Shown here one piece after another: positions 1 to 64,000 of a stretch of DNA of 64,000 nt. The DNA is taken from assembly GCA_015234045.1 (NCBI GenBank), contig JADFWU010000010.1, forward strand, positions 1-64,000. Reading direction: 5' to 3'. Both the position numbers and the translations under genes were made by a program. Origin of the DNA: Magnetococcales bacterium. Its GTDB lineage: Bacteria > Pseudomonadota > Magnetococcia > Magnetococcales > JADFWU01. Numbering within the stretch: position 1 is the first letter of the stretch; the number at the start of each line of letters is the position of its first letter. The notes beneath the pieces are model-generated. The model did no database searches. It was given only the letters and a program-made list of their open reading frames with translations, and was not told the DNA's origin.

Positions 1-119
1 CCCTTTCTGCGCCTTGCGGACGAATCAATATCCTGCGCGACTGGGATGATTAATTTTTTCCGTGGCCCTTAGGGCGTGTCATCAATTAACAGGCTGATTT
101 TGGCAAATTTCGACATACC

Positions 120-848
120 CTAGAAAAACCAGAACCCATCATTGCTTTCCAATTGGTTCCGACAGGTTTTTAACTGTTTTTGATAGCGGTTTGCATTGCG
201 TTGGACTTTTCGAGCAACGGGCACGAGCCATTTTTTCTTTTTATATGTACCGCGTTTATAGCCGCCGTGGCCCTCGTGATAGGCAAGATATTGGCGGAAA
301 GCATCATTTTTGGATATGCCCAGGGTTCGGTTACTGATATTGGCGTACCAGCCGATAAAATCTACTGCGTCTTCGAACTCATCTCGATCTGCGCCGCTGT
401 TGCCGGTTTTTTCCATATACCAATCCCAAGTGCCATCCAGTGCTTGTGCGTAGCCGTAGGCGCTGGATGCACGGCTCCAGGGAATGAATCCCAATAGATG
501 CATGCGTGGTGGGCGGGCATCGTGGCGGAATTTTGATTCCTGGTGGATGATTGCCAGCTGTACATGGATTGGCACGCCCCATTTTTTCTCGGTGCGTTTG
601 GTGCTCGCGTACCAGGACTCATTTTCAGACAGCATGGAACAGGCGTTATCAATACGGCCGGGCAGGGTGGTGCAGCCGACTAAAATGAGCAAGATGGCCC
701 AAACAGGCAGCAACGGCCAGCCCTTCCAGCGCCGCCCTGGTGACGATAGGGCGGCTGGTCCAATCCAATGATCAATTGGTTTCCTTAATAACGGAAACAT
801 AAAAAATCCCAATGATACCAAAGTGTTTTCAGTTGTAAACCGCGCCAT
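120..848 (-). CDS. SLT-type lytic transglycosylase lipoprotein
   Basis: Predicted murein lytic transglycosylase that cuts peptidoglycan glycan strands in the periplasm. The first ~45 residues are unremarkable, then a hydrophobic stretch ends in a lipobox L-V-G-C with the lipidated cysteine at residue 59, so it is probably an outer-membrane lipoprotein. The SLT fold follows: the catalytic glutamate is E104 in H-Q-E-S-K-F, then a Y-G-Y-A-Q motif near 131-135 and A-Y-H-E-G near 189-193. At 242 residues it is a minimal single-domain member. The Met at residue 17 (position 800) is an alternative start that shortens the long lead before the signal segment; the first Met has GAGGAG only two bases away, which is tight. 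It is transcribed away from the divergent RND operon. Confidence 0.85.
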   Translation of the reverse strand: MARFTTENTLVSLGFFMFPLLRKPIDHWIGPAALSSPGRRWKGWPLLPVWAILLILVGCTTLPGRIDNACSMLSENESWYASTKRTEKKWGVPIHVQLAIIHQESKFRHDARPPRMHLLGFIPWSRASSAYGYAQALDGTWDWYMEKTGNSGADRDEFEDAVDFIGWYANISNRTLGISKNDAFRQYLAYHEGHGGYKRGTYKKKKWLVPVARKVQRNANRYQKQLKTCRNQLESNDGFWFF

Positions 849-960
849 TTCTCCTCGCGCCGGGCGGTTTGTCGGCGTATAGTCAGGCGTTTATGTTCTC
901 TTTTGGATGAGATATCTATCTCGTTCTAAACGCCCTGACCTCAGAATTTATAAGAAGCAA

Positions 961-1992
961 ATGCGATACCTTTATTTCTTTCTCGTTGTTATTTCATCTT
1001 TTTTCTCACCACTCCACGCAGAAGAATCTACAGAGGCTCTTCCTGTTCAAGTCACAGTCAGTCCAGTGGATGAACTGTTGTTTCATCCAAAAGGCCATGC
1101 ACCAGCCACAGTGGTTGCACTGCGTGATGCTTTGGTCAGTGCGGAAATCTCCGGTATTGCTCAGACGGTATTGGTTGAAGTTGGTCAACAGGTAGAAGCG
1201 GGCACACCGCTTGTGCAGCTGGATGGTTGGGATTTTGATAAACAGATCCAACAGGTCAAAGCTGAACGTAAGGTGTTGTTGGCGCGGCGCACGTTGGCCA
1301 GTCGTCAGTTGGCGCGGGAACAGAAGTTGAAAAAGGTCGGACAAAGCTCCGCTGAACGGCGCGATATGCGTACAACCGATGTCGAAACCCTGACTGCTGA
1401 GATGGAACGGTTGGACGCTGCACGTAGTGCGCTGAAGGTTCGGCTGAAAAAATGCACCATTCGCGCACCGTTTGCTGGTGTTATTGCCGAGCGCGTCATC
1501 AATCCTGGCATGTGGGTGTCACCGGGTGTTGGTTTGGTGCGTCTGGTCAATGTTTTGGATCTGGCATTATCGGCGCGGTTGTCAGCCAGTCAGTCAAAAC
1601 AGGTGCAAGGGGCGACTGATTTACAGTTTCAAGCGGATGATATGCGCTATCCAGTAGCGTTTGAGCATATCGTTCCTGTTATGGATTCACGAACACGCAC
1701 TTTAGAGATGCGTTTCGCGTTTACCGGACAGAAACCACAGCCCGGCACATCAGGTCGTTTGTTGTGGCACGATCCACAGCCTCATCTGCCTGCATGGGCG
1801 TTGGTATATCAGGATGGTCAAGCAGGTGTTATGACGATTGACGAAAATACAGCCAAATTCAATCCAGTGGGAGATCTTCAACAAGGAAAGCCAGTGCCCA
1901 AGCCAGAGGGATTAAGCGGTATGGTGATTCTGGACGGTCGGCAGGGTTTGAAAAATGGTGACGTGGTTCAAATAGCTCTGGATAGAGAGTAA
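961..1992 (+). CDS. RND efflux periplasmic adaptor (membrane fusion protein)
   Basis: Periplasmic adaptor linking the RND pump encoded next to it with an outer-membrane channel. I chose the ATG at 961 because a classical signal peptide begins there and ends near P-L-H-A; an upstream in-frame ATG at 907 would add 18 polar residues in front of it. After the signal come the first half of a lipoyl/barrel-sandwich domain (I-S-G-I-A...V-G-Q-Q-V), a charged alpha-helical hairpin of about 60 residues, the second lipoyl half (I-R-A-P-F-A-G-V) and a beta-barrel region. This is the normal adaptor order, in a short version of about 343 residues. The permease starts 9 bases downstream. The outer-membrane channel is not in the window and the substrate cannot be told. 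Confidence 0.88.
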   Translation: MRYLYFFLVVISSFFSPLHAEESTEALPVQVTVSPVDELLFHPKGHAPATVVALRDALVSAEISGIAQTVLVEVGQQVEAGTPLVQLDGWDFDKQIQQVKAERKVLLARRTLASRQLAREQKLKKVGQSSAERRDMRTTDVETLTAEMERLDAARSALKVRLKKCTIRAPFAGVIAERVINPGMWVSPGVGLVRLVNVLDLALSARLSASQSKQVQGATDLQFQADDMRYPVAFEHIVPVMDSRTRTLEMRFAFTGQKPQPGTSGRLLWHDPQPHLPAWALVYQDGQAGVMTIDENTAKFNPVGDLQQGKPVPKPEGLSGMVILDGRQGLKNGDVVQIALDRE

Positions 1993-2001
1993 GGGGCGGT
2001 C

Positions 2002-5000
2002 ATGCTGCGTAGTTTTTTTTCCAGGCATGTCTTTGCCAATCTCACTTTTGGTCTGATTTTGATAGTCGGCTTTTTGGCGTATTCGATGTTGCCGCGTCAA
2101 CAAGATCCAGATATGAATTTCAACTGGATCAATATTGCAACACTGCTTCCCGGGGCTTCCGCTGAGGAAGTGGAGAAACTGGTTACCGATCCTCTCGAAG
2201 ATGCATTGGAAAATCTCTCTGACATCCGTTTTGTCATTTCAGACACCAGTGACAGCATGTCCAACATTATTGTCCGTTTTGAGGATATGGAACCTCGGGT
2301 GTTTGATAAGCGGGTCAATGATCTGCGCCGGGAAATTCAGAATAAACAGCGGGAATTACCCAGTAATACAGCAGATCCACAGATCATCGAGATCACCAGC
2401 TCCAATGGTTTTCCAACCGCGATGGTGGTGGTTCAATCAGAAAATGATGACGAAAATCTGCGCGCACAAGCCCGATTGGTTAAGCGTGATCTGGAACGGC
2501 TGAAGGGGGTGGATAAGGTGCTCGCCATCGGGTTGAGAGATCCGGAGCTTCAGATCCGTCTCAAGACCGATCAGATGCACGCTTATGGTGTGGCACCGAC
2601 TCAGGTAGCTGATACCGTGGCCTCTCGGTTCCATGATCTGGCCGCTGGTGGCGTAGAGGTTGGGCAGCGCAACTGGTTGGTGCGCCTTCAAGGCACCACT
2701 TCAGATCCGCAAACGTTGGCAGATTGGCCAGTGCTCGGTGTTCAGGAAGAGATCACCATCGGTAATGTGGCTCATGTGGTACGGGATCGGGAAAAAGCGT
2801 CTCGGTTAGTCCGTTTTGAGGAAAAACCGGCAATACTGTTGACCGTTACCAAGCGTGAAAGTGTCAATACCATTGAGTTGACCGAACGTATCAAAGCCTA
2901 TATCGAAACGCGCAAGGATTTGCGAAGTCATACGGGTGTTACACTGGCTTTGGCAGATGATCAGACCCATATGGTACGCAATACACTGGCAGTAATGGAG
3001 ACCAATGCGCTGTTGGGTCTCATGTTGGTGATGGTTGCTACGTGGCTGTTTCTGGGGTCTCGAATCGCTTTGCTGATTGGCTTAGGCATCCCTTTTACGT
3101 TGGCGGGTGTGTTTGGCATGCTCTACAGCATGGGTGAAACGCTCAACGTGATGGTGTTGTTGGGTGTGGTGATTGCGCTGGGCATGTTGGTGGATGACGC
3201 GGTTGTGGTTGTTGAGGCCATCTATACCCGACTACAGCGGGGTATGAATGCGCTGGATGCGGGAATTGAGGCATTGAAAGAGGTGTTTGCGCCGGTTAGT
3301 ACGTCAGTGTTGACCACCATGGCCGCCTTTTTGCCCTTGATGTTATTGCCAGGGATTTTAGGTAAGTTTATGCGCGTGGTGCCGATGGTGGTCACGCTTG
3401 CCTTGGCCATTAGTTTGATTGAAGCGTTTTGGATGTTGCCTGCCCATATCGCCGCATTAAAAATGAATCTGTCCAAGCCCACGCGTATTCAGCGAATGCG
3501 CCAAAAGATCACACGGATGGTGCGTAATCGCTATGTGGGCGCGCTTGTCTTTGTTCTGCGTAGACCGATTCCGTTTTTGTTTCTGGGTGTATTGCCATTG
3601 GGCGGTGCGATTGCTGCCATCGCTTTGGGTTTGGTGCGCATGGAGTTTTTTGCCATGGATCCATTCCCGCTTTACTATATCAATGTCACCATGCCACCGG
3701 GTACAACCTTGGATCAGACCATGGACACTTTGGTGCGCGTTGAACGGCGGGCTCGTAACTATATTGAACCGGGCGAAGCGCGCGCACTCACCGCCTATGC
3801 GGGGCAAATGTTTACCGAGACCAATCCGGTATTCAGTGATCGCTATGGTCAGATCATGGTCAGTCTCAACCCGGATCAGACGGCACGACGTTCTGTTTCA
3901 GAAATCATTGATGCCATGCGTGCGGATGTGATCGCTACGCCAGGACCGGATATGATCTCATTTTTGCAGATCAGCGGTGGACCGCCAGTAACCAAGCCGG
4001 TCAGTGTGAAAGTGCGTGGTGACAATCTGGACCAGTTGGTAGAAGCTTCGGATGCGGTTAAAGAGATTCTGTCCAAGATAGAGCCGGTGAGCAATATCTC
4101 TGACGACAACGCCGCCAATCAGCCACAAGTGATTCTCGTGCCCGATAGCGATGCAGTGCGCCGAGCGGGAATCAGTCCTGATTATGTCCTGCGTACGGTT
4201 CATCTTCTTTCAGATGGTGAGTTGGTGACCCATTATCAGGACCGTGGCGAAAAGGTGGAAGTCCGCGTTCTGGCCCAGGAAAATAGACGTGATACGCTGG
4301 ATCAGTTTTTACAAACATCCATTGCTCTGCCTCAAGGTGGTGTAATGCCTTTGGCGGAATTGGTTCATGTGGAAACCCGCTTGGGACTCAATGCAATACG
4401 TCACTACAATTTCAGGCGTACCATTACCGTTGAAGCCGATCTTGATAAAACAGTTATGAACGAAGTCGAAGCGCGGGAAGCCTTGGAAGCGGCTTGGGCG
4501 GAGATTCAACACCTCTATCCTGAATCTGGGTTGGATTTTTCTGGTATTCTCGATGATATCAACGAAAGTATGAACGGGATTATCACGCTGTTTTTATTTG
4601 GTATCGGCTTGATGTATATGATATTGGGCACCCAGTTCAATAGCTACTGGCAACCTTTGATGATTCTTACCACAGTGCCAATGGCGTTTACCGGTGTGGT
4701 TTTTGGATTGTTGATTGCTGGACAGCCTATGAACCTGTATACCCTGTATGGTGTGGTAGCGTTGTCCGGTATTGCGGTCAACGCTTCCATCGTGTTGATC
4801 AGTGCAGCCAATAGCCGACGCATGGCGGGCATGACCGCTTTGACAGCGATTGTTTTGGCCGCAAAGCGACGGGTGATACCCATTTTGATCACCACGTTGA
4901 CCACAATTGCCGGGCTCTTCTCCCTGGCGACCGGATTGGGCGGACAATCGCTACTTTGGGGGCCAATTGCTATCTCTATTGTATGGGGGTTGGGTGTCTC

Positions 5001-5064
5001 AACCCTGTTGACGCTCTTTCTGGTTCCACTACTGTATTGGACATTTTCCCGAAAGCGGGGTTAG
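2002..5064 (+). CDS. RND efflux pump inner-membrane permease
   Basis: Proton-driven resistance-nodulation-division transporter of 1020 residues, the normal size, with two repeats of one TM helix, a large periplasmic loop and a cluster of TM helices. Helix 4 carries the paired proton-relay aspartates in G-M-L-V-D-D-A-V-V. In helix 10 the region S-G-I-A-V-N-A-S has Val where AcrB has its key Lys; many HAE-1 relatives share this, so it is not evidence of loss. The start ATG has AAGGGG in front and lies 9 bases after the adaptor stop, so the two are one operon. The family exports drugs, detergents or lipids; no specific substrate is supported. Confidence 0.92.
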   Translation: MLRSFFSRHVFANLTFGLILIVGFLAYSMLPRQQDPDMNFNWINIATLLPGASAEEVEKLVTDPLEDALENLSDIRFVISDTSDSMSNIIVRFEDMEPRVFDKRVNDLRREIQNKQRELPSNTADPQIIEITSSNGFPTAMVVVQSENDDENLRAQARLVKRDLERLKGVDKVLAIGLRDPELQIRLKTDQMHAYGVAPTQVADTVASRFHDLAAGGVEVGQRNWLVRLQGTTSDPQTLADWPVLGVQEEITIGNVAHVVRDREKASRLVRFEEKPAILLTVTKRESVNTIELTERIKAYIETRKDLRSHTGVTLALADDQTHMVRNTLAVMETNALLGLMLVMVATWLFLGSRIALLIGLGIPFTLAGVFGMLYSMGETLNVMVLLGVVIALGMLVDDAVVVVEAIYTRLQRGMNALDAGIEALKEVFAPVSTSVLTTMAAFLPLMLLPGILGKFMRVVPMVVTLALAISLIEAFWMLPAHIAALKMNLSKPTRIQRMRQKITRMVRNRYVGALVFVLRRPIPFLFLGVLPLGGAIAAIALGLVRMEFFAMDPFPLYYINVTMPPGTTLDQTMDTLVRVERRARNYIEPGEARALTAYAGQMFTETNPVFSDRYGQIMVSLNPDQTARRSVSEIIDAMRADVIATPGPDMISFLQISGGPPVTKPVSVKVRGDNLDQLVEASDAVKEILSKIEPVSNISDDNAANQPQVILVPDSDAVRRAGISPDYVLRTVHLLSDGELVTHYQDRGEKVEVRVLAQENRRDTLDQFLQTSIALPQGGVMPLAELVHVETRLGLNAIRHYNFRRTITVEADLDKTVMNEVEAREALEAAWAEIQHLYPESGLDFSGILDDINESMNGIITLFLFGIGLMYMILGTQFNSYWQPLMILTTVPMAFTGVVFGLLIAGQPMNLYTLYGVVALSGIAVNASIVLISAANSRRMAGMTALTAIVLAAKRRVIPILITTLTTIAGLFSLATGLGGQSLLWGPIAISIVWGLGVSTLLTLFLVPLLYWTFSRKRG

Positions 5065-5075
5065 GTTAAATTTTT

Positions 5076-5609
5076 ATGAGTGGTGCAATCAGTCAGATTC
5101 AGATGAAATATGATCCGAACCAGGATCGATTAATGATGCGTTTGAATACAAGCCAGAGCGCTGAGTTCCGGTTCTGGCTGACACGACGCTTTGTCAAACG
5201 ACTTTGGCCTGCGTTGGTCAAGTTGATGCAAAAAGATGAAAATGTCTCCATGCAGAATGATCCCATGTCCCGCCAGGCTGTGATGCAGTTTCAGCATCAG
5301 GAATCCATTGCCGGTGCTGATTTCAAGACAGAGTACCGTGAAGAGACAGTGCAGGATTTGCCATTGGGTCATGCGCCGTTACTTGTTACACAGGGCACAC
5401 TGAATCAAAACCCTGAGACAGGCCATTTTAATCTCGGGTTGCATGATGAACAGAAGAAAGGCCTGAATATTGGTATGGAGAAGAAAATGCTACATACCTT
5501 TTGCCACCTTTTGGCTGATTCAGTTAAAAAAATAGAGTGGGATATCAAATTGCAGATTGGTAGAGGTATGCCAGGACCGGCAGACGCAACACCGGCACAT
5601 TTTCATTAA
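5076..5609 (+). CDS. Hypothetical protein, third gene of the RND operon
   Basis: I do not recognise this 177-residue protein. It starts 11 bases after the permease stop on the same strand, so it is very likely co-transcribed. It has no signal peptide and no membrane segment, and is probably cytoplasmic. Residues 24-55 are rich in Arg, Lys and aromatic residues (a W-L-T-R-R-F-V-K-R-L-W stretch), the middle is acidic and Gln-rich, and a helix with T-F-C-H-L-L-A-D lies near the C terminus. It ends in a proline/alanine-rich tail with two His. The position suggests an accessory role for the pump, but nothing in the sequence proves it. Confidence 0.6.
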   Translation: MSGAISQIQMKYDPNQDRLMMRLNTSQSAEFRFWLTRRFVKRLWPALVKLMQKDENVSMQNDPMSRQAVMQFQHQESIAGADFKTEYREETVQDLPLGHAPLLVTQGTLNQNPETGHFNLGLHDEQKKGLNIGMEKKMLHTFCHLLADSVKKIEWDIKLQIGRGMPGPADATPAHFH

Positions 5610-5617
5610 TTGTGGGT

Positions 5618-5660
5618 GTTACGCAATTGCCGGAATGACGGCTGTCAAAATTCATTCAAT
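5618..5660. repeat. One-ended relic resembling repeat R3
   Basis: The 12-mer GTTACGCAATTG at 5618-5629 matches the terminal repeat of the R3 element at 50295 (GTTACGCAGTTG) in 11 of 12 positions and is followed by similar 'ggaatgacgg' text. No matching right end was found, so it looks like a decayed or truncated copy. Confidence 0.4.
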
Positions 5661-5715
5661 GGCTCATGCCTGAGAATGGCCTCGTTTTTTAGAATCAGAG
5701 GTGAGGAGCGTACAC

Positions 5716-6060
5716 ATGCCAGTGGATATGGCAAAATTCATGAACACCGTTGGTGATGATTGGGATTTGGCAGTAGAGGTGATGGGGCTTTACCTTGCTG
5801 ATGCACCAACACATATGGAAGCCATCCAGAAAGCGCTGGCTGATAAAGATGCCCCGCAAATTCATGAGTCAGCACATAGTCTTAAAGGCGCTTCCGGTGT
5901 TTTTGGCGATGTGGGTATCGCACGGCTTGCCAAGCGTATGGAAGAGTTGGGAAAAAACGGCACCCTGAAACAGGCTGATGCACTATTCAAAGAGATGCAG
6001 GATGCACTGGCTGATCTGTCAGGACAACTGCACGCAGCTATGAAACGTAACAAACCATGA
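5716..6060 (+). CDS. Stand-alone Hpt (histidine phosphotransfer) protein
   Basis: Small phosphotransfer protein that should relay phosphate between receiver domains of multi-step phosphorelays in the cytoplasm. The hallmark is H-S-L-K-G-A-S-G, containing the phospho-accepting His, in the second helix of a four-helix bundle; further helices follow (R-L-A-K-R-M-E-E-L-G). The ATG at 5716 is preferred over a GTG at 5701 because GAGGAG at 5703-5708 sits 7 bases before it. The stop overlaps the start of the DUF1015 gene as ATGA, so the two are translationally coupled. No kinase is adjacent, but three hybrid kinases ending in receiver-type modules lie at 45-54 kb and could be partners; that is inference. 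Confidence 0.85.
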   Translation: MPVDMAKFMNTVGDDWDLAVEVMGLYLADAPTHMEAIQKALADKDAPQIHESAHSLKGASGVFGDVGIARLAKRMEELGKNGTLKQADALFKEMQDALADLSGQLHAAMKRNKP

Positions 6061-7310
6061 ATAATCCAAAATCACTGATTCATCCTTTCCCTGGTCTTCG
6101 TCCGCGTTCAGATCTGGTGGAAGAGATCTCCGCACCGCCCTACGATGTAATCAACACCGAAGAAGCGCGCGCCTATGCCGAGGATCTTCCGCTCTCATTT
6201 CTGCATGTCTCCAAGGCTCAGATTGATCTCGGTGCAGATGTGGATCAATATGATGATGCGGTCTATGAAACGGCACGTAATACCTTTGAAAAGATGAAAA
6301 AAGAGGGGTATCTGGTACAGGATGATGTGCCGTGTCTCTACATTTATCGTCTGGTTATGAATGGTAGAGAACAAGTGGGCGTTATGGCCGCCGCATCGGT
6401 GGATGCCTATTTGAACAATCGAATCAAAAAACATGAGCTGACTCGCCCTCAGAAAGAGGAAGACCGTACCCGTTTTGCCAACACCATCGAAGCCAATTCC
6501 GGGCCGGTTTTCCTGACCTATCGCCAGTCGGAACAGATTGATACTTTGGTCCAACAAGGCATGCAGGCGGAACCAGAGTATGATTTTACCGCCAGTGATG
6601 ACATTAAACACACGCTATGGGTTGTGCGGGATAAAGCACTGATTCAAGGGATTGTGGATGGTTTTGATGCACAGCGTTATGTCTATGTGGCTGATGGTCA
6701 TCACCGTTCAGCAGCAGCATCACGGGTGTGCATGCAGCGGCGGGCGGTGTTGGGTGACGCAGTGACCGGAATGGAGCCGTTCAACCGCTTTTTAACCGTG
6801 CTGTTTCCTGATAGCCACATGCATATCATGGATTATAACCGCGTGGTCTCAGGCTTAAACGGTTTGGATAATGCCTCTTATCTCAAACGCCTGACAGAAG
6901 CGTTTGAAGTGAAAAAAATTGATGCACCATATAAGCCGACCAAGCGTGGTGAATTTGGTATGTATCTGGATGGCCAGTGGTACTGCCTGAGCTTGGATAG
7001 CAAGCGTGCCAATATCGAAGATCCAGTTGCTCGTTTGGATGTTAGCTTATTGCAGGATCATCTTTTAGATCCAATTTTGGGTGTTACAGATCCACGCCGT
7101 GATGTCCGCATTGATTTTGTTGGTGGTATTCGAGGTATGGAAGGCTTGATGGCGCGTGTAGACTCTGGTGAAATGACGGTCGCCTTCTCACTGTTTCCAA
7201 CCAGTATGGATGATTTGATGCGTGTGGCTGATGCGGATAAGATCATGCCGCCGAAATCTACATGGTTTGAACCTAAACTGCGTGATGGACTGGTTGTTCA
7301 GACCTTATAA
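6057..7310 (+). CDS. DUF1015 family protein
   Basis: Cytoplasmic 417-residue protein of the DUF1015 family, recognised by the N-terminal A-P-P-Y-D-V-I block (residues ~26-32), the K-H-E-L-T-R-P segment around 125, and the highly conserved D-G-H-H-R-S-A-A-A motif near residue 213. The D-G-H-H-R motif resembles the phosphate-binding motif of the ParB/sulfiredoxin fold, some members of which are small-molecule kinases. No reaction is established for DUF1015 that I can name with confidence. It overlaps the Hpt gene by 4 bases and is followed about 120 bases later by an exported ParB-like protein. Confidence 0.85.
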   Translation: MNNPKSLIHPFPGLRPRSDLVEEISAPPYDVINTEEARAYAEDLPLSFLHVSKAQIDLGADVDQYDDAVYETARNTFEKMKKEGYLVQDDVPCLYIYRLVMNGREQVGVMAAASVDAYLNNRIKKHELTRPQKEEDRTRFANTIEANSGPVFLTYRQSEQIDTLVQQGMQAEPEYDFTASDDIKHTLWVVRDKALIQGIVDGFDAQRYVYVADGHHRSAAASRVCMQRRAVLGDAVTGMEPFNRFLTVLFPDSHMHIMDYNRVVSGLNGLDNASYLKRLTEAFEVKKIDAPYKPTKRGEFGMYLDGQWYCLSLDSKRANIEDPVARLDVSLLQDHLLDPILGVTDPRRDVRIDFVGGIRGMEGLMARVDSGEMTVAFSLFPTSMDDLMRVADADKIMPPKSTWFEPKLRDGLVVQTL

Positions 7311-7430
7311 AATTCAAAATTAATTGATATTTTTTTTCAAACAATTCACCATCATATGGTCGTTGATTGTTACCACTTTATCAATCATACTGTTGCTTTT
7401 TGTGACAATAATGATCAAGAGGGTGGATTC

Positions 7431-8357
7431 ATGTTTAGAAAAATTATTCTGATGGCTGCGGGCGTGGGAGTGTTGTTTGGTGGTATGAACACAGTTCAGG
7501 CGCGTCAGAGCGGTCCTGATACCTGTGAGCTGGGCACCACGCTTGCTTCATGCTGGATCGCGGTGAAGGACGTTCGTCCAACTCAATTCACTGTTGGTGG
7601 TACGGCGGTTAACTGCAAGCGTAAGAAATTCAATAAAAAATCTCAGCAGAAAATGGACGACTATCTGGCCAAAGATGGCCATGAATTGCCGACTATTATT
7701 GGTCCAGCGGGAAATTACTATATCACTGATCATCATCATCTTTCTTCTGCACTCTACTATGCTGAAGGGAAGGATGACGGCTGGATTGGCAAGGATCAAC
7801 AGGTCAGACTGGTGATCAAGCAGAGCTACTACAAAGCCAATCCGGATGAGCGTATCTCCATGCAGCAGTTTTGGACCGAGATGGTCAATGATGGTCGTGC
7901 CTGGCCCTACAATGGCGATAAAAGAGTGCCTGACAACGACTTGGCCAAGGCTTATGCACCGGTTACGTCCATGAAACAGCTGGAAGATGATCCTTACCGG
8001 ACATTGTCACGCTGGGTGCGTGAGGCCTGTGGTTATATCAAGGAAGGCAAGGAACAGTGTGTTAATATTGGTCCAGGTAAAATTAGTGATTTTATGGAGT
8101 TCCGCTGGGCAAACTATCTGCGCTCAGAAGTGTCTCTGGATGATGATCCAAGCACAAAACAGTTGCGTAAAGCCTATGAGCCTTCTCTGGAAGCGGTGGA
8201 AAAGAAGCATAAACCAAAGAATTATTTTCAACAAACCTGGGGGCTGGATGCTGTTGCCTATGGCTTTAACGATACCAAAAAGGCACTAAACCTGAAGATT
8301 AGTAAAAGCGGTTGTGATAAAGATCCTGATCCAAATGATATCATTGATGTAAAATGA
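7431..8357 (+). CDS. Exported ParB-like nuclease-family protein (PF08857 type)
   Basis: Predicted secreted protein of about 308 residues. The ATG at 7431 has GAGGGTGG a few bases upstream and opens a clear signal peptide ending at V-Q-A (residue 24); an earlier in-frame start would bury it. The mature part has V-R-P-T-Q-F near residues 48-53 and T-D-H-H-H-L at 99-104, which match the conserved blocks of the 'putative ParB-like nuclease' family. Three or more Cys in the mature part could form disulfides. Function is unknown: family membership suggests a ParB/sulfiredoxin-like fold, not proven nuclease activity, and the periplasmic or extracellular location argues against a chromosome-partitioning role. 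Confidence 0.75.
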   Translation: MFRKIILMAAGVGVLFGGMNTVQARQSGPDTCELGTTLASCWIAVKDVRPTQFTVGGTAVNCKRKKFNKKSQQKMDDYLAKDGHELPTIIGPAGNYYITDHHHLSSALYYAEGKDDGWIGKDQQVRLVIKQSYYKANPDERISMQQFWTEMVNDGRAWPYNGDKRVPDNDLAKAYAPVTSMKQLEDDPYRTLSRWVREACGYIKEGKEQCVNIGPGKISDFMEFRWANYLRSEVSLDDDPSTKQLRKAYEPSLEAVEKKHKPKNYFQQTWGLDAVAYGFNDTKKALNLKISKSGCDKDPDPNDIIDVK

Positions 8358-8389
8358 TAATGACCATTTTGTGAAGCCAGTATTTTTAG

Positions 8390-8420
8390 TGGAAGATCCC
8401 TCCCAGGGTCTTCCATTTTA
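8390..8420 (+). terminator. Possible terminator after the ParB-like gene
   Basis: GGAAGATCCCT pairs with AGGGTCTTCC (one bulged base) around a short loop and is followed by an A/T-rich stretch (attttaata) rather than a clean U tract. It lies between the ParB-like gene and the chemoreceptor gene. Confidence 0.45.
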
Positions 8421-8496
8421 ATATATAATGTAAAATAGTTCTTGTTTGCAGTGAAGTTTCAAATTTGGAACGCTATTCCGTTTGAGGGGAACTAAA

Positions 8497-10374
8497 ATGG
8501 CCTGGAAAAATTTATCCATAAGAGTCAAGCTGTTAATTGCCATTGGCGCTATTTTGATTCTTTTGATTGCCGTTGGTGGGCGGGCGATCTTTGGTGTTTC
8601 GGATATTGTCAGAGATGGCATGGAAGTGGTGAGCGGTAATCAACTCCGAGGTGAGTTGTTGCAACGGGAGGTTGATCATCTCAACTGGGCCGGGAAAGTC
8701 AGTGAATTTCTGAACGATGATGCTGTGACAGAGTTGGGTGTTCAGTTGGACCACACCAAATGCGGATTTGGTCGTTGGTATTATGGTGAAGGACGACGAC
8801 AGGCAGAAACACAGCTACCAATGCTTAAAGGGCAGTTGGATAAAATTGGTCAACCCCATGAACATCTTCACGCTTCAGCCGGAAAAATCAAGGCCACCTT
8901 TAAACCGGCTGATCCAAATTTACCTGGATTTTTGGCCCAGAAAGAGACTGATCATCTTGTCTGGTCCAATAAAGTCATCGATGCCATTTTAGAGGGCAAA
9001 AATGCACTGACGGTCCAACTTGATCCCAAAAAATGCGGCTTGGGTCGTTTTATCTACGGTGCAGAGGGTAAAGGTGTTGCGGCAAGCAATGATAAAATGG
9101 CACAGATTCTCAACGAGATTGAGCCAAACCATCGTAAACTTCATCAGGCTGGTGACAAAATTCAACGCGCTATGGCCAGTGGTGATATGGAACAGGCTAA
9201 AGCACTCTATAAGAGTGAGGCTGTGCCAGTTCTTGAGGCTGTACGTGGTGCACTGAACCGCATGAAGCATGAGGCTGAAGAGGCTTTGAAGCAACGGGCA
9301 GCCGCCAGTACGATTTATGCTCAGGAAACCATTCCAAATCTTCAAGAAGTGCAACATCTTTTACATGAGATGAATACCATTGCTAAAGATAATATTCTCT
9401 CCGAAGATCAGATGCTCCATAATGCTGAAATGACGCGCACTGTCGTTATTATCGTATCACTGATTGCATTGGCCGTCGGCCTTGGCGTAGCGATTTTCAT
9501 GCCTGGCACCATTACCGGTCCTATCAAACGCAGCATTGATTTTGCAGCCAAAGTCGCTTCCGGTGATCTGTCCCGTCGTCTCAAGGAAGATCGTCAGGAT
9601 GAGGTGGGCCAACTGACCCACAGTTTGGATGATATGGTGATTCGACTGCGTGAAGTAGTGGGCATGGTGCGTCAATCAGCGGATACGGTTTCCACTGGTA
9701 GTGCGGAGCTAAAACACGCGTCCAGCGGTATGGCACAAGGTGCGTCAGAGCAAGCGGCCTCTATTGAAGAGACCTCGGCCGCCATGGAAGAGATTGCGTC
9801 CAATATTGCACAGAGTTCTGATAATGCAGTCACAACCGAGCGTATCGCGCAGAACTCTTCTAAAAACAGTGAAGAGGGCGGTAAGGCCGTGACGGAAGCC
9901 GTGCAAGCCATGCGAAATATTGCTGAGAAGATCTCTCTGGTGGAAGATATCGCCCGCCAGACCAATCTATTGGCCTTGAATGCAGCCATTGAGGCGGCTC
10001 GGGCCGGTGAACATGGTAAAGGTTTTGCTGTCGTAGCTGCTGAAGTACGTAAACTGGCAGAACGCAGTCAGGTAGCGGCTTCGGAGATTACCCAGCTTTC
10101 CAGCTCCAGTTTGGCGGTATCTGAACGGGCTGGTACATTATTGGAATCACTGGTGCCGGATATCCGTAAGACCGCAGGATTGGTTCAGGAGATTTCCGCG
10201 GCCAGTCAGGAGCAGAATCAAGGCGCAGATCAGGTCAATCAGGCTCTCCAGCAATTGGATCAAGTGATTCAACAAAACGCTGGTACAGCCGAAGAGATTG
10301 CCAGTACTTCAGATCTGTTGAATCAGGAGGCTGATCAGTTGGCTCAGGCGATTTCGTTCTTTAAAGATCGGTAG
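8497..10374 (+). CDS. Methyl-accepting chemotaxis protein with tandem CZB-like sensor modules
   Basis: Chemoreceptor of 625 residues. The ATG at 8497 is chosen because TGAGGGG lies just before it; a TTG at 8482 overlaps that site. TM1 is near residues 12-33 and TM2 near 310-335, followed by a HAMP domain and a signalling domain with the conserved hairpin tip ([20 protein letters not shown]). Between the TMs sit two modules that each have H-L-x-W, then L-D-x-x-K-C-G-x-G-R, then a closing H-x-x-L-H: ligands about H61/C89 and H153/C180. This is the chemoreceptor zinc-binding (CZB) pattern, normally cytoplasmic; here it is predicted outside the membrane. A rho-independent terminator follows. It probably signals to CheA/CheW encoded elsewhere. 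Confidence 0.88.
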
Positions 10375-10400
10375 GTTGCATAGCGTCTATCGTAATAAAA

Positions 10401-10434
10401 AAACAGGCTCTGTAATCGGAGCCTGTTTTTTTTT
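10401..10434 (+). terminator. Rho-independent terminator after the CZB chemoreceptor
   Basis: AAACAGGCTC pairs with GAGCCTGTTT around an 8-base loop and runs directly into eight or more T residues, about 27 bases after the stop codon. A textbook intrinsic terminator. Confidence 0.9.
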
Positions 10435-10443
10435 ATAGTGGTC

Positions 10444-10530
10444 TCGTCTACAATTTGAACAGTCAGCCGTTCCAGCCCTGGTGATGTTTTTGCTCTGAGG
10501 ACCTGCTTCGCCTTCGCATATCAACAGGGC
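10444..10530. repeat. Repeat R1, truncated copy fused to R2
   Basis: Shares the left part of R1 (a motif running CTACAATTTGAACAGTCAGC then CCAGCCCTGGTGAT and TGCTCTGA) with the copies at 55016 and 62516. The right half of the hairpin is missing and replaced by repeat R2 at 10531, so one element has inserted into or recombined with the other. Confidence 0.75.
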
Positions 10531-10645
10531 CTAACGCGCCATTTCGTTTAATGTGGGCGTTGCCCACACCCAGCAGAGGCGGCACAGCCTCCTCTGCACT
10601 CCAACCAGTTTTAGACACTACTTTTTTCTAAGTTGGTGCGGTTTA
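10531..10645. repeat. Repeat R2, copy 1 (overlaps the 3' end of the DegT-like gene)
   Basis: Nearly identical to 40230-40343 over about 114 bases. It contains two hairpins: GTGGGC/GCCCAC around a 3-base loop and GCAGAGG/CCTCTGC. Its last ~35 bases encode the final residues and stop codon of the minus-strand DegT-like gene. Confidence 0.85.
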
Positions 10646-11657
10646 GCTGGGAAACGTAACGTTGGCTCCATCGGTTGATTCGATTGATGATACGTTTTTG
10701 GTGTGGTGGCGTTATTCCAGTGTGCAAGGGCAGGGCAAGTGCGCGTTTTTTTAAAGTATCAAAACCCGCTAAATGATCACATTCTGATACGCGATACCAA
10801 ATAGGACCATCAACGAGAATTCGTGCTCGATTGAGAAATTCTTTTAACGTATCCCTATCTGTTTCGCTGTTTAATACGATTATATAGGGATGTAAACCGC
10901 TCTCAAACAGCGCCAACGGTGTTTTTTTGAACAGTCCGCGTTCATAAAGCGTTTGTTGATAGTGGCTGGCTTGCTTCTGGTGGTGTTGCTGTCGAAGTGG
11001 CACCCCTTTTTGCTGTGCAATGGCCAACGTAGCCGCAGCTAACGAAACCGTTGTTTGGCGGTGTTGTGTTAATTTTTGGATAAGCGATGTGTTCTCGGAA
11101 AGAATGACAACGCCTTGACCATGGATCGGGCCTGATTCCGAAAAAAGCAGTGTTATAAAATCTGCTTTGGAATCCTGTGTGGTAGGGTGCCCGATAAGAG
11201 AAAGATCCTCCCAAATAGTAGGAGAAAAATCAGTCACTGGGCTGGGTGCTGTCACCATTGTAACCACACTATCCTGCGTAGTCGCAGGCGAGAGGTTGGT
11301 AGACAGGGTGAGCGGATTGATATCCTGCCAGCAGGGTGTCAGCCAAGCCGAAGCCAACGCCTCATGCCATAAAGGATGGCTCAGAGGTGACAGCGCAATA
11401 GAAGCGCCAGAAGGCCAGCCATACGCCTGTTTCAGGGCAATGACCGCAGCGGACGCGGAAGAAAATGCAATTGCCGATGTGTTGAATAACTGGCTGAAAT
11501 GGCGCTCAAGGTGTGATGAACCATCGGCAAACGGCGTTGTTTCCAGAACCGCTTGCACCACCGCTTCATCTGATTCTGTGATTTCAGGGTGATGTAGCAA
11601 GATCGTGTTGGTTGATTGAGCCTGTGCGTCAGGCTTTTGAGGTTTTTCATCAGACAT
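10611..11657 (-). CDS. DegT/DnrJ-like protein lacking the PLP lysine (pseudoenzyme candidate)
   Basis: 348-residue protein with the outline of the DegT/DnrJ/EryC1/StrS sugar aminotransferase family: P-F-A-D-G-S at 42-47, then F-S-S-A-S-A-A-V-I-A-L aligning with the family's S-G-T-A-A-L block, W-E-D-L matching the E-D-A block that binds the PLP ring nitrogen, a G-Q-G-V-V-I-L block and a C-terminal A-L-P-L-H-T-G-I like the family's L-P-L-Y-P-x-L. Where the family has S-F-H-x-x-K, this protein reads L-F-S-E-S-G, so the Schiff-base lysine is absent and transamination is unlikely. It starts 3 bases after the HprK-related kinase stop, so the two are coupled. The last ~11 residues are encoded by repeat R2. 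A structural, binding or scaffold role next to the kinase is inference. Confidence 0.7.
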   Translation of the reverse strand: MSDEKPQKPDAQAQSTNTILLHHPEITESDEAVVQAVLETTPFADGSSHLERHFSQLFNTSAIAFSSASAAVIALKQAYGWPSGASIALSPLSHPLWHEALASAWLTPCWQDINPLTLSTNLSPATTQDSVVTMVTAPSPVTDFSPTIWEDLSLIGHPTTQDSKADFITLLFSESGPIHGQGVVILSENTSLIQKLTQHRQTTVSLAAATLAIAQQKGVPLRQQHHQKQASHYQQTLYERGLFKKTPLALFESGLHPYIIVLNSETDRDTLKEFLNRARILVDGPIWYRVSECDHLAGFDTLKKRALALPLHTGITPPHQKRIINRINRWSQRYVSQLNRTNLEKSSV

Positions 11658-11660
11658 GGA

Positions 11661-12617
11661 TCAGTGACGCATCAGGGCGTTCATGCTGGCCACACCATCA
11701 TCTAGATCCCGATAGGAGAGGCGGAATGCCGGACAGCTTCGAAACAGTTTGCTGATAGTCTGAAAGCCCTGCTTACCTTGCAGCTCATAGTTAAAAGCAT
11801 TGCCTGCCAGACGAACAAATACGGACTCATCTTGCGGAAATTCCGTTAATACCGCACCTTCAGCATCTTCTCGATAATTGGGAAACACCACTAGGACCGG
11901 CGGAACTGGTAGATCCATCTGAGCCACACTATCCGCTGGTGGTTTCAGGTGAGATACGGTTCCTTTACGCGTTTTGGGAAACAGCGGACCCAATGTGGCA
12001 CTGGGTTCAAAGGTGCGTATTGCTTCAATGGAGCTATTTTTCAATGCCACCGGTCGGGCGAGTCCGGTGATGGTCATACTATCCGGTGAAATGAGTGCGA
12101 ATTCATCTGATAAAATCCGCCAGCCACGCAGTGAAAGCGCTGCGGCTAGCGTACTCTTACCCGAACCCGGCGTACCGGGCAGAATGACTGCCTGACCATC
12201 ACGCGCCACCACTGCCGCGTGTAAAATGACATAATGATTGGCACGAGAGCCGATACAGAAATTAACACCCCATTCCAACAGCGGTAATGCATGATCCAAT
12301 GGAAATGGTGCCAATGGTGACGGGCCGCCAGCCAAAAATTGAATTTGTGGCCGAAACCAACGCCGCATTCCTTTCCCACGGACCAAACGCGCATGAAAAT
12401 TGGCGATCTCATCCGGTGAGTCAGACAGTACCGGATGATGGGCGTATAAAAGACGCATTTGTGCTGCCAGATTCGGTGCATCACCACGGAGATGAATGAT
12501 GAATGGTCCTGTGCGCCAACGCAGTCCCGCTTTGCTACGCATGGCGCGGCGAATCTCTTTTTCCGGAATATCAGCAAAGCATCCAATCTGTTTTGGAATT
12601 GCAGGCGGGCTTCTCAT
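11661..12617 (-). CDS. HprK-related kinase A (XrtA/exopolysaccharide-locus type)
   Basis: 318-residue protein related to HPr kinase/phosphorylase. The P-loop G-T-P-G-S-G-K-S-T lies near residue 147, followed by R-G-W-R-I-L-S-D-E-F-A-L, which matches the HprK segment that ends in the catalytic acid (D-D in true HprK, D-E here). The N-terminal ~120 residues are a family-specific region. This family is known from exosortase/PEP-CTERM polysaccharide loci, often beside a PqqD-like peptide chaperone and a nucleotidyltransferase; its substrate is not established. The start overlaps the upstream glycosyltransferase stop by 4 bases and the DegT-like gene follows 3 bases later. No PqqD-like gene is seen here, but a PF14907 nucleotidyltransferase is at 35 kb. 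Confidence 0.85.
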   Translation of the reverse strand: MRSPPAIPKQIGCFADIPEKEIRRAMRSKAGLRWRTGPFIIHLRGDAPNLAAQMRLLYAHHPVLSDSPDEIANFHARLVRGKGMRRWFRPQIQFLAGGPSPLAPFPLDHALPLLEWGVNFCIGSRANHYVILHAAVVARDGQAVILPGTPGSGKSTLAAALSLRGWRILSDEFALISPDSMTITGLARPVALKNSSIEAIRTFEPSATLGPLFPKTRKGTVSHLKPPADSVAQMDLPVPPVLVVFPNYREDAEGAVLTEFPQDESVFVRLAGNAFNYELQGKQGFQTISKLFRSCPAFRLSYRDLDDGVASMNALMRH

Positions 12618-13867
12618 GAGGCATCAGCGCGGGGTTGTGCTTCCAGGGCATCGGATAGCTTTTGTAGCAAGGCGGGCCAGTCATAACGCTGTTGAACCCA
12701 TTGTCGGCCTTGAATGCCTAAGGATTCCCAACGTCCTGTTTCCAGTTGTTCAACGGCCAAGTCTGCTTGTCGGTCTGGATCGTCTGTAACCAATGCATTC
12801 AGAGCGTCAGGGCGGTCGATGCCCTCCATGGCCAGAGTGGTTGCAAGAACAGGCCGGGCCATGGCCATACCTTCCAATACTTTGTTTTGGATACCTTGTC
12901 CGGTCTGGAGTGGTGCCACCATCATCCGTGCATGAGCCACCCAAGGACGCACATCATCCACCCAACCGGTGACATGAATGCCTGGTTGCTCTGCCAAAGC
13001 GGTTACCCGCACCGCAGGACGGCTGCCCACGATGGCAAATAGAGCATTTGGTAGTTGCTGGCGCACCTTGGGAAAGACCTTTTCGGCAAACCACACCACA
13101 GCCTCAATATTGGGAAAATAGTCCATGGCTCCAGTGAATACCAATGGTATGACCGGTTCAGGAAACAGGCTGCGATCCTGGTAAGGATCTGCATGGTTGA
13201 GATTGGGATCGAACTGATGAAAATTGACACCGTTTTCTACATAATCAATTCGCTCGGTGGCTTCTGGTGCCAGAGAGCGAAACAGATTGGCTTCAGCCGC
13301 ACTGACAAACAGACTGGTATCAAACAGTTGAGACCATTTTTTCTCCAGTTGCAAAAGTCGGCGGCCTTCCAACCAATCGATAATACGGCGTGGATTGAGA
13401 CTGTTACCGCCATATTGGACCCATTTTTGAGAGTCCACATCGACAAAATCAATCACCCGATGAATCCCTGCGCCTTGCCACTGAGGCGCATCAACATATT
13501 GGGCCATACTGGATGAGAAAATCATCACCCGTTTAATCTGATGTTTCTGGCGCATCTTCTCAACCCATCGCGCCATTGTCCGGTCTCGATAGACCGCTGT
13601 AGTATAGGCTTGTCCAGAAAGAATACCCACACCAGCCCTGATCCGTTTTGTCCAGTCGCCTAACGGACAAAACAGTGACTCGCCACCATTGCACATCTCT
13701 TGAACGGTTTTGACATGTGCCCAATCCTTGGGATCGTCAATAAAGGTCCCAAGATGCACCTGATAGTGTTCACACAGGTGTTGAAACATGTGAAAAGAGC
13801 GGATCTTGTCGCCTTTATTAGGCGGGTAGGGAATACGGTGTACCAGCATTAACAGTGCGTCGGACAC
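12614..13867 (-). CDS. GT4-like glycosyltransferase, XrtA/PEP-CTERM-associated type (TIGR03087-like)
   Basis: Cytoplasmic GT-B glycosyltransferase of 417 residues that should add a sugar to the lipid-linked exopolysaccharide repeat. The N terminus L-V-H-R-I-P-Y-P-P-N-K-G-D-K-I-R is typical of the TIGR03087 group, which is tied to exosortase loci. The second Rossmann domain has F-T-G-A-M-D-Y-F-P-N near 235, G-W-V-D-D near 295, and the donor-binding block G-Q-G-I-Q-N-K-V-L-E-G-M-A-M near 322. It overlaps the HprK-like gene by 4 bases and follows the FemAB gene by 9, inside an uninterrupted minus-strand operon. The sugar donor cannot be read from sequence. Confidence 0.87.
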   Translation of the reverse strand: MSDALLMLVHRIPYPPNKGDKIRSFHMFQHLCEHYQVHLGTFIDDPKDWAHVKTVQEMCNGGESLFCPLGDWTKRIRAGVGILSGQAYTTAVYRDRTMARWVEKMRQKHQIKRVMIFSSSMAQYVDAPQWQGAGIHRVIDFVDVDSQKWVQYGGNSLNPRRIIDWLEGRRLLQLEKKWSQLFDTSLFVSAAEANLFRSLAPEATERIDYVENGVNFHQFDPNLNHADPYQDRSLFPEPVIPLVFTGAMDYFPNIEAVVWFAEKVFPKVRQQLPNALFAIVGSRPAVRVTALAEQPGIHVTGWVDDVRPWVAHARMMVAPLQTGQGIQNKVLEGMAMARPVLATTLAMEGIDRPDALNALVTDDPDRQADLAVEQLETGRWESLGIQGRQWVQQRYDWPALLQKLSDALEAQPRADAS

Positions 13868-13876
13868 AGCGCTCTC

Positions 13877-14923
13877 CTATCCCAAACTGCGGGCGATCCA
13901 CGGACCCATCACCTTGGAAATCGGCAAAGGTAGACGTTTCCACAGTGAGATGAACAGACGGTATTTTGGATTGGTCGGACTAACATTAGGCAAGCCATCA
14001 GCCTTTACCAAATAATATTGATAGTGTAGCGGTTCTGGTTCAAAGCCAAAATATTTTTTAAACTTAAATGATCCAGCGTCCTTTTTGCTCCGACCAAAAT
14101 CAAACAGTCTGGCACCATCCGCAGCCGCACGGTTCATCAGATCCCAATACATGAAAGCAAAACCGCCCAAGCGGCGCACCTCTGGTGTGGCTCCTGCGTA
14201 GTAGGGCAAGACTTGATCCCGGAAAGTGTAACTCAATACCGAACAGACCGGTTTTCCTTCATGCTCAATAATCAAAGATTGGCACTGTTCCCCAAATACT
14301 TTTTGGATCTGATGAAACAGTTTTCGACCGAACACTGGCGTGCCCAGATTTCGGACGCTTTCCGCATAGAGGTCGTAACAGAGATCCACACCTGAATCAA
14401 TGCGGCTGGTCAGGCCTTTTTTGATACCGCGCCGCACTTCTGCTCGTTGCTTGCGTGGGATGGCCATCAGATTGGCATCAGGGTCGGCACTGATCTCTTT
14501 TCGGAAGGTATAATAGAGGTCTTTCACCAGCCAATTGTCATTGCCTGGTTCAATATTACGCATTTCAAGATGATCAACATTCAGCTGTTGAGCCAGTAAT
14601 TGTGCTTTGTTCTCCAGAGCGATTTCAGCTTCAGGATCCGTAGCAGCCACACCGCCATAAACCAGAAACGGCAGTGACGAGAGTGCGTTGCCAAACAGTA
14701 GGCTTTTAACGTGAAATAGAGGCAGTACGCCGCATATTTTGCCATTGCGTTGAGCAAGGAAATAGTAAGGACGGTGGCCAAAAGTAGTGGCAAGCACTTC
14801 CTGCCATCCCACTTTATGAAAAAATGTCGCGCTGGGACACTGTTCCACAAACGCATCCCAACGAGAATGGTCCTGATTCTGACATGGAATAACGTCAACA
14901 GGTGGCGGACAGTTGTTATTCAT
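13877..14923 (-). CDS. FemAB-like acyl/aminoacyltransferase, XrtA/PEP-CTERM-associated
   Basis: 348-residue protein with the double-GNAT layout of FemAB-related proteins. The start region has W-D-A-F-V-E-Q-C-P-S-A-T-F-F-H, common in this group; V-Y-G-G-V-A near 89-94 and F-D-F-G-R-S-K near 270 are the other family blocks. Members of this XrtA-linked family are thought to transfer an amino acid or acyl group, but the acceptor is unknown; a decoration on the exopolysaccharide is a reasonable guess. The gene overlaps the deacetylase stop region by 4 bases and is part of the minus-strand operon. Confidence 0.83.
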   Translation of the reverse strand: MNNNCPPPVDVIPCQNQDHSRWDAFVEQCPSATFFHKVGWQEVLATTFGHRPYYFLAQRNGKICGVLPLFHVKSLLFGNALSSLPFLVYGGVAATDPEAEIALENKAQLLAQQLNVDHLEMRNIEPGNDNWLVKDLYYTFRKEISADPDANLMAIPRKQRAEVRRGIKKGLTSRIDSGVDLCYDLYAESVRNLGTPVFGRKLFHQIQKVFGEQCQSLIIEHEGKPVCSVLSYTFRDQVLPYYAGATPEVRRLGGFAFMYWDLMNRAAADGARLFDFGRSKKDAGSFKFKKYFGFEPEPLHYQYYLVKADGLPNVSPTNPKYRLFISLWKRLPLPISKVMGPWIARSLG

Positions 14924-15816
14924 GCAGCCACCTTTGGCAGAAATACGCGATCCATGCGATCCCAGGAGAAATCATTCAGCAATCGATCCAAGCGATTATG
15001 GGTTTTGTTCAAGTTGAGATAGTGACGAAAACGGGTTTTTGCATTGACTTTGAATAGACGCGGTTGCTCAGGATCAATTTCCCAGGGATGACAGTAAAAA
15101 ACCACGGGCATAGACTCTTTTCGGTTGAGGCGCTTAAGTGCCCAGCGGGTTAATGGATAGGGATAGAGTCGGAAAAAACCGCCGCCTGCACAATGAAACA
15201 GCCGTCCAGCCAGTTTCAATGTGGTAATGGGAATCTCCAGAATTTGGCCCGGTTGGTCAGTGTTGGATTCAGTTACAGTATGAAAGTAGGGTGTACGCGG
15301 TGCGCCAGGCATGCCGTATAGATCATGCTTGCCTGGAAAGATGCTTGAGTCGTAACGGTAGCCTGCTTGATGGAGATGATCCAGCGCCCATAAATTATCT
15401 TTGCCAATGGAATAGCTGGCAGCTCGATAACCTTGGACAGCGACACCGCTGATATCTTCAAGTAGAGCACGGGTGCGGGTAATGTCTTCTCGAAATTGTG
15501 CCGGTGTTTGGTGAATAACCCGAACATGGCTATAGCCGTGGCTGGCCAATTCGTGGCCGCTGTCTACTATGGATCGGACCAACGCCGGAAAACGCTCTGC
15601 AACCCAGCCGAGTACGAAAAAGGTTGCATGCACACCATGCTTGTCGAGCAACGCTAAAATGCGTTGGGTATTTCGCTCAACACGGATTGGTAGATCATCC
15701 CATGTGTTGGAATCAACATACGGTTCAAATGCGGAAACTTGGAAGTAGTCTTCTACATCCACGGTTAGGGCATTGGTGATATGGGACGGGTGATCATCCT
15801 GGGGTGATAGAGCCAT
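14920..15816 (-). CDS. Polysaccharide deacetylase, XrtA system type (with DUF3473-like C terminus)
   Basis: NodB-fold carbohydrate esterase of 298 residues, expected to remove N-acetyl groups from the exopolysaccharide. The conserved T-V-D-V-E-D-Y-F-Q-V is at residues 18-27 with the metal and catalytic Asp residues, and the metal-binding H-x-x-x-H pair is at H93/H97 in S-H-G-Y-S-H. The R-A-A-S-Y-S-I block near 131 and a C-terminal H-P-W-E-I-D-P are typical of the XrtA-associated subfamily. There is no signal peptide, as usual for this subgroup, so it may act before export. The start codon lies 14 bases after the tyrosine kinase stop. Confidence 0.9.
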   Translation of the reverse strand: MALSPQDDHPSHITNALTVDVEDYFQVSAFEPYVDSNTWDDLPIRVERNTQRILALLDKHGVHATFFVLGWVAERFPALVRSIVDSGHELASHGYSHVRVIHQTPAQFREDITRTRALLEDISGVAVQGYRAASYSIGKDNLWALDHLHQAGYRYDSSIFPGKHDLYGMPGAPRTPYFHTVTESNTDQPGQILEIPITTLKLAGRLFHCAGGGFFRLYPYPLTRWALKRLNRKESMPVVFYCHPWEIDPEQPRLFKVNAKTRFRHYLNLNKTHNRLDRLLNDFSWDRMDRVFLPKVAA

Positions 15817-15830
15817 GGTGGCACCCGATC

Positions 15831-16697
15831 CTACAGTCCGAACATGCGTTGCCAGATACTGGGCTTCTTTTTCGGATTTTCCGAGCCGTAACTGCCATAG
15901 CTTCCGTAACTGCCGTAACTACCGTAGCCACCGTAGTTACCGTAACCACCACCATAGCCGTAGTAGTAGTAGCCACCGCTACGTCTACTGACTGATTTGT
16001 TGAGTACCAAGCCTACGATTTCCAGATTGTCCAGATGGTCCAAAGCGTCTCGGACCGCACCTTGTGGTGTGCGTTCGGCTTCCACAACCATGACGATCTG
16101 ACCCATGTTTCGGGCCAGTTCACGGGCTTCGGTGGTGACCAGCAATGGAGGAGAGTCAAACACCACGATTCGATCCGGTCCACTATCGGCCAGTTCGTTG
16201 AGTAGAATCCGCATGTTTTCAGAGGCGAGTAGCTCAGTGGAGTGGTGATGGCGGCGGCCAGAAGGCAGCAACATCAATTTTGGCACATTGGTTCGAATCA
16301 GAACATCGGAGAAGTTCTTAACCTTGCCCATCAAATAGTCGATCAATCCGACCTTGGCCTTAAAGCCCAAAATACGGCTTACAGAAGGCTTGGCCACATC
16401 ACCGTCTACCAAAATCACAGTATTATCCATCTCCGCAGCCAAGCTCATGGCCAGGTTTACCGCTGTGAAAGTCTTTCCTTCTTTGGGAAAGGCGCTGGTC
16501 ACCATGATCATATTGGCATTTTTCATGGGAGAGGGGCCATTTCCGGTGGCATTAAGCAATAACGGCCGTTTAATGATCCGATACTCTTCTGCCACAGTTC
16601 CGCGGCCCACATCCGGGGTAAGAATACCTTTAGATCGCAGACGGTTGAAGTCCAGGACAACCTTCTTACGAATAAGCCTTTCGTCGATTTCAGGCAT
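15831..16697 (-). CDS. XrtA-associated tyrosine autokinase (CpsD/CapB-like) with Tyr/Gly-rich tail
   Basis: Bacterial tyrosine kinase that works with the upstream Wzz-type protein to control polysaccharide chain length. The deviant P-loop P-K-E-G-K-T is at residues 71-76, the Walker A' segment I-L-V-D-G-D at 95-100, and Walker B V-F-D-S-P-P near 180. The last ~50 residues contain 12 Tyr, first as Y-Y-Y-Y, then as G-N-Y, G-G-Y and four Y-G-S units, before a basic end. This is the expected autophosphorylation cluster but is unusually long and regular. The kinase is a separate polypeptide from its activator, as in Gram-positive and XrtA-type systems. It follows the chain-length gene by 15 bases. 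Confidence 0.9.
   Translation of the reverse strand: MPEIDERLIRKKVVLDFNRLRSKGILTPDVGRGTVAEEYRIIKRPLLLNATGNGPSPMKNANMIMVTSAFPKEGKTFTAVNLAMSLAAEMDNTVILVDGDVAKPSVSRILGFKAKVGLIDYLMGKVKNFSDVLIRTNVPKLMLLPSGRRHHHSTELLASENMRILLNELADSGPDRIVVFDSPPLLVTTEARELARNMGQIVMVVEAERTPQGAVRDALDHLDNLEIVGLVLNKSVSRRSGGYYYYGYGGGYGNYGGYGSYGSYGSYGSYGSENPKKKPSIWQRMFGL
15885..15974 (-). repeat. Short-period repeat encoding the kinase Tyr/Gly tail
   Basis: On the coding strand, units of TAC-GGx-AGx (Tyr-Gly-Ser) and related TAC-GGT units repeat with a 9-base period, ending in a run of four TAC codons on the N-terminal side. Such repeats can change length by slippage, which would change the number of phospho-acceptor tyrosines. 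Confidence 0.7.
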
Positions 16698-16712
16698 ATC
16701 GAGTCCCTATGA

Positions 16713-18302
16713 TTACATCAGATGGGTGAAGGTCAGAATGAGTACATAGAGGCCAACCAGTAGCGCATTGGCCAGAAAAAAGAAAAATTTCGAGGCTAAC
16801 CATGCCTGTCCAGGTCCATCCTTGATCATGGAAACAGTGCCAAGCACCGGCAAACCTAACGTTTTTTTCAATGTGACCGGGCTATCAAACACAGGTCGAA
16901 GAATAGCCAAGACCAACGCAATAGCCATGCCGGAGAGGATACCACCAATCAGTGCAACAGTTAAAAAGAGTGGACGGTTGGGACCGATCGGTGTCAAAGG
17001 AATTTCAGGTGGATCGACAATCTTGAATTGTACTTCGGCACTGAGACTTTCAGCAACATCACCGGAGAAACGCGCTTCACCCTGTTTGCTCAACAGACTG
17101 AGGAGCTTTTCACGGGTGATGTTATAGTTGCGTTCCAAACGGATCAGTTCAGCTTCAATAGCGGGCAGCGTGTTCTCAAGGCCACGCAATCCATCCAGTT
17201 GGTTTGTATACTCATCAATGCGGGCACGGGTAGAGGCGAGATCAACCTTTACTTCACTCATGGCCAATTGGACCTGACGATAGATCGGATCTTCATCCAT
17301 AATGGATTTCTCGTCATTCATCTGAGGAGAGAGGCGATTCTCTGCCTCCTGTCGTTTATCCTCTTGGAGTTGGCTAATGCTTCGACGTAGAGATACGACA
17401 TCCGGGTGATCTTCCGGGTAGAGCGGTAGTTTACGCGCGCCCTTCATATAGTATTTGGAACGCAGATCCTGAAGACGCTGATGGGTCTCTTCAATTTTCT
17501 TATCCAAGGCGCTGGATTCTCGCTGCACCTGTGGATTATGTCCTTGCATCCGGGTGAGTTGCCGTTGAAGTTCTTCCTGGCGTTTTCCCATTTCGCGTTC
17601 TTTGAGTCTTTCAGTATCAAGAACGTTCATCAATTGCTTCAGACGTACATAGTAACCGCCTTTATCATCATCAGGCAGAGAAGGAGCATTACGGCGTTTG
17701 AACTCTTGAAGTTCGCGTTCTGCCTGTTCCACCTTTTCTTTATACTCATTGATCTGGACATCCAGAAAGCGCTGGGCCGTACGCGCTTTGTATGCAGTGA
17801 CTTGATCAATGGAGTCACGCATCAGCAGATCCAACAATCCTTTAACAACCTGATAAGCGATTTTAGGATTGGTATGACGATGTGAGATTACATATAAATT
17901 ACTGCTGCTACCACCGATAGGACTTACCGAAACCTGCATACGCAGAGTTTGTAATGCTTCTTCCAGTTCTCGAGGCGTGGATATGGAATATGCCCAATCA
18001 GTTTGACGAATGACAGACAGAAGATTGGTACGATTGATGATGCGGTTGAGAATACGCCGTGCCTCGGAAGTGACATCCATTCGGTTGGTGACATCGGTCA
18101 GAAAGGGCGAGATGTCTTTCTGAGGATCTTCAATAACCAATCGACCACTGGCACCGTATTGGTCTTCCATCATGGAGGTCGTGACCCACCCACCCAGGCA
18201 GACAACCCATGAGACCACCACCATATGCCAACGGTGGCGCCACATACCCCGAATATAGGTATTAATCAGATAGTAGATCTCGTGGAAACTGAAGTTTTGC
18301 AT
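16713..18302 (-). CDS. Polysaccharide chain-length determinant (Wzz/GumC-like, XrtA type)
   Basis: Inner-membrane co-polymerase of 529 residues that sets polysaccharide length and activates the adjacent kinase. TM1 is near residues 25-45, a long periplasmic coiled-coil region covers roughly 150-430, and TM2 near 455-478 is preceded by the proline-rich P-P-E-I-P-L-T-P-I-G-P motif typical of Wzz proteins. A third hydrophobic segment lies at the extreme C terminus. The size and order match the XrtA-associated chain-length family. It lies directly upstream of the kinase gene, 15 bases apart, and about 140 bases downstream of the initiating transferase. Confidence 0.9.
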   Translation of the reverse strand: MQNFSFHEIYYLINTYIRGMWRHRWHMVVVSWVVCLGGWVTTSMMEDQYGASGRLVIEDPQKDISPFLTDVTNRMDVTSEARRILNRIINRTNLLSVIRQTDWAYSISTPRELEEALQTLRMQVSVSPIGGSSSNLYVISHRHTNPKIAYQVVKGLLDLLMRDSIDQVTAYKARTAQRFLDVQINEYKEKVEQAERELQEFKRRNAPSLPDDDKGGYYVRLKQLMNVLDTERLKEREMGKRQEELQRQLTRMQGHNPQVQRESSALDKKIEETHQRLQDLRSKYYMKGARKLPLYPEDHPDVVSLRRSISQLQEDKRQEAENRLSPQMNDEKSIMDEDPIYRQVQLAMSEVKVDLASTRARIDEYTNQLDGLRGLENTLPAIEAELIRLERNYNITREKLLSLLSKQGEARFSGDVAESLSAEVQFKIVDPPEIPLTPIGPNRPLFLTVALIGGILSGMAIALVLAILRPVFDSPVTLKKTLGLPVLGTVSMIKDGPGQAWLASKFFFFLANALLVGLYVLILTFTHLM

Positions 18303-18442
18303 GCTCTACGGGCTACCGGACTGAACGGAGCGGACTCCAGAAAAAGAGGATAACATATTGTTTTATTGACACTTTATTTGTTTAGTTCTTTCAGCCATTG
18401 GCTGAATCATTTCCAATACGGAAAGAAGTATAGCACATTCCC

Positions 18443-19897
18443 TCAGGAACTAGAGGAGGAATCTTTACCTGTCTCTATCTCATGACTCAGAGATGTTTCT
18501 GCACCTCTGCCGAATAGTACCACGTCAACGGAGTGAATAAGAACCAGAATGTCAAAAAACAGGCTATGATTCTTGACATAGTAAAGATCATATTTGAGTT
18601 TTTCTGCTGCGTCTTCTTCTGAGGCACCATAGCCATAACTGACTTGTGCCCAGCCTGTGATGCCTGGTTTTACACGAAGGCGCTCATTGAAAAAGGGTAT
18701 TTTTTTCTCTAGTACGTGAACAAACTCAGGCCGTTCAGGCCGAGGTCCTACCAAACTCATTTCACCGCGAAGCACATTGAGAAACTGTGGAAGTTCGTCA
18801 ATGCGTGTTTTGCGGATAAACCAACCGATACGGGTAACGCGTGTATCATTCGGTTGAGCCCAGCGGGCAATACCATCTTCTTCAGCATCGGATCGCATGC
18901 TTCTGAATTTAAGGATATGGATGATCCGGCCGCCAAAACCAACACGGGGCTGACGAAAAAATATTGGTTCCTTACCTAGACATTCAATCCAGATGGCCGC
19001 AGCTGTCAATAGCATGATGGGCCATGTCGTGAGTACCAAGACAAGACTGATGAGTATGTCGAAACTTTTTTTACTGATTTCACGCAGCGTACCCTGATTG
19101 ATACCATCGGAGTTGGCGACCCACCAATCAGGATCAATGACATCAATATGGATCAAGCGTTGCTGACGTTCCAAAAAGAGTGCCAAATCCATTACCTCAA
19201 CGCCTTCCACTTTAGTATCCATCATATCGTGCATGATTTCTGGGCTTAATGGATAGCTTGACGCAATGACCAGTTCATCAATCTGCTGGTCACTGACAAG
19301 TTGAGGTAGGGGATCTTGATTATAGATGCAGAGTGCCGGGTCAATTTCGATGGATTGACGGTCATCAATGGCAAGAAAGCCAAGAATGGTATAGTCCCTG
19401 CCAGAGAGCGGCAGACGCTGTGTTAATAATCGAGCGCGGTGACCTGTACCCAAAACCAGAACACGACGACGGGTTACATCCCGATCAAGAATGAACTGGA
19501 TGAAAAACCACCGGTTGATCAAAATTGAGATAAACGCCACTATCAATGCAAGACCGAAGGCTCCGCGACCAATAAATAAAACGGGAAAGAAGTAAAAAAG
19601 CAGGCTGAGCGCAACAAGGCCAATGACAAAGCTCAATAAAATGCGCAGCATTTCGCCAATCCAGCCATCTTCCATGACCCGTTGGTAACGGCCAGTGGCA
19701 GTCATGCCGATGGACATGGCAATGGCAAAGAACAGCGCTTTGGCCACCATCATGTCGGAATGAATATCCTCATCATGTGGTGCACCTAGAAAGCGCAACG
19801 CCACACCAGCATAGATTGCCAACAAAAAAAGGCCGCTCTCACTGCAAAAAAGAAGTAGAGACCAGCGCGAGATATAGTGTTTAAAAATCCGAATCAT
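18443..19897 (-). CDS. Initiating undecaprenyl-phosphate sugar transferase (XrtA/EpsB-type)
   Basis: Polyisoprenyl-phosphate hexose-1-phosphate transferase that starts the polysaccharide repeat on undecaprenyl phosphate at the inner membrane. It has about four or five N-terminal TM segments, a Rossmann-like domain with V-L-G-T-G-H-R-A near 150, another hydrophobic segment near 275-300, and the C-terminal catalytic domain. That domain shows K-F-R-S-M-R near 328, [16 protein letters not shown] and [10 protein letters not shown]. The 484-residue length matches the XrtA-linked TIGR03013 group. It is the first gene of the minus operon and faces a divergent glycosyltransferase across ~200 bases. 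Confidence 0.92.
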
Positions 19898-20104
19898 GTT
19901 CTATTCGGTTCCATTCATCGGTAATCTGATCGGTGGCATGATTGAATGATTTAATCTATAAGTTAATGATCTGTAAAGTTAAAAGAGGAAATGAGAGCAC
20001 CGTGTCCAACAGTGATACTTGCCCCTACGGTATCTCATTGTATAGTGCAGAGCATGGGTGGTCCATCCCCTTTTCCACTCTCTTTTGTCACAAGGTGATA
20101 TTCT

Positions 20105-21310
20105 ATGAACAGACCTAAACCATTGCCACGCATGCTGTTCATATCTCCGCGCTTTCTTTTTCCGGCTGACACTGGTGGACAGATTCGAACATCGCAGACA
20201 TTGAGACATGCCAATAATCGTTGGTTTGATATTACGCTGCTATCGCCGCCGGGTGATGAACAGAAGTATGGGACTGAGTTGTCTGAAGTGTGCAATCGGT
20301 TTGTGCCATATCGTCCGTTACTTGGAAGTGGGCGGTTGCGGGAACTCCTGAGAGTGTTATTTTTGCCACTGCCGTGGCCGGTGCCGGTTGTCAGTGATTT
20401 TTCATTGCACTTAAAGAGGTTAATCCGTACTGAAGTGAAGCGGATACAGCCGGATGTGGTGGTCTATGATTTTCTGCATCAGGCTATCAACCTGACCACT
20501 ACTAAACCGGATCCAATGCGTGTTCTGTTCACCCATAATGTGGAGCAGGAGATTTTTAAGCGGCAGATGAGTCTGGATGGATTAAGCGCATTAAAAAAAT
20601 GGGTTTGGAAAAATCAGTACCAAAAGATGGTTGCATTTGAAAAGCGTTCTGTATGCCGTTTTGATCGGGTTTTGGCTGTATCAGAACGGGATAAGGAGAT
20701 CTTTCAGAATTGGCACGCTGATCTTGATGTTGTTTCCATGCCAACGGGTGTTGATCCTGAACAGTTTTCCTATGCACCACCAGATAAAGGGATGACGCTG
20801 GTTTTTACAGGTTCATTGGATGCCCATCAGAACATTGAAGGAATAGGTTGGTTTTTAGATGAGATCTGGCCACTAATCTGTCAGGAAATTCCAGATGTTC
20901 GTTTCAAGGTGATAGGCCGTAATCCACCTCAATCTCTGGTGTCACGCCATAGTCATGATGATCGGGTTCATTTTACCGGCTGGGTGGATGATGTGGTAGT
21001 AGAGGCGCGCTCAGGTGCGGTCTATGTTGTACCATTGCGGGTGGGGGGTGGTACGCGAATCAAAATATATGAAGCAATGGCACTTGGTATTCCTGTGGTT
21101 TCTACGACCATCGGGGCAGAGGGGTTGGAGTTGAACCCTTCTGAACACTTTCTGCAATGCGATGATCCTGTCGCATTTAGCCAAGGGGTGTGTCGGCTAC
21201 TCAGAGACCGTGCCCAGTCACTGGTGCTTTCTCAAGCGGCAAGAACACTTGTAGAGCAACGGTTTGGATGGGGGCGGGTGGCCAAGGTGTTTTCTGAAGC
21301 CTGTCAATAG
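20105..21310 (+). CDS. GT4-family glycosyltransferase
   Basis: GT-B glycosyltransferase of 401 residues in the same broad group as the 12.6-kb gene. The N terminus F-I-S-P-R-F-L-F-P-A-D-T-G-G matches the acceptor-domain loop, F-T-G-S-L-D lies near 233, G-W-V-D-D near 290 and the donor block G-G-G-T-R-I-K-I-Y-E-A-M near 315. It should add one sugar of the repeat at the cytoplasmic face. The gene is divergent from the sugar transferase gene, so the ~200-base gap 19898-20104 should hold both promoters. It ends before a 400-base stretch without genes. Confidence 0.85.
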   Translation: MNRPKPLPRMLFISPRFLFPADTGGQIRTSQTLRHANNRWFDITLLSPPGDEQKYGTELSEVCNRFVPYRPLLGSGRLRELLRVLFLPLPWPVPVVSDFSLHLKRLIRTEVKRIQPDVVVYDFLHQAINLTTTKPDPMRVLFTHNVEQEIFKRQMSLDGLSALKKWVWKNQYQKMVAFEKRSVCRFDRVLAVSERDKEIFQNWHADLDVVSMPTGVDPEQFSYAPPDKGMTLVFTGSLDAHQNIEGIGWFLDEIWPLICQEIPDVRFKVIGRNPPQSLVSRHSHDDRVHFTGWVDDVVVEARSGAVYVVPLRVGGGTRIKIYEAMALGIPVVSTTIGAEGLELNPSEHFLQCDDPVAFSQGVCRLLRDRAQSLVLSQAARTLVEQRFGWGRVAKVFSEACQ

Positions 21311-21721
21311 TGAACTTTAGACAGTGTGTTTCAGTATTGGTAACTTCTTTATTATTAATATTACTGTATGTGATATTAAATAGTTGATAAAGAGCGCAAG
21401 AGGAATTGAGACTATAGGATTGGTTGAAAGTCCATTGATTTGGATGCCTAAAAAAGAGTGATGCAAAAAAAGATATCAATGTTGTAATGGCTAGAGTTGC
21501 AAAAAATTTATATGCCAGAATGCGTCAGGTCAACACGCCCTAATTAATTTATCAATTTGGACTCATTTCTTGTATCAGCACTGATAGGAAATGGATTGAT
21601 TTGAAAATAATGCACACTTCTCCATCGAATGCATTGTAAATTTTCCATGTTGCCGATAGGATTCACACTCTTCTTCTCAGTTGGTTGCCCGCCTCATTCA
21701 TAATGTCAAGGTTTCACTCAC
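21311..21721. other. 411-base intergenic stretch, no gene seen
   Basis: A/T-rich stretch between two plus-strand genes. I see no convincing reading frame, RNA or strong hairpin terminator. It should contain the promoter of the sulfotransferase-like gene downstream. Confidence 0.5.
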
Positions 21722-22597
21722 ATGATTGATCAATTAAAGAAATTTTATTATTTTTTGTTACAGGAAAAAGAGACCCGTAACCAAGTTGGTTTGCTACGCA
21801 ACTATCTGAATTCTGGACAGTCTCTTAATCTCGTACATCAGATGGGGCGTGTTGGATCAATGACATTGATCAGAACCATTGAGGCTGTCAATTCCGGTGT
21901 GCCAGTATGGCACTCACACTACCTGCATCCAAAACAGCTTGAAGAGAACTGGGCGATGCGTAAAAAGCATCAGTTCTATATTTGGCAACGCCACATGCGT
22001 ATTGCCCAGGTACTTTCTCAGGAAATACAGAATAAGTCATTGGATAAACGGACTTGGAATATTGTCACCGTAGTGCGGGAACCGGTCAGTCGAAATATGT
22101 CCACTTATTTTCTAGGATTGGATAATCATCATTTGGCGGGTATCTATGAAAAACAGGAAAAGAGAGAAGCAGATATTGATATGGTAGTGAATGATTTCAT
22201 GGCCTTTTCCAGGGATCTGGAAACGCTACATGAAACATGGTTTGATCAAGAAATCAAAGCGTTGTTTGATATTGATGTGTATGATTACCCCTTTCCAACC
22301 GATCAAGGCTATCTCATCATTAATAAAGGATCGGTCAATCTGCTCATTTTGAAATTGGAACAGATGGATTCCTGTCTTCTCGCTGCATTGGAGGCCTTTT
22401 TTAATCAGAAAGCCAATCAGCAGGTTGATATGCATCGGACAGAGAAAGATGATCGTGCTGGTGTGTTTTACAAGCAGTTTAAAAAGCATATTTCTTTTGA
22501 AACGGAATATCTCGATCAATACTATAATGGTCGATATATGAAACACTTTTATAGTGCTGAAGAAATTGATGGATTTCGTCAACGTTGGTCACAATAA
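21722..22597 (+). CDS. Sulfotransferase-like capsular polysaccharide family protein (PF10364-like)
   Basis: 291-residue protein that resembles the 'putative capsular polysaccharide synthesis' family with a sulfotransferase-type P-loop fold. Near residue 40 it has H-Q-M-G-R-V-G-S-M-T-L, matching the 5'-phosphosulfate-binding loop, and near 118 V-R-E-P-V-S-R-N, matching the 3'-phosphate-binding block. A late L-I-L-K-L-E-Q-M segment is also family-like. It has no signal or TM segment. If the fold assignment is right it could sulfate a sugar of the exopolysaccharide using PAPS, but no sulfotransferase activity is shown for this family that I can cite. It stands alone between a long intergenic region and a convergent ligase gene. 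Confidence 0.65.
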   Translation: MIDQLKKFYYFLLQEKETRNQVGLLRNYLNSGQSLNLVHQMGRVGSMTLIRTIEAVNSGVPVWHSHYLHPKQLEENWAMRKKHQFYIWQRHMRIAQVLSQEIQNKSLDKRTWNIVTVVREPVSRNMSTYFLGLDNHHLAGIYEKQEKREADIDMVVNDFMAFSRDLETLHETWFDQEIKALFDIDVYDYPFPTDQGYLIINKGSVNLLILKLEQMDSCLLAALEAFFNQKANQQVDMHRTEKDDRAGVFYKQFKKHISFETEYLDQYYNGRYMKHFYSAEEIDGFRQRWSQ

Positions 22598-22620
22598 ATA
22601 TAGAAGTACGTTAACACGCT

Positions 22621-24123
22621 CTACCGTGGGAAAATCGATTTGAAGTCTTCTTGACTCGGCTTTTTTCGTGCAGATGGTTCAATTTTGGAAGAAGAAACAG
22701 GCCAAGTTTTCGGCCTCATCAGTTTAGACTTGGTATCGTACGGTTTTTGGGTGCGTGAAGGAATAGTTTGACCTGAAAAAATTGAGGTTTCTGTTTTGAT
22801 CATCGGGCTAATAACAGTAGAATGTCGCGGCGCTTCTTGTGAGAGTTTATGGCTAACAAATGACTTTAAGATGACAAGTATCGAAATGAAGTGGTATGGA
22901 AGGTCAAAATATGCCAATCCAAGAAATATTCCCGATGCCCAATAGCCAACCAATCCAATCTGGATAGATGTGGCCATTTCAGAAGCCCATTTCAAGTCAG
23001 GTCTTCTTTTAGTGCGGCGCAGGACCCAAGAACCACTTCGGAATGCTAATAAATGCAAGGATATAAATATGAAAAATCCGCCCCATCCTTGTTCACCAAT
23101 AACTTCAAAATAAATACTATGAGAGTCATGCAGCATCCAGGGGGCTGGTGCGTATTTCAAGAAAAGAAAATATTGAAAAGTTTGGAATCCACCGCCAAAA
23201 GGGATGTGGTCGTTGGCAAGATTGACGGCAAATTTCCACGCATTGAGTCGTCCAAGGCTGGATGTGTCAAGTATGGAATTTGAAGCAATAATTGCTGTAC
23301 TAACAGTCTGTTGATCTGATTGTAACAGATCCATGCGGGCTTTCCAGCGATCAGGCATGAAATGATTGGTAGAAAAGGCAATGACTGCAAACGAGACCAA
23401 TAAGGTAAGACGCCGTGGCGTTTTTAACCAGAAAAAGACCGCAAGAACCGCTAAACCCAAAAATCCACCACGAGAATATGTACCTAAAATAGCCAGAATA
23501 CACATGATGGCTAATATTATTAAAGATATTTTACCTAGGCGGTTTTTTGTTTGAGTGAATAGATAACGAATAAGAGGCACAGTCATAACCAGTGCCAATG
23601 CAAGGCCGTTATTGTCGTGGAAAAAACTGCCAGGAGGGCCATAAACACGATGGAATCCACCGGTTAATACCGAAAAAATGGCTCCTTTCCATCCCCAAAA
23701 GCAAATAGAAATAACAACAACCCAAATAATTCTATGTAGCCATTTTTGATCAGTTATTAGCATATATGTTGCCAATATCATGACCTGAATTTTCATAAAG
23801 CGCTGCCATTCCCAGTTTGCACCCGTAGGATTGTACGCATTAAGAGTTGTTATGGTTATCCAAATCATAAACATCACGGATAATATTGTAATAGCATTTA
23901 TTGGTGGACGACGGGCAATGGTCTCATCTTTGGAAAAAATAACACCAAGAATGGTCACGATGGCGATAATATAAACAAAGCGGAAATCGTAGGCAAAACC
24001 CCAGGTTAATCGATGCGGACTCATATAGCTTACCCATGTCCACATTAAAAGGCCGATACGAGGCTGCGAAAAGCAGACCGGTAGCATGCCGAATATGAAC
24101 AGTGTCAAAACTAAGTCACGCAT
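22621..24123 (-). CDS. O-antigen-ligase/Wzy-like protein, exosortase A-system type (TIGR03097-like)
   Basis: Polytopic inner-membrane protein of 500 residues with about 11-12 TM helices. The start F-S-Q-P-R-I-G-L-L-M-W-T-W-V-S-Y-M-S-P-H-R is characteristic of the putative O-glycosylation ligase family tied to exosortase A loci. The Wzy_C-type block includes G-S-F-F-H-D-N-N-G-L-A near 176 and Y-S-R-G-G-F-L-G near 225. It likely polymerises or transfers the lipid-linked glycan on the periplasmic side. The last ~65 residues are hydrophilic, Ser/Lys/Pro-rich and probably disordered. It is the last gene of the second minus-strand block. Confidence 0.87.
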   Translation of the reverse strand: MRDLVLTLFIFGMLPVCFSQPRIGLLMWTWVSYMSPHRLTWGFAYDFRFVYIIAIVTILGVIFSKDETIARRPPINAITILSVMFMIWITITTLNAYNPTGANWEWQRFMKIQVMILATYMLITDQKWLHRIIWVVVISICFWGWKGAIFSVLTGGFHRVYGPPGSFFHDNNGLALALVMTVPLIRYLFTQTKNRLGKISLIILAIMCILAILGTYSRGGFLGLAVLAVFFWLKTPRRLTLLVSFAVIAFSTNHFMPDRWKARMDLLQSDQQTVSTAIIASNSILDTSSLGRLNAWKFAVNLANDHIPFGGGFQTFQYFLFLKYAPAPWMLHDSHSIYFEVIGEQGWGGFFIFISLHLLAFRSGSWVLRRTKRRPDLKWASEMATSIQIGLVGYWASGIFLGLAYFDLPYHFISILVILKSFVSHKLSQEAPRHSTVISPMIKTETSIFSGQTIPSRTQKPYDTKSKLMRPKTWPVSSSKIEPSARKKPSQEDFKSIFPR

Positions 24124-24230
24124 GATGGAGGAGTCTCATTGTTATCTTATTTGGGGGCTTGTTCAGAGACAGTGTATCTCAAAATAAACGCTGTTTAAGT
24201 GAGTCTACGGCACTCAAGCAGAAGAAGCAT

Positions 24231-25415
24231 TTATTTTTTTTCAATAATTGATCGGAAAAGTGCCAGCTGACCATCCGTTGTATCCTGCCAGGAGAATTGT
24301 TCAGCATGGTGTCTTGTTTCAGAACTGTTTGGTTTGTTTAAGAAAAGTGTGTTTACGCCAGCAGTAACACCAGCAGGTGATCGTTCAGGCATGAGTACGC
24401 CAGCTGCTTGATTGGTCACGACCTCCGGTGTGCCCCAGACATTGGAGGCGACAACAGGTGTGCCGCACGCCATGGATTCCAACAGAACATTAGCCCAACC
24501 TTCCCGGCTGGATGCCAAAATGAGCGCATCCGCAGCTCGGTAACAATCGGGTAACTGTTCCTGTGGTAATGCACCAAGGAAACGCACACGATCAGAAACC
24601 TGACATTGATCTGCCAACGCCCGAAGTGAATTCTCTTCAGGGCCACTCCCTGCAATCAACAGGTCAGTATCAGGTAGATCCATGAGTGCTTTAATGGCCA
24701 GATCATGCCCTTTTCGAGTGATAAGGTGACCGACAGAAAGCAGAGTGCGTCGGGTTAACGACAATGCCTGACGGGCTTGTTGGCGGTCGCCAGGCTGGAA
24801 GCGGACCAGATCAACACCATTACGCAGTACGGTGACTTTTCGAGCATCAATACCCAGCTCAACCAGCGACTCTTTCAATGCAGCACAAACGGTTATCATG
24901 CCAGCAGAGTGTTCAGCAGCCCATTTGATCATACGGCGGGGCAGAGCATATTTTGGTATCAGGTTAATATCAGTGCCACGTGCCGTAATCACTACGGGAA
25001 CACCGAGTTGTTTACCCAACCAAGCGGCAGCAACACCATCTGGATAGAAATAGTGTGCATCAATTACCTGAAAAGGAAATATGTTTTTATGTATATGAAA
25101 TAGTGATTTAGCCACTGAAAGCGCCATCAACATGGGTGCTGCACTCATGCCGATTTTGGGAATGACGGGATAGCGTGGATGGCTAACGGGTACGTTGTCC
25201 AAACAATGGTCCTGGGCTGAGATTTTGGCAAATTGTCCATAATCACCAAACCGAGAATGGGACCACGGAAACCATGGCACAGGTGCCATTACTCGGCTGT
25301 CAATCTGGCCACTTTGACGAAGATATCCTAAACGGGTTTGGACGAATATACCGTGTGTTTTCTGTATTTTGTTTGGGAATAGTGTGCTGAATGTCAATAT
25401 TTTAAGGTTGGACAT
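24231..25415 (-). CDS. GT4-family glycosyltransferase
   Basis: GT-B glycosyltransferase of 394 residues from the ATG at 25415, which has GGAG about 13 bases upstream; a TTG at 25457 is the only longer option and lacks a site. The N terminus has F-P-N-K-I-Q-K-T-H-G-I-F-V, the middle R-G-T-D-I-N, and the donor domain L-S-V-G-H-L-I-T-R-K-G-H-D with S-S-R-E-G-W-A-N-V-L-L-E-S-M-A-C-G-T-P, the classical E-x(7)-E block. It likely adds a sugar to the lipid-linked repeat. It sits between the ligase and the GtrB-like gene in the second minus block. Confidence 0.87.
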   Translation of the reverse strand: MSNLKILTFSTLFPNKIQKTHGIFVQTRLGYLRQSGQIDSRVMAPVPWFPWSHSRFGDYGQFAKISAQDHCLDNVPVSHPRYPVIPKIGMSAAPMLMALSVAKSLFHIHKNIFPFQVIDAHYFYPDGVAAAWLGKQLGVPVVITARGTDINLIPKYALPRRMIKWAAEHSAGMITVCAALKESLVELGIDARKVTVLRNGVDLVRFQPGDRQQARQALSLTRRTLLSVGHLITRKGHDLAIKALMDLPDTDLLIAGSGPEENSLRALADQCQVSDRVRFLGALPQEQLPDCYRAADALILASSREGWANVLLESMACGTPVVASNVWGTPEVVTNQAAGVLMPERSPAGVTAGVNTLFLNKPNSSETRHHAEQFSWQDTTDGQLALFRSIIEKK

Positions 25416-25502
25416 GAATGATTTGCTCCAAAATACAGATAGTCGTTCGCTTTTCAATCGATTGTGAAAGAGGGATGATGAATGAAAAGAGTGTTGTTTT
25501 AA

Positions 25503-26438
25503 TTATTGTTCAGTATTGTTCTTTCTTATAATAAACAGGGGGCGTGATTTTTGTTCATCATAAACTTTTGATAAATATACTGCAATAACACCAAGGCTGC
25601 AAAGAATTGCGCCACCAATAATGATGATAAGTAAAATGATGGTGGTGAATCCATCCGCTGCAATACCAATAAAATAATTATATAATGTATGAAGCCCAAG
25701 AGCTATTCCTGAAATAACAGTAAAAAGGCCAATCCAAGCAATCAGTATCAATGGACGTGAAGAAAAGGCGATAATATTGTTTGCAGAATATTTAATAAGA
25801 TTCCAAGTTGACCATTTGCTTTTTCCACCACCAAGCCGTTCTTCAACATTGAAGTATAGTTCAATGGATCGGTAGCCTACCCACGCGACCAATCCCCTGA
25901 AAAAACGATTTCTTTCAGGAAAACTGTTTATAACATCAACGACTTGTCGATCCAACAACTTGAAATCGGAAGAGCGGCTCATATCCTTGCCAGTGGCATC
26001 ACCAAGCAACATATAAAAAAGTTTGGCAAATAGGCGGTATGATGCGCCTTCCTTGCCCCGTTTAGCCTTTATGGCATCGACAATATCGTAACCGTCTTGC
26101 CAATGTTTGATCATATCAGGGATCAACGAGGGTGGGTGTTGCATGTCTGCATCCATGAGAATAACCGCTTGGCCTGTAGCGACTTCCAGGCCAGCTGCCA
26201 GCGCAGCCTCTTTGCCAAAACATCGGGATAGAGAGACGTAATGCACGCGGGAATCCGATGCCGCAACGTGTTGCACATGGATGGCGGTTTCATCTTGTGA
26301 ACCATCGTCAACAACAATGATGTCAAAGTGCTCAGTTATCGGTACAAGTATATTGATCACGGTGGCCAGACTGGACGCAATGATTGCTTCCTCATTATGG
26401 GCCGGAATGATGATAGAGATATGGGGAGTGTCTTTCAT
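25503..26438 (-). CDS. GT2 polyprenyl-phosphate glycosyltransferase (GtrB/DPM1-like)
   Basis: Membrane-bound GT2 enzyme that should charge undecaprenyl phosphate with a single sugar. The GT-A domain has I-I-I-P-A-H-N-E-E at the start, V-V-D-D-G-S-Q-D-E-T, and the metal site M-D-A-D-M-Q-H-P-P. Two C-terminal TM helices follow a G-G-G-K-S-K-W-S segment, as in GtrB. I use the Met at 26438 since the homology begins there; a GTG at 26486 would add 16 hydrophobic residues. Two GtrA proteins and a GT-C-like protein lie upstream in the same block, which completes a GtrA-GtrB-type glycan modification set. Confidence 0.87.
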   Translation of the reverse strand: MKDTPHISIIIPAHNEEAIIASSLATVINILVPITEHFDIIVVDDGSQDETAIHVQHVAASDSRVHYVSLSRCFGKEAALAAGLEVATGQAVILMDADMQHPPSLIPDMIKHWQDGYDIVDAIKAKRGKEGASYRLFAKLFYMLLGDATGKDMSRSSDFKLLDRQVVDVINSFPERNRFFRGLVAWVGYRSIELYFNVEERLGGGKSKWSTWNLIKYSANNIIAFSSRPLILIAWIGLFTVISGIALGLHTLYNYFIGIAADGFTTIILLIIIIGGAILCSLGVIAVYLSKVYDEQKSRPLFIIRKNNTEQ

Positions 26439-26535
26439 CAGCTTAGTATACCCATTTACCAATAATACTGAGAAGAAAAAAGGCACAGCAAGAGGTCTCT
26501 CTCCGCTGTGCAGCCATGAAATATTTACATTAAAA

Positions 26536-27405
26536 TCAAGCGCGTTGGGCGATCATTGCCAAAGAGGTGCCCGGAATCCAGATTGGCACGGTTTGCAACG
26601 CCTCAGGAAGTGATAATCCTGCGAAGCCTGCCAATATGTCTAATGGAAAAGCGTGTGGATAGGCGATTCTTTGTACGTTTGTGAATCCATTACGCTCAAA
26701 AAGGGTGCGTAAATCCGTTTCATTCAGATAGAGCAGATGTTCGGGAATTTTAAAAGAGGGCCAACGTGTACCTAAGAGAGGTCGCATCCAGCTACCTCGG
26801 TCCGGGACAACGATAGCGGCGAAGCCATCGGGCGCAAGTCGTTGTGCGATACCTGAAAGAAAGGGATCAGGATCATAAACATGTTCAAGGACTTGAATCG
26901 CTGCAATCAGATCGAATGGACCGTCTGGTGCTTGTTCAATACCACCAACCAGAACCGAATCCGCATAGGCTGAGGCTTCAGAAGCAGCCTCAGTACTTAA
27001 ATCCATTCCAATACGTTCATCAAAATAGCCTTCAGATGCCCTCAGAAACCAGCCAAGTCCAGAGCCCAGTTCCAACAAACGTCCACCAAGACAGCCTCGA
27101 CGTTCAAGGCGTTTTAAAAATGATTGAAAAGTACGTGACAGTGAGCGCTCTTGTTTTCGATAGTCCTGATAGTTGGCCCCATCAAAGTAAGCCAACTGTG
27201 CATAGCGTTCTGCCATGGCCTGCTCTTTGAGCCGTGGATGCAGATAAAGGGTGCCGCACTCCATACACCAAGCCGCTGTAAAGGGTGGTTCAAAGCGATA
27301 GCCTTCACGCCGCTTAGACGAACCACATATTGGACAGCCAGTGTACTCATAGGGCGTATCCGTCTCTGGCGCGCCATCAATATTTTCATTTGTGTCAGTA
27401 GGCAT
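26536..27405 (-). CDS. Class I SAM methyltransferase with N-terminal zinc ribbon
   Basis: 289-residue methyltransferase. The N terminus has C-P-I-C at residues 24-27 and C-M-E-C about 25 residues later, a treble-clef-like zinc-binding pair common in sugar or glycan methyltransferases. SAM motif I is L-L-E-L-G-S-G-L-G near 112-120, followed by G-M-D-L-S, the acidic motif II, and L-E-H-V-Y-D-P. The C-terminal ~40 residues are hydrophobic. It most likely methylates a sugar of the polysaccharide; the site cannot be predicted. It starts 1 base before the end of the downstream-numbered GtrA gene's stop, so the genes are tightly packed. Confidence 0.78.
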   Translation of the reverse strand: MPTDTNENIDGAPETDTPYEYTGCPICGSSKRREGYRFEPPFTAAWCMECGTLYLHPRLKEQAMAERYAQLAYFDGANYQDYRKQERSLSRTFQSFLKRLERRGCLGGRLLELGSGLGWFLRASEGYFDERIGMDLSTEAASEASAYADSVLVGGIEQAPDGPFDLIAAIQVLEHVYDPDPFLSGIAQRLAPDGFAAIVVPDRGSWMRPLLGTRWPSFKIPEHLLYLNETDLRTLFERNGFTNVQRIAYPHAFPLDILAGFAGLSLPEALQTVPIWIPGTSLAMIAQRA

Positions 27406-27406
27406 A

Positions 27407-27895
27407 TCAGTATCGTGATTGGGCTGAAGGAGAAGGGGTTGGTTTGAATGTCCAGTAATAATTCAAAATAAAATTGTTGATGGGAATCAGGACAATGACA
27501 ATCCCCTGTCCGATCAGATAGTGGAGATTGAAGGTGATCGTCGTCAAGTGCATGCAGCCAGCATTCAATGCCAAGCCAATACAGGAAATAATAACATAGC
27601 GATACAGTGCTGTGCTCGCAATTTCCCGTGTATCAAACGTCCAGTGTTTGTTTATGTGAAAGGTCACAACAACCGTCACAATGAAGCCGACTGTGGTTGA
27701 CAAGGTAGGATTGAGGTCCAGCCATTGAACCAGTAAAACCAGAATACCCGTGTGGAGGGTTGCGCCCAATACGCCTGCAATACCATATCGTACCATTTGT
27801 TTCAGCAAGTGTGATTGGTCTTGAGTGGCGGATAGCTCTGCTTTCTTGATGGTATTCATATCAGTCAATATTGAGCGCCTTTTTATGTGGATCAT
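27407..27895 (-). CDS. GtrA family membrane protein (second copy)
   Basis: Small four-TM inner-membrane protein of 162 residues. I use the ATG at 27895 because it overlaps the upstream GtrA stop as ATGA, a strong coupling signal; an internal Met lies at 27859. The GtrA hallmarks are R-Y-G-I-A-G-V-L-G-A, L-S-T-T-V-G-F-I-V, and F-H-I-N-K-H-W-T-F. GtrA proteins are proposed to help flip the GtrB-made lipid-linked sugar. It differs clearly from the copy immediately upstream, so the pair is old or separately acquired rather than a recent duplication. Confidence 0.83.
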   Translation of the reverse strand: MIHIKRRSILTDMNTIKKAELSATQDQSHLLKQMVRYGIAGVLGATLHTGILVLLVQWLDLNPTLSTTVGFIVTVVVTFHINKHWTFDTREIASTALYRYVIISCIGLALNAGCMHLTTITFNLHYLIGQGIVIVLIPINNFILNYYWTFKPTPSPSAQSRY

Positions 27896-28359
27896 CGTGC
27901 CCCAAAAGTCCACAGATGATGCACGATATATGTCTGAATCGGTGTGATTACCTGTGCCAGAATCAAGGCGGGCAGATAATGCAATTGAAACCATTCAATA
28001 CCAATAGCCACGATAGTATTTAACGAGATCAGGCTGAGAAGTGTGGCGATCACAAATCGAGGCAGCTCGAATCGGTGGCTGGCATCACTTTGAAAGGCCC
28101 AATATTTATTTCCCGCATAGGAAACAAGGGCAGCAATTATGGAACTGGCAAGATTGGCAGCATGCACCCAGAGATCCAGCCATTCAACAAAGACATAAAT
28201 ACAACCAATATGGGTCAGAGAAGCCAGAATACCGGTTATGCCAAAACGCCAGCCCTGCATAAAATGGATACGCATGGTGGCGGAGGATATACCAAAAATC
28301 GAGCCAACCCGGATTGCAATTCTGAGTATCACGCTATCATGTACAGCCACTCTATTCAT
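27892..28359 (-). CDS. GtrA family membrane protein (first copy)
   Basis: 155-residue four-TM protein with W-R-F-G-I-T-G-I-L-A, L-A-S-S-I-I-A-A-L-V-S-Y and G-N-K-Y-W-A-F, the family blocks, and a closing H-H-L-W-T-F. The first ~33 residues are outside the family and the Met at residue 34 may be the true start. It lies 15 bases after the GT-C-like gene and overlaps the second GtrA gene by 4 bases. Likely role: movement of a polyprenyl-linked sugar across the inner membrane with GtrB. Confidence 0.8.
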   Translation of the reverse strand: MNRVAVHDSVILRIAIRVGSIFGISSATMRIHFMQGWRFGITGILASLTHIGCIYVFVEWLDLWVHAANLASSIIAALVSYAGNKYWAFQSDASHRFELPRFVIATLLSLISLNTIVAIGIEWFQLHYLPALILAQVITPIQTYIVHHLWTFGAR

Positions 28360-28374
28360 CTGGTTGACTACGCT

Positions 28375-29829
28375 CTAAGGCTTTTCAGTGGGTTGAAGGT
28401 ATAGTTTTTCAAAGCCAAAATAGCGGGCAATGTCTCCATTTTGCCATGAGTCGGGTTGATCAATAATATCCCCAAAAAATAGCAACTTAGGCTTGCTTTG
28501 TAAGGGCTTCCAGTATACATCCTTTGCGCCAGTATCCAATGCATTTCCAACCTGTTCAAAACGTTCAGTATAGCTATTTCTATAGGACCAGGCCGGTCCA
28601 GTAAGCGAGTAGATCCCTGTCAATAGATTGTTGGGTGGCAGTAGAAATCTATCACCGGGCACAAAACAGGCTAAAATGAACAGAATTGGCATGATACGCG
28701 CGGTGCTCAGACGCTCAAATCGTGTTTTTACGCCGCGATTGATCCAGGCGGCGACAAATAGATGAAGTTGAGTAAACCAGAGAACGAGGAAGATGAAATA
28801 GACTTGATTTGCCGCGCGTTTGGGCATTTCCAAGCCGACCGCAGCTGGAATGAACCATGAAAACCAGATGACACCGGGTAGCAGTATCATGGCTAATAAC
28901 CAATGGTGGATACGCACTTTTTGAAAAAAGTGGTGGCCATCCACTACTTTGGCGGCAAAGGGTAACAGAATGAGACTGGAAACCAGTAACAGCGGGCTGC
29001 ACACCCAGGAAAGATAGTAGCGACCACTCCAATGAATACTGTCGATAATGGCTGGAATGAGTTGGAATGTTTCCGTTGAAGAGGCGGCTTGGGCCACTTC
29101 CATGCGGTTCCACATGGCAGGGGATAAAAACGGTATGGGCAGGCAGAGTATGGCGGTGATTAGACACGTCAACCAAAGCCACGCTGATGGGCTTTGCATG
29201 CGTCGGGAAATGAGGGTTCCAAAGAACAGGCTTGTGCCAAGAAAAAAGATGAGAATTTCATTGGTGCCGATGGCGCAAACGGTACACACAATGGCAATAA
29301 GCGCATAAATAAAGCGGGCGGGTGATGTGGTTCGACCAAAATTGAAAAGCGATGACAGAATCAGCAGAAATAGAATAGTGCCGGTATGGTAGCCAAAAGC
29401 ACCGCTGGCCCAATACAGTCCTGATGCAGGGCGGGGCATGTGAATAAAATAGATCAGAATCAGGCAAAGTACGCCAAAAGAGACCCATCCCCGTGGAAAA
29501 CGATTATCACCATATCCCATAGAGCGTGCCAAGGCGCGTAAAGGCAGAAAAAATGCGGCTATCACTAGAATAGGCAGGGCATGATACGCATCCAGGGCTG
29601 TGAATGGGTCAAACTGTTTGGCAATTGTGCTCATTACATAGCCGATGAAGGTAACCTGGAAATAACGGCCATTATGAGTTTGATAGAGGTGGCTGACTTT
29701 ATCAAATAGATCGAATTCACGGAACTCGGTCATGAATCCATAATCATCCAAAGTAGGAAAGGCCGCTAGCCCCAGCAATAGAAAAACACCGAAAGCCAGT
29801 GGAACAAAAATGAGAATGGGACGATTCAT
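28375..29829 (-). CDS. Polytopic membrane protein, GT-C/DUF6056-like
   Basis: 484-residue protein with about 11 TM helices. After TM1 it reads F-P-T-L-D-D-Y-G-F, and N-G-R-Y-F-Q follows near residue 53; a loop Asp pair after the first helix is what GT-C glycosyltransferases use for catalysis. It resembles DUF6056/GtrII-type proteins, which would transfer the sugar from undecaprenyl phosphate to a glycan in the periplasm. The assignment fits its place as first gene of a block with GtrA and GtrB homologues, but no family-level match is certain. Confidence 0.65.
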   Translation of the reverse strand: MNRPILIFVPLAFGVFLLLGLAAFPTLDDYGFMTEFREFDLFDKVSHLYQTHNGRYFQVTFIGYVMSTIAKQFDPFTALDAYHALPILVIAAFFLPLRALARSMGYGDNRFPRGWVSFGVLCLILIYFIHMPRPASGLYWASGAFGYHTGTILFLLILSSLFNFGRTTSPARFIYALIAIVCTVCAIGTNEILIFFLGTSLFFGTLISRRMQSPSAWLWLTCLITAILCLPIPFLSPAMWNRMEVAQAASSTETFQLIPAIIDSIHWSGRYYLSWVCSPLLLVSSLILLPFAAKVVDGHHFFQKVRIHHWLLAMILLPGVIWFSWFIPAAVGLEMPKRAANQVYFIFLVLWFTQLHLFVAAWINRGVKTRFERLSTARIMPILFILACFVPGDRFLLPPNNLLTGIYSLTGPAWSYRNSYTERFEQVGNALDTGAKDVYWKPLQSKPKLLFFGDIIDQPDSWQNGDIARYFGFEKLYLQPTEKP

Positions 29830-30297
29830 AATGTGCTACCTGTATGATTTTGATGGATGATTCATATTTACATATTATTACCGGTTTCTCTGTCGGATCA
29901 CAACCTGATTTTGTCCGCAGTTCTTTGTGTCGTGCAGTCATGGTAGAAATACAATGTTATTGATTTTTCACTTAATTACACGCTATTCAAACTGTCTGTG
30001 AATCAGTGCCAATAGTATGCGACAGTGACACCATCGGGTTTGTTTTCTTGACATTTTGCTGAAAAAAACACTTAATCATCAGGGTTTGTTCGTCTTAGCT
30101 TATAGATACGTGTTTCCTGATGTTTTTCACGCTCTTTTCAATAGATTCTAATCAATGGGGAAGGGGTGAAGAGGCGAACAGGGCATAGGAATTGCTTTCC
30201 CTTCCTTTTAGCTTTGCATGATTTAATGATGATGGCGATAACCCTCCAGGAATAGTTTATAAATGGAAAAAAACCAAGCCCCTCAGAGGCACAGTCA
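29830..30297. other. 468-base divergent intergenic region
   Basis: Separates the second minus-strand block from the Wzm/Wzt block and should contain promoters for both. I see no reading frame or repeat of R1-R3 in it. One sigma-70-like candidate is listed separately. Confidence 0.5.
30048..30076 (+). promoter_or_regulatory. Candidate sigma-70 promoter for the Wzm/Wzt operon
   Basis: TTGACA at 30048-30053 and CTTAAT at 30071-30076 with a 17-base spacer. The -35 is perfect and the -10 matches 4 of 6. It lies about 220 bases before the first start codon, so it is only a candidate. Confidence 0.3.
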
Positions 30298-31110
30298 ATG
30301 ATGGCTCACACAAAAGGTGTTTATCAAAGTACAGGCCGAGATGGTGGATTTAATCAGTTTATTTTTCTGGTTACTTCATTGGTGTTGCGTGAGTTCAAAG
30401 GTCAATACAGGCGGGCGTTCCTAGGACCAATATGGGCGCTGATTAAGCCTATTGGTTACATGATGGTATTCATCTTTTTACGTGGTGTGTTTGATATCAA
30501 AAGCGATGGGGCACCCTTTGCCCTGTTTACTTTTTGTGCACTGGTGCCTTGGACCTTTTTCAATACCGCTCTTTCTCGTTGTGCACCATCGGTTGTTTCC
30601 AATGGCATGATCCTGAAAAAAGCGGATATCCCTCGGGAAATCTTTCCGATTGCCACTGTGGGTATTGCGTTGTTTGACCTGTTGATCTCCATGATCGTTC
30701 TGGTGGGGATGCTGGTTTGGTACGAAGCGCCCGCATTTGGTTGGAATTTGATCTGGTTGCCGATTCTTATTCTTTTGACAGGGCTGATGGCCTTGGGCAT
30801 GGGGTTTGGCGCGGCTTTGATTGCCACTGTCCGGCGGGATATCGTTTTTGCCATGCCTTTTATGATGCAGTTTTGGATGTTGGCCAGTCCGGTGATGTAT
30901 CCGTTGAGCCAAGTACCTGAACGTTGGCACAGTATTGTGGTGATTAATCCCATGGTGGGTATCATCGAGGGATTTAGAAACGTTCTGATCCATGGTAAAG
31001 CTCCAGATATGGATTTGCTCTCTGTATCTATCATCGTAACTGTGGTTGTTTGGGTAGTTTTTCTACCGCTCTACCATCAAATGTCCAAATATTTTTCAGA
31101 CGTGCTATAG
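30298..31110 (+). CDS. wzm: Polysaccharide ABC exporter permease (Wzm-like)
   Basis: Six-TM ABC-2 type permease of 270 residues that, with the ATPase encoded 3 bases downstream, exports a lipid-linked polysaccharide across the inner membrane. Family blocks are L-V-L-R-E-F-K-G-Q-Y-R-R-A-F-L-G-P near the start (the cytoplasmic coupling segment), P-W-T-F-F-N near 86, and M-Y-P-L-S-Q-V-P near 199. Two Met codons are adjacent at the start (residues 1 and 2). It opens the second plus-strand block of the locus. Confidence 0.92.
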   Translation: MMAHTKGVYQSTGRDGGFNQFIFLVTSLVLREFKGQYRRAFLGPIWALIKPIGYMMVFIFLRGVFDIKSDGAPFALFTFCALVPWTFFNTALSRCAPSVVSNGMILKKADIPREIFPIATVGIALFDLLISMIVLVGMLVWYEAPAFGWNLIWLPILILLTGLMALGMGFGAALIATVRRDIVFAMPFMMQFWMLASPVMYPLSQVPERWHSIVVINPMVGIIEGFRNVLIHGKAPDMDLLSVSIIVTVVVWVVFLPLYHQMSKYFSDVL

Positions 31111-31113
31111 ATT

Positions 31114-32313
31114 ATGAAGCAAGAGACACTGGTTGAAGTAGAAGGGTTATGGAAGCAGTATGGTTTCCCGATAACGCCCTATATACATCGTCTGAAGCAT
31201 CGGGTTGGCAGTCTGTTGACGCGACAGCCCTATGTGCGTCCTGAACTGCCTTGGGCTATTCAGGATCTTTCGTTCTCGGTTCGTCGGGGCGAAACCCTGG
31301 GCATCATCGGACGCAACGGTTCTGGAAAATCCACCCTGCTCAAGACATTGGCCGGTGTGACACCACCGCGTCGCGGTGTTGTGAAGCTCAAGGGACGGAT
31401 CTTTCCGATGATTGAGCTGCATGCGGGCATCCATGTGGAACTGACGGGTGCTGAGAATATCCGTCTGCTTGGTGCTCTCAACGGTCTTACACAGCAGGAA
31501 CTTAAAGAAAAACTGCCTAAAATTATCGATTTCTGTGAATTGGGTCCATGGTTGGACCGTCCGGTTCGCATGTACTCCTCCGGCATGGTCGTGCGGCTAG
31601 GTTTTGCTGTTGGTGCCTTTGTTGATGCCGATATTCTTTTGATTGATGAGGTGATGGCGGTTGGTGATACCGCATTTTACAATAAATGCCTGCGCCATTT
31701 GGAATATTTGCGTTCCCTGGGCACCTGTATGCTTTTTGTCTCTCACAATATGAACAAGATGAAGCGGGTTTGTGACCGAATTCTGTTGATGGATTACGGT
31801 GTACCGCTTTTCTTGGGTGAGCCTGACGTGGCTGTGGCCAAGTATGAGAAGCTGATCCGGCCCAAAGAAGGATCTGAAGCGCTGTCTGCCCTGGTGATGG
31901 ATGATCTGGGGGTTGAGCTGGATAATCTCACGCTGACTTCAGCGGATGGAAATCGTATTGACATTCTCAATCCGGGCGATGATCTGATTCTGACTTTTGA
32001 TCTGAATCTCTCAGAAATGATTGAAGATGCAACCCTCAATGTCTCCATGGAAAACATGGAGGCAATACCGATTATTTGGGAAAGCCTGCCTCTTGAGAAG
32101 ATTAAGGCCGGGTTGAATCGGTTTCGTCTCCATTTACATCAGTTGCGGGTCCAAAATGGACTCTATTTTTTGCGTATCAGCATTGATGTCGGACAGTACG
32201 CACGGACCGGTTTCCAGGTAACGCGCGCCGCACAAATACAGGCCCAGGGCGTGCCACACTCCATTGGACTCTATAAGCCGGAACGGGATTTCAGCTGTAT
32301 AGAACACCCCTGA
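31114..32313 (+). CDS. wzt: Polysaccharide ABC exporter ATPase (Wzt-like) with C-terminal carbohydrate-binding-type domain
   Basis: 399-residue ATPase of the Wzm/Wzt pair. Walker A is G-R-N-G-S-G-K-S-T near residue 66, the signature is the Wzt-type Y-S-S-G-M near 153, Walker B is I-L-L-I-D-E near 178 and the switch His lies in V-S-H-N-M. Residues ~265-395 form a separate beta-rich domain beginning I-D-I-L-N-P-G-D-D, as in Wzt proteins that read a terminal modification of the glycan before export. If so, the methyltransferases in the locus are candidates for that modification. Confidence 0.93.
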   Translation: MKQETLVEVEGLWKQYGFPITPYIHRLKHRVGSLLTRQPYVRPELPWAIQDLSFSVRRGETLGIIGRNGSGKSTLLKTLAGVTPPRRGVVKLKGRIFPMIELHAGIHVELTGAENIRLLGALNGLTQQELKEKLPKIIDFCELGPWLDRPVRMYSSGMVVRLGFAVGAFVDADILLIDEVMAVGDTAFYNKCLRHLEYLRSLGTCMLFVSHNMNKMKRVCDRILLMDYGVPLFLGEPDVAVAKYEKLIRPKEGSEALSALVMDDLGVELDNLTLTSADGNRIDILNPGDDLILTFDLNLSEMIEDATLNVSMENMEAIPIIWESLPLEKIKAGLNRFRLHLHQLRVQNGLYFLRISIDVGQYARTGFQVTRAAQIQAQGVPHSIGLYKPERDFSCIEHP

Positions 32314-32333
32314 TTGGTGATGGATCGCAGGCA

Positions 32334-33242
32334 ATGACCAACTCTAATAATCCACTGGTCACGGTGGTGATCCCTGCCTATAACAGTGCCTGGTGCATCA
32401 ATAAAGCAGTTGATTCGGTTCTTGCTCAAAGCTGGCCACATCTTGAGGTGTTGATCATCAATGATGGCAGTACCGATGACCTGGCTGATGTGCTCCAGCC
32501 ATATGGTCGTCGTGTTCGTATCATTTACCAGAACAACCAAGGGCTGAGTGCAGCGAGGAACACCGGTATTCGAGAAGCGAAAGGCGTGTATATCGCCTTT
32601 CTGGATTCAGATGATTATTGGTTGCCCGGGAAAATTCATGCACAGGTAACCCTGATGCAGGAAAATGCATCCGTTGGTTTTTGTTCAACCAATACCCAGT
32701 TACAAACCTTGGATGGAAAAGTGTTGCGCCATTGGCCCTGTCCTGGCCCAGATAAATCCGACTCTCTGTTGGCATCAATCTTTGATCAGTTGTCGCTTAT
32801 TCCGGGTAGTGGTTCCGGCGTGATGGTTCGAACAGAAATCATTCGTCAAACCGATGGCTTTGATATCACTTTGAGAAGTCTCGAAGATATTGATATGTGG
32901 ATGCGTCTCGCTTGCCTAACCAACTATCAGTGCATTGAAGCTCCGTTGAGTGTGGTGATCTGGCGTGAAGACAGTATGAGTCGTGATCCTTTGGTCATGA
33001 AGCAGTCTGCCATGCAGGTGCTTAACCAAAATAGACATCGGCTGCCATCCAGTCTGCGAGGGCGTTTTTGGCGGCGTTGCCTGGCTCAGGTTTTTGCTGA
33101 ATACGGCAAATGGGCCTATCGGGATGGAAAAATCGGGTTGGCATTGCGTCTCTTTCTGCAAGGATTGTTCACTGCGCCGCTGGGGGCTGGACGGCTCAAT
33201 CTGAGCATGATCGTTGCGGTATTGAAACGTGAGCCGTTTTGA
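32334..33242 (+). CDS. GT2-family glycosyltransferase
   Basis: 302-residue cytoplasmic GT-A enzyme. V-V-I-P-A-Y-N-S-A-W opens the nucleotide-binding domain, I-I-N-D-G-S-T-D follows, and the metal-binding D-S-D-D-Y-W lies near 97-102, with L-E-D-I-D-M-W-M-R near 182 as the E-D catalytic-base block. It should add one sugar to the repeat unit. It lies 20 bases after wzt and 30 bases before the flippase-like gene in the same direction. Specificity is not readable. Confidence 0.88.
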   Translation: MTNSNNPLVTVVIPAYNSAWCINKAVDSVLAQSWPHLEVLIINDGSTDDLADVLQPYGRRVRIIYQNNQGLSAARNTGIREAKGVYIAFLDSDDYWLPGKIHAQVTLMQENASVGFCSTNTQLQTLDGKVLRHWPCPGPDKSDSLLASIFDQLSLIPGSGSGVMVRTEIIRQTDGFDITLRSLEDIDMWMRLACLTNYQCIEAPLSVVIWREDSMSRDPLVMKQSAMQVLNQNRHRLPSSLRGRFWRRCLAQVFAEYGKWAYRDGKIGLALRLFLQGLFTAPLGAGRLNLSMIVAVLKREPF

Positions 33243-33272
33243 TTAATACTCAACTCTATCAGGGCATCCCGG

Positions 33273-34289
33273 ATGGCCAATCTTCTCAAGCAACGCCTCA
33301 TGCGGTTTAAAGAGTGGCCACGTCTGCACCCTCGGCGTTTTGCTGTGATCAAGCTGTTTGTGCTGTTGGTCGTTGTGGTGTTGGCTTATCTTTCGTTAGA
33401 GTTTAATTCTGATGATCTGACCCGCTTATCTTCCCATTGGTTGATCGCGGCATTGGTGATGGCAATCCTGTGGCAGTGGATACAGGCGGTGCGTTGGGAC
33501 TACTGTTTACACTGTTTGGCACCGGATCAACCCAGAGCGTCTTTGCTCAGATTGGGTGCGATTTTGTTGGTTGGCAATTTGGTCTCCCTCTCACTGCTTC
33601 CTTCGGTTATTGGTCAGACCTCTGTCAAGCTGGTCAAGTGGCGTAGTGTCAGTAACAGACTGAAAGTGGTGACACAATCCGTTATCATGACCTTGATCGC
33701 CGGAATGGCCAGTGTTATCTGTCTGGGTCTGTTTGGCTTGTATGGTTTGGTGTTGATTGAAACGCATAGCCAGAGTCAGTTGGTGGGGCTTATGCCTTAT
33801 TCATCCCTCATAACGCTTTTGGCAATTGCAGCTGTTGTTGGGCTTGTTCTGCATCAACGGGTTATTATTTGGTTGTTGGCATTATTAAAGCGTATGGGAA
33901 TGGATGGGCGTTTGACCACGGTGCGTGAGGTGGTTTGTCACATTCGTTGGCCACTGTTACTTCAAGCCATTGCAGGCCAATTGTTGTTTGTGGGTATGGC
34001 GGTGTGCGCGTTATGGGCGGTGCGGGATTTGGCTGTGCTGACCAGTGTGGCGATTACCGCTGCCGCCGCTTTGGGGCGATTGGTGCCGTTGTCCATCCTT
34101 GGCGTGAGTCTGGGCGAGGGGATTCTTTCGCTGTTTTTGGCTGGTTTGGGTTGGTCACCTGCGGAAATCCTGATGGGTGCATCGCTGCCGGTATTACTGT
34201 TCTATCTGGTATCACTGCCTGGCTTGGTAATGGAGTTGATGCCTCAGCAGCATGTGGTGGATTTTTCTGTTGATAAATCTGTCCGTTAA
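33273..34289 (+). CDS. Lysylphosphatidylglycerol synthase TM-region-like membrane protein
   Basis: 338-residue protein with about eight TM helices, resembling the membrane half of MprF/LPG synthase (PF03706, UPF0104). Visible family blocks are R-W-D-Y-C-L near residue 73, the G-N-L-V-S-L-S-L-L-P-S-V-I-G segment near 105, and A-A-L-G-R-L-V-P-L-S near 250-260. The catalytic aminoacyl domain is absent. Such stand-alone membrane domains occur in polysaccharide loci and may move lipid-linked intermediates; this is inference. Its 3' end lies just upstream of the methyltransferase. Confidence 0.8.
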   Translation: MANLLKQRLMRFKEWPRLHPRRFAVIKLFVLLVVVVLAYLSLEFNSDDLTRLSSHWLIAALVMAILWQWIQAVRWDYCLHCLAPDQPRASLLRLGAILLVGNLVSLSLLPSVIGQTSVKLVKWRSVSNRLKVVTQSVIMTLIAGMASVICLGLFGLYGLVLIETHSQSQLVGLMPYSSLITLLAIAAVVGLVLHQRVIIWLLALLKRMGMDGRLTTVREVVCHIRWPLLLQAIAGQLLFVGMAVCALWAVRDLAVLTSVAITAAAALGRLVPLSILGVSLGEGILSLFLAGLGWSPAEILMGASLPVLLFYLVSLPGLVMELMPQQHVVDFSVDKSVR

Positions 34290-34332
34290 TCGGACAGTTG
34301 ATGCTTTTCACTGGTATAAGAGGAATGATCCA

Positions 34333-35073
34333 ATGGGATTTTGGAGTCGTAAAATGGCGCGGGAGTGGGATGATCGCGCTGATAAGAATGCGCCGCTCTA
34401 TATCTATACCGATGAAAAGTTTGAAGAAGAGTTTGATGAAGACTTTTTCTTTAAAAGTGGTCAGCAGGACGTTGATCAAACGTTGGCTGCCATGCATGTT
34501 CATCCGAAACCAGATTGGCGGGTGTTGGATATCGGTTGTGGTATCGGACGACTCACCCGACGTTTGGATCAATTGGCTGGTGAAGCCATCGGTGTGGATG
34601 TCTCTGCCGGTATGGTTCAGAAGGCGGGCCAATTCAATCCGGGGATCACTTTTCAGCAGATCTCTGGAGTGGATCTGAAACTGTTTCCTGATAATCATTT
34701 TGATTTTGTTTTTTCATTTATTGTTTTTCAACATTTGCCGCGCACCAGCTTGGTGATGGGCTATCTTGAAGAGATCGAACGGGTATTGAAACCCAGTGGT
34801 ATCACTGTATTTCAGATGAAGACCTCTTTTCATCCTGCCTGGAAACGTGCCTACTGGAACTGGCGACGTCCCAAACATCGTGATATGGATCGTAACTCCA
34901 GTACCTTTGTGGGATGTGAAACACGTGTGGGTGCGATTCAGGAAAAAGCCCGCCAATTGGGTATGGTTACCGATATGGTGCTCTACGAAGGCAGCTACCG
35001 TACCTATTTTCGCCTCTCAAAAGGTGATCCCGACAAGATTAAAGTCAATTTGGATAATCTGTTGAATCCTTGA
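34333..35073 (+). CDS. Class I SAM-dependent methyltransferase
   Basis: 246-residue methyltransferase. The ATG at 34333 has AGAGGA about 9 bases before it; an earlier frame-start inside the previous gene has no site. Motif I V-L-D-I-G-C-G-I-G-R lies near residue 60, then G-V-D-V-S, and F-V-F-S-F-I-V-F-Q-H as the motif IV/post region. The N terminus W-D-D-R-A-D-K-N-A-P-L-Y-Y-like segment (R-E-W-D-D-R-A) is common to methyltransferases in glycan loci. It could cap or decorate the polysaccharide, possibly the mark read by the Wzt C-terminal domain; that is a hypothesis. Confidence 0.8.
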   Translation: MGFWSRKMAREWDDRADKNAPLYIYTDEKFEEEFDEDFFFKSGQQDVDQTLAAMHVHPKPDWRVLDIGCGIGRLTRRLDQLAGEAIGVDVSAGMVQKAGQFNPGITFQQISGVDLKLFPDNHFDFVFSFIVFQHLPRTSLVMGYLEEIERVLKPSGITVFQMKTSFHPAWKRAYWNWRRPKHRDMDRNSSTFVGCETRVGAIQEKARQLGMVTDMVLYEGSYRTYFRLSKGDPDKIKVNLDNLLNP

Positions 35074-35077
35074 CTCT

Positions 35078-36256
35078 ATGGTTTGGCAGATGACATCAGT
35101 ACAGCAAATTTCCGAAGCAGATTGGATGAATCAGGCCCGGCGTACGCCGGGTCGCTTACTGCTTACTGTTTGGCGGATACCGGCGTGCTATCCTGATTTG
35201 CCGGTCATGGTTCGGGAAGTGGTGCTGGATACCGCTTTCAGAGCGGGCATGATGGCCAGTTTTGCCGAACGTTTGATTCAGTTCGACTGTTGGCCGTTGA
35301 TCAGCCAGCGTGAACGGGATGTGCTTGATGGCATGCGGATGATTGCCAATGAACACTGTCGTATGTTGCGCTGGGAAGTTGATCGGGTTCACCGTGCTTT
35401 GATGGATACTGGCCTGAAGATCGTATTGCTCAAAGGGGCCGCCTTTGATCGATTGGGTTTGCCCAATAGTGCCGGGCGCTTGGTGGCAGATCTGGATATC
35501 TTGGCCGATCGCGCTGATTTGAAAGAGATTGAATCCTGTTTTAATGACCATGGGTGGCACTCTGCCATCAAAGATGATTACGATCAGAAATATTATCGTC
35601 AGTGGATGCATGAGATCCCTCCCATGCGCCATCAGAGCCGTTTGACTGAGGTAGATGTTCATCACACCATCCTGCCTGTGACAAGCCGTTTGGCACCTGA
35701 TCCGGTGCGTATGATGGCTGATGCGGTTTTCCTGCCGGAGGAATCTGCTGAAGAGGGGCGTGGTGTTTGGTTGCTCTCACCGGTGGATATGACGCTACAC
35801 TGTGTGGTGCATCTGTTTTACGACAGTGATTTTGGGCGAGGACTGCGGGATCTTATGGATCTGGATGGTCTCTTGCGTCATTTCAGTAGACAGGATGTCC
35901 AGTTTTGGGATGCGCTTGTTGAACGCAGTCAATCCATGCAGTTGGGCCGTCCGCTCTATTATGCACTGACATTGGTACATCAGCTGGTTGGTACGCCAGT
36001 ACCTGAGGCCACTCTTACAGCGGTGAGTAAAAACCGGCCCTGGTTTGGGCTGCGAAGGTTGATGCATTGGTTGATCCCTCGGGTATTGTTACCCGGACCG
36101 TTGGAGAAGCGCGACAGGTTAGCCTCGTTTGCCTGGTTGCTTCTCTATATCCGTTCCCACTGGTTACGCATGCCGCCTGGGATGTTGTTTGCCCATTTGT
36201 CACGCAAGACCAAACGCCGAATGAGCCCCGATGTGCGGAATCGCCGGACTATTTGA
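35078..36256 (+). CDS. Nucleotidyltransferase-family protein (PF14907-like)
   Basis: 392-residue protein with the nucleotidyltransferase fold of the PF14907 group: L-L-K-G-A-A-F near residues 114-120, then G-R-L-V-A-D-L-D-I-L near 130-139 with the catalytic Asp pair, and E-V-D-V-H-H near 190. The C-terminal half is helical. Members occur beside HprK-like kinases and PqqD-like proteins in exosortase loci and in some lasso peptide clusters; their substrate is not established. The first Met (35078) and one at residue 5 are both possible starts. Its end overlaps the amidotransferase gene by 26 bases in another frame. Confidence 0.8.
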   Translation: MVWQMTSVQQISEADWMNQARRTPGRLLLTVWRIPACYPDLPVMVREVVLDTAFRAGMMASFAERLIQFDCWPLISQRERDVLDGMRMIANEHCRMLRWEVDRVHRALMDTGLKIVLLKGAAFDRLGLPNSAGRLVADLDILADRADLKEIESCFNDHGWHSAIKDDYDQKYYRQWMHEIPPMRHQSRLTEVDVHHTILPVTSRLAPDPVRMMADAVFLPEESAEEGRGVWLLSPVDMTLHCVVHLFYDSDFGRGLRDLMDLDGLLRHFSRQDVQFWDALVERSQSMQLGRPLYYALTLVHQLVGTPVPEATLTAVSKNRPWFGLRRLMHWLIPRVLLPGPLEKRDRLASFAWLLLYIRSHWLRMPPGMLFAHLSRKTKRRMSPDVRNRRTI

Positions 36257-38117
36257 CCTCAACGGCCACCGACCGGTTGTTGATACTCTTCTCAAAGGAA
36301 TGACTCGAACCTTGAGCCATCGTGGACCCGATGCCGAAGGATATCATGTTGATCCTGGCATAGGGCTTGGCCATCGTCGTCTCTCCATTATTGATCTTTC
36401 TGGCGGCAATCAGCCGCTCTACAACGAAGAGGGTTCGGTTGCGGTCGTTTTCAATGGTGAGATTTACAATTTTCAGCCTCTGGTGACCGAGTTAGAGCAG
36501 CTGGGGCATCGTTTCAAAACCCGTTCTGATACCGAAGTAATTGTGCATGCCTGGGAAGCGTGGGGTGCTGACTGTGTCCACCGGTTCCAGGGTATGTTCG
36601 CGTTTGCACTGTGGGACCGCCATCAGGAAACGCTGTTTCTGGCGCGAGATCCGCTGGGTATTAAACCTGTCTATTATAGTTTGACGGCAGATGGTTGGTT
36701 GCTGTTTGGATCAGAGCTGAAAGTGTTGTTGCACCATCCCGCGTTAAATAAACAGCTCGATCCACACGCTGTTGAATCTTATATGGCATTGGGATATGTG
36801 CCCGATCCCATGAGTATTTACCAAGGCGTTAAGAAGCTACCGCCTGGCCATCACATGGTACTGGTCCGAGGCAAAAGCCTACCAGTGCCACAGCAATATT
36901 GGAATATCTCTTTTTCAAACCAGCTTCCTATAGGAGAAGCAACGGGTGAAGCGCTGATTGAGCGTCTGAAGGATGCCATTAAATTGCATCAGATTGCGGA
37001 TGTTCCGGTTGGCGCTTTTTTGTCTGGCGGTGTGGACTCCAGCGCTGTGGCGGCCATTATGGCCGAGCAGCGCAGTGATCCTGTGATCGCCTGTACAGTG
37101 TCATTTGGTGATCGTTCTGTGGACGAGCTGCCCTATGCCAAACAGGTGGCTGAACAGTTTGGCATGGATCACCGGGTGGAGCAGGCCACACCGGATCACC
37201 ATGATCTTATTCAAAAGCTGGTTTCCGTCTACGATGAGCCTTTTGCTGATCAGTCGGCACTGCCTACCTGGTTGGTGTGTGGCTTGGCACGCCGACATGT
37301 AAAGGTGGTGCTCTCAGGAGATGGTGGTGATGAGAATCTGGCTGGTTATCGGCGTTATGGTCTGTGTAATCGGGAGAACCAGGTGCGCCGAGTATTGCCG
37401 AGCACTATTCGTCAACCACTGTTTGGCGCTCTGTCACATCTCTATCCAAAAATGGATCGCGCACCGCGTTTTTTACGGGCTAAAAGTACATTTGAATCGT
37501 TGGCGCGTGATCCGGTGGCGGGTTACTTTCACGCCGTTTCAATTATTCCTGATCCTTGGCGAAAGCGACTTTTTTCCAAAGCATTTCAACGGGATTTACA
37601 AGGTTATCGCGCCGTATCAGTATTTCATGAGCATGCTAAACAGGCGGATGTGCCGGATTATTTGTCGTTGATGCAATATATCGATTTCAAGACCTTTTTG
37701 GCTGGGCGCGTATTGGTCAAAGTAGATCGTGCCAGTATGGCGCATGGTCTTGAGGTGCGCGTGCCGATTCTTGAGCATCGTTTCTGCGATTGGATGGCCT
37801 CTTTGCCCTCAGCTGTCAAACTGCATAACGGTTCTGGCAAGCATATTTTGAAAAAAGCACTGGAGCCGCTCCTCTCCAAACAGATTCTGTATCGGCCAAA
37901 AATGGGTTTTGTCATGCCCATTGCAGAGTGGATGCGTGGTCCACTGCGTGATCGGATCAGTACGGATCTATTAACTGGTCCGATGCTGGATACCGGATGG
38001 TTTAATCCCGATTATCTCAAGAGCATGGTACAGGACCATCTCTCCGGGCGACGGGATTATGGTGAAGCGCTGTGGGTTTTGATGATGTTTAATGGATTTA
38101 TAAAAAAGAGTGCATAG
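36231..38117 (+). CDS. XrtA/PEP-CTERM-type amidotransferase (asparagine synthase-like)
   Basis: 628-residue glutamine-dependent amidotransferase. Met removal exposes the catalytic Cys2 of M-C-G-I-A-G, and the N-terminal glutaminase domain has S-H-R-G-P-D-A-E and V-F-N-G-E-I-Y-N. The synthase domain carries the P-loop L-S-G-G-V-D-S-S near 265 and S-G-D-G-G-D-E near 363. The length and the L-G-Y-V-P-D-P block fit the amidotransferase found in exosortase A loci, which is thought to amidate a sugar acid or similar group. The start lies inside the nucleotidyltransferase gene (26-base overlap), a strong sign of coupling. It is the last gene of the block. Confidence 0.9.
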   Translation: MCGIAGLFDLNGHRPVVDTLLKGMTRTLSHRGPDAEGYHVDPGIGLGHRRLSIIDLSGGNQPLYNEEGSVAVVFNGEIYNFQPLVTELEQLGHRFKTRSDTEVIVHAWEAWGADCVHRFQGMFAFALWDRHQETLFLARDPLGIKPVYYSLTADGWLLFGSELKVLLHHPALNKQLDPHAVESYMALGYVPDPMSIYQGVKKLPPGHHMVLVRGKSLPVPQQYWNISFSNQLPIGEATGEALIERLKDAIKLHQIADVPVGAFLSGGVDSSAVAAIMAEQRSDPVIACTVSFGDRSVDELPYAKQVAEQFGMDHRVEQATPDHHDLIQKLVSVYDEPFADQSALPTWLVCGLARRHVKVVLSGDGGDENLAGYRRYGLCNRENQVRRVLPSTIRQPLFGALSHLYPKMDRAPRFLRAKSTFESLARDPVAGYFHAVSIIPDPWRKRLFSKAFQRDLQGYRAVSVFHEHAKQADVPDYLSLMQYIDFKTFLAGRVLVKVDRASMAHGLEVRVPILEHRFCDWMASLPSAVKLHNGSGKHILKKALEPLLSKQILYRPKMGFVMPIAEWMRGPLRDRISTDLLTGPMLDTGWFNPDYLKSMVQDHLSGRRDYGEALWVLMMFNGFIKKSA

Positions 38118-38222
38118 CGTATAAATGGGTATGCTTTTTGCTGTGAATATTGGTGTGTTCCTACAATAAACAAGGGAAGCATCACAATGATGATTTCCCG
38201 GATTCGTAATAAGGAAATCACC

Positions 38223-38384
38223 ATGAACAAGCACACAGTCATATACATCCTGCGTCCAGGTATCAAATTTAGAATCAAAGCATGGCTCGGACGTATCGAA
38301 GATCGTTTTATCACCCTTGATGATGCTCTGAAAGCATTGCCTTCATTTCCTCCTGGATCACGTTTGGTGGCCAGTGCTGGCTGA
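38223..38384 (+). CDS. Possible small hypothetical protein (53 residues)
   Basis: A short frame with AAGGA at 38211-38215, 7 bases before the ATG. The product is basic (several Arg/Lys) and ends in a Pro/Ser-rich tail; I recognise no family. It sits in the gap between the amidotransferase and a repeat R1 copy. Both a real small protein and chance are possible. Confidence 0.35.
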   Translation: MNKHTVIYILRPGIKFRIKAWLGRIEDRFITLDDALKALPSFPPGSRLVASAG

Positions 38385-38440
38385 ATAATATCGCTTTTAT
38401 CCATGAGTGTCGCGTAGCGCTTTTTATTGTGGCTTCGTCT

Positions 38441-38514
38441 AAGATTTGAACAGTCAGTCGTTCTAGCACTGGTTGTGAATTGTTGTCAAATTTTGGGTCG
38501 AAATGACTATAAGG
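38441..38514. repeat. Repeat R1, short derivative without the hairpin
   Basis: Matches the left end of R1 (GATTTGAACAGTCAGTCGTT) and its right end (GGTCGAAATGACTATA), but the central hairpin is deleted. It lies directly upstream of the FetA-like gene, whose earliest in-frame ATG (38503) falls in the repeat. Confidence 0.65.
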
Positions 38515-38562
38515 TTTGAGGCCAGCCTGCGCCATTTATGTATGAACAGTTGTCAAAAGGGT

Positions 38563-39165
38563 ATGGCTTTGACTGTATTGCGTGTTGAATCTTTGACGAC
38601 AACGCTCGGTCAAGCCGTTTCTTTGGCGCTTGCTTCAGGCGAGATCCTTGGTATACGTGGTGCTTCAGGCTGTGGCAAGTCACTACTGCTCCGCGCTTTG
38701 GTAGATCTTGATCTGAATACCGGTGAAGTGTGGTTGGATAATCGTGCACGAAGCACGATCCCTGCCCATCAGTGGCGTCGTCAGGTGGGATTATTGCCTG
38801 CGGAAAGCCACTGGTGGTCGGATCGGGTAGGGGATCACTTTCCCAAGTTGCTTTGGCCTGACGAATGGCTCTCTCAACTTGGTTTGAATCAGGAAGCTCT
38901 TTCCTGGTCAGTCAATCGTCTCTCCAGTGGTGAGCGCCAGCGTTTGGCGCTGTTACGTCTGTTGGCCAGTCGGCCAAACGTGCTTCTTCTGGATGAACCC
39001 ACCGCCAATCTGGATGGTGAAACTACCCTCAATGTTGAAAAGATATTGCTTGATTTGAGACAGGATCAACAGATTCCTATGATTTGGGTCAGCCATGATC
39101 CGAATCAACTGGCTCGTGTGGCTGATCGGGTATTGGTCATGGAAGCGGGTGGTTTTATTTCATGA
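38563..39165 (+). CDS. fetA: FetA/YbbL-like ABC transporter ATPase
   Basis: 200-residue ATPase from the ATG at 38563, which has an A/G-rich AAAAGGG just before it; an earlier ATG at 38503 lies in repeat R1 and would add 20 unrelated residues. Walker A is G-A-S-G-C-G-K-S, the signature L-S-S-G-E-R-Q-R and Walker B V-L-L-L-D-E-P-T. In E. coli the FetAB pair exports iron and protects from oxidative stress. The start of fetB overlaps its stop by 4 bases, which supports the pair. Confidence 0.85.
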   Translation: MALTVLRVESLTTTLGQAVSLALASGEILGIRGASGCGKSLLLRALVDLDLNTGEVWLDNRARSTIPAHQWRRQVGLLPAESHWWSDRVGDHFPKLLWPDEWLSQLGLNQEALSWSVNRLSSGERQRLALLRLLASRPNVLLLDEPTANLDGETTLNVEKILLDLRQDQQIPMIWVSHDPNQLARVADRVLVMEAGGFIS

Positions 39166-39953
39166 GTATCATTCAACTGACACCCCTTGATATTGGTCTG
39201 GCCGCGCTGTTGGTGTTTCTACTGGCTCTGTTGAGTTGGCATTGGCAGTTGGGTGTTGGAAAATCGCTGTTGATTGCTGCGGTGCGTACCGTAGTTCAGT
39301 TGAGCTTGATCGGGATGGTGTTGAAAACACTGTTTGATCAAACGGCTCTACTTTGGGTCGCTGTCATGGCATCCGTGATGTGGCTGGTGGCTGGACGAGA
39401 GGTGATCGCCCGGCAAAAACGCCGGTTTGCTGGTCCGTGGAGCTACGGCATCGGCGCGTCAGCGATGTTTCTGTCTTCCTTTGTGATCACGCTGTTTTCG
39501 CTCCTGGTGGTTATCTCTCCAGATCCTTGGTTTACGCCCCAATATGCCATCCCATTGTTGGGCATGATGCTTGGTAACACCCTCAACAGTATTGCGTTAA
39601 GCTTGGATCGATTTACTCATGAAATATGGCGTGAACGCAGCGTTGTGGAAGGGCGGCTCTTAATGGGGATGACGTGGAAGAAAGCCGTGCGACCCTATCA
39701 AAAACAAGCGCTTAGATCAGGTATGATACCAACCATCAATGCAATGGCTGCGGCTGGGTTGGTTAGTCTGCCGGGCATGATGACCGGTCAGATTCTGGGT
39801 GGTAATCCACCTGTTGTTGCGGTGATGTATCAGATTATGATCATGTTCATGATCGCCAGCGGTGCAGGATTTGGTGCCATGTTGGCAATCTGGCTCAGTG
39901 GTAAACGCTTATCCGACCACCGACAACGGCTTCGATTGGATCGTCTGACATAG
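39162..39953 (+). CDS. fetB: FetB/YbbM-like (UPF0014) membrane protein
   Basis: 263-residue protein of the UPF0014 family with about seven TM helices. Family blocks seen are A-A-V-R-T-V-V-Q-L-S-L-I-G near 39-51, P-L-L-G-M-M-L-G-N-T near 130-139, and a C-terminal S-L-P-G-M-M-T-G-Q-I-L-G-G. It is the permease partner of the ATPase upstream, with a 4-base ATGA overlap, and probably exports iron. A bidirectional-looking terminator follows about 50 bases later. Confidence 0.9.
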   Translation: MSIIQLTPLDIGLAALLVFLLALLSWHWQLGVGKSLLIAAVRTVVQLSLIGMVLKTLFDQTALLWVAVMASVMWLVAGREVIARQKRRFAGPWSYGIGASAMFLSSFVITLFSLLVVISPDPWFTPQYAIPLLGMMLGNTLNSIALSLDRFTHEIWRERSVVEGRLLMGMTWKKAVRPYQKQALRSGMIPTINAMAAAGLVSLPGMMTGQILGGNPPVVAVMYQIMIMFMIASGAGFGAMLAIWLSGKRLSDHRQRLRLDRLT

Positions 39954-40004
39954 AGATAAGTCTAATTCAGAAATATACAAATAATAACAAGGTGTACCGC
40001 TCTG

Positions 40005-40047
40005 AAAAAGCCATCATACCCGCTTTCACGGGAATGATGGCTTTTTC
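40005..40047. terminator. Terminator after fetB
   Basis: AAAAAGCCATCAT pairs with ATGATGGCTTTTT around a 16-base interior; the A and T runs flank the stem, so it could act in both directions, serving fetB and the convergent chemoreceptor gene. Confidence 0.85.
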
Positions 40048-40084
40048 TAATTAAACCGCATCCAGTTTGAAAAGTGTAATTTGT

Positions 40085-40229
40085 GACTCCGAATACGCCC
40101 CTGCGGGGCTACAATAAATAACGAAATTGGCTCGCACATAAAGTCGGCCCTACGAGCCTCCAATTGTGTGGCTCTTCGAGCCACGGCGCTACGCATTTTC
40201 CGCGCTTTGCGCAAAAAATGCTCCGTATG
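40085..40229. repeat. Hairpin-rich sequence joined to R2
   Basis: Contains several small palindromes (CCCCTGCGGGG; GTGGCTCTTCGAGCCAC; GCGCTTTGCGC) leading straight into R2. It carries no gene and looks like nested or decayed repeats. I found no full second copy of this part in the window. Confidence 0.5.
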
Positions 40230-40343
40230 CTAACGCGCCATTTCGTTTAATGTGGGCGTTGCCCACACCCAGCAGAGGCGGCACAGCCTCCTCTGCACTC
40301 CAACCAGTTTTAGAACTACGTTTTTCTAAGTTGGTGCGGTTTA
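40230..40343. repeat. Repeat R2, copy 2
   Basis: Second copy of the ~114-base element at 10531-10645, with only a few indels. Here it lies between genes, about 60 bases downstream of the minus-strand chemoreceptor stop, and carries the same two hairpins. Confidence 0.85.
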
Positions 40344-40402
40344 TTTGATGTAGCAATTAATTATTCTCAACCAAGCGCCATTGAGCCATTAGTCAGCAAT
40401 AT

Positions 40403-42718
40403 CTACAGTTGAAACCGACTCAGATCTGCATTCAGATGGGCGGCCACATCTTTCAAGGACTCTGCCTGTTCATGAACGGTTTTGCTTAACTGATCAAGGT
40501 GTTCTACAGCACGATTAACGCCCAGCATACTCTCAGAAACTGCGTGAGCCGCGTGATCACTTTCGGAGATTTGTTCAACAATGCTGTTACTGGCCTGGCT
40601 GGCCTCAGAGACAGTGGCGGACATGGCTTGTGCGCCGGTTGCAGCATCGGCAACGTTGCGCGTTACTTCCTGAATACCGCTGGAAATTTCCTGTGCATTG
40701 CGACTGACCTCTTCAACAGCATGGTTTGATTCTTCTGCCAGTCGGGAAACTTCACCGGTTTCCGATGAAGCGTCGCTCATAGCGTTGGCAATTTCTGACA
40801 TGGTTGTGTTCTGTTCATCAACTGAATAGAGGATGTCATCATTGGCTTCACGGGTAACGCCAACGATTCGGGAAACCTCTTCAATGGTTTCAGCAACCTC
40901 GTTGGTATTGTTCTGGATAGTGCTTACCTGTTGGGAAATTGTTTGGGTAGCTTCACCGGTTTGTCTGGCCAAATCTTTGACCTCGTTGGCCACTACGGCA
41001 AAGCCTTTGCCTGCTTCACCGGCACCGGCGGCTTCGATAGAGGCGTTGAGGGCCAACATATTCGTTTGTTCGGCGATATTGTTGATTGTATCGACAACCT
41101 GACCGATTTCGCTCGCTGACTTGGTGAGTTGTTTGATCACTGTCATGGCTTGAGCGGCGTGGGTGTCGGCTTTCTGTGTCTCTGTGCTGGCTGTTTCGCA
41201 TTTTGCTCGCACTGCTTGGAGGGATGTGGTCATTTGTTCCACAGCAGAGGCGACACTATTGATATTGCCAGAAGAGCGTTGTGCAGATTCACGCACATGA
41301 GAGACATTAGCGCTTACCTCTTCGGTTGCGGCCGCAACTGTAGTGAGATTGATACTGGCCTCTTCAGCAGCGGCTGAGATGGTAGTCATGTTCATGTTCA
41401 TCATTTCAGAGGCTTCAGTAACCGCGTCTATGCTACTGTTCAACTGTTGAGAGGATGACGCGATGGCTTGGATATTGTTCTGCATTTGTTCAGTATTGTC
41501 AGCAACGGTTTGTGCTCGGTCTGAGAGTATTTCGGAACCATTGTTGAGGCCTGTTACCACGTTATTGAGGTTTTCCGCATTGGTTGCCACACGGGCTGCC
41601 CTGTCAATGATGTTTTGAATCATCTCTTTGAGATTTTCTGCCATGGTATTCATGGCGTACATCAATGCACCGATTTCATCCCGACGGTCGGTATCAATTT
41701 GTGCTGTGAGATCGCCTTGAGCCAGTTTTTGAGAAAATTCTACGGCTTTTTTGATTGGTCTGAGGACCATCTTATTGAAGAGCAGGAAGATGATCACACT
41801 GATTACAATACTCAAAATAAGATTAATTCCAATACGCAACCACAGACTGGTCTGGAGGTCATGGATGGTATCAGAGATATCTTTAAACACACGTACTTCA
41901 CCGATCTTCTGACCGCTATAATCCGTGAGGAAAAAAGCGGTGCCGACCAGGTATTGACCATTGTCAAGATCAATCAATGAACCATCGGTTGGTAGGCCAT
42001 GCCGCATCATGGTGCTCAAATGCTCATCAGAGAAGGTATAGAACACCAATTCACCATCCACCAGATCTGATTCTTTATTTTGAAACCGTCGGGCGGCCTT
42101 GAATACTTCTTGATAGATGCCGATGGCGAACTGCGTGTCAGTAATGGATTGTGCGGTATCCAGAATGGCTTTTAAACTGCCACCAAACTCCACGCTACCA
42201 ATATGTTTATTATCTTTGGACACAGGATAAACAACCCGAAGACCCGGCCCGGCTCGGCCAACTTCAATGCCGATAACGGGTTTCTTATCTCGATTGGTAG
42301 TGACCACTGTCTTGCGGAACGCAGAAAGGTCATCATCAAATTTCTGCGGCTTATGAACTCTAAAAAAGCTGGTGGCAGGTGGTAGATGAAACTGAAATTG
42401 ACGAATATTAAAGTCAGGCTTCAAACGGGATTTGAAGATTGGCAGAGTATGTTGAGAGAGTTTTTCTCGGTTGCTTTGCGCAAAGGCTGTGACAACCTCC
42501 TTATCATTCAGTAAAAGTTCAACAGACATGGCCAAATCATGGCTTTTTGCTGCCACTTCTGTCTGAACAATCTGCTCAAAACTGTTGATAAACTGACGTG
42601 TGTGATCAAGTACCGTGTTACGTGCTTCCATCATGCTGGCTATTGTAAGAACAATGCCTAGGACCAGTGTGATGACGAGTAATGCTGTAAATGTCTTTGC
42701 CTTAAGACTGCTGAACAT
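40403..42718 (-). CDS. Methyl-accepting chemotaxis protein with dCache_3-like sensor
   Basis: Chemoreceptor of 771 residues. TM1 is at about 8-28 and TM2 at about 293-315; the periplasmic region between them (30-290) resembles the dCache_3 family, with [11 protein letters not shown] near 110-120 and G-S-V-E-F-G-G near 174-180. HAMP follows at ~316-370. The long signalling domain contains the conserved tip [16 protein letters not shown] stretch before the tip is rich in Ala/Ser/Thr/Glu repeats typical of methylation helices. No CheW-type C-terminal pentapeptide is seen. The ligand is unknown. Confidence 0.9.
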
Positions 42719-42917
42719 AATCTCCGTGCCCCTACAAATATATTATGACCAAGTTTCGCAGGCTACATTGTAAGTATCGAAACATAATCTGAAAACTTTA
42801 ATAAAAAAAAATCTACAGAAGCAAAAAAATATTTGTGTAGACATAAAAATGCTATTGGAACCAGATGTTCTTTTTACTATTCAAATTGGAAACAGTATCT
42901 AATAGTTGAGGAGCGTG

Positions 42918-44366
42918 ATGATGGCCTTGAAACTGTTTGAAAATCTGTCAGAGTTATTCCCTGATAATCTGAAACCATCCGAATTATCACAATTTAAAAC
43001 AGTATTTTATAAAGAGCTGTCTTTAGCCTGTCATCAATACTATCAGGGCAAAATGATGACCATTCCCAAGGCGGGGTTTTACGGCTTGGAGTGGTTTAAT
43101 GTGTGGTATACGCCAGGCATTTCAAAAATATCTACGACCATTCGTGACGATGAAATGGCCTCTTTTTCGCTCACCAGTCGCGGTAGTCAAGTAGCTGTGA
43201 TCAGCGATTCTACGCGGGTTCTGGGTGATGGTGATGTGACACCAGCGGGTGGTTTGGGTGTTATGGAGGGCAAAGCATATTTGATCAAATTGCTGGGTGG
43301 GCTGGATGCTACGCCGCTTTGTATCAATAGTCGCAATAGGTCAGGACAGCCAGATCCCGAGCGGATTATCCAGTTTGTCGAGATGGTTCAACACTCTTTT
43401 GCAGCGATTAATTTGGAAGATATTTCGCAGCCGAACTGTTATCGGGTGTTGGATCAATTGCGAGAACGTTGCACCATTCCTGTGTGGCATGATGATGCAC
43501 AGGGTACAGGCAGTGTGGTTTTGGCGGGTTTGATGAATGCGTTGAAGCTGGTCAATAAGTCGCTTTCGGATGTACGTATTGTATTTATCGGTGCCGGAGC
43601 TGCGAACACATCAACAGCGCGATTGATCATCAGTGCAGGTGGTGATCCACACCGTATGGTGCTGTTTGACAGTAAAGGTGGGTTGTCGCGTCAACGACAG
43701 GATATAGCTGAACGCCCAGAATTTTATAGAAAATGGCAATTGTGTGAGCAGACTAATCCAGACGCTATTACGTCCATAGATCAGGCTGTCAAAGAGGCGG
43801 ATGTGCTCATCTCTATTTCACGTCCAGGACCGGATCGTATTGATCCCACTTGGATTCAGCAGATGGCGCATAAGCCTATCGTTTTTGCCTTGGCTAATCC
43901 GGTTCCCGAGATATATCCCTATGCGGCCAAAGAAGCGGGCGCTTTTATTGTTGCTACCGGACGGGGTGACTTTGACAATCAAGTGAACAATTCACTGGGC
44001 TTTCCTGCGATTCTCAAAGGGGCTGTGATGGCCAGAGCCAGTCGGATAACGGATACAATGGCTGTTGCCGCAGCACGGAGTCTGGCCGGTTTTGCTGAAA
44101 AGCGTGGTCTAACACCGAGTACCATATTGCCGATAATGACAGAAAAAGGTTTCATGAGTCAGGAAGCGGCAGATGTTGCCATGCAGGCTGTAAAAGATGG
44201 GGTCGCTCGGGATGTTAGGACGCGGGATGAGTATCTACGACAAGCTCATGAAGATATGATGGAATCCCGAAATCTCCATCAGCACCTTATGGATGCAGGG
44301 ATTATTAAAACGCCGCCTGAATCACTGATTCGACAAGCCATTCAGAATGCGTTAGAACAGATTTAA
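42918..44366 (+). CDS. Malic enzyme (oxaloacetate-decarboxylating malate dehydrogenase)
   Basis: Cytoplasmic enzyme of about 482 residues converting malate and NAD(P) to pyruvate, CO2 and NAD(P)H. GAGGAG at 42908-42913 supports a start at 42918 or 42921 (tandem ATG). Family blocks are W-Y-T-P-G-I near residue 57 (catalytic Tyr), G-L-G-V-M-E-G-K-A near 116, P-V-W-H-D-D-A-Q-G-T near 189 with the metal-binding Asp pair, the Rossmann G-A-G-A-A-N-T near 222, and F-A-L-A-N-P-V-P-E near 323. W-H-D-D-A-Q replaces the more common F-H-D-D-Q-H. The short two-domain length is the bacterial form without a phosphotransacetylase tail. Confidence 0.92.
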   Translation: MMALKLFENLSELFPDNLKPSELSQFKTVFYKELSLACHQYYQGKMMTIPKAGFYGLEWFNVWYTPGISKISTTIRDDEMASFSLTSRGSQVAVISDSTRVLGDGDVTPAGGLGVMEGKAYLIKLLGGLDATPLCINSRNRSGQPDPERIIQFVEMVQHSFAAINLEDISQPNCYRVLDQLRERCTIPVWHDDAQGTGSVVLAGLMNALKLVNKSLSDVRIVFIGAGAANTSTARLIISAGGDPHRMVLFDSKGGLSRQRQDIAERPEFYRKWQLCEQTNPDAITSIDQAVKEADVLISISRPGPDRIDPTWIQQMAHKPIVFALANPVPEIYPYAAKEAGAFIVATGRGDFDNQVNNSLGFPAILKGAVMARASRITDTMAVAAARSLAGFAEKRGLTPSTILPIMTEKGFMSQEAADVAMQAVKDGVARDVRTRDEYLRQAHEDMMESRNLHQHLMDAGIIKTPPESLIRQAIQNALEQI

Positions 44367-44497
44367 TTGGAGAAAATGAGCTGTCAGGACTTGTCATAAA
44401 TCCCCACTATTGGATATAAGGTAATGTTCAGGTACCTTTTTTGACCGAGTTTGTTTCAGATCGGTTACATCTTGAAATGAATAAATGGAGAGATAAT

Positions 44498-44998
44498 ATG
44501 GCCCAGATTACTCTGAAGGGTAACGCCATCAACACCTGTGGAACTTTGCCAGCCGTTGGTTCAGCTGCTGCTGATTTTTCTTTGACCAATACCGATTTGG
44601 CTGATGTCTCCCTGGCCAGCTTTTCCGGTAAACGGATCGTGCTGAATATCTTCCCAAGCGTTGATACACCGGTATGTGCGGCTTCTGTACGTCGCTTTAA
44701 TGAGGCGCTTTCCTCATTGGAGAACACCGTTGTTCTGTGTGTTTCTCTGGATCTGCCATTCGCACACAAACGCTTCTGCGGTGCCGAAGGGCTTGAAGAT
44801 GTGATGTCCGTTTCTGAAATGCGGGCGCGTGGTTTTGGTGAAGATTATGGCGTGCGTATTGTCGATGGTCCGCTGGCTGGACTGCTTTCTCGTGCGGTTG
44901 TGATTGTGGATGAGAACGGAAAAGTTGCTTATACTCAACAAGTTCCTGAAATTGTTGAAGAGCCTGATTACGATGCAGCCATGGCTGCCTTGAAGTAG
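44498..44998 (+). CDS. tpx: Thiol peroxidase
   Basis: 166-residue atypical 2-Cys peroxiredoxin that reduces peroxides, usually with thioredoxin. The peroxidatic Cys is C60 in P-S-V-D-T-P-V-C and the resolving Cys is C94 in K-R-F-C, one residue from the E. coli Tpx positions, and both are present. The ATG at 44498 follows GGAGAG; earlier in-frame starts extend into unrelated residues. It has its own gap from the malic enzyme gene (about 130 bases), so it may be separately transcribed. A weak hairpin follows. Confidence 0.95.
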
Positions 44999-45016
44999 GT
45001 TTTGTTGTTGAATGGG

Positions 45017-45049
45017 TGCAGGGGGAAGATGTTGTCAAATCCTCCTGCA
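45017..45049 (+). terminator. Weak hairpin after tpx
   Basis: TGCAGGGGGA pairs with TCCTCCTGCA (one mismatch) around 13 bases, with no U tract after it. It may be a Rho-dependent or attenuated end; low support. Confidence 0.35.
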
Positions 45050-45317
45050 TCTATTCTCACGCTGTGATGCATATCAACGTCATCCAAAGAATGTTGAATT
45101 TCTGATCCTCAAACAGCGATTCACTATTGATACTGTTTGCGAGCATAGTAGCATTTTCCATTTGATATGATTTAAAAAAACAGGATTCCATTGAACAGTT
45201 AATCCTGTATACTGTAAACGACACAATTCCAAAGTAGTCGCTTCTGATGCTGTGTGTTGTCACCAGACGCATTCGGTTTTTGAAGAAGGATATACCTTTT
45301 CACTTGTGGTCGTTTAT
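45050..45317. other. Intergenic stretch before the hybrid kinases
   Basis: With the tpx hairpin this makes a gap of about 320 bases. I see A/T-rich promoter-like text and no reading frame or R-type repeat. It includes the alternative GTG start (45252) of the next gene. Confidence 0.4.
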
Positions 45318-48300
45318 ATGCCAGAATTATCACCAACGCCTGAAAAGCGCCTCTCCAAACAGTTCCACCAAGCAATTCTGGTGGCTGGTGGTCTTATGAT
45401 TCTTCTCATGGGTGTGATTCTTGTCGCCCGTTATCTGGAAGAGTCGGCTGAACAACATCTTCATATTCGTGAATTGACTCAGAGCCGTGCCGCTGAAATC
45501 GATAGCGCCATGAAACGGGTGATCGACCGGGTTGATGCGCTTGCCGGGTTGACGGTCTATGGTTTGGAGCATCGAAAAGAACTGCCGCGTCATCCGATAT
45601 ATGAGAAATTGGGTGAGAATGCCAAGATTGGTCGGTTCTCTTTGGAGTATGGTGATCCCTCCTTTGATTTAACAAAGTATGGCAATCTGCATGGAGCAGG
45701 TTTGATCTCCGAAATGACCGCAGATCAGAAAGATATTCTCAATGCTTCAGCCGGATTGATGCCCTATCTCGGCGTTGCGCTTAAAACAACGCCACATCTT
45801 GCTTACCTCTACTACCAAGGCACTTTTCCCTTTGGGGCTATCATTCCGCCTATTATGGAAAAGGATGTGTTTGTCATATTCGGTTCTATGAAGGCGTTTT
45901 CCAAGGCGGCCTATACTGAACCTTACTGGAGTATGGCAATACCTGAGAATAATCCCAGTAGACAGCCTGTTTGGAGTGCTGTCTATATGGATATTACCGG
46001 GCGTGGTCTGTTTGTCAGTTACTCTCTGCCACTGTATGTAAAAAATCAGTTTGAGGGCATTATTGGTGCGGATATCATGTTGAATTTTCTTAATGATATC
46101 TTGAGAAAACCGAGTTACCACGCGGGACAGTTCTACTTGGTCAGTAGTCTGTCACAGGTTCTTGGTCATATGCATCCTGAGCTGGATGATTCCAAAGATG
46201 TAAGCCTGTTGGCTGATGTGTTGCCGGAGTCTCTGAGTCAGTATTTTCAGAAGGAAGGTGCTCTGGCTGATTTGAAAGAGGTTGTCACTGTTGATGGGTA
46301 TTCACTATCCAGTATTCAACTCCAGTCAGCCCCTTGGCACTTGATTCATATCGTTCCCAAACATGACACAATGATGCGTATTTTGCGGGATGTGCTCGCG
46401 GATGTGGTTTTTTTATTGGTGGTCATGATCGTGTTGGTTTTGGGCTTTTGGCAGTTTCGTCGCCACTATATTCAGCCTGCTTTTGCTCTGGTTGGCCATA
46501 TCGGTAAGAAATCGCGGGATGAGCCGACACTTCCGCCGAATCAGCTTGTGCCGCACTTGTGGCAGGACTGGTTTACACAGGTATCACATGCTTTTGATAC
46601 GAGTCGGGAAAACGAACAGCGTTTTCGAGGGTATTTCGAACTGGGTCTGATCGGAATGGCCATTATCAGATCGGATAAAAGCTGGATTGATTTTAATGAT
46701 AAACTGTGTCGATTATTGGGCTATGATCATGAAACGTTGACACGTCTGCGTTGGTCTGAACTCATTCATCCGAGTGACTTGGACCTGGACAGGCGACAGA
46801 TCGCTCTCATTAAATCTGGTGAAATAGACGGCTACGCTCAGGATAAACGCTTTGTTAAAAAAGATGGCACGACGCTCTATGCCAGTGTTTCCAGTCGTTG
46901 TGTACGTTTGTCTGATGGGTCAGTGGACTATTTTGTCACATTTATCCAAGATCTTACCGAACGAAAAAAAGCGGAACAGCAGATTCATAAGCTCAATGCC
47001 GAATTGGAAGGGCGTGTACGCCAACGCACTTTGCAATTGGAAATGACCAACCAGGAGTTGAAAACGGCCATTGAGCGGGCTGAAAACGCCAACCAGGCTA
47101 AGAGTATATTCCTCGCTAATATGAGTCATGAGTTGAGAACGCCGCTGAATGCGGTGTTGGGATTTTCCCAACTTATGAGTCGAGATTCTTCGGTGACAGA
47201 GAGTCAGCAACGGAATCTGGTTGTTATCCAGCGTAGTGGCTACCATCTGTTGGATTTGATCAATGATGTGTTGGATATGTCCAAGATCGAAGCTGGTCGC
47301 ACGGTGTTGGAGATGGAGAACACCGATCTGTTCCGTTTGGTGGAAGATATCTTTGATATGATGCTGGTGCGTGCTTCAGAGGGTGGCCTGACGGGGCGTT
47401 TGGAGTATCCGCCAGATCTGTCACGCTATATTCGTACTGACCCTGGAAAACTCCGTCAGATTTTAATCAACCTGTTGAGCAATGCGATCAAATATACCAA
47501 TTCTGGTGAGGTTGGGTTGATCATCTCCGATCAGGTTTCTGGAGGTAGCGGTGATCATGCGCTGAGCATGATCTTTACCGTATGGGATACCGGTGCTGGC
47601 ATTGCGCCTGAAGATCTTGATCGGGTATTTGATCCGTTTGTCCAGGCTGGACGCAGTGCGAGCACCACTAAAGGTACAGGCTTGGGGTTGGCTATCAGTC
47701 GGCAATTTGCCCGATTAATGGGAGGTGATCTGACAGTAAGCAGTGTTGTGGAAGAGGGAACACGCTTTACGTTGACCTTGCCAATGGATGTGGTTACCTC
47801 GGCGGATATTCCAGCACAGGATGTGCCTGCCAGAATAGTGACGGGTCTGACAGATCCTTCCAGGCAATTGCGTGTTCTCATTGTTGATGACATGCCTGAT
47901 AATCGCTTATTGCTTTCTCGACAGCTTGAGATTGTTGGTGCGCAAACCCGAGAAGCCAAAAACGGTCAGGAAGCACTGGAGATTTTCGGCCGTTGGCATC
48001 CTGATCTTATCTGGTTGGATATGCGTATGCCGGTGATGGATGGCTATGAGACTGTACGGCGTATTCGCTCTCTTGCTGATGGACAGGATGTGGTGATTGT
48101 TGCCCTGACGGCCAGTGCATTCAAAGAAGATGTTGGCCGGATTACTGATGCGGGATGTAATGCTGTGTTGCATAAGCCCTATCAGGAGTATGAAATTTTT
48201 GACTTGATGGCCGAGTTGCTTGGGCTTTCCTATACGTATCAGACGTTGGATGCGGAAGGTGATACACTGAAAGTTGATGCTAAAACTGATCAAATGACCT

Positions 48301-48515
48301 TGATTAGAGGATTGATCGGTATATCAACTCGGGTACGTCAGACGCTGTATGATGCTGCCAGCCGCTTGGATGTGGAGGCTACTCTGGAAGCACTTGTGCC
48401 TATTCGGACCCAGAACGCTGACCTCGCTCAAATTCTGGAAGCTATGGCAGTCAATTATCAATATGATCGGTTGTTGGAAATCCTGGAGGCTTCAGAAAAG
48501 GATATCTCCTCTTGA
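45318..48515 (+). CDS. Hybrid histidine kinase: dCache - PAS - HisKA - HATPase - REC
   Basis: Membrane sensor kinase of ~1065 residues from ATG 45318; a GTG at 45252 would add 22. TM1 lies about 20-42 and TM2 about 370-390, enclosing a double-Cache sensor with Y-M-D-I-T-G and G-A-D-I-M-L blocks. A PAS domain (Y-F-E-L-G-L-I-G-M-A) and a coiled coil lead to HisKA with M-S-H-E-L-R-T-P-L-N, HATPase (N-A-I-K-Y-T and G-T-G-L-G-L), and a receiver with acceptor Asp in W-L-D-M-R-M-P. A helical C-terminal tail of ~80 residues follows the receiver and lacks an evident Hpt His motif. It should work with a separate Hpt protein; one is encoded at 5.7 kb. Confidence 0.9.
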   Translation: MPELSPTPEKRLSKQFHQAILVAGGLMILLMGVILVARYLEESAEQHLHIRELTQSRAAEIDSAMKRVIDRVDALAGLTVYGLEHRKELPRHPIYEKLGENAKIGRFSLEYGDPSFDLTKYGNLHGAGLISEMTADQKDILNASAGLMPYLGVALKTTPHLAYLYYQGTFPFGAIIPPIMEKDVFVIFGSMKAFSKAAYTEPYWSMAIPENNPSRQPVWSAVYMDITGRGLFVSYSLPLYVKNQFEGIIGADIMLNFLNDILRKPSYHAGQFYLVSSLSQVLGHMHPELDDSKDVSLLADVLPESLSQYFQKEGALADLKEVVTVDGYSLSSIQLQSAPWHLIHIVPKHDTMMRILRDVLADVVFLLVVMIVLVLGFWQFRRHYIQPAFALVGHIGKKSRDEPTLPPNQLVPHLWQDWFTQVSHAFDTSRENEQRFRGYFELGLIGMAIIRSDKSWIDFNDKLCRLLGYDHETLTRLRWSELIHPSDLDLDRRQIALIKSGEIDGYAQDKRFVKKDGTTLYASVSSRCVRLSDGSVDYFVTFIQDLTERKKAEQQIHKLNAELEGRVRQRTLQLEMTNQELKTAIERAENANQAKSIFLANMSHELRTPLNAVLGFSQLMSRDSSVTESQQRNLVVIQRSGYHLLDLINDVLDMSKIEAGRTVLEMENTDLFRLVEDIFDMMLVRASEGGLTGRLEYPPDLSRYIRTDPGKLRQILINLLSNAIKYTNSGEVGLIISDQVSGGSGDHALSMIFTVWDTGAGIAPEDLDRVFDPFVQAGRSASTTKGTGLGLAISRQFARLMGGDLTVSSVVEEGTRFTLTLPMDVVTSADIPAQDVPARIVTGLTDPSRQLRVLIVDDMPDNRLLLSRQLEIVGAQTREAKNGQEALEIFGRWHPDLIWLDMRMPVMDGYETVRRIRSLADGQDVVIVALTASAFKEDVGRITDAGCNAVLHKPYQEYEIFDLMAELLGLSYTYQTLDAEGDTLKVDAKTDQMTLIRGLIGISTRVRQTLYDAASRLDVEATLEALVPIRTQNADLAQILEAMAVNYQYDRLLEILEASEKDISS

Positions 48516-48531
48516 ATAGGAATACTCAGGC

Positions 48532-50223
48532 ATGACATCATTTGGTGACATGGGTAACATTCTGATTGTGGATGATAATCCTGCTAATCTGGAGTTGTTG
48601 CAGAGCATTTTGACAGGTGCTGGTTTCAGGACGCGTCCGGCCATTAGTGGTGTGCTGGCATTACGCAGTATCGCTGTTGAAAAGCCTGATCTGATTTTGC
48701 TGGATATCATGATGCCCAAGTTGAACGGCTTTGATGTGTGTCAGCGTATCAAGGAAGGTTCTGATTGTCCTGAATGTCCGGTAATTTTCATCAGTGCCAA
48801 AAGTGATCCACTGGATAAGGTGCGTGCTTTTCGAGTGGGTGGAGTGGACTATATTACCAAGCCATTCAGTCCTGAAGAGGTGTTGGCGCGGGTGCGGACC
48901 CATCTTTCACATTATCGTTTACATCAACGTCTGGCCGAGCGTAAACAGAATCTTGAACATCTCGTACACGAACGGACCGCTGCTCTGACTGCCGCGAATA
49001 AAGCCTTACAATTGGCTACTGAAGAAGCCGAAGCCGCAACCAAAAAGGCTGAAGCTGCCAGTCAGGCGAAGAGCGAGTTTCTGGCGGTAATGAGTCACGA
49101 GATTCGCACACCTATGAACGCTATTATCGGCATGGGTGATCTTCTCACCGAGACACAACTCTCTTCTGAACAGCGCAACTATGTCACCACGTTTCAACGT
49201 GCGGGCGATCTTTTGCTTGATCTCATTGATGATATTTTAGATATTTCACGGATTGAGTCTGGAGAAATGGTGCTGGAGACAGCCAGTTTTTTACTGAAGG
49301 ATGTCGTACAGCGTCTTGAAATGACGGTTGGCCAAGAGGCGATTAAAAAGGGGTTGGCGTTCTCTATTCATGTGGCGGAAAAAACCCCACTTGAGCTGGA
49401 TGGAGATCTGCATCGATTGTGGCAGATTCTGGCTAATTTGATCAGCAATGCCGTTAAATTCACTAACGCAGGTGTTGTTACCGTAGAGATCGAACCTGCT
49501 TTGGAGCAGCAACAGAATGAAGATGGCGCTTGGGTCTGTTTTAGGGTGTCAGATACCGGTATAGGTATTTCGGAAGAGCAGAAGCGAGCAATTTTTCATC
49601 CGTTTACTCAAGGTGATTCTTCGGTAACGCGTCGATATGGTGGTTCTGGTCTTGGTTTGGCTATTGCTCGGCGTCTCGTGGATCTGTTCGGTGGTACCAT
49701 CAGCCTGGATAGTACGCTGGACAAAGGCAGTACCTTTGAGGTTATTCTGCCTTTTAAAGAGAATGATGAGTGTATCAATAGCAAACAGTCTCACGATGGG
49801 AGTGTCATTAGCTCAGGATCGGATCTACTTGTTGAAGAAACGTCCTGTCGTATTCTATTGGCAGAGGATTCTGAAGATAATGCACTGTTGGTCCAGGCAT
49901 TTTTAAAAAACACCACATGTCAGTTGACCATGGTTGAGAACGGACAGATGGCTGTAGAATACTGTAAAAACGAGCGATTTGATCTGGTTTTGATGGATAT
50001 GCAGATGCCGGTGATGGATGGCTATACCGCTACCCGCGCCATTCGCAATTGGGAAAAAGAGATCGGTAATCCGCCGACGCCGATTGTTGCACTGACAGCG
50101 CATGCCCTTAAGGAAGATGAGAAGAAGAGCTTGGATGCAGGATGTGATGGGCACCTGACAAAACCCATTCGTAAACGCCGCCTTTTGGACGCAATTAAGC
50201 AGTATCGGTTATCAGTGAGTTAG
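48532..50223 (+). CDS. Soluble hybrid kinase: REC - HisKA - HATPase - REC
   Basis: 563-residue cytoplasmic protein, 16 bases after the previous kinase, so probably its operon partner. The first receiver has I-V-D-D-N-P and acceptor Asp near 57 in L-L-D-I-M-M-P. A Glu/Ala-rich coiled coil leads to HisKA with [10 protein letters not shown] (His near 187), then the HATPase (N-A-V-K-F-T, G-S-G-L-G-L) and a second receiver with L-A-E-D-S-E-D-N and [10 protein letters not shown]. The first receiver could be phosphorylated by the upstream kinase, making a two-step relay; that is inferred from order only. Confidence 0.9.
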
Positions 50224-50294
50224 ATCTGGTTGTGACAGCAGATATTCTCCCATACAATCTCATATCAAAGGATGTTTGGTTTTAGATACTAGGC

Positions 50295-50434
50295 GTTACG
50301 CAGTTGAATGAATCTTGTGCCCGTCATTCCCGCAGAAGCGGGAATCCAGTTTGGTTCTCTGTCTCCTGGATTCCTTCTTCTGCGTGAATGATGATACACG
50401 CTTTGATGTCTGTTTCAACCGGCAACTGCGTAAC
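50295..50434. mobile_element. R3: 140-bp fold-back MITE-like element
   Basis: Ends in perfect 12-base terminal inverted repeats, GTTACGCAGTTG at 50295-50306 and CAACTGCGTAAC at 50423-50434. Inside, a second long imperfect palindrome (TCATTCCCGCAGAAGCGGGA against a mirrored arm near 50360-50395) lets nearly the whole element fold on itself. It has no coding capacity and lies between two kinase genes. A one-ended relic is at 5618. Confidence 0.75.
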
Positions 50435-50468
50435 TCATAAGATATGTCAACACGGTGAATAAGAGAGT

Positions 50469-53400
50469 ATGAAACGATTTTTCCAACTCTGTTTTGCAAT
50501 GAAATGGAGATATTGGTTTTGGTTGTTATTGCTTATTTCTCATCCAGTTGTTGCATCTGGGGTGGACGGTGAAACGCGCCATGTGCTTCTGTTGCACTCT
50601 TATCATAGTACGTTGGACTGGACATCTACGCTGAGTGATGCAGCGCGGAAAGAGCTTACCTCCTCAGGATTTCCGGTTGAACTCCATGAAGAATTCATGG
50701 ATACAAAACGGCTTTATACGCCTGACTATCTGGAAAAAGTTCGGTCAATATTTGCACTAAAATACCAAACAAAAAAAATAGATATAATCATAGTGTCTGA
50801 TAACAATGCTTTTGATTTTATAAGAAAAAATCGGGATAGTCTGTTTCCTGGTGTGCCAGTGGTATTTTGTGGTGTCAATAACTTCTCTGACAACTGGCTT
50901 GATGGGCTCAGTGACTTTACTGGTGTGGCAGAGATGTTTGATGCTCATGCCACGGTCTCCACATTGTCGCGTCTACATCCAAATATAAAAGAGATTTTTG
51001 TATTACATGATCAGACACCAACAGGTCTGGCGTGGGCTGAAACCGTTCGACAGCAGGTAAAGCCCTTAACCGGTACACTGCGTTTTCGTTACAGCGACCC
51101 GTTTACCTTGGAGACGCTTGTCGAAAAAATAAAAGGGCTGTCACAGGATACCGCTGTTCTGATGACTGTCTATTTCCGAGATGATGTAGGGCAGTATCAC
51201 TCTCCAGATCGATTGATGCGTCAATTAGCGCAAATAAGCACAGTACCTATTTATGCCATGTTGGACTTTTTCCTAAGGAATGGTGCAGTTGGTGGCAATA
51301 TGATTGGTGGTGCGTCGCAGGGGGAGGCGGCGGCTGTTTTGGCGTTGCGTGTACTTCGGGGTGAGAAAGCGGGCGATATTCCGGTTGTGAAAAGTGGCGT
51401 AAATCGTTGGCAATTTGACCATAATCAACTGGCACGCTTCCAGATTTCAGAAAAACTATTACCGCATGGCAGTGAGGTGATAAACACGCCTTCCAGTCTC
51501 TATCACGACTATCAGAAAGAGTTTTGGTCGGCTCTGGTTGTAGTGTTTTTATTGACCATACTATCAATAGCGCTGGCAGCCAATGTCATTCGGCGCAGAC
51601 GGATTGAGCGGGCGTTGACGCAATATCAGGAAGCATTGGAAACACGGGTTGAGGAGCGTACGGAACATCTTTCCAAGGAGATTAATAACCGTCTGGACGC
51701 AGAGGCGGATCTGAAGCAATCTCAAGAGGCGTTACGCATAATTATCAATAATATCCAGGATGCGGTATTTATTTATCAGTTTAATGGAGAGATTGTCGAT
51801 ATCAACCATAAGATGCTCAAGATGTATGATTTGGAAGAGGATGACGTTATTGGCAAATCTCTTTTGGACTTCTTTGTCACAAATCAGGAAAACGCACACT
51901 ATGAACAGATATGGGCTCGGGTTGAGCAGGGTGAAAAAATCAGTTTTGTGTGGCAGGCGTTAGCGCCTAATCGTAAGCAAGTATTTGATGTCGAAGTTGT
52001 TCTTAGACAAGTTGAACTGTTTGATATGCCTTTGATATTGGCCAATGTGCGGGATATTACCCATCAATTGGAATATGAGCGGCGAATTTCCGAAAGTGAG
52101 AATCACTTCCGTACGTTGGTAGAATCGACCAAAGCAGTGCCATGGCGTTTGGAATTAGCCACGGGCCGGTTTACGTATATGGGATCTCAAATTGAATCTG
52201 TTCTTGGTTATCCGGCGGAGAGTTGGAAGACCATTCACGATTGGAAAGATCGTCTACATCCTGATGATGTAGAGCAGGCATTTGAATATTGTTTGACCCG
52301 TTCTAATCGCTTGGAAAATCATGAATTTCAGTATCGTGCTTTGACTGCGGATAATCGTATTGTATGGATTCGTGATGTGGTAACGGTGATTTCAGAGGCA
52401 GGTAAAGCCACTGAATTGCTTGGTTTTATGTTTGATATCGATGATTTGAAGTCTATTCAACGGGATCTGGAGGAGAAGAGCCATTTGGCCGGTGTGGCGA
52501 ATCAGGCAAAGAGTGATTTTCTTGCTACAATGAGCCATGAGATTCGCACGCCCATGAATACCGTTATTGGCATGGGTGAAGCGCTTCTGGACACAGATAT
52601 TACGCAGGAGCAGCGGAATTTTATTCAAATTCAACAGCATGCTGGAGAGGCTCTGTTGGATCTGATCAATGCGATTTTAGATCTATCCAAGATTGAGGCG
52701 GGTCATTTTGAGTTAAATCATGAGCCGTTCAACCTGTACCGAATGATTGAAGAGACCTGTCATGTGATGAATGTACAGGCAAGTCGCAAGTCGCTTGGTT
52801 ATGAATATGCCATTGATAAACAGTTGCCTCAGTGGATTGAGGGAGATTCAGCGCGATTAAGGCAGATCCTTATCAACCTGATTGGTAATGCAATTAAGTT
52901 TACCGAGACCGGTAAGATCTCAATTAAAGTCCAGCACAGCAAGGACGATACAGATCAAAACAGTATCTATTTTCTGATTGCCGATACGGGAATTGGCATT
53001 TCTTCCAGCCAGGTCAGTAAGATTTTTGATAAATTTTCTCAAGGAGATCCGAGTGTCGTACGTTCTTTTGGTGGAACGGGCTTGGGGCTCTCTATTACTC
53101 AGCATTTAGTGAACATGATGCATGGGCGTATCTGGGTGGAGAGTGAAATCAACGCGGGAAGTTCATTTATTTTTACCATTCCTTATGTTGCGGTAGAGCC
53201 AGAAGTTGTAGAGACCGGTGATACGCCTCATCCGGTTTCGATAGTCGCATCAGATAGGGAAGAAGTGAGAATTTTATTGGTTGAGGATGCACCGGATAAC
53301 CGCATGTTGATAGAGACCTATCTGAAGCGGACCGATTACCATTTGGATACTGCGGAAGATGGTGAGCAGGGCGTACAAAAGGCTTTGGCAACCCCCTATG

Positions 53401-53666
53401 ATTTGATTCTGATGGATGTTCAGATGCCGGTGGTTGACGGGTATTCTGCTACACGACGCATTAGAGCATGGGAGAAGTCTCACGGTAGGGCAGCTGTTCC
53501 TATTGTTGCCTTGACGGCACATGCACTGGCCAGTGACCGGGAAAAAAGTCTTCAGGCGGGATGTACAGATCATGTAACAAAGCCGGTAAAGAAGGCTGTC
53601 TTGATGGATACGATCAGGCAATATATTGAAAGAGCACCTCTTTCAAAAGGAATACGTCATGGATGA
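50469..53666 (+). CDS. Hybrid histidine kinase with ABC-type periplasmic binding sensor: SBP - PAS - PAS - HisKA - HATPase - REC
   Basis: 1065-residue sensor kinase. A signal-like segment (residues 13-30) exports a ~300-residue domain like the ABC_sub_bind family (PF04392): L-L-H-S-Y-H-S-T near 38-45, I-I-V-S-D-N-N-A near 100, and G-G-A-S-Q-G-E-A-A near 275-283. TM2 lies near 350-372. Two PAS domains follow (about 415-530 and 540-660), then His[12 protein letters not shown] near 695, HATPase (N-A-I-K-F-T, G-T-G-L-G-L) and a receiver with M-D-V-Q-M-P-V. The sensor probably binds a small solute directly. Its 3' end overlaps the SGNH hydrolase start. Confidence 0.9.
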   Translation: MKRFFQLCFAMKWRYWFWLLLLISHPVVASGVDGETRHVLLLHSYHSTLDWTSTLSDAARKELTSSGFPVELHEEFMDTKRLYTPDYLEKVRSIFALKYQTKKIDIIIVSDNNAFDFIRKNRDSLFPGVPVVFCGVNNFSDNWLDGLSDFTGVAEMFDAHATVSTLSRLHPNIKEIFVLHDQTPTGLAWAETVRQQVKPLTGTLRFRYSDPFTLETLVEKIKGLSQDTAVLMTVYFRDDVGQYHSPDRLMRQLAQISTVPIYAMLDFFLRNGAVGGNMIGGASQGEAAAVLALRVLRGEKAGDIPVVKSGVNRWQFDHNQLARFQISEKLLPHGSEVINTPSSLYHDYQKEFWSALVVVFLLTILSIALAANVIRRRRIERALTQYQEALETRVEERTEHLSKEINNRLDAEADLKQSQEALRIIINNIQDAVFIYQFNGEIVDINHKMLKMYDLEEDDVIGKSLLDFFVTNQENAHYEQIWARVEQGEKISFVWQALAPNRKQVFDVEVVLRQVELFDMPLILANVRDITHQLEYERRISESENHFRTLVESTKAVPWRLELATGRFTYMGSQIESVLGYPAESWKTIHDWKDRLHPDDVEQAFEYCLTRSNRLENHEFQYRALTADNRIVWIRDVVTVISEAGKATELLGFMFDIDDLKSIQRDLEEKSHLAGVANQAKSDFLATMSHEIRTPMNTVIGMGEALLDTDITQEQRNFIQIQQHAGEALLDLINAILDLSKIEAGHFELNHEPFNLYRMIEETCHVMNVQASRKSLGYEYAIDKQLPQWIEGDSARLRQILINLIGNAIKFTETGKISIKVQHSKDDTDQNSIYFLIADTGIGISSSQVSKIFDKFSQGDPSVVRSFGGTGLGLSITQHLVNMMHGRIWVESEINAGSSFIFTIPYVAVEPEVVETGDTPHPVSIVASDREEVRILLVEDAPDNRMLIETYLKRTDYHLDTAEDGEQGVQKALATPYDLILMDVQMPVVDGYSATRRIRAWEKSHGRAAVPIVALTAHALASDREKSLQAGCTDHVTKPVKKAVLMDTIRQYIERAPLSKGIRHG

Positions 53667-54924
53667 GCAGCAGTTTATAATTAAGTTAAAGCGTTTGACT
53701 GGAATTATTTTGTTACTGGTGCTTCTGATTGTTAATCCGGTGACATTGAATGTATTAAGTGGTGATGCGCTGAAAGAGATCTCTCTGTATGTGACGCGCT
53801 ATCTTTGGATGATTGATTTATGGATATTACTGGCCTTTATTTCTTTATTTATCAGAGGAATGGTTCGCAAAGGCCATATGGTGGTTTTTATACTGTTCAG
53901 CTTGTTTGTCGCGGTAGAATTGACCTCTGCGATAGCCTATCGGATCAGTTATGGACGATGGCATATTACCGAACGGCCGTATAATTCGATATTTGAGCGC
54001 CATCCTTACATAGTGGGTACGCCACGTCCCAACGCGATTATGAGTGATCGCAAGAACCCTGACAAGACTATTCAAATTAATCGGTATGGGCAACGGGGCC
54101 AGGATTATCCATTGGAGAAGCCCAAAGGTGTGAAACGGTTGGTGGCCATCGGTGGTTCAACCACTTTTTGCACAGGGGTGGATAATGCACAGACTTGGCC
54201 GTATCTGCTGGAAAAAGCGCTGAAGGACGATCATTTCCAGGTGATCAATATGGGCGCGCCGGGATATGCGACATCTGAACATGTTATCCAAACAGCATTT
54301 CATCTCTATGATGTGCAACCGGATTATGTGCTTTACTATGTCGGTTGGAATGATCTACGTAACGCACATATTCGCAATTTGAAATCGGATTATAGTGGAT
54401 TTCACGGCCGGTCTCAGTACAGCAATCTGAGGTTGCCGCCTATTTTAACGAACCGCAATTTGGCATCTTTGGTTTTTCTGACCAAATTTCTCCAGAAACG
54501 GGCGATATTGAGTACATCGTTGTCAGACACGCGTTATAAATCGGGTGAGCTAAGTCATGAGCCGGATATCCGGGCAATGGACATCTATGAGAGCAACTTG
54601 AACAGCCTGATTGTGTTATCCCGTAACAAAGGTGCGCAACCAGTGATGATTCCGCAGATCTTGAATAAAGATGCATTAACTGGTGAAGGAGTCTACGGTT
54701 GGGTTCCCTATGTAAGAGATAAGGATGTGATGGGTTTCAATAAACGCTATAATGCGGCGTTGAAGAGTGTTGCCCTTGAACACAATGTACCCTTCCTTCA
54801 TGAAGTCCAGGATGTGGATTGGAAAGCAGATGATTTTGTTGATCAAGGGCATTTTTCTTTTAAGGGGAATCGGCGCTTTGCAGTCGCTGTGAGTCAGGGA
54901 TTGAAGCGGATAATGGCCAAGTAA
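53659..54924 (+). CDS. Membrane-anchored SGNH/GDSL-family hydrolase
   Basis: 421-residue protein. AAAAGGA lies 7-8 bases before the ATG at 53659, inside the kinase gene, giving an 8-base overlap. Three hydrophobic segments occupy about residues 13-110. The catalytic domain has G-G-S-T-T-F near 163-168 with the nucleophile Ser, V-G-W-N-D-L near 229-234 (block III Gly/Asn), and D-Q-G-H-F near 394-398 with the catalytic Asp and His. It could be an esterase or acetyl-transfer enzyme acting on an envelope glycan; the substrate is unknown. Overlap with the sensor kinase suggests shared expression. Confidence 0.82.
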   Translation: MDEQQFIIKLKRLTGIILLLVLLIVNPVTLNVLSGDALKEISLYVTRYLWMIDLWILLAFISLFIRGMVRKGHMVVFILFSLFVAVELTSAIAYRISYGRWHITERPYNSIFERHPYIVGTPRPNAIMSDRKNPDKTIQINRYGQRGQDYPLEKPKGVKRLVAIGGSTTFCTGVDNAQTWPYLLEKALKDDHFQVINMGAPGYATSEHVIQTAFHLYDVQPDYVLYYVGWNDLRNAHIRNLKSDYSGFHGRSQYSNLRLPPILTNRNLASLVFLTKFLQKRAILSTSLSDTRYKSGELSHEPDIRAMDIYESNLNSLIVLSRNKGAQPVMIPQILNKDALTGEGVYGWVPYVRDKDVMGFNKRYNAALKSVALEHNVPFLHEVQDVDWKADDFVDQGHFSFKGNRRFAVAVSQGLKRIMAK

Positions 54925-54953
54925 CTAACCCCCAAATATTGAGCTGTCAATAA

Positions 54954-55007
54954 ACAGCCTGTTTAGGTGGCGCTTGCTATACTTTTTCGCGTTTCTAAAC
55001 AGGCTGT
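54954..55007. repeat. Long inverted repeat after the SGNH gene
   Basis: ACAGCCTGTTTA at 54954-54965 and TAAACAGGCTGT at 54996-55007 are perfect 12-base inverted copies around a 30-base loop. It may act as a terminator for the SGNH gene or as the end of a mobile repeat; R1 starts 9 bases later. Confidence 0.55.
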
Positions 55008-55015
55008 ATAGGAAT

Positions 55016-55167
55016 TTCGTCTACAATTTGAACAGTCAGCCGTTTCAGCCCTGGTGATATTTTTGCTCTGATGATCTGCTTCGCGTATCAAAAGCGGCGC
55101 AAAAATATCACCAGGGCTTCCACTCGGGTTGTGATTCATTTTCAGATTTTGGATCGAAATGACTATA
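55016..55167. repeat. Repeat R1, full copy A
   Basis: Core is a perfect 20-base inverted repeat: AGCCCTGGTGATATTTTTGC at 55047-55066 and its complement at 55099-55118, separated by 32 bases. Unique flanks CTACAATTTGAACAGTCAGC and TTGGATCGAAATGACTATA recur in the other copies. No open frame. Confidence 0.85.
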
Positions 55168-55174
55168 ATGTCCC

Positions 55175-55879
55175 TCAAATGTTCGTTGAAAAATATTTTT
55201 CTACTGTTTTTTCAAAGTGTTCAGGAAGTGGGGCAGTCACTGAAACAGGTTCTTTTTTCGCATGGAGAGGCACACTAATCGCCTGAGCATGCAGATGAAG
55301 GGCAGGACCCTCTTTACGTTTTTCCCCATAAAAAAAGTCACCTAAAATAGGCATTTTTAAAGCAGCGCAGTGAACCCGTAATTGATGTGTACGTCCAGTC
55401 AATGGTTTAAGCTCGAGCCATGTGAGTGTATCGCTCTGGCCGAGCACCTTATAATGGGTTTGAGATGGACGGCCTTTATTTTCGTTTACTTCTACCCACA
55501 TTCGACCGCGTGGGCGTTTGCGTTTCCACAAGGGCAGGTCTATTACTCCTTCTTGCTCGGGAGGGTGGCCTTGCACGACCGCCCAGTATGTTTTATCAAT
55601 TTTTCCTTCAGAAAAGAGCCCGCCCAGCAGTCCCAATGCCTTACGATGGCGGCCCAAAACCAGGCAACCACTGGTATCTCGATCCAGTCGATGGGCCAGA
55701 GCTGGGGGCTTTGGCAGACCAAATCTCAGTGCATCAAAATAGTTCTCCAGAGAAGGACTGCGACCTGGTCCATTATGAACCATAATGCCAGGTGGTTTAT
55801 TGATGATTAGAATCAGGCCATCCCGATGTAAAATACGCCCAACAGGAAAATCATGCTCATCTTGCCAAGGGTATGACAT
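55175..55879 (-). CDS. RluA-family pseudouridine synthase
   Basis: 234-residue enzyme that isomerises uridine to pseudouridine in rRNA or tRNA. The Met at 55879 (AAAGGTC about 9 bases before) is preferred; an upstream start at 56020 would add 47 residues of non-family sequence. The signature A-H-R-L-D-R-D-T-S-G is at residues 62-71 with catalytic Asp D66, and L-K-P-L-T-G-R-T-H-Q-L-R-V-H follows near 165-178. No S4 domain is present, which fits the short RluA-type. Its 3' end lies 8 bases from repeat R1. Confidence 0.9.
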   Translation of the reverse strand: MSYPWQDEHDFPVGRILHRDGLILIINKPPGIMVHNGPGRSPSLENYFDALRFGLPKPPALAHRLDRDTSGCLVLGRHRKALGLLGGLFSEGKIDKTYWAVVQGHPPEQEGVIDLPLWKRKRPRGRMWVEVNENKGRPSQTHYKVLGQSDTLTWLELKPLTGRTHQLRVHCAALKMPILGDFFYGEKRKEGPALHLHAQAISVPLHAKKEPVSVTAPLPEHFEKTVEKYFSTNI

Positions 55880-56338
55880 TTTTTGACCTTTAAAGCCTAT
55901 TTGAGGAACGTTTTTTTGAATGATAACTAATTGATATTGCGACAAGTCAATATATAGGGTAGTGGCGTGTTTGTCAGCGTATGTCGTGCACGGTGAAAAA
56001 AATGTCGGCACGGGTGGCATTCTGGATAATTTTTAGATAGGATCATGTGAGGTTCATCCCGATTGGCCCGGGTTAGGCCATTCAATAATAATCTGAACCG
56101 CTCTAAACTGGATGTCGTGTGCTGCCATTGTGCTGTTTTAGAATCTGATTGATACATAATTGTTCACTTCAGCCTGGAATGTGAACCGCTCTTGAAAGTT
56201 ATTGTGTGTTTGGCAATAAGAGCGCCATTCAAAACCTCTGTATTCGGCTGATGTGTCAGAAATATCAAATAGATTTGAAACAGGTTTGGTGTGTGACATC
56301 CCTATATTTGGTTGGGAAACAGTACGAGGAAATAATTC
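55880..56338. other. 459-base intergenic region
   Basis: Divergent gap between the pseudouridine synthase and the CorC-type gene. I see no convincing gene or repeat. It should hold both promoters; if the longer pseudouridine synthase start at 56020 is used, the gap shrinks to ~320 bases. Confidence 0.4.
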
Positions 56339-57760
56339 ATGGAATTTGTCATTGTTGGTAAGTTGGTCGCTATCCTGTTCTTGGTGGCGGGCAACGCGTT
56401 CTTTGTTGGATCTGAAATCGCTATCACTGCTGCACGTCGTAGTCGTATCATTCAGTTGGCTGATATGGGTAATGGTCGCGCGAAGGCTGTTCAAAAACTA
56501 CATGAAGAGCCCACGCGGTTTTATGCAGTCACACAGATCGGTATTACCCTGGTCTCCATGGCTTTGGGTGCCATTGGTATGTCCACGCTCTCAGTTCTGT
56601 TTGATCCGATGTTTGAAGCCGTTTTTCCGGCAACACCGGAAATGCTTGAATGGGCGCATATTGCTTCTTGGACCTTGGCCTTTTTGGTAATCTCCTTCTT
56701 GCATATCGTGGCCGGTGAATTGGCACCAAAGGTGCTCGCCTACCATAAATCAGAACAGTTGAGTATTGGCGTTGGTTGGTTGATCAACATCCTATACATC
56801 ACCTGGATTCCAATTATCTGGTTGATGAATCATGCCTCCAACTATTTGTTGATCGCTTGCGGGCAAGGCGACATCGTTGGTCATGGTGATGGTCATGGTG
56901 ATAGCTCTTCCATAACCCTGGACGAGTTGACCATGGTTGTGACTGCAAGTACTGCTGACGGTTCAATCAAGCCAGACCAAGGTCGTATGCTCCAAGGTGT
57001 CTTTGATCTGGAAGAGACCAGCGCCTCCGAGGCTATGGTGTCCCGTGCGGAAATGCACAGCTTGCGTGCTTCTCAGACTGTCGAAGAGGCCATGGATTTC
57101 TTCGCAAGAACCAACCATCTTCGCTATCCTGTCTTTGCTGATGAGGAAGAAAAAGTGGTTGGTGTGTTGGTAATCAAAAAATTGATTCATCTCTTCAATG
57201 AAATCGGAGATGATCCAGCACCTCTACTCGCTAAAACAGTTGCCGATGTTATGCGTAAGACACCAATGATCGTTGGTAAAGATGATAAGCTCTCTTCAGT
57301 TCTGGCTGAGCTACGCAAACAACGCCGTCAGATCGCAGTTGTTACTGGTGAGAATGACGAAGCGCTTGGTGTGGTGACACCTGATAATATCATGTCTCGG
57401 TTGATTGGTGAGTATCAGGATGAGTTTGCACCTTCGTTGGACAATGTACGTAAGTTGCAGGGTTCTGAATGGGAAATCAGCGGTGGTGTTCGCTTGAGTG
57501 ATCTTCAAGACTATTTGAAAATTGATCTGCCGGCAGATCCGTCCTACAAGAGCCTCAGTGGCTTGGTTTTCCATCGTTTAGGTCGCAACCCTCAAGCTGG
57601 TGATGAAGTATTTCTGGACAACAGTGTCCGCATCCAGGTTGTTGAGGACCAGGGTCTGAATATTCGTCTGGCTCGGATGACCGCTGATAAATCTGGTTTG
57701 GCTGATTCTGTTTCACCAGCCGACCCGGTATTAGAAGAGATAAATAGCAACGCAGCCTGA
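56339..57760 (+). CDS. CNNM/CorC-type transporter-associated protein (DUF21 - CBS - CorC_HlyC)
   Basis: 473-residue inner-membrane protein with the CNNM fold. A DUF21 region with about four TM segments covers residues 1-200 (F-F-V-G-S-E-I-A-I near 21 and T-L-V-S-M-A-L-G near 75), two CBS domains follow at about 220-340, and a C-terminal CorC_HlyC domain ends the protein with G-S-E-W-E-I-S-G-G-V-R near 378. GAGGA lies just before the ATG. The family is linked to magnesium or cobalt export and sodium exchange; the hemolysin label is historical. A strong terminator follows. Confidence 0.88.
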   Translation: MEFVIVGKLVAILFLVAGNAFFVGSEIAITAARRSRIIQLADMGNGRAKAVQKLHEEPTRFYAVTQIGITLVSMALGAIGMSTLSVLFDPMFEAVFPATPEMLEWAHIASWTLAFLVISFLHIVAGELAPKVLAYHKSEQLSIGVGWLINILYITWIPIIWLMNHASNYLLIACGQGDIVGHGDGHGDSSSITLDELTMVVTASTADGSIKPDQGRMLQGVFDLEETSASEAMVSRAEMHSLRASQTVEEAMDFFARTNHLRYPVFADEEEKVVGVLVIKKLIHLFNEIGDDPAPLLAKTVADVMRKTPMIVGKDDKLSSVLAELRKQRRQIAVVTGENDEALGVVTPDNIMSRLIGEYQDEFAPSLDNVRKLQGSEWEISGGVRLSDLQDYLKIDLPADPSYKSLSGLVFHRLGRNPQAGDEVFLDNSVRIQVVEDQGLNIRLARMTADKSGLADSVSPADPVLEEINSNAA

Positions 57761-57808
57761 ATTGCTGATCCATCGCTTTCGTGATCGTGATTTGGTCTGA
57801 TGCATTGA

Positions 57809-57844
57809 ACGCCCTGTCTGGATTGTCAGACAGGGCGTTTTTGT
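57809..57844 (+). terminator. Rho-independent terminator after the CorC-type gene
   Basis: AACGCCCTGTCTG pairs with CAGACAGGGCGTT around a short loop and is followed by TTTTGTTTG. Strong intrinsic terminator about 50 bases after the stop. Confidence 0.92.
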
Positions 57845-58102
57845 TTGCTTTGATATGAATCAATGGGACTATGGCAGAGATAATGATGATAAGTCGTCAG
57901 TGAAGATCATGTTTTATCTTCATTCATCGTTTGCTTATGGTCACTGTTTGGTCGTAATATGCTAAGGATAAACTGAGTGTATGGCTTGACAGAAAGAGTC
58001 ATTCGCTCATTCAGTCAATTTTTCAGTTATAGATATCTGTTTCAAAGAATATTTGAAAGATAATTCCAGATTTGGTCATCTTAACAGGGGGGAGCCTGTT
58101 CC
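57845..58102. other. Upstream region of the coiled-coil/cyclase/PilZ operon
   Basis: No gene seen. It should contain the promoter of the operon; GGGGGGAG lies about 7 bases before the ATG at 58103. I could not pick out a convincing -35/-10 pair. Confidence 0.4.
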
Positions 58103-59419
58103 ATGCCATCGGATCAGGATAGATCAGCCAAACTGCATCAAGCAGAAATAGAGATTCGTTATCTGCAAGAGACCATTCAAGCTCAACGTGATGAGATTGA
58201 ACGCTTGGCCTATGATAAGAGCCGAAACGTTCAGGAAGCCCATGTCACCAGAGAGCAGGAAGTTGACCAACTCCATAATACCATCTCAGCCGTTCGTGAT
58301 GAGATGGATCAGCGCCAGCATGATAATCTCAAAGCGGTTCAAAAGGCGCTTTCCCACCGTGAACAGGATATTATACAGCTAAAAGAGACAATAGCCGGTC
58401 TGCGTGATCGCCTGGAAGAGGCTCAGTATCAAGCCGGGCGTGACGTGCAAAAAACACGACTGCAAGGTCAGCAAGAGTCAGAGCAGTTGATCACCACGAT
58501 CAATGGTCTACGCGATGAGATTGATGCGCTCCAATACGAAAAGCAGAAAAGCATTCAACAGGCGTGGAGTAGTCGTCAGCAAGAGATCGACATGCTTGAG
58601 GAGACCGTTAGCACTCTGCGTGATGAGATGGAAAATATCCGCTACGAGATGAGTCGTAAAGTTCAAGAAGCTGTGGTGGCCGGTCAACAAGAGATCAATC
58701 AACTGGTTGAGACCGTTGAGCATTTGCGTGACACAATAGATGATATTCAGCATGAGAAGCAAAAAAGTGTTCAAGAGGCTATTTCACAAGGAAATCAGGT
58801 TGTTCGGCAGATGGAAAAAACCATCTCTGCTCTGCGTGATGAAATGGACTCCATTCAGTATGAAAAAAGCAGGAGTGTTCAGAAAGCGGTTGTATCCGGT
58901 GCACGTCAGGCAGAACTGCTTCAAGAGACAGTGCAAAAGTTACGTGATTCGTTGGATGAAATGGGACACGAAAAGCATAAGGCCGTTCAACAGGCCGTTG
59001 TAGATGGCCATCACGAAGCCTCTTTGCTTCAAGATACCATTCAATCCTTGCGCGATAATCTGGACAGTCTGAACTATGAAAAAGGCAAAGCGGTTCAGCA
59101 GGCAGTGGTGACCGGACAAAATGAAGTTCAGCAGCTTCAAGAGGCTGCTTCAGCGCTGCGTGATCGGCTGGATGACATACGCTATGAAGGTCAAAAAACA
59201 TCACAGCAGATTCGTGCTCATTCGGAGCAGGACTCCAAACAGTTTCAACATACCATTAGTTCATTGCGTGATGAGATGGATCAGATGCGCTATGAACATG
59301 AGAAACAAATTCAGGCTATGGTCAAGCAGGAACGCGATCAGGCCAACCATCTAAAAGAGATGATCGTCGTATTACGGACGCAACTGGAGCAGCAGCATGA
59401 CCAACCCAAACTCGGATAA
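58103..59419 (+). CDS. Coiled-coil protein built from eleven in-register 36-residue repeats
   Basis: 438-residue all-helical protein. After a 16-residue lead, eleven complete 36-residue units run from residue 17 to 412 without any insertion or deletion, and a 26-residue partial unit ends the protein. The unit consensus is roughly E-x-x-x-L-x-E-T-I-x-x-L-R-D-E-M-D then Y-E-K, then V-Q-x-A. Charged, Gln-rich and Cys-free, with no signal or TM segment, it is probably cytoplasmic. Thirty-six residues equal about ten turns of a straight alpha-helix, or 7+7+11+11 mixed heptad/hendecad. I recognise no named family. The cyclase start overlaps its 3' end by 23 bases, so a scaffold or regulator for the cyclase is a reasonable guess. 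Confidence 0.8.
   Translation: MPSDQDRSAKLHQAEIEIRYLQETIQAQRDEIERLAYDKSRNVQEAHVTREQEVDQLHNTISAVRDEMDQRQHDNLKAVQKALSHREQDIIQLKETIAGLRDRLEEAQYQAGRDVQKTRLQGQQESEQLITTINGLRDEIDALQYEKQKSIQQAWSSRQQEIDMLEETVSTLRDEMENIRYEMSRKVQEAVVAGQQEINQLVETVEHLRDTIDDIQHEKQKSVQEAISQGNQVVRQMEKTISALRDEMDSIQYEKSRSVQKAVVSGARQAELLQETVQKLRDSLDEMGHEKHKAVQQAVVDGHHEASLLQDTIQSLRDNLDSLNYEKGKAVQQAVVTGQNEVQQLQEAASALRDRLDDIRYEGQKTSQQIRAHSEQDSKQFQHTISSLRDEMDQMRYEHEKQIQAMVKQERDQANHLKEMIVVLRTQLEQQHDQPKLG
58151..59338 (+). repeat. 108-base periodic coding repeat (11 units)
   Basis: DNA image of the 36-residue repeats. Units share short identical words (for example GCGTGATGAGAT and AAAAGC...GTTCA) but have diverged, so the array is old and kept by selection on the protein rather than by recent duplication. 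Confidence 0.8.
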
Positions 59420-61733
59420 TAAGGCCAGTTCCGCATCAAAGCCCGCGACAAAGCCTGTAACAAAGGCGCGGGCAGCAACACGCAGCTATAAATCCGAGCT
59501 GGATCGGATGACCATGCTGCTCAACATCTCCAAGGAGGTGGCCGCAGCGGATAATCTTGATGGTATGTTGCGTACCATCGTGGATCTGGTGGTCAAAGAG
59601 ACCGGTTCAGAGCGGGGATCTGTTTTTCTTTATGATAAGCAGACTGGAGAGCTCTATTCACGCTATGCCAAGGGCAGTTTCAAGCGAGAAATTCGAATAC
59701 TGAGCAATAAAGGCGTTGCGGGTCATGTGTTCACAAATGGTGAAGGGCTGATTATTCATGATGCCTACAGTGATGAGCGCTTTGATTCTTCTGTTGACAA
59801 AGAGACAGGCTTTGTAACCAAGTGTATCCTTTGTGCGCCGATTTATAATGTGCGTAGAGAAGTTATCGGTGTTGTCCAGGCATTGAATAAAGCGTCATCC
59901 CGTTACAATGAAAAAGATTTGCATTTTCTTGAGTCCATGTCCACACAGGTGGCCATCACCCTTGAAAGCGCCCAGCATATTGAATTGATGGAGCAGACCC
60001 GCAAGCAGGAGATGAAGTTCCTGGATATGGTCTCGGACATTACCTCAGAAATTGAGATTGATACTCTGCTACAAAAGGTGATTTCTGAAGCAACCCGTAT
60101 GCTCAAAGCGGATCGTGGCACACTGTTTCTTAACGATGAAAAGAGCAAAGAGCTGTTTAGTCGTGTAGCCATGGGCGACTCCATCGGTGAGATTCGATTG
60201 CCCAATACTGTTGGGATTGCGGGTGCCGTTTTCGCTTCTAAAGAGACCATTAACATCCCATACGCCTATGCGGATCTGCGTTTTAATCCGGCGTTCGATA
60301 AAAAGACCGGATACTTCACACGGTCAATTCTGTGTGTGCCGGTGATTAATAAAAAAGGTGTGACCATTGGTGTCACCCAAATGCTCAATAAGAAGGGCGG
60401 TGTCTTTACACAGGAGGATGAATCCCGACTCAAGGCGTTCACGGCTCAGGTCTCCATTGCTTTGGAGAATGCGAAACTGTTTGAAGATATCCAACGTATC
60501 AAAAATTACAATGAAAGCATGTTGGAAAGTATGTCAAACGGCGTGATCACCATCAGTGATGAGGGTGAGATTGTCACATGTAATAAGTCGGGTTTGCATA
60601 TTCTACAGGTCACTGCTGACGAGATGTTGCATAAGCCAGCCAAAGAGTTTTTCGTAGATGAGAACGAATGGATTCTTGAGCGGGTAGATCATATGTCCGA
60701 AACGTTGGAAATGGACATCATGATGGATGTGGAAATCCTCTGTGGTGAAGCGCAAGAGAAGGTTTCGGTGAATTTGTCGTTTCTGCCATTGATGAGTGGT
60801 GATAATCAGCGACTCGGTTCCATGATCATGATTGAGGATATCAGCTCTGAGAAGCGGGTGAAGTCTACCATGGCGCGGTACATGGACGCGGGCATTGCGG
60901 ATCAGCTCATGGCTGGTGGTGATGATCTACTTGGCGGTAAGAGTATTGAGGCAACGGTGTTGTTCTCTGATATTCGAAGCTTTACCACGTTAACTGAATC
61001 ACTGGGTGCGCAAGGTACGGTTCAGCTGTTAAATGAGTATTTCACCATCATGGTGGATGTGATCCAAGATGAAGGCGGCATGCTGGATAAGTTTATCGGT
61101 GATGCCATGATGGCTGGTTTTGGTCTGCCGGTTGCTCATGGTGATGATACGGACCGCGCGTTGCGGGCGGCAATTCTGATGATTGTCAAGCTCAACGAGT
61201 TTAACGAAGCGCGGGCCAAAGAAGGTAAAATGGAAGTGAAGATGGGCATTGGTCTGAACACCGATATGGTGGTGGCCGGTAATATTGGTTCACCCAAGCG
61301 GATGGACTATACCATGATCGGAGATGGTGTGAATCTGGCTGCCCGTTTGGAGAGTGCCTGTAAAACTTATTTTTCGCAGATTTTGATCAGTGAATACACC
61401 TACCGTAAACTCAAAGGCACCTATCGGATGCGTGAAATTGATCTGGTGATTGTCAAAGGCAAGACCAAGCCCGTTGGCATCTATGAGGTGTTGGACTACC
61501 ACACGGAAGAGACTTTTCCCAATCTTATGGATACGGTGAATCACTTCTCCGCTGGATTACAACGGTATCGAAAGGGTTTTTTCCAGACTGCGCTTGAGAG
61601 TTTCGAAGAAGCGTTGGCGCACAATCCCAGCGACAAGTTATCTGCTATGTATATTGAACGGTGCCAGCATCTGATCGAAGAGCCACCACCCGAAGAGGAG
61701 TGGGATGGTATCTGGGTCATGAAAACCAAATAG
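59397..61733 (+). CDS. Adenylate cyclase: GAF - GAF - PAS - class III cyclase - TPR-like tail
   Basis: 778-residue soluble cyclase. GGAG at 59386-59389 supports the ATG at 59397, inside the previous gene. A Lys/Ala/Thr-rich lead precedes GAF1 (about 45-200), GAF2 (about 215-365) with the N-K-x-F/E-x-D-E blocks, and a PAS-like region (about 370-490). The cyclase has both metal Asp residues (F-S-D-I-R near 522 and F-I-G-D-A near 567). The Lys in L-D-K-F and Asp in M-D-Y-T are the residues that select ATP over GTP, and N-L-A-A-R-L-E supplies the Asn/Arg pair, so the product should be cAMP. The tail has a TPR-like A-L-E-S-F-E-E-A-L. GAF domains may bind cyclic nucleotides or other small molecules. 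Confidence 0.92.
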   Translation: MTNPNSDNKASSASKPATKPVTKARAATRSYKSELDRMTMLLNISKEVAAADNLDGMLRTIVDLVVKETGSERGSVFLYDKQTGELYSRYAKGSFKREIRILSNKGVAGHVFTNGEGLIIHDAYSDERFDSSVDKETGFVTKCILCAPIYNVRREVIGVVQALNKASSRYNEKDLHFLESMSTQVAITLESAQHIELMEQTRKQEMKFLDMVSDITSEIEIDTLLQKVISEATRMLKADRGTLFLNDEKSKELFSRVAMGDSIGEIRLPNTVGIAGAVFASKETINIPYAYADLRFNPAFDKKTGYFTRSILCVPVINKKGVTIGVTQMLNKKGGVFTQEDESRLKAFTAQVSIALENAKLFEDIQRIKNYNESMLESMSNGVITISDEGEIVTCNKSGLHILQVTADEMLHKPAKEFFVDENEWILERVDHMSETLEMDIMMDVEILCGEAQEKVSVNLSFLPLMSGDNQRLGSMIMIEDISSEKRVKSTMARYMDAGIADQLMAGGDDLLGGKSIEATVLFSDIRSFTTLTESLGAQGTVQLLNEYFTIMVDVIQDEGGMLDKFIGDAMMAGFGLPVAHGDDTDRALRAAILMIVKLNEFNEARAKEGKMEVKMGIGLNTDMVVAGNIGSPKRMDYTMIGDGVNLAARLESACKTYFSQILISEYTYRKLKGTYRMREIDLVIVKGKTKPVGIYEVLDYHTEETFPNLMDTVNHFSAGLQRYRKGFFQTALESFEEALAHNPSDKLSAMYIERCQHLIEEPPPEEEWDGIWVMKTK

Positions 61734-61750
61734 AGAAAGGGAACGGGATC

Positions 61751-62218
61751 ATGACTGAGACAGAAATCAACTCCTCTGAGACACTGTTAACTGTATTAAA
61801 AAATGTTTCACAAAACGCTACCAAAGCCGGACTTGATTCGCTATTGGTTGATATGGTTTCTGAGACAATCGACAAGGTGAATTCGTATCGTTTTGCCGAG
61901 CAGTTGGGTATGGTAGGCGGTGCGAATCGTACTGACGCGCAGGTCAACAAACGCGAAAACTATCGCGTAGCCACCGAGCAAGAAGGGTTGGTTATCCGCG
62001 ATGGCAACAAAACCCGCATTTTGATTCTCGATATGAGTCCGCAGGGATTCGGCATAGAAAGCCCGGTACGCATTCCCAGTCATAAACAGGTGATGCTGGA
62101 GTTACACTCTTCTGAAGGTGGCAACGATCTGTTTTCTTGCCAAGTGGCGGCGTGTCAGAAGAAAGAGAAAGTCTTCCGTGTTGGTTTGAAAGTAATGGAT
62201 ATGTTGCCGAGGTTTTAA
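61751..62218 (+). CDS. PilZ-domain protein
   Basis: 155-residue protein, 17 bases after the cyclase stop and therefore probably in the same operon. GAGAAAGGG precedes the ATG at 61751. The first ~60 residues are helical. The PilZ domain begins near 62 with K-R-E-N-Y-R-V, containing the R-x-x-x-R-like arm, and continues with D-M-S-P-Q-G-F-G-I, the D/N-x-S-x-x-G motif that binds cyclic di-GMP. A beta-barrel to the end completes it. It would link c-di-GMP to the cAMP-making partner; the spacing of the first arginine pair is slightly unusual, so binding needs to be shown. Confidence 0.8.
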   Translation: MTETEINSSETLLTVLKNVSQNATKAGLDSLLVDMVSETIDKVNSYRFAEQLGMVGGANRTDAQVNKRENYRVATEQEGLVIRDGNKTRILILDMSPQGFGIESPVRIPSHKQVMLELHSSEGGNDLFSCQVAACQKKEKVFRVGLKVMDMLPRF

Positions 62219-62221
62219 TTG

Positions 62222-62487
62222 GTGTCAATAGGCATTGAATGTTGACCCCCCCATCGGTGTCGAAAATTGACCCCCCATTTTCAAAAAAAATCACTTCCTA
62301 CGTCGTTTCATCCTCCAACTCTCATTCCCGGATTCTATGATGTCACAATGATGGGTCAGTCGGTCCAATAAGGCAGTGGTCATCTTGGTGTCTCCAAACA
62401 CCTTGGACCATTCACCGAATGTCAGATTGGTGGTCACCATCAGTGATGTCTTTTCATATGGACGGCTGAGCACCGGGAGGCGTTGTC
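62222..62487 (-). mobile_element. IS21-family right-end remnant
   Basis: Left side begins TGTCAATAGGC, followed by two copies of a TTGACCCCCC-type motif (62243 and 62267 regions), as in IS21 multiple terminal repeats. An istB 3' end lies inside. The rest of the element (istA, most of istB and the other end) is absent; repeat R1 lies just beyond. Confidence 0.75.
62291..62473 (-). pseudogene. istB: istB 3' fragment (IS21 helper ATPase)
   Basis: A 60-residue C-terminal piece of the IS21 helper ATPase: [12 protein letters not shown] and L-L-D-R-L-T-H-H-C are the conserved end blocks. The P-loop and the whole N-terminal two-thirds are missing, so it is not functional. It is truncated near 62475, where non-IS sequence and then R1 begin. 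Confidence 0.85.
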
Positions 62488-62515
62488 CGTAAATCGGGTG
62501 CTGATATAGTGCTTT

Positions 62516-62665
62516 CGTATAAAATTTGAACAGTCAACCGTTCCAGCCCTGGTGATATTTTTGCTCTGATGATCTGCTTCGCATATCAAAAGCGGCGCAA
62601 AAACATCACCAGGGCTTCCACTCAGGTGGTGATTCATTGTCTAATTTTGAATCAAAATTACTATA
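62516..62665. repeat. Repeat R1, full copy B
   Basis: Same layout as 55016-55167: arms at 62545-62564 and 62597-62616 match in 19 of 20 positions. It lies next to the IS21 remnant. A frame that runs through it (62569-62838) is not considered coding. Confidence 0.85.
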
Positions 62666-62864
62666 CAGGAGTTGGAAGCCGTGAAACGGCTATTAGCCTG
62701 CTACCAGGAGTTTGCATTTTGAAAGCCGGTAGACTCAGACCATTCATCGTGATTGAGCGGCAATCTCGAATACGGGGCAGATCCGGCCAGCGTGAGGAGC
62801 AGTGGCAGATGGTCATTTTTGGTAAAGAAGTGGTGTGATTCCGACAAATCACCGTACAAAACTA
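62666..62864. other. Non-coding stretch before the toxin-antitoxin pair
   Basis: About 200 bases with no supported gene. Together with the IS remnant and R1 it makes a 745-base gap between PilZ and the antitoxin. Confidence 0.4.
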
Positions 62865-62893
62865 TTGACAATACCGGCGAATTGCCGTACATT
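62850..62893 (+). promoter_or_regulatory. Candidate promoter/operator of the toxin-antitoxin pair
   Basis: TTGACA (62865-62870) and TACATT (62888-62893) with a 17-base spacer. Direct copies of CCGTACA at 62852-62858 and 62885-62891 lie 33 bases, three helical turns, apart, and CGGC-GAATT-GCCG (62875-62887) is a palindrome inside the spacer. Such sites are what an autoregulating antitoxin would bind. Confidence 0.45.
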
Positions 62894-62963
62894 TAATTTG
62901 AGTTACTATCGTAAAAAAATTAACAACAGCATTATTGAACAATCAATTAAGGGGTAAAATTCG

Positions 62964-63236
62964 ATGGCAGCAGCAACTCAGAGAATTGATTTGCGACTGA
63001 AACCAGAAGCTAAACAGATCATCAGCGAAGCCGCTGACGCTATGGGAGTGAGTATTTCAAATTTTGTCACCAGCTGTGTGCTGGAAAAAGCGCGAAGAGT
63101 TATTCAAGAAAGAGATGTAATCCGACTATCAAGTCGGGATCACGATGCCTTTATGGAGGCAATTAATAATCCGGCACCCCCCAATGAAAAATTGATCAAG
63201 GCTGTCAAAAACTATCGTGAAAGAGGTTTTACATGA
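62964..63236 (+). CDS. DUF1778-family antitoxin (TacA-like)
   Basis: 90-residue antitoxin. The N terminus T-Q-R-I-D-L-R-L-K-P-E-A-K is the ribbon-helix-helix strand that binds DNA, and the helical middle S-I-S-N-F-V-T-S-C-V-L-E-K-A is the rest of that domain. The C-terminal ~40 residues would bind and neutralise the acetyltransferase toxin. AGGGG lies about 8 bases before the ATG. It overlaps the toxin gene by 4 bases. The upstream palindrome and direct repeats are possible operator sites. Confidence 0.92.
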   Translation: MAAATQRIDLRLKPEAKQIISEAADAMGVSISNFVTSCVLEKARRVIQERDVIRLSSRDHDAFMEAINNPAPPNEKLIKAVKNYRERGFT

Positions 63237-63748
63237 AGCGAGATACAGTCAACCAAGGTGTGCCACTCACCAAGCACCACAACCGAAATTTATTTGATTG
63301 TGGTGTTACAGAGCTAGATGAATATCTTAAGAAATTTGCACTTCAGCATAGCAAAAAAGATATTTCTAAACCCTACGTAATTTTGACTAAAGATGGTCCC
63401 GCTCGGATTTGCGGCTATTACACCATCAGCACAGCTCATGTGATGCGCGATCAGTTGCCAGAGAATGAGCAGAAAGGCCTGTCAGGACATCCGGTTCCTG
63501 TTATACGCATAGGCCGACTGGCTGTTGACCGTACTATGCAGGGTCAAGGTATTGGTAGTGATTTACTCACTGATGCCATGAATAAAGCCATGCAGATTGC
63601 CGACATGGTTGGCGTTAGAGCGGTAATTGTCGATGCTAAAGATGAGTCCGCAAAGGCTTTCTACGCTGGATTCGGCTTTGTTGCACTCAAGGATACCCCC
63701 TTGAATCTGTACATGTCCTTAAAGACGTACAGGACTGCATGGACATAA
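63233..63748 (+). CDS. GNAT-family toxin (TacT-like)
   Basis: 171-residue acetyltransferase of the kind that blocks translation by acetylating charged tRNA. The start F-D-C-G-V-T-E-L-D-E-Y-L is typical of these toxins; the acetyl-CoA loop is Q-G-Q-G-I-G near 102-107 after I-R-I-G-R-L-A-V-D, and F-Y-A-G-F-G-F near 143-149 carries the conserved Tyr. The ATGA overlap with the antitoxin gene gives the usual coupled order. It may stabilise the genomic region. A terminator hairpin follows. Confidence 0.92.
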   Translation: MKRDTVNQGVPLTKHHNRNLFDCGVTELDEYLKKFALQHSKKDISKPYVILTKDGPARICGYYTISTAHVMRDQLPENEQKGLSGHPVPVIRIGRLAVDRTMQGQGIGSDLLTDAMNKAMQIADMVGVRAVIVDAKDESAKAFYAGFGFVALKDTPLNLYMSLKTYRTAWT

Positions 63749-63769
63749 AACAAGAATCAAATCAAGCCA

Positions 63770-63801
63770 AAAAAAAACCCGTCCCAGTGGCGGTTTTTTT
63801 A
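63770..63801. terminator. Terminator after the toxin gene
   Basis: A-run, ACCCG ... CGGT, T-run: AAAAAACC and GGTTTTTT flank a short GC-containing loop region, with seven T residues. Probably works in both directions. Confidence 0.7.
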
Positions 63802-63836
63802 TGCCTTTTTCACAGTTGTCATGTGTATACCGGCAA

Positions 63837-63885
63837 TGAGCCGTGATGGACTCGAACCATCGACCCGCAGATTAAAAGTCAGTGG
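63837..63885 (-). other. 3' half of a tRNA-Lys, probable attachment-site remnant
   Basis: On the minus strand the sequence reads an anticodon-loop-like CTGACTTTTAATCTG (anticodon TTT), a variable segment, a T arm with GATGG-TTCGAGT-CCATC and an acceptor end ACGGCTCA. No matching 5' half is present: the upstream bases do not form a D arm or a GAGCCGT acceptor strand, the anticodon stem is imperfect, and no CCA follows. This is what the 3' copy at a phage or island integration junction looks like. Confidence 0.65.
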
Positions 63886-64000
63886 ATAGGGTTTTCACGG
63901 CACCTCATTTTCAATCATTTCCCTTTACTAAACATTTAGTTCTGGATATTCTCAATTCATCGGTTTTCACCCGAAATACCCCTAAATCCCGTTCGAGACC

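Follow-up and report, generated by a model that had tools for sequence, protein, structure and literature searches.

Signalling helices pass a conformational signal within single proteins, and the S-helix, a short heptad segment of the same chain, precedes cyclase and kinase domains. Among the tandem-GAF adenylate cyclases, CyaB2 is activated by binding of cAMP to its GAF domains (PMC4411481). In Rhodospirillum centenum gcyB and gcyC are putative non-catalytic guanylyl cyclase subunits (PMC4681086), and in the geometry of coiled coils a straight (unstrained) helix has a period of 3.63 (PMC4786415). The locus described here lies in a window of 64,000 nucleotides, i.e. positions 1 to 64,000 of contig JADFWU010000010.1 of a Magnetococcales bacterium, and it appears to combine a known cyclase type with an unnamed, obligate and unusually regular coiled-coil partner (the coil or, as a protein, the rod) that has no name in the family libraries and open literature searched.

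Neither Pfam nor NCBIfam has a model that fits the coil above cut-off: the Pfam matches that do exceed their cut-offs, some of them only just, are short, vary from one member to the next and belong to unrelated families (L1 trimerisation, cwf21, HalX), and the SMC model scores 34 bits against a cut-off of 567. Solved structures gave no sequence match. A first-pass annotation of the window had known of no named family with this unit, and a match to a characterised repeat family, since sought, was not found. In the open literature searched there was no paper on a 36-residue-repeat coiled coil, on a coil-cyclase operon or on Magnetococcales cyclases with coiled coils.

The coil gene and its repeat array

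The coil gene occupies 58103-59419 of the forward strand (protein 58103-59416), encodes 438 residues and has a ribosome-binding-like site, GGGGGGAG; a search of its own genome gave one genuine match to it. On the same strand eleven contiguous units of 36 residues (58184-59371, consensus LRDELExLRFEKDxAVQxAVAxGxDEIxQLKxTIxA) follow one another in a natural register that starts at LRD, with no indel between them and an average pairwise identity of 37%. When the protein is compared with itself, identity is 0.37 at a lag of 36, 0.40 at 72 and 0.36 at 108, and at most 0.15 at the other lags from 2 to 119; the maximum in 2000 shuffled sequences, over lags 20-59, was 0.133. Self-identity and unit alignment thus uphold the earlier reading of eleven exact, indel-free units. 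The span then given, 58151-59338, comes to 1188 nt or 11 x 36 codons, and denotes the same units in a shifted frame of reference. A nucleotide tandem-repeat finder run on the window missed the array because the repeat is conserved in the protein and not in the DNA.

The two ends of the rod have features of their own. The last of the eleven units (59264-59371, forward strand) is a C-terminal cap whose family consensus, yedxiQxxeRaaRDExxQLQeTI, is unlike that of the internal units, and it is followed on the same strand by a tail of 15 residues (LRxxLE..., 59372-59416) that has its own consensus and ends the rod. The partial unit that the first-pass annotation placed at the end of the protein therefore stands, as this tail; missing from it was a second partial unit, at the N-terminus (58130-58183, forward strand), in which EIRxLxxTIxA is kept in homologues.

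The unit is also exactly 36 residues long in the homologues. A profile applied to 80 coil proteins places 355 of 355 scored units in one 36-residue register, a count that is not fully independent, the PSSM for the register having been trained on the family itself; autocorrelation is independent of it, and when no model is used the upstream ORFs of nearly all loci match themselves best at a lag of 36 or 72. Register shifts proposed by a permissive Viterbi alignment were rejected as artefacts of a low indel penalty, and a strict test gave zero shifts. The comparison of repeat number among relatives that had been proposed at first pass gave 2-11 units per protein, all of 36 residues; irregular lengths were sought and none was found. 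The arrays of the Magnetococcales are the longest, with 4-11 units against a median of 4 elsewhere; within one genus the numbers are 4, 4, 6, 6 and 10, and a Verrucomicrobiota clade is fixed at 3. Internal units share a mean of 51% identity (up to 100%) inside one protein as against 36% between proteins, and whole units thus multiply and get lost. The protein itself is under constraint, since dN/dS for close coil pairs is 0-0.22, i.e. under purifying selection.

Two observations concern the assemblies. Units as nearly identical as some of these may be undercounted in short-read assemblies. In genome G410 the apparent second coil (L155) runs to the end of contig C13 and the first (L114) begins at the start of contig C376, so that the two are probably halves of one coil gene broken by the assembly.

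Helix periodicity and predicted structure

Hydropathy along the window coil peaks at 3.60 residues per turn, with a power of 469 compared to at most 134 in 2000 shuffles and 1.2 at 3.5, and the peak falls at 3.585-3.62 in 50 of 50 proteins with at least four units. The hydrophobic stripe takes up positions 1, 5, 8, 16, 19, 27, 30 and 34 of the unit, completed by a small residue at position 23 and, in most cases, Lys at 12; its spacing of 4-3-4-4-3-4-4-3-4-3 makes ten turns per unit. Outside the stripe, polar residues are strongly conserved (R2 98%, Q17 86%, E26 91%, Q29 80% and T33 84%), and they are retained in the cap. The coil accordingly lacks the period of 3.5 that distinguishes a canonical heptad coiled coil, and has the period of 3.6 and uninterrupted helix of the 18/5 straight type. 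Because its periodicity is slightly under 3.63, packed helices of this kind should be almost straight (PMC4786415). The nearly straight stripe of ten 3.6-residue turns foreseen in the first-pass annotation is confirmed by these peaks and by the near absence of power at 3.5. The structure prediction of the coil alone that it had suggested also gave an unbroken helix: AlphaFold2, with four units and the tail as a single chain and an alignment of 44 sequences, returned one helix over residues 2-154 with a pLDDT of 94.7. By arithmetic, at ~1.49 angstrom per residue, a unit would be ~53.5 angstrom (5.3 nm) long and the window rod roughly 60 nm.

Periodicities of 3.6-3.67 residues are also found in amphipathic helices that lie on surfaces, e.g. 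those of perilipin, apolipoprotein and the GvpC repeats. The coil shares this periodicity, and could by that token be a long amphipathic helix on the surface of a membrane or storage granule that recruits the cyclase. However, its stripe is narrow and flanked by charges (positions 2, 6, 13, 26 and 31), as is typical of helix-helix packing, and the match to the GvpC repeat (PF05465; E 0.14) is below cut-off and not significant, so that surface binding of this kind is the least probable of the explanations considered.

The fixed length of the unit invites another comparison. Tropomyosin lies along actin, and subunits of MreB, MamK and crenactin are spaced about 51-53 angstrom apart. A 36-residue unit would match the subunit spacing of such actin-like filaments and the coil could be a cytoskeletal ruler that brings the cyclase there; fixed unit length with variable unit number is what a lattice match predicts, and a second conserved arc (E6, F10 and Q17, at 240-280 degrees) faces away from the stripe. 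This is a candidate idea with no filament partner identified, however, and ten whole turns that keep the stripe in phase explain the fixed length without a lattice; we regard it as improbable. The fuller proposal by analogy, a tropomyosin-like ruler whose unit is locked to the filament spacing and which would deliver a self-activating cAMP cyclase to the filament, seems to us slightly less probable again; if true, the lock would explain why 0 of 355 units deviate despite drifting unit number.

Pairing of the coil with the cyclase

A contig scan seeded with the cyclase alignment yielded 80 loci whose orthologues are 59-72% identical; the titles of their records name alpha-, beta- and deltaproteobacteria, Verrucomicrobiota/Opitutaceae and Acidobacteriota, and in some cases Planctomycetota. 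The coil is directly upstream at all 75 loci that have upstream sequence (at one of them, L124, by eye), and the other five are cut at a contig edge. A scan seeded with the coil itself returned no match because repeat patterns make a poor seed, and among plasmid records no cyclase of the coil-paired group was found at E 1e-100. In MAGs titled Kuenenia (L091) and Planctomycetaceae (L098) the cyclases fall in a betaproteobacterial clade, and that of a MAG titled Scalindua (L061) also falls inside the proteobacterial clades; this placement suggests that the bins are mislabelled or contaminated, and they are therefore not counted as evidence for Planctomycetota.

Within the order, 11 of 48 genomes have a cyclase orthologue (58-71% identity besides the window), and the same 11 have the coil, with neither gene found alone. 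A separate coil gene of 4-11 units is directly upstream in 10 of these 11, and in 6 of the 10 pairs the coil stop and cyclase start overlap by 4, 10 or 23 nt. Across 398 genomes of the phylum the coil was detected in 23 (E 1e-15) and the cyclase in 24 (E 1e-180) before correction; once three borderline cases had been read, both were present in 25, neither in 373 and one alone in none, a co-occurrence with a Fisher value of about 3e-40 (8e-33 uncorrected). The three cases are a fusion (G006), a coil of two units (G169) and a coil whose contig ends 0.9 kb away (G235), so that its cyclase has probably been cut off. In the other lineages 22 of 22 genomes have one coil beside one cyclase of the group, the extra piece in G410 aside.

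The specificity of this pairing is marked. Other cyclases of the same genomes are without a coil. A related tandem-domain cyclase (L156, G419:C187), with 46% identity over residues 197-775 and a different N-terminus, has no upstream coil, and the coil is thus specific to one cyclase subfamily. The genes downstream of the pair differ between loci, so that conservation is confined to the coil-cyclase pair. The coupling to a cyclase that was proposed at first pass is hence borne out at every informative locus, by the perfect co-occurrence and by one natural fusion, and homologues without a cyclase neighbour, which it had named as grounds for refutation, were looked for and none was found.

A gene may keep its place beside another only through translational coupling or transcript organisation, its function being unrelated. 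Start codons do overlap or lie close in most coil-cyclase pairs, and start and stop codons overlap, as such a reading would have it. Against it, the pairing is kept across divergent lineages while other neighbours change, neither gene is found alone in the 398 genomes nor were intact unlinked copies found, one natural fusion exists, and other cyclases have no coil; an unrelated function is very unlikely.

In the fusion (G006) a short coil is joined to the cyclase N-terminus through a Pro-rich linker in a frame of 903 residues. It is the sole case, and its coil is degenerate, with one clear unit. G169 was also considered as a fusion on the length of its frame; this was rejected, its short coil being separate.

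The downstream cyclase

The cyclase gene (59397-61733, forward strand, as are all the parts located in this section) encodes 778 residues in the order GAF-GAF-PAS-class III cyclase-short TPR. Its ATG at 59397 is 20 nt ahead of the coil stop codon and the genes overlap by 23 nt, so that the first-pass statement that the cyclase starts inside the coil gene is correct. Residues 1-26 (59397-59474), which correspond to the coil junction in the fusion, are predicted to be disordered (pLDDT <50) and are poorly conserved. They are followed by GAF-A (59556-59963), with a degenerate NKFDE motif (NK...Y...DL), by GAF-B (60057-60470), with a complete one (N331, K332, F337, D341 and E342) that is invariant across 11 orthologues, and by a PAS domain (60513-60842). 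The class III catalytic domain (60948-61472) carries D525, D569, K565, T639, N646 and R650, all invariant across 21 homologues; K565 and T639 we take to be the adenine-selecting pair. Matches to the two Pfam GAF, PAS and Guanylate_cyc models exceed cut-offs, whereas the weak TPR-like segment with the conserved C-terminal tail (61542-61634) is under the Pfam cut-off. The closest PDB match (E 1.9e-41) is the structure 1ykd, of a tandem-GAF adenylate cyclase. By its domains, NKFDE motif and catalytic residues the predicted product is an adenylate cyclase of the tandem-GAF CyaB1/CyaB2 type.

Surroundings of the pair

The CNNM/CBS/CorC gene upstream is followed by its Rho-independent terminator (57807-57840, forward strand; 15-bp stem, 4-nt loop and T-run), which sets the 5' boundary of the coil-cyclase transcription unit. 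On the same strand, 17 nt past the cyclase, is a gene for a PilZ-domain protein with RxxxR and DxSxxG motifs (61751-62218), which is a local passenger: it was dropped as a part of the system, because outside the window it follows the cyclase in G042 alone, and among 56 other downstream ORFs a PilZ motif test singled out one, in L098, that looks spurious. With its c-di-GMP-binding motifs intact it may nevertheless provide a local link of cAMP to c-di-GMP.

 Positions 55007-55167 and 62505-62665 are direct copies, 89% identical, of a dispersed and internally palindromic element of ~137 nt; the genome has more than 40 copies of it at 92-97% identity, and a head-to-tail array with a 161-nt period is found at G000:C29:108818-109600. 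In a toxin-antitoxin-like pair at 62964-63748, a GNAT acetyltransferase comes directly after a TacA1-type antitoxin.

Proposed working of the pair

Since the two genes are always together, the rod is very probably a working partner of the cyclase, and one previously undescribed. That the two form a shared complex is the simplest reading of the invariable pairing, the fusion and the coupled start codons. Its form may be envisaged as follows. The rod would be a cytosolic, continuous alpha helix in which the 36-residue unit holds the stripe almost straight, and it would self-associate through that stripe; the cyclase, encoded immediately downstream, would be translationally coupled to it. The distinct C-terminal cap and tail of the rod would adjoin the flexible cyclase N-terminus and hold at least one cyclase dimer. 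The rod may thereby cluster or position cyclase dimers, such that the cAMP made could feed back on the NKFDE-bearing GAF-B in self-activation, and the number of units, which would change by whole-unit gain or loss, may set the rod length or the number of binding sites.

We give about an even chance to the core of this proposal, in which the coil, a straight helical rod about 5.3 nm long per unit, serves a CyaB1/B2-like cyclase as its obligate scaffold or regulatory partner. The polar residues conserved outside the stripe, which the cap retains, also speak for it. Several points count against it: the fusion is a single case with a degenerate coil, the cyclase N-terminus is too poorly conserved to suggest a specific docking helix, and genes so strictly paired might act in one pathway without their products touching. 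Binding of the rod to the cyclase, its oligomeric state and its effect on cAMP are accordingly put forward as expectations of the proposal, as are the C-terminal contact, the clustering and the feedback.

Alternatively, the coil may serve as a sensory or regulatory subunit, binding a ligand or protein along its repeats and sending a conformational signal into the GAF-GAF-PAS stack. The obligate 1:1 gene pairing is in keeping with this, the fusion puts the coil N-terminal to the GAF domains in the usual place of an input domain, and polar residues are strongly conserved along the unit. However, a joint that is disordered or Pro-rich differs from a rigid helical relay, and such a relay should not tolerate the change of unit number seen in the close relatives with 4, 4, 6, 6 and 10 units. 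The flexible joint and the free change of length thus favor a tethering or clustering rod over a rigid mechanical relay, and a sensory subunit is considered unlikely, though the likeliest of the alternatives.

If the rod is such a scaffold or partner, it is probably one that studies of CyaB-type tandem-GAF cyclases, conducted on single proteins, have missed. Several bacterial lineages would then share a two-gene module whose cyclase was never found without a rod of one unit length. The natural series of rods, from 2 to 11 units in one frame, offers a test of scaffold length or binding-site number against second-messenger output, and the coil could serve protein design as a clean building block with a straight helix.

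Comparison with known systems

The gcyB and gcyC genes resemble the coil in being non-catalytic genes tied to a nucleotide cyclase, and the Rhodospirillales also hold the coil-cyclase pair; the text on them (PMC4681086) is silent on repeats, and the likeness, drawn from the description alone, is a lead only, though the nearest one in the literature searched. The S-helix and the coil are both helical and N-terminal to the sensory part of a cyclase, but the coil is a separate ORF except in G006 and has many units that are not heptads, which sets it apart from the S-helix. With the 18/5 straight coiled coils the coil shares the geometry, 36 being 2 x 18 residues in ten turns. In those described, the 18/5 pattern is a stutter (heptad plus stutter) delocalised within heptad coils (PMC4786415), whereas throughout the coil family it is the strict repeating pattern, and the sequence recurs every 36 residues, without an 18-residue repeat. 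Anabaena CyaB1 and CyaB2, like the window cyclase, have GAF-GAF followed by a class III cyclase with a complete NKFDE motif in GAF-B; the window cyclase differs from them in its degenerate GAF-A. Its subfamily (at least 53% identity over nearly full length) differs further in that, while the available part of the CyaB2 report mentions no such gene (PMC4411481), it has the coil gene upstream.
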